Counted from the first letter of the stretch, positions 1-21,373 are shown. The stretch is 21,373 bases of DNA from a virus (IMGVR_UViG_3300032092_002775:1-21373); one strand, 5' to 3'. Numbers and translations are program-made. Notes: generated by a model from the sequence alone, not told the origin.

Positions 1-110
1 ACGCCGTGACTCTCAACAATGCCCAAGACATCACTCAGGCACTGATCCGCGGCTTCGGCAGTAGATGACTCCAACAGCTTATCGACCCCTACCATGACTA
101 TTTTTGGCAT
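1..110 (-). CDS. Partial small protein, cut by the left edge
   Basis: The frame opens with ATG at 110 and stays open to base 1, giving at least 36 residues that begin MPKIVMVGVDKLLESS. It overlaps the last 13 bases of the DUF1289 gene, a tight overlap typical of this minus-strand arm. The ribosome-binding site is weak (AGAAAG upstream), so translation may depend on coupling to the gene before it. The visible part is not recognised; a short hydrophobic strand (IVMVGV) is followed by a probable helix. No function is assigned. Confidence 0.5.
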   Translation of the reverse strand, partial: MPKIVMVGVDKLLESSTAEAADQCLSDVLGIVESHG

Positions 111-349
111 TGTTTTCTTTCTTCTACGTTTCTCATTATTCGCCTCTTCTCGTCATCGTTGGCGTAATACCAGGCCTCTATCTCGTTCAGCGTACGGAAG
201 CAGCCGTGGCAGATCTTTTTCTCAAAGTCGATCTCGCACACGCTGACGCATGGCGATGTCGGGCAGCCGAATATCACCTCCCAGTTTTTATCAAACTGCT
301 CCTGGTCCTCGATCGGTCGCTGCCTGGATCCCTTACCTGCCTCGTGCAT
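98..349 (-). CDS. DUF1289 family protein (83 aa)
   Basis: This small protein has the DUF1289 signature: SPCVSVCEID (C34, C38) followed by ICHGC (C47, C50), then a helical RTLNEIEAW segment and an acidic EKRRIM stretch. The four cysteines look like a metal or iron-sulphur site, which is inference; the family's role is not established and it is mainly known from proteobacteria. GGAGG lies eight bases before the ATG. Presence in a phage suggests capture from a host. Family assignment is fairly sure, function is not. Confidence 0.8.
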   Translation of the reverse strand: MHEAGKGSRQRPIEDQEQFDKNWEVIFGCPTSPCVSVCEIDFEKKICHGCFRTLNEIEAWYYANDDEKRRIMRNVEERKQCQK

Positions 350-452
350 TTCTGTCCTCCCTGATCCCGATCCAGACGGCCACGGCCATGACCAGGATCA
401 TCCAAAGTAAAAACTCGGCCGGTCCCTCGTAGTAGGCGTGCTTTCCAATCAC
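333..452 (-). CDS. Single-helix membrane micro-protein (39 aa, GTG start)
   Basis: GTG at 452 begins a 39-residue frame: MIGKHAYYEGPAEF, then a hydrophobic stretch (about residues 15-30, LLWMILVMAVAVWIGI), then a charged tail RDRNARGR-like. The GTG overlaps the stop of the preceding gene (ATGTGA), and GGAGG sits five bases upstream, so translational coupling is likely. The gene runs into the start of the DUF1289 gene, closing an otherwise unexplained gap. It is probably an inner-membrane peptide with a short positively charged end. A holin-like or regulatory role is possible but unsupported. Confidence 0.6.
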   Translation of the reverse strand: MIGKHAYYEGPAEFLLWMILVMAVAVWIGIREDRNARGR

Positions 453-643
453 ATCCGCCTCCCGCAGTTAAATGACTGTGTCCCGATCCGAAACGACGAG
501 CTGTACTTGCAGTCGTCCAGGATCCGGCCCTCGGTCACCAGCATCCCGGCCATCACTCCAATAACTAATGCAAAAATCGGGGCCATGGCCTTTGCCCAGT
601 GCCGTCTTACCCACTTCTTCAGTGCGGTTATTTCCTCGTGCAT
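449..643 (-). CDS. Small membrane protein (64 aa)
   Basis: The start chosen is ATG at 643, because GGGAG lies six bases upstream and the ATG shares its A with the TGA stop of the previous gene. The protein has a basic amphipathic N-terminus (KKWVRRHWAK), one membrane helix at about residues 22-38 (APIFALVIGVMAGMLV), and a polar C-terminus with two cysteines. This pattern suggests a single-pass membrane protein. The family is not recognised; spanin, holin or host-envelope modifier are all open. Confidence 0.65.
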   Translation of the reverse strand: MHEEITALKKWVRRHWAKAMAPIFALVIGVMAGMLVTEGRILDDCKYSSSFRIGTQSFNCGRRM

Positions 644-852
644 CACAGTCTCCCGTTCATGGTATCGGCCTTGATGCACTCGGTGATCCAGACGACCTGC
701 ATGTTGGTCGCGTTGGCCACCCAGTACCTCATCATGCCCTCCTCGTTGTCGATGCTGACAATCAGCAGCGTGTCGTTATCCTTGCAGGCCTTGGTGGCCT
801 CGTCCAGCGCCGACAGCGCGGTCCACTTTCCTATGCGGTGTATTTCTGCCAT
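643..852 (-). CDS. Hypothetical protein (69 aa)
   Basis: ATG at 852 is preceded by AGGAG at a good distance. The sequence alternates strands and helices (IGKWTALSALDEATKACKDN, then LLIVSIDN and MRYWVAN), and reads as a small soluble alpha/beta domain of the kind common in phage accessory arms. It has a one-base overlap with the next gene (TGATG). No family recognised. Confidence 0.65.
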   Translation of the reverse strand: MAEIHRIGKWTALSALDEATKACKDNDTLLIVSIDNEEGMMRYWVANATNMQVVWITECIKADTMNGRL

Positions 853-860
853 GTTGACTC

Positions 861-1013
861 CTAAAAGGGTGCCGGCCCGAGCTTGTCGAGCTGTTTCTTT
901 TTGTCTTCCTTCTTGGCGCGCTGGTAGTACTTGACGACCAGCTTGCGCTCCTCGGGCGTTTTAAACGGCCAGTCCCAGCGCTCCTGGGTCATGCCTGATG
1001 GGTGCAATTTCAT
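861..1013 (-). CDS. Hypothetical basic protein (50 aa)
   Basis: ATG at 1013 opens a 50-residue frame, MKLHPSGMTQERWDWPF then a lysine/arginine-rich helix (KLVVKYYQRAKKEDKKK) and LGPAPF. AGGAGAG precedes the start and the ATG overlaps the upstream stop as ATGA. The high positive charge suggests nucleic-acid or protein binding, as inference only. It fills the gap between two better-supported genes and keeps the same strand and overlap style. Confidence 0.6.
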   Translation of the reverse strand: MKLHPSGMTQERWDWPFKTPEERKLVVKYYQRAKKEDKKKQLDKLGPAPF

Positions 1014-1252
1014 TTTTCTCTCCTTCGCATCATCGCACGAGCAATCCAGTCGGCGACTTGAGCTATTTTGTCTGTTTCGCTTCCGGGAATGGTTTCGTGG
1101 TTTCTTACTTCTTTCATAGATTCCGGGTTTGCTAATAATCCTTGCAAGGCATGCGCAGCAAAATAGTCGTGTAAGGTTATGCCTTTGTTGATGTAGTTGT
1201 ACTGTTTGTCTGCATCATTAGCGAATGGGAATGCGTATTCAGTGCGTGTCAT
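1010..1252 (-). CDS. Phage hypothetical protein with ITLHDYFAAHAL motif (80 aa)
   Basis: The start is placed at ATG 1252 (MTRTEYAFPF), with GGAG seven bases before it, not at an ATG 33 bases further upstream that lacks a site. The motif GITLHDYFAAHALQGLL followed by a C-terminal helix ADWIARAMMRRREK is a familiar arrangement in small phage and prophage proteins of unknown role. It is predicted soluble and helical. It overlaps the end of the DUF3310 gene. Confidence 0.7.
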   Translation of the reverse strand: MTRTEYAFPFANDADKQYNYINKGITLHDYFAAHALQGLLANPESMKEVRNHETIPGSETDKIAQVADWIARAMMRRREK

Positions 1253-1460
1253 TGTGTTTCTCCAGTTTAGTGATATACCGATCAAGGTACCAGCGCGCCT
1301 TTTTGAGGTCCTCGATCGGGCAGTGTGATTTGATCCCGGCGCGCGAGATGTACTTTACCACGTTGCCAAGGTGGTACCCAAGACGTTTGGACTCGATAAA
1401 ATCAATGGTCTCGATCCCTCCGGACTTGTAATGGGGTGGGTGGTTGATGATGTCGCTCAT
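1239..1460 (-). CDS. DUF3310 family phage protein (73 aa)
   Basis: The protein matches the DUF3310 pattern along nearly its whole length: NHPPHYKSGGIETIDFIE, then LGNVVKYISRAG, then EDLKKARWYLDR. The family is widespread in phages, often annotated loosely as a nucleotide-kinase-like protein, but no kinase motif is visible here and the role is not established. GAGGAG lies five bases before ATG 1460. The gene overlaps both neighbours by a few bases, so it belongs to the same message. Confidence 0.85.
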   Translation of the reverse strand: MSDIINHPPHYKSGGIETIDFIESKRLGYHLGNVVKYISRAGIKSHCPIEDLKKARWYLDRYITKLEKHNDTH

Positions 1461-1633
1461 GCCTGCTCCTCAAAGTCGAACCACTCGTAGATCTGTTCCA
1501 TGACAGCCGATTCGATGTGGTGCCGCACGTCGTGCTCGGAGGGGTTGTCGTTGTGCTTGTGCGCTCGGTTCCAGCCGATCTCGGTGCCGTCCTCGACGCA
1601 CATCAGAAGCACGCTCTCAAACTTTGGTTTCAT
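1457..1633 (-). CDS. Hypothetical protein (58 aa)
   Basis: The start is ATG 1633, which overlaps the TGA of the AcpS-like gene as ATGA and has AAGGAAGG five bases upstream. The protein begins MKPKFESVLLMCVEDGTEIG and has a histidine-rich centre (RAHKHNDNPSEHDVRHH) and an acidic tail ending FDFEEQA. The cluster of histidines could bind metal, which is inference. No family recognised. Confidence 0.65.
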   Translation of the reverse strand: MKPKFESVLLMCVEDGTEIGWNRAHKHNDNPSEHDVRHHIESAVMEQIYEWFDFEEQA

Positions 1634-2016
1634 GTTGCCTTCCTTTCGCATATAACCGTTGCCGTTACGTAGTCGTCGCTGTCGGAGATGGTGACGTGGT
1701 GCACCCACTCCAGCGAGCCCATCTGGATCGTTGCCTTGCCAGACAGTGCCAGGTAGGGCGCGCCGTCGTCGTGGTTGAGTACTTCCACCTGTCGAACATC
1801 GAGCTGTGGGATCCTGGAGGCCTTGACGAATGCCTCCTTTGCCGCGAATCTCCTGGCCAGGTAGTTCACGGCCAGTAGCTTGTCATCCACCATCTCCGCG
1901 TAGACCTGCAGCTCTCGGTGCCCGAGTACCTGGTGCGCCAGGGCCCACCCCATCTTCTTGGACATGTCCGCGATTCTTTTTATCTGCAGTATGTCGGTGC
2001 CAATGCCGTGTATCAA
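1630..2016 (-). CDS. acpS: Holo-[acyl-carrier-protein] synthase homologue
   Basis: AcpS transfers the 4'-phosphopantetheine arm of coenzyme A onto a serine of acyl carrier protein, using a bound magnesium ion. This 128-residue protein has the usual AcpS length and hallmarks: GIGTDILQIKRI near the N-terminus (D8 as metal ligand), RRFAAKEAFVKA (E61 as second ligand, K65), and GAPYL. The closing motif HVTISDS has Asp where the common form has His (as in SxSH), so activity may be altered. The start is a TTG at 2016 with GGGAGGAG upstream; it overlaps the primase stop as TTGA. It is unusual in a phage, and no carrier protein is visible in the window. Confidence 0.88.
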   Translation of the reverse strand: MIHGIGTDILQIKRIADMSKKMGWALAHQVLGHRELQVYAEMVDDKLLAVNYLARRFAAKEAFVKASRIPQLDVRQVEVLNHDDGAPYLALSGKATIQMGSLEWVHHVTISDSDDYVTATVICERKAT

Positions 2017-4319
2017 AATATCTCCTCCCTGAAATCGCCCAGCGTGTTGACGTACTGCTGCGCGCGCTCGGTGAAGCGTACGCCGCGGTACACGTTGCGC
2101 CGCTCGCCGTTGACGCGGCTGACGGTGCTCTCGATCTGCTTGTCCTGCGTCGCGGCCATGAATCGCCGCTTGAACGTCAGGTCGGTCCCGGGGTTGATGC
2201 TCTTGCGGTGTGCCCAGTGCTTGAACACGGCAAACAGCTCGTCCTTGTCGACCTCTCCGGCAGAGTCCAGGATTAGCACGTCCTCGATGAAGATCTTCAG
2301 CGGATTGGACAGCTCCTCCATCACCTCCAACAGCTCGAGACCGCTCTTGGGCTGCAGGAAGTGACCCCCTCGAGATACGCGGCGGTGCTCGCCCTCCATG
2401 GCCCAGTTAAAGATGCCCGAGAGCTCCTTCATCAGCTTGGTCGCGAGATCCGTATCCTCCCTGCCGTAGAACGAGTGAGTCATCTTCAGGACGATCATGC
2501 GGCCCGTGAGCGCGTTCGAGTTTTCTGTCAGCTGCAGCACCTCGTTGGAGTAGACCACGATACGAGTCGGCAGGTATCCGTTCCATGCCTCCTTGTTCTT
2601 GCGGTTTACAGTAACAGTGTCACCGCCAACAATACGCAGCAGCTGAGAAACAACAGCATTGCGATTTCGATCGGGCGCACGCGCGTCCGTAAACGATGCA
2701 AGTAATTTTCCAAGCCACGGTTGTAGTCCGAACGTGTCACAGAGCTCTCCTAGTTCTGGCGCGACGGTGTTGTGCTGTCCAAGCAGCGCCACCAGCACCT
2801 TGTTGATGGTCCCCTTGCCTGATCGGCGGGGTCCGATTAGATTAAAAAACTTCTGCTGGCGCGTGTCTCCGGAGAGTACGTAGCCGAACATCTCCTGCAG
2901 GCACTGTATCGACTCGGTGTCCTTCTCCCACAGCTGCGAGAGAAACGATTCCCAGGTCGGGCAGGTCGCGGCAGGGTCGTACGAAAAGGGCAGGCTGTTC
3001 TGGGTGAAGAATCCTAAAGAGTGTGGTAGTAGCACCGACTCCTCAAGATGAAATAGTCCATTCTCCACCGAGATGAGCTTACCCGCCTCAGGGCGGCCGT
3101 TCTCGTAGCCCGCAAGCCAGACAGGCGGCTTGGTGTTGGGCGCGTTGCGTAGGTGCGTGAGGGCCTTTGTAGCATCCAGCGCCGCCGAAACCGATGCAGG
3201 GTTTGGAGCGAATGGAATAAGATTCCCACGACGGTCCGTCTTCTGGCAGCGATCAAGGAATTGATAGATCGCGGCCCGTATTGTCGCCTCCTCAATCTGC
3301 TCGTAATGTGTCCCGCGGTATACGTACCAATCGTCGGCGTAGTGTACAAGCTTAACCCCTTCTTCGCATGTGTAGAGAGACTCCAGAAACTGACGCGCGT
3401 GTTCCATCGGGGCCTGGCCGAGTACTATCTCGCCGCGCTCCAGGGCCTCCTGCTTTTTTGTCTGGTTGACCTTGAATATCAGCGATCGCAGCGTGGCACC
3501 GCCCTTCTTGGTAAACGTGTCCCACTTCCGGTCGCACAGCCCCGGGCTGTAGGATCCGCACTTCCCGTCGTTGTCCGACCAGCGGTCCCACAGCTCGAGC
3601 GCCTCGACGTCGCCGTTAAACTGGTGGTGCAGGGCCATCCCGACCGTGATCCACTCGGTATAGCTGCACTCCGGGTCGAAGTGTGGCAGCAGCTCCGTCT
3701 CGACTCGTGCCAGGTCGTACTCCTCGACCGGGGCACGGTAATCCGCGAAGTCGTCGCCGGACTGTTTTACCGTCCGCTCCGGTACGATGGTCGACAGGTC
3801 CTGGGCCTCGGTGGGCAGGTCCCCGCGCACCTTGCGCCCGGTGACGGTGAAGTAGCGCCCGCGTGGGTAGATCTCTATACCCTTCTCGTGGTCGACGTGG
3901 GCATAGCCCAGGTCTGCCCGTGTGAATATCTTCACGCCGGTCCCGGACGGGCTGATCTCCATGTAGCCGTCGACGCTGTCCGCTATGGACTCCGAGTCTG
4001 GGTTTGTGAAGTCTCCCGTCTGGGGGTCGATGCAGTCGTCGAGGTCGATACCGACCAGCTTGTCGGAACCGTCGAAGACGAACCCCACCCCGTCGAATCG
4101 GCCGGTCATGTAGGCGCTCTGGGCGGACAGGAAGTCTGTCCAGGTCTGGGGGTCGTTGCTCTTGGCCGCGCGCTTGTCTGCCTGTACAGGCAGCTTCTTC
4201 CACTTCTTGCCGTCGTTGTCGACGACCTCGACGTAGTCCCACAGGACCCACCTCGGCACCATCTTGAGCGCCATCGGTATGTCCTCGAATATCACCGGCA
4301 GGTTGTTAGGTTTACTCAT
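2013..4319 (-). CDS. Primase-polymerase with SF3 helicase (768 aa)
   Basis: This is the only replication enzyme in the window. The N-terminal part is an archaeo-eukaryotic primase-like domain: GIDLDDC at about 91-97 supplies the DxD metal ligands, SPSGTG at 123-128 and YPRGRYFTVTG at about 151-161 complete the active site. A PriCT-like helical segment (about 210-275, SYTEWITVGMALHHQF) follows. The C-terminal half is a D5/superfamily 3 helicase with Walker A GPRRSGKGT at about 496-504, an acidic Walker B region near D545, a sensor Asn in YSNE near 592, and an arginine finger in LTGRM near 607. The arrangement resembles phage NrS-1 polymerase, which can prime and extend DNA. ATG 4319 is preferred because AAGGGA lies upstream; ATG 4343 has no site. 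Confidence 0.92.
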   Translation of the reverse strand: MSKPNNLPVIFEDIPMALKMVPRWVLWDYVEVVDNDGKKWKKLPVQADKRAAKSNDPQTWTDFLSAQSAYMTGRFDGVGFVFDGSDKLVGIDLDDCIDPQTGDFTNPDSESIADSVDGYMEISPSGTGVKIFTRADLGYAHVDHEKGIEIYPRGRYFTVTGRKVRGDLPTEAQDLSTIVPERTVKQSGDDFADYRAPVEEYDLARVETELLPHFDPECSYTEWITVGMALHHQFNGDVEALELWDRWSDNDGKCGSYSPGLCDRKWDTFTKKGGATLRSLIFKVNQTKKQEALERGEIVLGQAPMEHARQFLESLYTCEEGVKLVHYADDWYVYRGTHYEQIEEATIRAAIYQFLDRCQKTDRRGNLIPFAPNPASVSAALDATKALTHLRNAPNTKPPVWLAGYENGRPEAGKLISVENGLFHLEESVLLPHSLGFFTQNSLPFSYDPAATCPTWESFLSQLWEKDTESIQCLQEMFGYVLSGDTRQQKFFNLIGPRRSGKGTINKVLVALLGQHNTVAPELGELCDTFGLQPWLGKLLASFTDARAPDRNRNAVVSQLLRIVGGDTVTVNRKNKEAWNGYLPTRIVVYSNEVLQLTENSNALTGRMIVLKMTHSFYGREDTDLATKLMKELSGIFNWAMEGEHRRVSRGGHFLQPKSGLELLEVMEELSNPLKIFIEDVLILDSAGEVDKDELFAVFKHWAHRKSINPGTDLTFKRRFMAATQDKQIESTVSRVNGERRNVYRGVRFTERAQQYVNTLGDFREEIF

Positions 4320-4373
4320 AGATTTTCCCTTGTGTTGCGTCATTCTAGGTCTGGTCGTTTTGGTGTGTCAATA

Positions 4374-4388
4374 CGGCAAAATTTGCCG
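4374..4388. promoter_or_regulatory. Palindromic operator-like site, copy 1
   Basis: The 15-mer CGGCAAAATTTGCCG has seven-base arms (CGGCAAA / TTTGCCG) around one base. It lies about 55 bases upstream of the primase start, on the side where its promoter or leader would be. A near-identical 15-mer is at 4601-4615, differing at one base. Binding by a repressor is inference. Confidence 0.4.
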
Positions 4389-4442
4389 TTTTTGATTGTC
4401 GGCCACTTACGATCCAAAGTTAAAGTCAATTCTCGAATATTG

Positions 4443-4579
4443 CCGGGGTTGCGGGGGTAGTAGGGGTCTAAACGTAATTATTCGTTTTTAAATTAAAAAT
4501 TAAAAATGAAATTATTCTGGACCGACCTCACATAGACCCCCGCTACCCCTACTACCCCTGACAAATGTCCGGACAAGTT
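4443..4579. repeat. AT-rich imperfect palindrome with G-rich nonamer arms, copy 1
   Basis: Two 28-base arms (4443-4470 and 4533-4560) made of GGGGTAGTA-like nonamers face each other across a 62-base AT-rich centre rich in TTTTTAAAT and AAAAAT. A conserved tail, ACAAATGT then CGGACAAGTT, follows and touches the stop of the next gene. A second copy with the same order is at 12632-12766, in the same orientation. Iteron-like arms beside an AT-rich core fit a replication origin or a strong regulatory hairpin; which one cannot be decided from sequence. It lies directly upstream of the primase gene. Confidence 0.7.
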
Positions 4580-4745
4580 AGGCACGGTTCAGGTAGCGAT
4601 CGGCAAAAATTGCCGCCGCCAGATACATATCCTTGGCCGCCTGTTCCATCTCGAGCGCCAACGACTCGGCCATTCGCTTGGCGTAGTAGTTGGTCCCTGC
4701 CTGGGCAAGCATAAACTTTAGGATAAGCTCTTCACGTGTTTCCAT
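4578..4745 (-). CDS. Hypothetical helical protein (55 aa)
   Basis: ATG 4745 has AAGGAG eight bases upstream. The 55-residue product starts METREELILKFMLAQAGTN and is predicted almost wholly helical (AKRMAESLALEMEQAAKDMYLAAAIF-like heptads, given in part), ending YLNRA. It may be a small coiled-coil or DNA-associated protein; no family is recognised. Its stop lies in the tail of the palindromic element, and the operator-like 15-mer at 4601-4615 falls inside its coding sequence. Confidence 0.65.
   Translation of the reverse strand: METREELILKFMLAQAGTNYYAKRMAESLALEMEQAAKDMYLAAAIFADRYLNRA
4601..4615. promoter_or_regulatory. Palindromic operator-like site, copy 2
   Basis: CGGCAAAAATTGCCG differs from the 4374-4388 site at one base and has arms CGGCAA / TTGCCG. 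It is inside the 55-residue gene, so codon constraint could explain part of it. The two sites flank the AT-rich palindromic element, 227 bases apart, which could allow looping; this is inference. Confidence 0.3.
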
Positions 4746-4761
4746 GTTAGTGACTCCTTGG

Positions 4762-4962
4762 TTAGTTAATTGGGATAAAATTTTTGCGTTTTAAGACGTC
4801 CGTGAACCACTCCCTGAACTCTGCCCTTGCCTCTGGGCTCTGGACGTCGTACGGGCCGCATATCGCGTCCAGGACGTGCTCTCCGGTCTCGGAGTCGTTT
4901 GCCACGATCCGCTGCAGTATGCCGCGATCGTCGTGCACCTCGATCAGTCTGACCTTTTTCAA
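4762..4962 (-). CDS. Hypothetical protein (66 aa, TTG start)
   Basis: The real coding part begins KKVRLIEVHDDRG and ends RKNFIPIN. The start is placed at TTG 4962, which overlaps the stop of the sigma-like gene (TTGA) and has GAGGAG eight bases upstream; the frame further upstream is a shadow of the sigma gene. The product looks like a small alpha/beta domain with strands VRLIEVH and LQRIVAND and a C-terminal helix EARAEFREWFTDVLKR. Because it is coupled to the sigma gene it could be a partner or anti-sigma, but nothing in the sequence proves this. Confidence 0.65.
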   Translation of the reverse strand: MKKVRLIEVHDDRGILQRIVANDSETGEHVLDAICGPYDVQSPEARAEFREWFTDVLKRKNFIPIN

Positions 4963-5531
4963 TCCTCGCTCTCCTCTTGAAATTTTTCCTGATTGAATGA
5001 CTCCAGCGATGCCGGCTCCCTGGATATGTGCTCCCTGAGCTCGTCCAGGCGGCTGACGTGGACCTTGAGACGGTCGGCCAGCTCGGCGTCGGTGGGCTCC
5101 CTTCTCAGCTCCTGGCTCATGGCCCGCTCGGTGTACTTCATGCGCCGTATCTCCTCGGCCACGTTGACGGGGACCCGGATCAGGCTCCACTCGTTATCAA
5201 GGGCCCTCCTCACGCCCTTGAGAATGAACGGCTTTGCGTACGTCGCGAACCGGGCACCATTCTTCGGGGTCCACTTCTTGGCGGCTCGGATCAGCGCCTC
5301 GTTGCCCATGGCGATGAGATCCTCGAACGGCACCGCCCCGTGGTGCCATGCCGGTGTCTCCTTGACGACCGAAACGACAAACCTGAGGTTGTGCCGTACA
5401 AGTTTCTCCAGCGCGGCGTTGTCTCCGGAGGCGATCATGCCGGCCAGCCGCTCCTCCTCCTCGAGCGGCAGGGGCTGTACCGAGTACAGCCGGCCCAAAT
5501 AGCTTGATATGGCGGATCGGTCACTTGGCAA
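4959..5531 (-). CDS. Sigma-70-like factor lacking region 4 (190 aa)
   Basis: Sigma factors direct RNA polymerase to promoters. Region 1.2 is seen at about 8-35, region 2 at 44-111 (HNLRFVVSVVKE, then PFEDLIAMGNEALIRAAKKW and GARFATYA) and region 3 at about 119-176 (RVPVNVAEEIRRMKY, REPTDAELADRL, REPASLES). The protein then ends in an acidic tail (FQEESED), so region 4, which reads the -35 box and binds the beta flap, is absent. The paired tryptophans of region 2.3 used in promoter melting are replaced (ATYAKPFILKG). It may read only -10-type signals, or act as a modified or inhibitory sigma. The start is TTG 5531 with GGAG nine bases upstream; it overlaps the preceding gene. Confidence 0.85.
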   Translation of the reverse strand: MPSDRSAISSYLGRLYSVQPLPLEEEERLAGMIASGDNAALEKLVRHNLRFVVSVVKETPAWHHGAVPFEDLIAMGNEALIRAAKKWTPKNGARFATYAKPFILKGVRRALDNEWSLIRVPVNVAEEIRRMKYTERAMSQELRREPTDAELADRLKVHVSRLDELREHISREPASLESFNQEKFQEESED

Positions 5532-5655
5532 AATAGTAGCTCCCTGCGACCATCAGCAGCCCGATCACGATCATGGCGATGTGCTCGCCTGAGTAACCCC
5601 CGACGCTCATCAGCCAGCCAAGAAATGCCATAAAAAATCCGACGGCTCTCATCAT
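5521..5655 (-). CDS. Two-helix membrane protein (44 aa)
   Basis: The start is one of two adjacent ATGs (5655 or 5652); GGGAG lies just upstream of both. The product, MMRAVGFFMAFLGWLM, a short GGYSGEH turn, then IAMIVIGLLMVAGSYYF and AK, reads as two membrane helices with a tight loop. Two short helices would suit a holin-like or small membrane regulator role, but position beside a sigma factor gives no direct support. The stop overlaps the start of the sigma-like gene. Confidence 0.65.
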   Translation of the reverse strand: MMRAVGFFMAFLGWLMSVGGYSGEHIAMIVIGLLMVAGSYYFAK

Positions 5656-5735
5656 ATAACTCCCGTAAGTTTCAGGACCGCGGCCACGATCATGGCCACC
5701 CACAACAGCAACATCAGCGGCTCATCGTACTGCAT
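5652..5735 (-). CDS. Single-helix membrane micro-protein (27 aa)
   Basis: ATG 5735 is preceded by AAAGGAGAG, one of the better ribosome-binding sites in this arm. The frame encodes MQYDEPLMLLLWVAMIVAAV followed by LKLTGVI, a short acidic end and one hydrophobic helix. Its TGA overlaps the start of the following two-helix membrane gene, and its own start overlaps the end of the preceding gene. Strong initiation signals and perfect tiling with neighbours support it despite its size. Confidence 0.6.
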   Translation of the reverse strand: MQYDEPLMLLLWVAMIVAAVLKLTGVI

Positions 5736-5943
5736 GCTTTCTCTCCTTTGCGATGCACCAGTCCAGCGTGCGCTCTGCGTTCTTTCGTTGGCTCTCCTCG
5801 TCGTTTAAGTCGTCAAACTCGTAGACGTAGAGCGGCTCGTTGTCCTGGAGTACGGCCCACGCGTTGTGCGTGCCGTCGTACGTGGCTCGGATGTCGTTGA
5901 CGTCGGCCGGGACGAATGCCGGGGCAAGCTTAAACTGGCTCAT
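5722..5943 (-). CDS. Hypothetical protein (73 aa)
   Basis: ATG 5943 has GGAGG six bases upstream and overlaps the previous stop as ATGA. The sequence has strand-like parts (AWAVLQDNEPLYVYEFDDL) and a C-terminal helix (AERTLDWCIAKERKHAVR), suggesting a small soluble domain. No family recognised. Confidence 0.65.
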   Translation of the reverse strand: MSQFKLAPAFVPADVNDIRATYDGTHNAWAVLQDNEPLYVYEFDDLNDEESQRKNAERTLDWCIAKERKHAVR

Positions 5944-6242
5944 ATCGCCTCCATGTGTCGTGCGTACTCCTCGCCGTGGATGTCGGCCACGTACTCAAAC
6001 GAGCCCTTGGTCCCGCGCTTTACCTCGTCGCGTGACGGGATGCGTGATCCCCAGTAGTCGCGTGTGTGCTCGCGGCCCAGCATGCAGTGACCGTCTTCCA
6101 GTGCCTGCATCATGGCACGCCCGTAGGATCCCTGCATGCGCCATGCGTGGAGTGAGTTGATCGCGCGCTGCAGGCTCTCGAAGTACTGCTCCTGGGTCTC
6201 GGCGCCGCTCTCAATGGTGTCGATGTCTGTCGTGTCGAACAT
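5940..6242 (-). CDS. Hypothetical protein (100 aa)
   Basis: ATG 6242 has AAGGAG eight bases upstream. The product begins MFDTTDIDTIESGAETQEQY and is mainly polar and helical, with DYWGSRIPSRDEVKRGTKG in the middle and HGEEYARHMEAI at the end. No membrane segment, no recognised family. It is co-directional with, and overlaps by four bases, the next gene. Confidence 0.65.
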   Translation of the reverse strand: MFDTTDIDTIESGAETQEQYFESLQRAINSLHAWRMQGSYGRAMMQALEDGHCMLGREHTRDYWGSRIPSRDEVKRGTKGSFEYVADIHGEEYARHMEAI

Positions 6243-6255
6243 GTCTATTCTCCTT

Positions 6256-6600
6256 TTATGACCCCAGCGCGAGCTCGATGACTCGCACCGGGAGGTGGTT
6301 TGGGTGGACCATCATATCGTCCCTGCCCGTGTCGCGGTAGCCCTCGAAGAAGTCATGGTGGACGTCTTTTGTGGCCTCCTGCTGCTTCTTGGCGATGGCG
6401 AACAGCTGTCGCCATGTCGGGTTGAGCAGGACCTTTGAACGAAAGGGCCGGCTGTCCTCGCCGCCAAAAAATTGGTCTCGCTCGGCCCGGACCTGGCACA
6501 GCCCGGTGAACGCGACAAGGTTCTGTCGCATCCACCAGCAGCCGACCTGCGGGTCGAAGACGCCGCGCTCGAAGTCGTGTGTCGATACGGAGTATCTCAT
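6256..6600 (-). CDS. Hypothetical protein (114 aa)
   Basis: ATG 6600 overlaps the upstream TGA as ATGA, with a G-rich run (GGGGG) before it as the likely ribosome-binding site. The sequence carries a compact aromatic motif, DPQVGCWWMRQNLVAFTGLC, and a helical AIAKKQQEATKD stretch. No catalytic motif can be named. Likely cytosolic. No family recognised. Confidence 0.65.
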   Translation of the reverse strand: MRYSVSTHDFERGVFDPQVGCWWMRQNLVAFTGLCQVRAERDQFFGGEDSRPFRSKVLLNPTWRQLFAIAKKQQEATKDVHHDFFEGYRDTGRDDMMVHPNHLPVRVIELALGS

Positions 6601-6869
6601 TCGGCGACCCCCGTCACCTCGAGTATGGTCTCGCGGTTCACGGCCCGGTACGAGGCCTTGGTCATGTCGTAGACCGTGACGTACTTCGAGGCATCGAGGG
6701 TGCTCTTGCCGCCCTTGAGGTGCTTGGTGACGCCCATCCGGCAGTTCATCTTGCGGATGCTGCCGTCGGACTTGAGAAATGTCACGGTGACGAATCCCTT
6801 GGCCTGCTCAAGCTTCTCGGCCAGCTTGCGGGACTGGACGGGGTCGATGGTGATTCCTTTGTTCTGCAT
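6597..6869 (-). CDS. Small SH3-like beta-barrel protein, DUF2693-like (90 aa)
   Basis: The start is ATG 6869, with AAGGAG seven bases upstream; an upstream in-frame ATG at 6911 has no site. The core VTFLKSDGSIRKMNCRMGV followed by KHLKGG and YVTVYD is a run of short strands linked by tight turns, which resembles the small phage proteins grouped as DUF2693. That assignment is from memory of the pattern and is moderate. Such barrels often bind nucleic acid or proteins; the role here is unknown. Confidence 0.65.
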   Translation of the reverse strand: MQNKGITIDPVQSRKLAEKLEQAKGFVTVTFLKSDGSIRKMNCRMGVTKHLKGGKSTLDASKYVTVYDMTKASYRAVNRETILEVTGVAE

Positions 6870-6882
6870 GGTAGTGCTCCTT

Positions 6883-7077
6883 TTAGGCTGTTTTTGATTG
6901 TAAAACGTCAAACCGCTTGATTGCTTTTTCGGGCATGTCGATCACCCGAATGCGCCAAGATCCGATACCGCTGCGGTCGTCTGAGATGTCCACAATTGTG
7001 GCCCGGACTCTGTCGAGGCGTTTGATTGTGTTTGTCAGCGATCGCGTGTCTGATAACACGACTATTTCTTCTTGCAT
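6883..7077 (-). CDS. Hypothetical protein (64 aa)
   Basis: ATG 7077 has AAGGAG upstream in a leader nearly the same as that of the next gene (GGAGCACTACC before ATG), a sign of local duplication of translation signals. The product, MQEEIVVLSDTRSLTNTIKR then RATIVDISDDR and SWRIRVIDM, alternates strand and helix. It shares the general look of its neighbour (positively charged small beta domain) but no clear homology is seen by eye. Confidence 0.65.
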   Translation of the reverse strand: MQEEIVVLSDTRSLTNTIKRLDRVRATIVDISDDRSGIGSWRIRVIDMPEKAIKRFDVLQSKTA

Positions 7078-7105
7078 GGTAGTGCTCCTTGTTGTTGAGA
7101 TTGAA

Positions 7106-7408
7106 TTATATGACTTCGTAGCTGCCGCGTACAGCCCTGGCCCAGCGCTTGGCGTAGTCCTTGGCCTCGTCCTCGTAGCGGCCGCCGCCGTACAGGACCG
7201 CGGGCCACCAGCGCTCCTCGTAGTCGGGGTGGTCTGAGTTCTCGTCGCCGTAGACCACCCACGACCCGCCGTCGTACGTGACGGTGATGACGGGCTCGGG
7301 CGGCTCCTCGACGGACCAGAGCTCGCGCTCGTCTTGCACGACCGTGACGTTGATCGTGGCCGGCTCGCCTGCCGCGTCGAAGACATCAAGAGGGTATGTC
7401 GTGCTCAT
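7106..7408 (-). CDS. Hypothetical acidic protein (100 aa)
   Basis: ATG 7408 is preceded by AAGGAGG and overlaps the upstream stop (ATGA). The product starts MSTTYPLDVFDAAGEPATIN, has a PEPVITVTYDGGSWVVYGDE strand pair, an aromatic EERWWPAVLY centre and a basic C-terminal helix AKRWARAV. It looks like a small beta-rich domain with a helical end. No family recognised. The frame upstream of 7408 is a shadow of the next gene. Confidence 0.7.
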   Translation of the reverse strand: MSTTYPLDVFDAAGEPATINVTVVQDERELWSVEEPPEPVITVTYDGGSWVVYGDENSDHPDYEERWWPAVLYGGGRYEDEAKDYAKRWARAVRGSYEVI

Positions 7409-7605
7409 GCTGCCTCCTTGGCCGGGTTGGCGTGCGACGCTGCCGACGCGCGCAGGATCTCGTCCGCGAGCTTCACGGCGTCGGCGTTGTGCAGGTAGAA
7501 CGTCGCCGTGACGGGGAAATTGTGGACGCTGATGATGACGTCGCCGTCGTCGCAGGGTATTGCGCTGATGGAGTAGCGCGACTCGTTGTAGGTGTAGTCT
7601 TGCAT
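7405..7605 (-). CDS. Hypothetical protein (66 aa)
   Basis: ATG 7605 has AAGGAG upstream in a CA-rich leader that follows copy 1 of the conserved intergenic motif. The product, MQDYTYNESRYSISAIPCDD then VIISVHNFPVTATFYLHN and a helix AVKLADEILRASAASH, is a small beta plus alpha domain. No family recognised. It heads the two-gene unit that includes the 100-residue gene after it. Confidence 0.65.
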   Translation of the reverse strand: MQDYTYNESRYSISAIPCDDGDVIISVHNFPVTATFYLHNADAVKLADEILRASAASHANPAKEAA

Positions 7606-7637
7606 GGTCTTGCTCCTTTTTGTGGTTGGTATGTGTT

Positions 7638-7658
7638 TGGTTTTTCGTGGGTACTTTT
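7638..7658 (-). promoter_or_regulatory. Conserved intergenic motif, copy 1
   Basis: Read on the minus strand the motif is AAAAGTACCCACGAAAAACC then A. It ends 33 bases before ATG 7605. The stop of the 23-residue membrane gene lies at its upstream edge. Four other near-identical copies precede genes starting at 8644, 9146, 10305 and 11776. This copy diverges right after ACCA. Promoter or operator use is inference. Confidence 0.6.
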
Positions 7659-7728
7659 ACGGCAGGTCCCACGGGCGCATTACGAGAACGACGGCCGCGA
7701 GGCCGGCCAGCAGAATGATCTCGCCCAT
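7657..7728 (-). CDS. Single-helix membrane micro-protein (23 aa)
   Basis: ATG 7728 lies one base after the stop of the preceding gene, with AAGGTG upstream. The frame encodes MGEIILLAGLAAVVLVMRPW then DLP: one continuous hydrophobic helix and a short tail with one Arg. The stop falls in the conserved intergenic motif. It is too short for family assignment, but site, spacing and composition are consistent with a real membrane peptide. Confidence 0.5.
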   Translation of the reverse strand: MGEIILLAGLAAVVLVMRPWDLP

Positions 7729-7729
7729 G

Positions 7730-8002
7730 TCAGATCACCTTGTCGTACTCAAAGCCCAGCGACTCGACGATGTAGGCGATGGCATGCCAGCCCTCGCTGT
7801 CCATGGCGCCCCACTTGTAGCCGATGCGCAGGGCCTCTCCGAGGCGGCTGATCTTGCCCTCGAGCAGCAGGCGCTCGATCTCGCGGTTCATCTTGGCCGC
7901 GATCTCGTCACGGCCGGGCTCGCCGTACAGCGACCAGTCGTCGGCGGTGAGGTTGATCTCGGCACGTACCGAGATGCTGATTGGTTTGACTTTTTGTGAC
8001 AT
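7730..8002 (-). CDS. Hypothetical protein (90 aa)
   Basis: ATG 8002 follows the previous stop by three bases; CGGAGC upstream, inside the end of the previous gene, is the likely ribosome-binding site. The product begins MSQKVKPISISVRAEINLTA and continues as mostly helix (RDEIAAKMNREIERLLLEGK, LGEALRIGYKWGAMD). Soluble; no family recognised. Confidence 0.65.
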   Translation of the reverse strand: MSQKVKPISISVRAEINLTADDWSLYGEPGRDEIAAKMNREIERLLLEGKISRLGEALRIGYKWGAMDSEGWHAIAYIVESLGFEYDKVI

Positions 8003-8005
8003 GGT

Positions 8006-8293
8006 TTATTGCTCCGTTTGTTGTGGTTGGTATTGTGGATAATTGCGGACCCAAGAGTACTGTTTGCGGCTCGATGTGTTGCGCTCCCGGTACCGCGGCT
8101 CGATGCCGTACTTTGTGCGGTACTCGATATGGAACCGGGACAAGTCGCAATCCTCCTCTAGGTAAACCCAATCCCCCCGTTGGTATGAGTAGTGCGAGAT
8201 CTGCGCCTCGATGCCCAAGTCGCGCAGCAGCGCGCGCGGCACCTTGGCCCAGCCGTGGCCGGCGTCGGCAATAAAGTCGAACGTTTTTTGCAT
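8006..8293 (-). CDS. Hypothetical protein (95 aa)
   Basis: The start is ATG 8293 with AGGAG upstream; the frame above it is non-coding leader. The sequence MQKTFDFIADAGHGWAKVPR, then LLRDLGIEAQISHYSYQRGD and WVYLEEDCDLSRF, recalls a small phage protein family with an AGHGWAKV beginning; the function of that family is not known to me. It follows the structured intergenic element at 8319-8423, which may control it. Confidence 0.7.
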   Translation of the reverse strand: MQKTFDFIADAGHGWAKVPRALLRDLGIEAQISHYSYQRGDWVYLEEDCDLSRFHIEYRTKYGIEPRYRERNTSSRKQYSWVRNYPQYQPQQTEQ

Positions 8294-8318
8294 GGTGTGC
8301 TCCTGTTGTTGTGTTGGT

Positions 8319-8423
8319 GGGAGAGGGCGGGCAGCTGACTCCCGAATCCGCCCCACTGCGGCGCGCGGAGGGTATTCGTCCGTCGCGTTGTCCCGCAGTG
8401 CAGGGCTGCACTTTCCCTCTCCC
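8319..8423 (-). ncRNA. Structured intergenic RNA of unknown class
   Basis: This 105-base stretch starts six bases after the stop of one gene and ends 25 bases before the next ATG. On the minus strand it is closed by a perfect nine-base stem, GGGAGAGGG with CCCUCUCCC. Inside are CACUGCGG with CCGCAGUG (eight bases), a hairpin GUGCAG-CC-CUGCAC that shares three bases with that stem, and GGGCGG with CUGCCC near the 3' end. A GAGGG can also pair with an internal CCCUC, giving an alternative fold. It occupies the same slot as the hammerhead elements but has no hammerhead core. It may be another ribozyme class or a switch. Confidence 0.6.
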
Positions 8424-8428
8424 GTTGA

Positions 8429-8644
8429 TCACTCGGTCGACAGGCCGGCGGCGCTGTCTGCGTTGTACTGCTCGGCGCTGTACCAGCCGTCGATCTTGGC
8501 CGGCGGCGGGTAGCCGCAGGTGTGCAGGTTGGCGTCGTGCTCGGCGCGGGCCTGCTTACGTGCCTGCTGCTTTCTGTCCCACTCGCGGGCAAGCTTCAGC
8601 TGGTTGTTGAAGTACTGGTCGAAGATGTCGTTGACTGATTGCAT
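8429..8644 (-). CDS. Hypothetical protein (71 aa)
   Basis: The start is ATG 8644 with AGGAG upstream in a CAACA-rich leader that follows copy 2 of the conserved motif. The product begins MQSVNDIFDQYFNNQLKLAR and continues as a charged helix (EWDRKQQARKQARAEHD), then a short CGYPPPAKIDGWYSAEQYN segment. Probably a helical soluble protein. No family recognised. Confidence 0.65.
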   Translation of the reverse strand: MQSVNDIFDQYFNNQLKLAREWDRKQQARKQARAEHDANLHTCGYPPPAKIDGWYSAEQYNADSAAGLSTE

Positions 8645-8664
8645 GGTGTGCTCCTGTTGTGTTG

Positions 8665-8940
8665 TCATTCTACTGGTTTTTCGTGGGTACTTTTTTGCTG
8701 CTCGATTCGGGCCTCGGTCACCTTGCGCTGCGCCCAGTGGTAGCCGTGTGAGAGGGCCTCCATGTAGCTGCGGTGGGTGTAGTACCGGACGCTGCCCCGG
8801 CCGTGGGCCCTTGACTGGGCCGTGACCTTGCCGTCGGGCCAGTACGTGATCCGGTAGTGCATGCCCTCCGGGAGGCCGTCTGCCCGGACACTGGCCGACA
8901 TCCCGCCGTCGGGCCTGAATCGCTCAAAGAATTCGATCAT
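8665..8940 (-). CDS. Hypothetical protein (91 aa)
   Basis: The start is ATG 8940, with GGGGAG four bases upstream; it overlaps the previous stop as ATGA. The product begins MIEFFERFRPDGGMSASVRA, has beta-like RITYWPDGKVTAQS and a helix MEALSHGYHWAQRKVTEA. Its last residues (KSTHEKPVE) are encoded by copy 2 of the conserved intergenic motif, so the gene end and the motif are superimposed. Confidence 0.65.
   Translation of the reverse strand: MIEFFERFRPDGGMSASVRADGLPEGMHYRITYWPDGKVTAQSRAHGRGSVRYYTHRSYMEALSHGYHWAQRKVTEARIEQQKSTHEKPVE
8671..8694 (-). promoter_or_regulatory. Conserved intergenic motif, copy 2
   Basis: On the minus strand AAAAGTACCCACGAAAAACC is followed by AGTA. It ends 27 bases before ATG 8644 and overlaps the last codons of the gene upstream. 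That it is kept here despite being read in a coding frame argues for selection on the DNA or RNA sequence. Confidence 0.65.
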
Positions 8941-9146
8941 ATCTCTCCCCTTGTCAGCCGCTCTAGCTGTTTCGTTGCGTTGGCCCACTGCGAGACCATC
9001 TCGGCAGAGTCCTCGAATTCGTAGTCGATCACTGGCGTCTCGGTGCCGTCTGTCTCGACGCGGCAGATCCTGAATAAATCCGACATGTCGTGATCGCAGC
9101 GCTCGACGCCGTTGCCGATGTTGCGGTATGGGTGAAGTGTGTACAT
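8937..9146 (-). CDS. Hypothetical protein (69 aa)
   Basis: ATG 9146 has AGGAG upstream, in the leader that follows copy 3 of the conserved motif. The product begins MYTLHPYRNIGNGVERCDHD, with a strand-rich middle (LFRICRVETDG, PVIDYEFED) and a C-terminal helix (QWANATKQLERLTRG). Soluble; no family recognised. The frame extending further upstream belongs to a shadow of the next gene. Confidence 0.65.
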   Translation of the reverse strand: MYTLHPYRNIGNGVERCDHDMSDLFRICRVETDGTETPVIDYEFEDSAEMVSQWANATKQLERLTRGEI

Positions 9147-9175
9147 GGTGTCACTCCTGTGTTGTGGTTGGTATC

Positions 9176-9619
9176 TTACTGGTTTTTCGTGGGTACTTTG
9201 TAGATCGCGAAGACGCGCGACCCGGCGCGCGTGCCTGCGGTGTCGATGATCCTGCCATCGACGACGGCAAAGGCGTGGCCCGTGATCAGGACCACGTGCC
9301 GGCCGTCTTGCAGGCCCCGCAGCGCGGTCTCCACGGTCATGCCTTGGCCGGGTGTGGTGTTGGTGAAGCTGCCCGCGAAACGTGCTCGGCCCGTGGACCC
9401 GTAGACCCCGACCAGCCGCAGGCCCGCCTCGATGTAGGCCTTGTGGTAGGTCGAGAACGTGGCGCCCTTGCGGAAGCGGCGCCCGTGTTTGGATAGAAGG
9501 GCGTGCGCCTCGCCGTAGTCCCAGCCGGCTGCGTTGGCCAGCGCGCGGACGGTGCAGTCTCTGGCCTCGTTCATTCTTGACTGGCCCTGAGAGACGGGCC
9601 ATAGCGTTTTGCGTGTCAT
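9176..9619 (-). CDS. Cysteine-peptidase-like protein (147 aa)
   Basis: The start is ATG 9619, with AGGAG upstream and the cleavage site of hammerhead A 28 bases before it. Near the N-terminus EARDCTVRALANAAG places a Cys (C22) at the start of a helix; later TGHAFAVVDG has His 115, followed by IIDT with Asp 126. A Cys-helix then His-strand then Asp order is typical of papain-like folds, so a peptidase or transglutaminase-like domain is plausible. Similar DCTVRALA proteins are common in phages without known function. The C-terminus (KVPTKNQ) is encoded by copy 3 of the conserved motif. Confidence 0.7.
   Translation of the reverse strand: MTRKTLWPVSQGQSRMNEARDCTVRALANAAGWDYGEAHALLSKHGRRFRKGATFSTYHKAYIEAGLRLVGVYGSTGRARFAGSFTNTTPGQGMTVETALRGLQDGRHVVLITGHAFAVVDGRIIDTAGTRAGSRVFAIYKVPTKNQ
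9177..9199 (-). promoter_or_regulatory. Conserved intergenic motif, copy 3
   Basis: On the minus strand AAAGTACCCACGAAAAACCA is followed by GTA and then AGATACCAACCACAA. It supplies the last codons and stop of the cysteine-peptidase-like gene and ends 31 bases before ATG 9146. Its reading frame differs from that at copy 2, so protein constraint cannot explain the shared sequence. Confidence 0.65.
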
Positions 9620-9641
9620 GGTGTCTTGCTCCTGTTGTGTT

Positions 9642-9693
9642 GCACTGGACCCCGTCTCCGGGGTTTCGGCCATTGAGGCCTCGTCAGCAGTGC
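9642..9693 (-). ncRNA. Type I hammerhead ribozyme, copy A
   Basis: Read 5'-3' on the minus strand: stem I GCACUG, core CUGACGA, stem II GGCC with loop UCAAU and GGCC, core GAAA, stem III CCCCG with loop GAGA and CGGGG (plus the A-U pair of the core), then UC, and stem I closes with CAGUGC. Cleavage is expected between 9648 and 9647. The element begins on the base after the stop codon of the preceding gene. The 3' product would carry a 28-base leader before ATG 9619. All invariant hammerhead nucleotides are present. Confidence 0.9.
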
Positions 9694-10050
9694 TCAGAAT
9701 GAGAAGTCGTGGTAATGGTCGCGGAATCCAAGGATCAGCCCGCCATACCTGTGCGACTTCCAGCGCCCGGTCTCGGGGTTGCGGATTACACGGACCCAGC
9801 GATTGTCGCGGTCGCGCCGGTAGTGGTTGATCGGCGCGTTGGGGTTGGGCGTGCACTCGTACTGCTGGGCGTCGGACATGCCGTTGGCGTCGGTGCGGCG
9901 GACGTCGTCGTCTTGGACCGAGACGATCTTGCCGTCCCACGCCACGACGGTGCCTGCCTGTCGGTCGGTGTATCCGGTCATGGTGGCGCCCATGCCCACG
10001 ACGGGCTCTGGTGCGTTGATTGTCATCGCCTCGTACATTTCATTGATCAT
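9694..10050 (-). CDS. Hypothetical protein (118 aa)
   Basis: The start is ATG 10050, with AGGAG upstream; the longer frame runs back through the ribozyme and is rejected. The product begins MINEMYEAMTINAPEPVVGM and has a beta-rich centre (GTVVAWDGKIVSVQDDD) suggestive of a small barrel, then a C-terminal part with RWVRVIRNPETGRWKSHRYG, ending HDFSF. A nucleic-acid-binding barrel is possible. It lies between hammerheads B and A, so its message would be cut on both sides. Confidence 0.7.
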   Translation of the reverse strand: MINEMYEAMTINAPEPVVGMGATMTGYTDRQAGTVVAWDGKIVSVQDDDVRRTDANGMSDAQQYECTPNPNAPINHYRRDRDNRWVRVIRNPETGRWKSHRYGGLILGFRDHYHDFSF

Positions 10051-10072
10051 GGTTTTGCTCCTGTGTTGTGTT

Positions 10073-10124
10073 GCACTGGACCCCGTCGCCGGGGTTTCGG
10101 CCACTCAGGCCTCGTCAGCAGTGC
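10073..10124 (-). ncRNA. Type I hammerhead ribozyme, copy B
   Basis: Stem I GCACUG, core CUGACGA, stem II GGCC-UGAGU-GGCC, core GAAA, stem III CCCCG-GCGA-CGGGG, then UC and stem I CAGUGC. Predicted cleavage is between 10079 and 10078, leaving a 28-base leader before ATG 10050. This copy differs from the others in position: the last codons and TGA of the 66-residue gene lie inside it, with the stop codon in the stem II loop. The stem III tetraloop is GNRA type. Confidence 0.9.
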
Positions 10125-10305
10125 TGATCCATTTCAAATTGTAGACGGAGGGAAAATACTCGCCCGCCGTTGTCCACACACGCCCGGTCGATCCGGTGTG
10201 GTGTGGTGGCTGCCCGCCTTTCAGGGTTGCGGATTCACCGCGAAACGATGTCACTGTCGCGCCGGGTTTTACTGGGTTGTTTTGATTGTCTACTAGTGTC
10301 CACAT
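10105..10305 (-). CDS. Small phage protein (66 aa) ending inside a ribozyme
   Basis: ATG 10305 has AGGAG upstream. The product begins MWTLVDNQNNPVKPGATVTS, with FRGE, HHTGSTGRVW and EYFPSVYNLKW: a pattern seen in many small phage proteins that look like beta barrels of unknown role. Its last seven residues (ISTADEA) and stop are encoded by the 5' half of hammerhead B, so ribosomes finishing the gene must unfold the ribozyme. Confidence 0.75.
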   Translation of the reverse strand: MWTLVDNQNNPVKPGATVTSFRGESATLKGGQPPHHTGSTGRVWTTAGEYFPSVYNLKWISTADEA

Positions 10306-10337
10306 GGTTTAGCTCCTGTTGTGTTGTGGTTGGTGTC

Positions 10338-10362
10338 TTACTGGTTTTTCGTGGGTACTTTA
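10338..10362 (-). promoter_or_regulatory. Conserved intergenic motif, copy 4
   Basis: On the minus strand TAAAGTACCCACGAAAAACC is followed by AGTAA. It lies directly downstream of hammerhead C (one base apart) and ends 33 bases before ATG 10305. It is the only place where ribozyme and motif occur together, giving a 64-base leader after cleavage. Confidence 0.65.
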
Positions 10363-10363
10363 T

Positions 10364-10415
10364 GCACTGGACCCCGTCTCCGGGGTTTCGGCCATTGAGG
10401 CCTCGTCAGCAGTGC
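10364..10415 (-). ncRNA. Type I hammerhead ribozyme, copy C
   Basis: Same parts as copy A: GCACUG, CUGACGA, GGCC-UCAAU-GGCC, GAAA, CCCCG-GAGA-CGGGG, UC, CAGUGC. Predicted cleavage is between 10370 and 10369. It starts four bases after the stop of the GP88-like gene. The core is intact. Confidence 0.9.
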
Positions 10416-10419
10416 TGGA

Positions 10420-11166
10420 TTATGCCGCAAGCTTGATCGGGATCACGCGCTGCGCCGTGTCGATCACGAACCCGCTGCCGTCGCGTTTTGCCTTGCCTTT
10501 GGCGTAGAGCGCGACGACGACGCCCTTGGGCTCGAGGTGGCGCACGTCGGAGTCGTCTCCGCCGATGCAGCGCATGCCCTGAAACGTCTCGGGGATCGAC
10601 TCACGCGTGCGGAACACGACCGCGACGCGCATGCCGTTATCAATGGCCCGCTGCGCGTACTGGCGGAATGCCGCGACGCCGGAGTACGAAAACGTCAGAT
10701 CGTAATTTGCCGGAATCTCGCGCCGATTGTTCAGCTTGGTGTAGTCGTAAAACTGCACGTTCGGGAACAGCTCGAACAGCGTACGGCCGCACGCAGCGCG
10801 GACCGTCTCCCACCGGATGTCGGACGTGCCGTTCAGCCGGACCAGCGGGGTCATGCCAAGCTTGGCAGCGCGACGGACCAGTCGCGCGATGTCCTGCACC
10901 AGCAGTGACATAAAACCCGCGCGGTCCTCAAAAAAGAAATGCGTACGGTTTAGGCGCGCTGCCTGCACTGACGACATGGCGCCGCGGCCGGCGGTGAAGA
11001 GGCACGCCGACTTGCACCCGGCCAGCTCGGCCGTCGCGCAGACGTTGTGGCCAGACTGGTCGGCGGGGGCGAGATACAGGATGCCAGTCAGAAAGCCGAG
11101 GGTCTGGCCCTTGACGGTCTTGGCATTCGTGTCGATTGACAGCAGGTTTTTAGGTTTCTTGTGCAT
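10420..11166 (-). CDS. GP88 family protein (248 aa)
   Basis: The N-terminal part has the GP88 pattern: TLGFLTGILYLAPADQSGHN, then C43, C51 and C55 in CATAELAGCKSACL, followed by FTAGRGAMSSVQAARLNRT. The cysteines suggest a metal or iron-sulphur site, as inference. A middle strand-helix repeat (TPLVRLNGTSDIRWE, VQFYDYTKLNNR, MRVAVVFRTRESIP) resembles part of an alpha/beta barrel, compatible with a radical-SAM-like fold, though the family's reaction is not known. Related genes occur in many phages. The start ATG 11166 has CGGAG upstream and lies 27 bases after the cleavage site of hammerhead D. Confidence 0.85.
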   Translation of the reverse strand: MHKKPKNLLSIDTNAKTVKGQTLGFLTGILYLAPADQSGHNVCATAELAGCKSACLFTAGRGAMSSVQAARLNRTHFFFEDRAGFMSLLVQDIARLVRRAAKLGMTPLVRLNGTSDIRWETVRAACGRTLFELFPNVQFYDYTKLNNRREIPANYDLTFSYSGVAAFRQYAQRAIDNGMRVAVVFRTRESIPETFQGMRCIGGDDSDVRHLEPKGVVVALYAKGKAKRDGSGFVIDTAQRVIPIKLAA

Positions 11167-11187
11167 GGTGTTTTGCTCCGTGTTGTT

Positions 11188-11239
11188 GCATCAGACCCGC
11201 TGTCGCGGGTTTCGGCCACTCAGGCCTCGTCAGTGATGC
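11188..11239 (-). ncRNA. Type I hammerhead ribozyme, copy D
   Basis: Stem I GCAUCA, core CUGACGA, stem II GGCC-UGAGU-GGCC, core GAAA, stem III CCCGC-GACA-GCGGG, then UC and stem I UGAUGC. Predicted cleavage is between 11194 and 11193, leaving a 27-base leader before ATG 11166. Compared with copies A-C, three stem I pairs and two stem III pairs have changed on both strands, which keeps the pairing. Confidence 0.92.
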
Positions 11240-11243
11240 TGAA

Positions 11244-11492
11244 TCAGCGCGCGTCCATCTGCTGTTGGCGACGCTGTGTCGAATCCCAACAATCGAGCAC
11301 GCCGAGGTCGTCGCAGACCCACATTGCGAAGATGTCTTCTCGGGTATACCCGGCCGGCATTGGGCGCTGATTGATGCGGGTGACAAGGTGCTCGATGTAG
11401 TCCGCATCGAAGAGGTCGAATGCGTCTTTGATGTCGTGCTCTTCTGCTACCTGCTTGACGATGGCCGTGGCCTGCTTGGTGGTGATGTGCAT
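11244..11492 (-). CDS. Hypothetical protein (82 aa)
   Basis: ATG 11492 has CGGAG upstream and lies 27 bases after the cleavage site of hammerhead E. The product begins MHITTKQATAIVKQVAEEHD, is mostly helical, with a FDLFDADYIEHLVTRINQRP segment and a DDLGVLDCWDSTQRR end. It may be a small helical binding domain. No family recognised. Confidence 0.7.
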   Translation of the reverse strand: MHITTKQATAIVKQVAEEHDIKDAFDLFDADYIEHLVTRINQRPMPAGYTREDIFAMWVCDDLGVLDCWDSTQRRQQQMDAR

Positions 11493-11513
11493 GGTGTCAT
11501 TCTCCGTGTTGTT

Positions 11514-11565
11514 GCATCAGACCCGCTGTCGCGGGTTTCGGCCAATCAGGCCTCGTCAGTGATGC
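11514..11565 (-). ncRNA. Type I hammerhead ribozyme, copy E
   Basis: Identical to copy D except that the stem II loop is UGAUU: GCAUCA, CUGACGA, GGCC-loop-GGCC, GAAA, CCCGC-GACA-GCGGG, UC, UGAUGC. Predicted cleavage is between 11520 and 11519, leaving a 27-base leader before ATG 11492. The element begins four bases after the upstream stop. Confidence 0.92.
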
Positions 11566-11569
11566 TGAA

Positions 11570-11776
11570 TCAGTCCTCCCAGTGCAAGACCCTCACGTCT
11601 CCCTCGATGACGCCGACAATCCGGACGTCGTCCGGGCTGTCGCATCCCCAGTCGGCGGCGCACTTCGTTTTTGCCTTGTCGCAGGCCTGATCGACTGTCT
11701 CGGCCTGCACTGCGCTGATCCATGTAGTGCCGCCAGCGTTGATGTTGTCGCCGCAAAATACTGTAAATGTGTTCAT
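11570..11776 (-). CDS. Hypothetical protein (68 aa), first gene of the minus-strand arm
   Basis: ATG 11776 has AGGAG upstream, and copy 5 of the conserved motif lies 34 bases before it. The product, MNTFTVFCGDNINAGGTTWI then SAVQAETVDQACDKAKTKCA and DDVRIVGVIEGDVRVLHWED, reads as a small beta-alpha-beta domain with three cysteines. It is the promoter-proximal gene of the ribozyme-bearing arm. No family recognised. Confidence 0.7.
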   Translation of the reverse strand: MNTFTVFCGDNINAGGTTWISAVQAETVDQACDKAKTKCAADWGCDSPDDVRIVGVIEGDVRVLHWED

Positions 11777-11809
11777 GGTGTGGATCTCCTGTGGTTAATG
11801 TGTCCACTG

Positions 11810-11834
11810 TACTGGTTTTTCGTGGGTACTTTTA
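11810..11834 (-). promoter_or_regulatory. Conserved intergenic motif, copy 5
   Basis: On the minus strand TAAAAGTACCCACGAAAAAC is followed by CAGTA. This copy precedes the first gene of the minus-strand arm, where no upstream gene is close, which supports a promoter or operator role over an mRNA-internal one. Confidence 0.65.
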
Positions 11835-12039
11835 TGGGCGCGCCACGCCGGCACGTTGTGCTGTGCAACACGCTAGCCCCCTACTCTGCCCTCGTGCGCG
11901 CGAATGCCTCTGTGGCCGCATTGCGGGCCCGCCACGCCGTCGACGCGCCCTCCCCTACCCCGGCCCCTGCCCCCCTGTGGATAACGGCACCACGGCGATT
12001 TCCCACATTGCGAAATCTGCAGCCCCCGCCGCGCCAGTC

Positions 12040-12055
12040 TGGCATGATTCTTGCT
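12040..12055 (+). promoter_or_regulatory. Sigma-54-like promoter 1
   Basis: TGGCATG-ATTC-TTGCT matches the -24/-12 sigma-54 consensus TGGCACG-N4-TTGCW at all but one position and keeps the GG and GC doublets ten bases apart. It would start transcription near 12066, rightward to the head genes. Confidence 0.55.
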
Positions 12056-12080
12056 AGGCAATACGCGTGCCGTGGCATGC

Positions 12081-12096
12081 TGGCACGATTCTTGCA
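12081..12096 (+). promoter_or_regulatory. Sigma-54-like promoter 2
   Basis: CTGGCACGATTCTTGCA matches the sigma-54 consensus at every defined position. It lies 41 bases after the first and would start near 12107, inside the first palindrome of the array. No activator gene of the sigma-54 type is visible in the window, so a host activator would be needed. Confidence 0.65.
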
Positions 12097-12100
12097 TAGT

Positions 12101-12354
12101 AGTGAGCGCACACTAACTTATGTTGCGGTGCAATATGATAGTGAGCGCACACTGACCAAGCTGTTGCGCCGCAGCATGTTAGTGTGCGCACACTGGGGCG
12201 CTGGCAACGTGTTAGTGAGTACTCACTGGGGCTGGTGCAGTGCGGCATATTGTTGCGCCGCAACATGTTAGTGAGCGCTCACTGGGGCGTTGTGCACTGC
12301 AGCAAAATGGTGCGGTGCAACATAGGCAACCCGGCGCTTTGTTGCGACGCAGCA
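12101..12354. repeat. Interleaved array of two palindrome families
   Basis: Family 1 is AGTGAGCGCTCACT-like, at 12101, 12140, 12181, 12214 and 12270 (14 bases each; the last three are perfect palindromes). Family 2 is TGTTGCGCCGCAACA-like, at 12121, 12162, 12251, 12308 and 12340, with weaker forms near 12200, 12232 and 12290. In the first part members alternate about every 20 bases, close to two helical turns, which would place bound proteins on one face of the DNA. Operators, an enhancer for the sigma-54-like promoters, or a partition-type site are possible. Confidence 0.75.
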
Positions 12355-12507
12355 CCCCTTTCGGGTCCCGTCGGTCGGGTGGGCGGTGGCCCCGCCTCAG
12401 ACCAAAAGCTGCTCAATTCCAGATTTTTTCGCTCGAAACCTGAAAATTTTTTATATTTTTTCATAATGTGAAAAGTATAGAGAAAGTTGCGTAAACGCCA
12501 CACTTCT

Positions 12508-12528
12508 AAATGAGAATTGTTCTTATTT
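12508..12528. promoter_or_regulatory. 21-base imperfect palindrome, operator-like
   Basis: AAATGAGAA, then TTG, then TTCTTATTT: nine-base arms with one mismatch around three bases. It lies between the palindrome array and the AT-rich element. The layout is that of a dimeric repressor site; a Fur-like resemblance is weak. Confidence 0.4.
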
Positions 12529-12631
12529 GTCAGGGGTTGCGGGGGTTGTGCGGGGGTCCGTATAGAGAATTTGTATAGAGAAAAAAACCCGCTAAGTCAT
12601 TGATTTTATTGAATAGTTGACATAATTCTGT

Positions 12632-12766
12632 CAGGGGTAGTAGGGGTAGTAGGGGTCTAAACGACTTTTTTTATTTTTAAATGAAAAATGAAAAATAAAA
12701 TATCTACACCGACCTGGATTAGACCCCCGCTACCCCCGCTACCCCTGACAAATGTACGGACAAGTT
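12632..12766. repeat. AT-rich imperfect palindrome with G-rich nonamer arms, copy 2
   Basis: The arms at 12632-12659 and 12720-12747 consist of three GGGGTAGTA-type nonamers on one side and their CG-substituted complement on the other (24 of 28 pairs). The centre is AT-rich, with TTTTTAAAT and repeated AAAAAT as in copy 1, and the same ACAAATGT / CGGACAAGTT tail follows. It lies about 95 bases before the first head-module gene. Confidence 0.7.
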
Positions 12767-12859
12767 GACCCTGGATTGAGGTGGCAAACTGGCCGCAACT
12801 TGCCTGGTTGCCGGTCGATGGGGCGGTTGTCTAGAGAAAGCTGTATTGGTAGTATAGAG

Positions 12860-13084
12860 ATGAAAAGATACAACCCAAACACCAAGACACCCTTCAGGCG
12901 CGGCGACGTACGCCACGACGGGTACGTCTTTTTTGCCTACACCAACAAGAGAAAGGCCGACGGCCACTTTGTTGAGATCTGGCTCAGCCCGCAGGCATCG
13001 GATAAGGCCACGGCAAACGACCGAGCCAGGAAGAGGCTAAAGGCCCGTGGCAATCGACGCCAAGACGCCGCTGCCAACGCCTGA
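12860..13084 (+). CDS. Small protein like the N-terminal domain of phage HNH endonucleases (74 aa)
   Basis: ATG 12860 is chosen by the pattern, since MKRYNPNTKTPFRRGDVRHD and GYVFFAYTNK match the domain that precedes the nuclease part of many phage HNH or endonuclease VII-type proteins. Here the protein stops after a basic helix (ARKRLKARGNRRQ) and no HNH motif follows, so it is either a stand-alone version or a truncation. The first 36 codons of the longer frame are unrelated and lack the pattern. Its end overlaps the start of the intein-like gene by 38 bases. Confidence 0.7.
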   Translation: MKRYNPNTKTPFRRGDVRHDGYVFFAYTNKRKADGHFVEIWLSPQASDKATANDRARKRLKARGNRRQDAAANA

Positions 13085-14015
13085 CGGATGGACGGCGGCC
13101 TCAGACATACGGCCAGGAGACCTTGTGTTCTGCTCAGACGGTGGGACTCAGAGGGTCCTGTCGGTCCAGAGCCACATCCCGTCGGCCTGCTACAGGGTGG
13201 AGCTAAGCGGGGGTCTCTCGATCGTGGGCGATCACAACATGACTTTCTCCCTGCAGTGCCGCAAGTGGAGGAACCGCCTGCAGATGTGGATACGAAACCA
13301 GAGCTCCAAGTTTGCGAAGAAAAGGTTCCGAAGGCCCCTGGCCGTAAGAAGCGTGGCCCAGATGCTCGATGAGGGCCTGGACGACAACCGAAACAGAAAA
13401 AAGTGGGCACTTACTAACATCGAGCCTCTTAGGTACCCACACGTCGATCTTCCGGTCCCTCCCTACGTCCTCGGGCTGTGGCTTGGGTCGATGACAAAGT
13501 CCGGCAGGCACTGGGTCAGGGGCAAGGACATGGAGAGAATATCCAAGAAATGCCGCCGGCATGGGTTCTTCATAACCCAAAACCGCGGCGAGTTCTTCTT
13601 CCGGCCGAGTGTCAGGGAGTCTTTTACCTTCGCGGGTGCCCCGATACCGGACAAGATACCATCATCCTACCTGGAGAGCGACGTAGAGAGCCGACAGATG
13701 CTGCTTGAGGGGCTGATAGACTCCGAGGATGCCAAGAAACAGGCCCACGGAGAGGAGTGCTACACGATACAGGACTCCTGGCTATCGGCAAAGCGCAAGC
13801 AGCAGCTCCTGGAGAGCCTCGGACACACCACCTCGCTGACAAAAAGGGACGACAGGGCACGTTTTGCTCTTAATTTTTGCAAAATACTGACCCCGGCACC
13901 CAAAAATCGTCGCCAAATAGTGAAAATTGACAAAATTAGGCCCAGACAGTGCGTACACATCGTGACAGAGCACGATTTTGTCGCCGCGGAGGGCTTTTTG
14001 AGCGTAAAGATGTGA
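13047..14015 (+). CDS. Stand-alone intein-like (Hint plus LAGLIDADG) protein without splice residues
   Basis: The 322-residue product looks like a complete intein freed from its host protein. Block A is IDAKTPLPTPDGW, then DIRPGDLVF (to about residue 30). A block B-like GDH lies at 61-63. Two degenerate LAGLIDADG motifs follow: VLGLWLGSMT at about 141-150, where the usual catalytic Asp is Ser, and LLEGLIDSED at 219-228. The C-terminal block is CVHIVTEHDFVAAEGFL (302-318), ending SVKM. The intein start Cys/Ser is absent and the terminal His-Asn is replaced, so splicing is not expected. GTG 13047 is the start (AGAGG upstream); an in-frame stop is nine bases before it. The terminase gene begins three bases after its stop. 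Confidence 0.8.
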   Translation: MAIDAKTPLPTPDGWTAASDIRPGDLVFCSDGGTQRVLSVQSHIPSACYRVELSGGLSIVGDHNMTFSLQCRKWRNRLQMWIRNQSSKFAKKRFRRPLAVRSVAQMLDEGLDDNRNRKKWALTNIEPLRYPHVDLPVPPYVLGLWLGSMTKSGRHWVRGKDMERISKKCRRHGFFITQNRGEFFFRPSVRESFTFAGAPIPDKIPSSYLESDVESRQMLLEGLIDSEDAKKQAHGEECYTIQDSWLSAKRKQQLLESLGHTTSLTKRDDRARFALNFCKILTPAPKNRRQIVKIDKIRPRQCVHIVTEHDFVAAEGFLSVKM

Positions 14016-14018
14016 AAA

Positions 14019-15455
14019 ATGTTGAATAAGGCACAGGAAAAGGTCCTAGCGGACTTCGCAAAGAACAACCGTCACTGGCCAAAGCACCAGCTTGACGCCG
14101 CACTGTGGCAGGTGAGGTGGGAGCTGGAGGCCCTGCCTCACCAGCAGGAGCCGGAGGACGGCGAGTACGACACGTTTCTGATGCTGGCAGGCCGTGGGTC
14201 GGGAAAGACCCACACCGCGAGCCACTGGATCGGTATACGTGCATGGAAGTACCCCGAGACGCGCTGGCTGGTCACGGCACCCACATCGAACGACATACGG
14301 GCGACGTGTTTTGAGGGAGACTCGGGCCTTCTTAACATCATCCCCCAGTCGCTGATACAGGACTACAACAAGTCGCTGTTTGAGATCACGTTGGTCAACG
14401 GCTCGATCATACAGGGCATACCTGGATCGGAGCCCGAGCGATACCGAGGCAAGCAGTACCACGGTGCCTGGTTCGACGAGCTCTGCGCCTTTGAGTACAT
14501 CGACGACGCATACGACCAGGTACAGTTCACGCTGCGTTTGAGGCACCCCAACATCGAGCGCGTCCAGCAGATCATCACGACAACACCCAAGCCCAAGGAG
14601 CTGATAGTGGACCTGGCCGAGGGAAAGGTCGGGGGCGATGTATACATGGTCAACGCCAGCTCCTACGACAACCGACAGAACCTGTCGGCGACGTTCTTCA
14701 AGCAGCTCGAGACCTACGAGGGCACCGACCTCGGAAAGCAGGAGATCTACGGCGAGATCCTGAACCCAGAGGATGCCGGTATCGTAAAACGGAAGTGGTT
14801 CCGGATGTGGCCGGCCAAAAAGGAGACACCGACCCTGGAGTACGTCATCGCATCCTACGACCCGGCCACCTCCGAGAAGACGCACAACGACCCCACCGCG
14901 TGCGAGGTCTGGGGAATATTTGAGCAGCAGGATGCCGGGACCTGTGTCATGCTGCTGGATGCCTGGGACGGTCACCTATCATACCCCGAGCTGCGAAAGA
15001 AGGTAATCAGCGACTTCAAGGAGGTGGTGTACGGCGCGGACAACTCGTTTGCCAAGGGAAGAAAGGCAGACCTGATCCTGATGGAGGACAAATCGGCAGG
15101 TATATCGCTCATCCAGGAGCTACAGATGGCCGGAGTGCCCGTCCGAGCTTACAACCCTGGCAGGGCCGACAAGGTCCAGCGTATCAACATCGTCGCGCCA
15201 CTGATAGCCAAGGGAAAGGTCTACCTCCCGGAGGATCCCAAAAAGCCTGGCGAGTTTGCCGAGTGGGCCAAGCGATTCCTGCGACAGGTATGCTCCTTCC
15301 CCGAGTCCGGCGGCCACGACGACTACGTCGACAGCCTATCCCAAGCGCTTAGGGTACTGAGAGACTCCGGGTGGCTACAGCTGGACCCTCTCCCACCCCG
15401 CGACTACCAGTACGCCGACGACAAGAGGCAGCGAGTCAACCCATACGCCCAGTAG
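14019..15455 (+). CDS. terL: Terminase large subunit
   Basis: The packaging motor cuts concatemeric DNA and pumps it into proheads using ATP. Walker A is AGRGSGKT (57-64), Walker B is GAWFDEL (149-155, D153 and E154), and the coupling motif is ITTTP (186-190). The C-terminal nuclease has ASYDPA (D281), LMEDKSAG (E356, D357) and HDDYVDS (D434, D435, D438), so both activities look intact. The 478-residue length is normal and the gene is not interrupted. No small terminase gene is recognised nearby. It starts three bases after the stop of the intein-like gene, suggesting coupled translation. Confidence 0.95.
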   Translation: MLNKAQEKVLADFAKNNRHWPKHQLDAALWQVRWELEALPHQQEPEDGEYDTFLMLAGRGSGKTHTASHWIGIRAWKYPETRWLVTAPTSNDIRATCFEGDSGLLNIIPQSLIQDYNKSLFEITLVNGSIIQGIPGSEPERYRGKQYHGAWFDELCAFEYIDDAYDQVQFTLRLRHPNIERVQQIITTTPKPKELIVDLAEGKVGGDVYMVNASSYDNRQNLSATFFKQLETYEGTDLGKQEIYGEILNPEDAGIVKRKWFRMWPAKKETPTLEYVIASYDPATSEKTHNDPTACEVWGIFEQQDAGTCVMLLDAWDGHLSYPELRKKVISDFKEVVYGADNSFAKGRKADLILMEDKSAGISLIQELQMAGVPVRAYNPGRADKVQRINIVAPLIAKGKVYLPEDPKKPGEFAEWAKRFLRQVCSFPESGGHDDYVDSLSQALRVLRDSGWLQLDPLPPRDYQYADDKRQRVNPYAQ

Positions 15456-15508
15456 GCCCGGTCTATGGTTTTTTGTGTATGAGTTGGGATAGGGAGACAC
15501 AAACAACA

Positions 15509-16759
15509 ATGAACCCCATCAAATCACCGCGCGAGATGCTGTTCGAGATGGCAGGCATTCCCTCCTTCGCGGGAGGGAGCCAGGTGCCAAAGATTGGCGC
15601 CGAGATGTACAAGCTCATCACCAGCGCCATTGAGCGTTACACGAAGGCATACGGGAAGCCGCCACCGGCGGAGGATGTCAAGGCACTACGTGCCCACGTA
15701 GAGCAGATCTCCAAGAAGAGCGAGATCAAGAGCGATCCAGCGACGCAGGCACGGGCGCGTCACGAGATGGCGACAGACCCCAACCTGATCAACCCAGAGG
15801 GGCCGGACCCATTCCTGACCAAGGCCGTAACCGGCCGGACCGTGAAGAGCACGTACCTCAAGCCCAAGGTGCAGGACATCAACGACCCCAACGTCCGCGC
15901 CAACATCGAGACAAAGCAGGCCTCGGGCGAGCTGGAGGAGGTACTGCCCGAGTCAATCACGCCAAGCGCGGACTACATGGGACGCATGGGTGCCGCGATC
16001 GAGAACGCCACGCTTGCATCTGGAAAGACTCCCCTGATCGACAAGCTGAAGCTAGAGTTTTTTAAAAAGAACAAGAGATACCCCACCGACGAGGAGCTGG
16101 AGGTCATCATCGCCGAGTTCAACCCGGCACGGCACCAGTACGGCGAGAAGGGCGCGTCGATCGTGGCAGAGAGACCTCCCACGGCGAAGGGAATGTCGGA
16201 GTGGAGGCAGCAGGCCAGAACAGAGGGCCTGCCGGAGTCGGCGCTGGAAAAGCCGCCCGCAGATTACCCGCAGCACCTGCTGGACGCTCTCAACCTATCG
16301 CGTGGAGTACAGCCCGGCACAAAACCGCTGTCAAGCCAGCGCATCAACCCAGACCGCGCATACGCCGGCGGAAGAAACGTCGCGCCCATGACACCGAGAG
16401 AGATGCAGGCCATGATGGTCGCGTACGGAAAGAACCCGCGATCGTTTGAGGACATCGCATCGCGCGCGACACCCGCCGCAGCAAAACCATCCGCACTTAA
16501 AAGGTTAGGAAAACGGTCGATGCAGGGCCTTGGTTTTGCGTCTGTGCCGTTCAGTGCCATGGCCATGGAAGATTACAGAAAACAGGGAGACCTACCTGGC
16601 GAGATTTTGTCAGGCATCGAGACCGCAGCAAACGCCGCCGCGATGTTCCCGCCACTTAGCGCACCCGCCACCGTGGTAGGGTTAGGCGCGATGGGCGCAA
16701 ACATGGCAAGAGAATATCTTGCGCCAGAGTACCGATCCGTTATGGAAGATTACAAATAA
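15509..16759 (+). CDS. Unknown head-module protein (416 aa)
   Basis: The start is ATG 15509 (MNPIKSPREMLFEMAGIPSF) because AGGGAG lies upstream; frame upstream of it overlaps the terminase. The first 250 residues are hydrophilic and helical, with repeated lysine-rich stretches and a KRYPTDEELEVIIAEF segment. Near the C-terminus is an alanine/glycine-rich hydrophobic region (AAMFPPLSAPATVVGLGAMG) that could be a membrane-active helix. Position between terminase and portal suggests a virion or ejection protein. Not recognised as a family. Confidence 0.8.
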   Translation: MNPIKSPREMLFEMAGIPSFAGGSQVPKIGAEMYKLITSAIERYTKAYGKPPPAEDVKALRAHVEQISKKSEIKSDPATQARARHEMATDPNLINPEGPDPFLTKAVTGRTVKSTYLKPKVQDINDPNVRANIETKQASGELEEVLPESITPSADYMGRMGAAIENATLASGKTPLIDKLKLEFFKKNKRYPTDEELEVIIAEFNPARHQYGEKGASIVAERPPTAKGMSEWRQQARTEGLPESALEKPPADYPQHLLDALNLSRGVQPGTKPLSSQRINPDRAYAGGRNVAPMTPREMQAMMVAYGKNPRSFEDIASRATPAAAKPSALKRLGKRSMQGLGFASVPFSAMAMEDYRKQGDLPGEILSGIETAANAAAMFPPLSAPATVVGLGAMGANMAREYLAPEYRSVMEDYK

Positions 16760-19512
16760 TGCCACAAATCCCCAAGATGCCAATCCAGCAGGGTGCAAAC
16801 CTTGCATCGCTCGACCTGGAGTCCTCGGAGAACTACGAGGAGGCCATGATGCAGGAGGCCGAGATCGAGCACTACGAGGACGTGCTTGGGCTAGAGCCAG
16901 GACAGGCAGAAGAAGAGGTCATCGAGTTAGATGATGGCTCCGTGGTCATCAACTACCGGCCCACCGAGGGACCGCTAAAGAACCCAGAGTTTTATGCAAA
17001 CCTGGCCGAGCTACTAGACGAGAGCGTTCTGTCTTCGCTCTCTACCGAGTACAACGAGTACATCCAGGTAGACAAAGAGGCACGCAAGGAGAGAGATAAG
17101 CAGTATGAAGAAGGACTACGAAGGACAGGACTTGGAAAGGACGCGCCAGGTGGCGCAACTTTTGACGGAGCTTCCAAGGTTGTGCACCCTGTCATGGCAG
17201 AGGCTTGCGTTGACTTCGCGGCGTCTAGCTCGCGCGAGCTTCTCCCGCCTGACGGAATCGTTAAGTCGGAGATAAAGGGCGAGGCGGACCGCCAGCGCGT
17301 AGACGTTGCCGAGCGCAAGTCTCAGTTCCTAAACTGGCAGCTCACGGAGCAGATTGAAGAGTACCGCGACGAGATGGAGCAGGCGCTGACCCAGCTGCCG
17401 CTTGGCGGATCGCAGTACTTCAAATGGCGATGGGATGGAGAGCAAAAGAGACCCACCTGCGAGTGGATCCCGATTGATAACATCTTCCTGCCGTACGCCA
17501 CGACAAACTTCTACACATCGCCCCGCGTAACCGAGGTGCAGGACATTACGGAGGACACGTTCCTACAGCGCGTTGATGCCGGCATCTACCGCAACATCGG
17601 CGACCTGGTCGTGTCGGAGCTGCCGCAGGACAACATGACGCGCTCGCAAAAGGCCAACGACAAGATCGAGGGCAAGGAGGCGCCGACAAAAAACATCGAC
17701 GGCGTACGCCGCGTGTACGAGATTACGTGCTTCTTGAGGCTAGAGGACGACCCTGAGACCAACGGCGCACGAGCGCCGTACATCCTCACGATTGACGAGG
17801 ACACCGACAAGGTCCTCTCGCTGTACAGAAACTGGGAGGCGGGAGATGAGAAGCTTACAAAACTGGACTGGATCGTCGAGTTTAAGTTTATTCCTTGGCG
17901 CGGTGCTTACGCCATTGGCCTGCCTCACCTTATTGGCGGTCTTAGTGCCGCTCTCACTGGCGCTTTGCGTGCCCTACTGGATTCGGCGCACATTAACAAC
18001 AGCCAGACGATGCTTAAACTCAAGGGCGGAAGAATCTCCGGCCAGAGCGACAGAATTGAGCCTACCCAGGTTCTAGAAATCGAAGGTGCCCCTGGTGTGG
18101 ACGACGTCCGCAAGTTGGCTATGCCGTTGCCGTTTAACCAACCCTCAAGCGTTCTTTACAACCTTCTTGGGTGGTTGACCGACGCCGCGAAAGGGGTCGT
18201 TACGACCGCCGAAGAGAAAATTGGCGACGCAAACGCTAACACGCCAGTGGGCACCACCCAGGCACTGATCGAGCAGGGCGCGAAGGTATTCTCAAGCATC
18301 CACGCACGCCTGCATCGGTCTCAGGCCAAGTCGTTAAAGATCCTATCGCGTATCAATCACTGGTACCTGGAGGAGATGGACAACGAGTCCGGCTCCGAGA
18401 TCGAGGTCCGCGACTTTGCATCCAACAACGACGTCCGGCCAGTGTCGGACCCGAACATTTTCTCTGAGACGCAGCGGCTTGCACAGGCACAGGCAGTTCT
18501 GCAGATGGCAAACGCGGCGCCTCAGTTGTACGACCTTCGGGCTGCCCACCGGAGGGTTCTGAAGCAGCTGAAAGTTCCTGCAATTAGTGAGATATTGCCA
18601 GATCCGGATGGAATCAAGGAAGCAAACCCTGCCCTGGAGAACGTTGCAATGTCCATGGGCCGCCCCGCGGCGGCTTATCCGGATCAGGACCACTTGGCGC
18701 ACATCAAGGTTCACTTGGCGTATGCCCAGGACCCCAACTACGGTGGCAGCCCACTCATTGGCCCGACCTTCGCGCCGCACGCGCTGGAGCACATCAAGCA
18801 GCACCTGACGCTGCACTACCTGCAGTCGATGCGTGCATACGTCGCCGAAGCATCCGGCGGAAGCGATACTCTTGGACTGCACGAGGAGAAGCCGCTCTCG
18901 CTCGAGGACCAGAAGGCACTGGCGCTTGCCGCGGAGATGGTATCCATGGACGCACAGACCACGTTCCAGACCGCACAGCCCATGATCCAGCAGCTTGCCC
19001 AGAAGGTTCAACAGGCACAGAAGGCCAAGATGGAGCAGATGGCATCTAACGACCCAACGGCTCAGGCACTTCTCAAGACGCAGATGGCCGAGACGCAACG
19101 CAAGGCACAGGAGGCACAGGCCAAGCTTCAGCAGGAGATGTCCAAGCACCAGCAGGACTACCAGCTCAAGGTGGCCGAGCTGGAGCAGAAGGTCCAGGAG
19201 CTCATCGCCAAGTACCAGACCCAGAGCCAGGTCGACAGCCAGAAAAACTCGACCAACATCGCGCTTGCAAACATCAACAACGCCTCGCGCGAGCGCGTGG
19301 CCGCGATGCAGGCCGGGTCCCAGATGGACGGCCTGCAGGCCCAGCTGGCTCACGAGCAGGCCATGTCGGCAATCGACGCGATCAACACCGCCGATACCGA
19401 CATCCGCCAGCACGGGATTGCAATCGAGCAGGCAGCGTTTCAGAAACAGGCAGAGGCCGTACAGGCCGCAATAGACCAGCAGCAACAACAACCACCACAA
19501 GGAGTAGTGTAA
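16759..19512 (+). CDS. Portal protein, P22-like (917 aa)
   Basis: The portal forms the dodecameric ring at the head vertex through which DNA passes. The region from about residue 80 has portal features: KDAPGGATFDGASKVVHPVM, FAASSSRELLPPDG, then LTQLPLGGSQYFKWRW and WIPIDNIFLPYA. The C-terminal 170 residues or so are a Gln/Lys/Ala-rich coiled coil (AQAKLQQEMSKHQQDYQLKV) ending in a glutamine-rich tail, consistent with the long crown helix of P22-type portals. It overlaps the upstream stop by one base (TAATG). At 917 residues it is longer than the P22 protein. Family assignment is by pattern. Confidence 0.88.
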   Translation: MPQIPKMPIQQGANLASLDLESSENYEEAMMQEAEIEHYEDVLGLEPGQAEEEVIELDDGSVVINYRPTEGPLKNPEFYANLAELLDESVLSSLSTEYNEYIQVDKEARKERDKQYEEGLRRTGLGKDAPGGATFDGASKVVHPVMAEACVDFAASSSRELLPPDGIVKSEIKGEADRQRVDVAERKSQFLNWQLTEQIEEYRDEMEQALTQLPLGGSQYFKWRWDGEQKRPTCEWIPIDNIFLPYATTNFYTSPRVTEVQDITEDTFLQRVDAGIYRNIGDLVVSELPQDNMTRSQKANDKIEGKEAPTKNIDGVRRVYEITCFLRLEDDPETNGARAPYILTIDEDTDKVLSLYRNWEAGDEKLTKLDWIVEFKFIPWRGAYAIGLPHLIGGLSAALTGALRALLDSAHINNSQTMLKLKGGRISGQSDRIEPTQVLEIEGAPGVDDVRKLAMPLPFNQPSSVLYNLLGWLTDAAKGVVTTAEEKIGDANANTPVGTTQALIEQGAKVFSSIHARLHRSQAKSLKILSRINHWYLEEMDNESGSEIEVRDFASNNDVRPVSDPNIFSETQRLAQAQAVLQMANAAPQLYDLRAAHRRVLKQLKVPAISEILPDPDGIKEANPALENVAMSMGRPAAAYPDQDHLAHIKVHLAYAQDPNYGGSPLIGPTFAPHALEHIKQHLTLHYLQSMRAYVAEASGGSDTLGLHEEKPLSLEDQKALALAAEMVSMDAQTTFQTAQPMIQQLAQKVQQAQKAKMEQMASNDPTAQALLKTQMAETQRKAQEAQAKLQQEMSKHQQDYQLKVAELEQKVQELIAKYQTQSQVDSQKNSTNIALANINNASRERVAAMQAGSQMDGLQAQLAHEQAMSAIDAINTADTDIRQHGIAIEQAAFQKQAEAVQAAIDQQQQQPPQGVV

Positions 19513-19730
19513 TGGCAGACGACAACCTCAAAGGATTCCGGCAGACCTACCAGGAGACGGGCAAGCCCGGCTACGGCGGCGGCAACGGAACCACCAACAT
19601 CGACCCGGGCCCGTCCGGCTCGCACCGCGACAACAACTGGAAGCGCGGCGCGGCACAGGCAAAGACGAAAAACGCAGGCCAGGTCGGACCCTACAGCAAC
19701 GTGAAAGATCAGTTTGGTCCTAAGTATTAA
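19512..19730 (+). CDS. Small glycine-rich hypothetical protein (72 aa)
   Basis: The ATG overlaps the portal stop (TAATG). The product is short, polar and probably disordered: QETGKPGYGGGNGTTNIDPG, then basic NNWKRGAAQAKTKNAG and a final DQFGPKY. No hydrophobic core is seen. It may be a minor virion or portal-associated protein, based on position only. Confidence 0.7.
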   Translation: MADDNLKGFRQTYQETGKPGYGGGNGTTNIDPGPSGSHRDNNWKRGAAQAKTKNAGQVGPYSNVKDQFGPKY

Positions 19731-19767
19731 AGCCCTGTTTAGTTTGTAGGGCGGGTATTAAGAAAAT

Positions 19768-19791
19768 CTTGCATAGGTGGGTCTATGCAGG
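19768..19791 (+). promoter_or_regulatory. Hairpin covering a ribosome-binding site and start codon
   Basis: The sequence TGCATAG-GTGGGT-CTATGCA (19770-19789) forms a perfect seven-base stem, extended to nine with one G-U pair. The loop side holds the AGGTGG ribosome-binding site and the 3' arm contains the ATG of the 63-residue gene. If folded in the mRNA it would limit initiation. Confidence 0.55.
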
Positions 19792-19976
19792 ATTTGACAT
19801 CCAGAATTATGGCTCGCGTAAGCGAGCAGATCCGATTGTTAGACTCCTCCCTAATTACGGGCAAGGGAGTCAGCAACATGGAGCGCTACCAGAGGCTCCT
19901 GGGTGAGCGTGAGGGACTACAGACGTGCCTCAACATTATTGACGACATACTGACAGAGAACGACGAGGCTGAATAG
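19785..19976 (+). CDS. Small helical protein (63 aa)
   Basis: ATG 19785 sits in the hairpin described above, with AGGTGG upstream. The product MQDLTSRIMARVSEQIRLLD then GKGVSNMERYQRLLGEREGL and a final helix is a two-helix pattern (first helix, short loop, second helix), likely dimeric. Acidic C-terminus NDEAE. Position between portal and co-chaperonin suggests an assembly role; no family recognised. Confidence 0.7.
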   Translation: MQDLTSRIMARVSEQIRLLDSSLITGKGVSNMERYQRLLGEREGLQTCLNIIDDILTENDEAE

Positions 19977-19994
19977 CCTGGAAAGGAGTGCCGG

Positions 19995-20435
19995 ATGGCA
20001 TTTGACGTGGTAAAGAAGGAGGAGCCAGACCTACGTACGGAGATTGAGTGTTTTCCGGACATCGACCCTGGCATAGACGTGGCAGGCGACCGTGTGTTGG
20101 TCCAGCTGCGACGAGAGAAAACAACGAGCAAGGGCGGCATCATCCTGGTTGATGAGACCAAGCAAACGCTTCGGTTTAACGAGACGGTCGCGAAGGTCAT
20201 ACAGATCGGACCCCTGGCATACAAGAGCCCAGACACGCTGGAGCCTTGGATCGAGGGACCCTGGTGCAAGGTCGGCGACTTAGTTCGCACGATCAAGTAC
20301 GGCGGGGATCGGTTTGTTGTACAACCCGAGGATGAGGGATCTCCGGTGGTGTTTATCACCATCCAGGCAAGAGAGATCATCTCGCGCATCCGGAGCTTTG
20401 AGCACGCACAAAAAATGCGGGCCTTCGTTGATTAA
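19995..20435 (+). CDS. GroES-like co-chaperonin (146 aa)
   Basis: Co-chaperonins cap GroEL-type rings and help fold proteins such as capsid subunits. The GroES-like core begins DVAGDRVLVQLRREKT (28-43), followed by a mobile-loop-like segment TSKGGIILVDETKQ (44-57), then TVAKVIQIGPLAY and GDLVRTIKYGGDRF and the strand FITIQAREIISRI. It is about 50 residues longer than bacterial GroES, with extra N-terminal and middle segments, as in other phage versions. No GroEL is seen, so it would use the host chaperonin. AAGGAG lies before ATG 19995. Placement before the scaffold-like gene fits a role in head assembly. Confidence 0.82.
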   Translation: MAFDVVKKEEPDLRTEIECFPDIDPGIDVAGDRVLVQLRREKTTSKGGIILVDETKQTLRFNETVAKVIQIGPLAYKSPDTLEPWIEGPWCKVGDLVRTIKYGGDRFVVQPEDEGSPVVFITIQAREIISRIRSFEHAQKMRAFVD

Positions 20436-20454
20436 ACTTTGTAGAAAGTGACAA

Positions 20455-21373
20455 ATGGCAGAGAAAGAGGAGAAGCTGCTCCCCATCAAGGAGCAGGAAG
20501 ACGGCGCGGTTCTGGTCGCGGTTGATAAGGAGGACAACCCCTTTGAGGACGCGGACAAGAGTCAGGATGACGACAAGAAGGACGCTGACACCGGCGGTGA
20601 CGTATCAGATCAAGACGGTGGTGCCGAACAGTCGATGGATTCTGACCCCGATGACGGGGATTCTGATGAAGAGACTGACGAGGACAGAGAAAAGATTCGC
20701 GAGGCTCGCCGCGAGGAGCGCAAGCTCAAGAAGGAGCTAGCCAAGCAGCGAGAGATCTCTGCAAAGCACAAGATTAGCGCGCTGGAGCGCAGAAACGAGG
20801 AGCTGGCCCGCAGGCTGGCCGCGGTTGAATCAGCCGCGACATCGTTCCAGTTCGCGCAGGTAGACAAGGCAATCGACGACGAGGCAACACGCGTCGAGTA
20901 CGCCAAGATGAAGCTGCTGCAGGCCTCACAGGCCGGCAACGCCGAGGAGCAGGTTGAGTACCTTGAGCAGCTTCAGGAGGCAAAGACACGGCTTGCACAG
21001 ATGCAGGCCTACAAGAAGCAGCAGGTTGAGCAGGTCCGTCGTCCCAAGCAGAACGTGCCAAACGAGGTATCTCGCGCGGTGCAGGAGAATGCAGAGGCCT
21101 GGCTCTCAAAGAATAAATGGTATGACCCCAACGCGAGGGATACAGACAGCAGGATCGCGAAGGTCATAGACAACGAGATGGCCGCAGAGGGCTGGGACCC
21201 ATCGGACCAGGAGTACTGGGACGAGCTGGACAACAGACTATCTGCGCGTTTGCCACATCGTTACGCGGCAAAGACCGGCAACAGCGCCGCCAAGGCAAGG
21301 CCAAACCCTACGGCATCAAGCCGTACGGCCAACCCCTCAGGCGTTCCGGCAAATGCAATTAAGCTATCCCCGG
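20455..21373 (+). CDS. Scaffold-like protein, cut by the right edge
   Basis: ATG 20455 opens a frame of 306 codons that is still open at the last base. The product is very acidic at first (DDDKKDADTGGDVSDQDGG), then a long charged coiled coil (REERKLKKELAKQREISAKH and following), then a helical region KNKWYDPNARDTDSRIAKVI with WDPSDQEYWDELDNRL. Such a layout, after portal and before the expected major capsid gene, is typical of scaffolding proteins, which hold capsid subunits in place and leave the head. The ribosome-binding site is weak (GAAAG). The 3' end is not in the window. Confidence 0.82.
   Translation, partial: MAEKEEKLLPIKEQEDGAVLVAVDKEDNPFEDADKSQDDDKKDADTGGDVSDQDGGAEQSMDSDPDDGDSDEETDEDREKIREARREERKLKKELAKQREISAKHKISALERRNEELARRLAAVESAATSFQFAQVDKAIDDEATRVEYAKMKLLQASQAGNAEEQVEYLEQLQEAKTRLAQMQAYKKQQVEQVRRPKQNVPNEVSRAVQENAEAWLSKNKWYDPNARDTDSRIAKVIDNEMAAEGWDPSDQEYWDELDNRLSARLPHRYAAKTGNSAAKARPNPTASSRTANPSGVPANAIKLSP

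Follow-up and report, generated by a model that had tools for sequence, protein, structure and literature searches.

The window analyzed here is the whole stretch IMGVR_UViG_3300032092_002775:1-21373 (21,373 nt), from an uncultured phage. Between 9.6 and 11.6 kb, its minus strand has six consecutive genes and an array of five predicted type I hammerhead ribozymes, one in each of the five junctions between these genes (Table 1). Direct reading of this region and a structural-descriptor scan gave exactly five type I hammerheads, all on this strand. A promoter-like repeat is found in and around the same cluster.

Table 1. Features of the minus-strand gene cluster, from high to low coordinates in the window.
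Feature	Position	Strand	Evidence
Promoter-like junction element (AAAGTACCCACGAAAAACCAG + TACAGT), upstream of gene 1	11806..11833	-	29 non-redundant copies, related contigs
Gene 1, 68 aa, no assigned function	11570..11776	-	ORF list; weak phrog_29605
Hammerhead 5, type I, stem I GCATCA/TGATGC	11514..11565	-	R1 74.1 bits, E 8.7e-19
Predicted cleavage site, hammerhead 5 (after C17); next ATG 27 nt away	11519..11520	-	
Gene 2, 82 aa, no assigned function	11244..11492	-	90% identical in L093/L331
Hammerhead 4, type I, stem I GCATCA/TGATGC	11188..11239	-	R1 73.6 bits
Predicted cleavage site, hammerhead 4; next ATG 27 nt away	11193..11194	-	
Gene 3, 248 aa, GP88 family	10420..11166	-	PF17338, phrog_1617
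Hammerhead 3, type I, stem I GCACTG/CAGTGC, identical to hammerhead 1	10364..10415	-	R1 71.8 bits
Predicted cleavage site, hammerhead 3; next ATG 64 nt away	10369..10370	-	
Promoter-like element directly downstream of hammerhead 3	10335..10362	-	Repeat copies
Gene 4, 66 aa; final codons ..STADEA* inside hammerhead 2, stop in loop II	10105..10305	-	
Hammerhead 2, type I, stem I GCACTG/CAGTGC	10073..10124	-	R1 70.0 bits
Predicted cleavage site, hammerhead 2; next ATG 28 nt away	10078..10079	-	
Gene 5, 118 aa, no assigned function	9694..10050	-	
Hammerhead 1, type I, stem I GCACTG/CAGTGC, abuts gene 5 TGA	9642..9693	-	R1 71.8 bits
Predicted cleavage site, hammerhead 1; next ATG 28 nt away	9647..9648	-	
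Gene 6, 147 aa	9176..9619	-	phrog_3754
Promoter-like element overlapping gene 6 end	9173..9200	-	Repeat copies
Promoter-like element	8667..8694	-	Repeat copies
Promoter-like element, 3' part degenerate	7631..7658	-	Repeat copy

Each element is 52 nt long and consists, in order, of a 6-bp stem I, CUGACGA, a 4-bp stem II with a 5-nt loop, GAAA, a stem III of 5 bp with a 4-nt loop, UC, and the other arm of stem I. The invariant core (CUGANGA...GAAA...UH) is complete and correctly ordered in all five, and stem I is open. A first-pass annotation of this DNA had described a type I architecture with all invariant bases at these coordinates, which is borne out for every copy, and the product ends it gave (11519, 11193, 10369, 10078, and 9647) match the scissile bonds that we predict. 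Hammerheads 1 and 3 have the same 52 bases. Hammerheads 4 and 5 have stem I GCAUCA/UGAUGC where the other three have GCACUG/CAGUGC, so that both arms changed together, and the same two copies differ from the rest on both arms of stem III, which exists in two versions within the array. A chance origin is excluded, since shuffling the window 60 times with dinucleotides preserved (1.28 Mb in total) gave no type I hammerhead. In isolation, each 52-mer is predicted to fold into the hammerhead secondary structure; for the approximately 120 nt around hammerhead 2, the predicted minimum has a competing hairpin at stem I. The identification of the five elements as type I hammerheads is strongly supported.

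The Rfam hammerhead models, put forward in the first-pass annotation as a check, give no match in the window at the gathering score. The elements score 18-23 bits against RAGATH-1-hammerhead or HH9 (best 22.9, RAGATH-1-hammerhead), far under the gathering scores of 56.3 (RF03152, RAGATH-1-hammerhead) and 52 (RF02275, Hammerhead_HH9). The alignments reveal the core and the type I topology in common with these families, whereas stem I and the periphery are unlike theirs. Six other contigs carrying such elements also lack Rfam hammerheads at gathering thresholds. A covariance model made of 37 hammerheads from other phages (R1), with the window and its relatives left out, retrieves exactly the five elements at 70-74 bits, with E-values from 1e-17 to 1e-19 that are rough because calibration was shortened. 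Given these scores, the lack of Rfam matches is a false negative that reflects a gap in the Rfam models. Since the subclass that Rfam overlooks as a whole is common in viral contigs, phage hammerheads are under-annotated.

This subclass has four marks outside the core: an A before stem I, a G-C sixth pair, a loop II of the form UNANU, and an A after stem I. We searched for it with a pattern made of the core, the ends of stem II, loop II, and the 5' AG, leaving free the pairing of stems I and III. The pattern matched at least 119 stretches in viral contigs and four in a set of 84,980 species genomes of bacteria and archaea, the latter all metagenome-assembled. The subclass is sharply defined, mostly viral, and almost absent from cellular genomes. 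Among the matches listed, 149 of the 152 non-redundant sites have both stems I and III. All 149 combine a 6-bp stem I, never shorter or longer, with G-C as its sixth pair and an A on the 3' side; the pattern fully imposes none of these. Covariation across 53 distinct hammerheads affects all three helices: all 848 pair cells are standard (around 30% are paired in slid controls) and 11 of the 16 pairs vary on both sides. Contacts between stem I and loop II are described by Perreault et al. 2011 as a general rule to accelerate cleavage at physiological Mg2+ (PMC3088659). The constant 6-bp spacing, together with the A-A and UNANU, most simply suggests a specific contact of this fast-cleavage kind in the subclass. 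Five hammerheads in 1.9 kb are dense, as the first-pass annotation had remarked, but they are not unique, since other viral loci have five to seven.

The position of the elements relative to genes is very regular. The description of one hammerhead per junction holds for five consecutive junctions, except that hammerhead 2 is not purely intergenic: the frame of gene 4 runs through its stem I and core and stops in loop II. The gene also ends inside the hammerhead in two related contigs (L093 and L205), and its C-terminus follows the stem I version (STADEA or SITDEA), as expected if RNA pairing governs there. The leaders left after the predicted cuts are 27-28 nt long, but that of hammerhead 3 is longer because a promoter-like repeat comes next. 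Such a geometry is frequent beyond the window. Among 126 type I hammerheads of viral contigs, 64% have the predicted cut 15-45 nt upstream of an ORF preceded by a Shine-Dalgarno sequence, against 9% of random same-strand places. The commonest cut-to-start distance is 25-29 nt, and under this simple rule 36% have no start 15-45 nt downstream. On the other side, 65% of the hammerheads have the end of an ORF of 40 or more codons at most 30 nt before the core, against 17% in the background. Type III hammerheads in the same data end at a median of 20 nt before the start, and the medians of both types are 20-23 nt, although in type III the ribozyme remains on the downstream RNA after the cut. What types I and III have in common is a cut ahead of the ribosome-binding site. 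A link between hammerheads and GP88 was rejected, since 78 of 80 loci encoding relatives of this protein have no hammerhead nearby; the genes thus do not require the hammerhead.

The promoter-like element is a 22-nt repeat (AAAGTACCCACGAAAAACCAGTA) present at five places in the window on the same strand as the hammerheads. The consensus of 29 non-redundant copies from related contigs is AA-R-YACCC-WNR-AAAAACCAG followed by TANRRT, which resembles a -10 box, and in the window the repeat lies 26-33 nt before a start. Since the gene ends that it overlaps are read in different frames, it is not coding. We infer that it is a phage promoter. A T7-like single-subunit RNA polymerase (PF00940), considered as a candidate user of the element, was matched in none of eight related records, and the control search was likewise without match. 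Hammerheads were also found in 11 of the 17 contigs tested, 14 of which had been found via the repeat. At other junctions of this phage group, the element takes the place of the hammerhead. Upstream of the GP88 gene, for example, there is a hammerhead in the window, L331, L332, and L320, and a promoter-like element in L205 and L321.

The subclass is also present in cultured phages. In the Pelagibacter phages Jormungand, HTVC019P, HTVC022P, HTVC201P, and HTVC304P, a single copy is found ahead of regulator or integrase genes, and the next annotated gene follows only after approximately 380 nt or more, so the start-codon geometry is not universal. In HTVC022P, the predicted cut lies between 2353 and 2354 of MH598798. 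In Flavobacterium elemo phages, where the subclass was matched in 68 records, the hammerhead lies 28 nt before gp69, and in NC_055852 it occupies 17289-17348 on the minus strand. Stem II is GACU/AGUC in one elemo isolate and GGUU/AACC in another, and that of elemoF 6-3D is GACU/AACC, with two mismatches. An apparent type III hammerhead precedes another gene in elemoA. Further phages match the subclass by BLAST. In a DNA comparison with the window, the cultured phages gave a single weak match, 108 bp within the GP88 gene, in Caulobacter phage Sansa, and plasmids gave none. By terminase and portal, the nearest relatives are Caulobacter phage RW and MW202545, whose first 50 kb have neither hammerheads nor the promoter-like element.

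Comparison with related contigs reveals a footprint of recombination. Over several kb, L321 and the window share 93-95% identity, but what lies between hammerhead 3 and hammerhead 1 in the window (promoter-like element, gene 4, hammerhead 2, and gene 5) is missing from L321. Its single junction is a hybrid, hammerhead 3 on the left and hammerhead 1 on the right, which places the crossover inside the ribozyme. The stem III of this hybrid is unlike both window copies, with changes that are paired on both arms. L321 also lacks gene 1, hammerhead 5, gene 2, and hammerhead 4, and the joint is in this case the shared CACCATG leader. The pair formed by the window and L321 is a natural deletion experiment. 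In L093 and L331, gene 6 comes directly after GP88 via a hammerhead, and gene 4 is relocated. Tentatively, and with somewhat less than even confidence, we propose that ribozymes and phage promoter are interchangeable ways for every accessory gene to obtain an mRNA 5' end of its own around 28 nt before the start, that ribozyme and leader are the standard joint for single-gene swaps, and that the cluster is an array of cassettes, each of them a self-insulating transcription unit.

We consider it rather likely that the elements are functional ribozymes of a compact phage subclass, predicted to process the minus-strand transcript into single-gene mRNAs with standard leaders, that the promoter-like element is their equivalent elsewhere, and that the modules permit gene gain and loss. 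When the cluster of accessory genes is transcribed, each ribozyme would fold co-transcriptionally right behind a stop codon and cut after C17. The upstream mRNA would keep the stable hairpins formed by stems II and III at its 3' end, with a terminal 2',3'-cyclic phosphate. The downstream mRNA would begin with a 5'-OH, followed by a short open leader that contains a Shine-Dalgarno sequence and measures 27-28 nt in four cases out of five. In this way, every gene of the transcript would obtain its own mRNA and a standard leader that does not depend on the upstream neighbor, and the promoter-like element would do the equivalent job at other junctions of the phage group. As ribozyme and leader form a repeated module, homologous recombination could add or remove the genes in between and leave the expression of the neighbors intact. 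A cut around 28 nt before the next start codon is the most likely role of the elements. The first-pass annotation had proposed that one transcript is cut into single-gene messages. This is still the best reading, backed by the fixed placement of the cuts, but a single transcript is too simple, since there is a promoter-like element (10335-10362) inside the array. 5'-OH ends generally resist decay of the RNase E/RppH type. The analysis establishes the sequence and structure of the elements, their covariation, their placement, and the recombination footprint; cleavage at the five sites, single-gene mRNAs in vivo, promoter activity of the repeat, and any gain in mRNA stability or translation are inferred. 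The array yields a clean prediction, i.e., single-gene mRNAs with 5'-OH leaders of 27-28 nt, and the function can be addressed in cultured carriers: the elemo phages, which have the same geometry, and pelagiphage HTVC022P, for which RNA-seq data are public (PRJNA1253180, PMC12753301).

The same footprint could mean that the modules matter mainly as DNA, i.e., as 50-80 bp joints for gene exchange by homologous recombination, cleavage being secondary. They are then comparable to the boundary sequences of mosaic phages, and the precise hammerhead-to-hammerhead deletion with a crossover in the element, the gene order altered at hammerheads in L093 and L331, and the two identical copies of the window all fit. 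Yet a recombination joint would favor sequence identity, while the copies differ in stem II, stem III, and loop II and still keep all core bases and pairs, which indicates selection on RNA. Elemo phages and pelagiphages also keep a lone hammerhead that has no partner copy. We regard this explanation as unlikely. Slightly less probable still is regulated cleavage, in which ribosomes terminating in or near the ribozyme, a ligand, or a protein would set the cutting and tune neighboring genes. The upstream frame ends in the UGA of the core in 32 of 130 hammerheads and in loop II in 10 of 130, around one-third altogether, and hammerhead 2 overlaps gene 4 in three relatives and has the competing hairpin predicted there. 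However, the overlap follows in part from the UGA triplets of any core, we saw no conserved aptamer or extra domain, and the core with its UNANU/A-A periphery looks suited to fast constitutive cleavage.

Two further explanations are, to similar degrees, very improbable. Consecutive hammerheads might excise RNAs that are later circularized, as in retrozymes and viroid-like RNAs. Neighbors often share stem I (pairs 5/4, 3/2, and 2/1 in the window), so the excised ends could pair. In 29 arrays, however, there is no excess of matching neighbors over shuffled order (35 compatible of 72, 34.0 expected, p 0.43), several arrays have non-matching stems I, and Perreault et al. sought circular products and found none (PMC3088659). 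The elements might also be selfish or neutral repeats spreading through phage genomes without benefit. Copies are indeed more alike within than between contigs (stem I is identical in 30% vs 2%), which shows that they do spread or homogenize, but the nearly complete set of intact sites among the matches listed, mostly at gene junctions, and the covariation across diverse viral contigs argue against this, and neither a mobility gene nor a target-site duplication was seen. That the elements are intrinsic terminators or attenuators with a GC-rich stem III is barely credible: GC-rich hairpins do stand behind stop codons, but no U-run follows them, and an invariant ribozyme core with a 6-bp stem I would be meaningless for a terminator. 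Single-gene processing by the ribozymes remains the reading that we prefer.

In retrozymes and viroid-like RNAs, hammerheads serve to process RNAs that are circular or tandemly repeated, and those of eukaryotic repeats are of type I (reviewed in PMC6155905). They have the hammerhead chemistry in common with the arrays described here, which give no support for circularization. Theta ribozymes of gut phages, which have an HDV-like fold and are tied to tRNA-based recoding, are also self-cleaving RNAs for phage RNA processing, but they are not placed at gene junctions (PMC10879173). Perreault et al. 2011 describe HHphage in the haloviruses HF1 and HF2, a hammerhead variant 13 nt before a start codon with a mapped transcript 5' end at most 3 nt from the cut (PMC3088659). 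As described there, HHphage is a variant of haloarchaeal viruses reported for a single gene, whereas the window has an array. According to a 2017 review, what hammerheads do in prokaryotes and phages is an open question (PMC6155905).

The closest precedent is in the same work of Perreault et al., which reported multiple hammerheads flanking single genes in prophages and proposed single-gene mRNA processing; its cases include A. tumefaciens (a triple, around ardA), A. caulinodans, and C. scindens, and three arrays cleaved in vitro and one in E. coli (PMC3088659). Hence, the suggestion in the first-pass annotation that such a series is not a standard phage strategy is wrong, as clustered phage hammerheads and their processing had already been described. 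Dataset S1 of that paper may already include some members of the subclass. Those clusters and the window have in common at least two hammerheads in one orientation flanking phage genes. The differences are that the reported cases are mostly in prophages, whereas the subclass of the window is almost absent from cellular genomes, and that the window has five consecutive junctions, one fixed compact subclass, and a start codon that follows the cut by 27-28 nt in four cases out of five. In its phage group, moreover, hammerheads alternate with a promoter-like element, and recombination has left a visible footprint. What is added here is the subclass, its fixed geometry, the swap between promoter and ribozyme, the gene-cassette behavior, and the cultured carriers.

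Besides the hammerheads, the junctions of the window carry a second element, a repeat that its sequence suggests is promoter-like (YACCCWNRAAAAACCAG followed by TANRRT). It overlaps gene ends in differing frames, and we also found it in phage contigs that lack hammerheads (L310, L318). Other repeats occur in the window. A cluster bearing GTGAGCGCTCAC-like palindromes lies between the two divergent gene blocks (12094-12292) and is a possible operator or replication origin. Two near-duplicates of about 130 nt (4445-4579 and 12634-12766), 82-86% alike and 8.2 kb apart, both have GGGGTAGTAGGGGT/ACCCCTACTACCCC flanks and an AT-rich centre.

Features in the window and in cultured phages
Feature	Record	Positions	Strand	Remark
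Promoter-like junction element	window	7631-7658, 8667-8694, 9173-9200, 10335-10362, 11806-11833	minus	YACCCWNRAAAAACCAG + TANRRT
Type I hammerhead	Flavobacterium phage elemoA, L337 (NC_055852)	17289-17348	minus	
Candidate type III hammerhead	Flavobacterium phage elemoA, L337 (NC_055852)	core near 19112	minus	immediately 5' of gp62
gp49, annotated ORF	Jormungand, L334 (MT375528)	38083-38265		3' end within hammerhead
gp08, annotated ORF	HTVC201P, L338 (MH598802)	2126-2308		3' end within hammerhead

Among other viral contigs, type III hammerheads immediately 5' of a Shine-Dalgarno sequence and start codon are common (e.g., L019, L052, L058, L115, L124). A single phage contig (L033, record G013) has seven minus-strand matches to the core and stem II pattern within 4 kb (566-4545), with a different loop II and a shorter stem I.

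Around stem I of hammerhead 2, UCAGCACUGCUGA (10096-10128, minus strand) is predicted to be able to pair with the core as a competing hairpin.

In elemoA, the element near gp62 is probably a type III hammerhead, and the type I hammerhead is covered by an annotated plus-strand CDS, gp68, which is probably spurious. Finally, like gene 4 of the window, gp49 of Jormungand and gp08 of HTVC201P, both pelagiphages, have their ends within a hammerhead.
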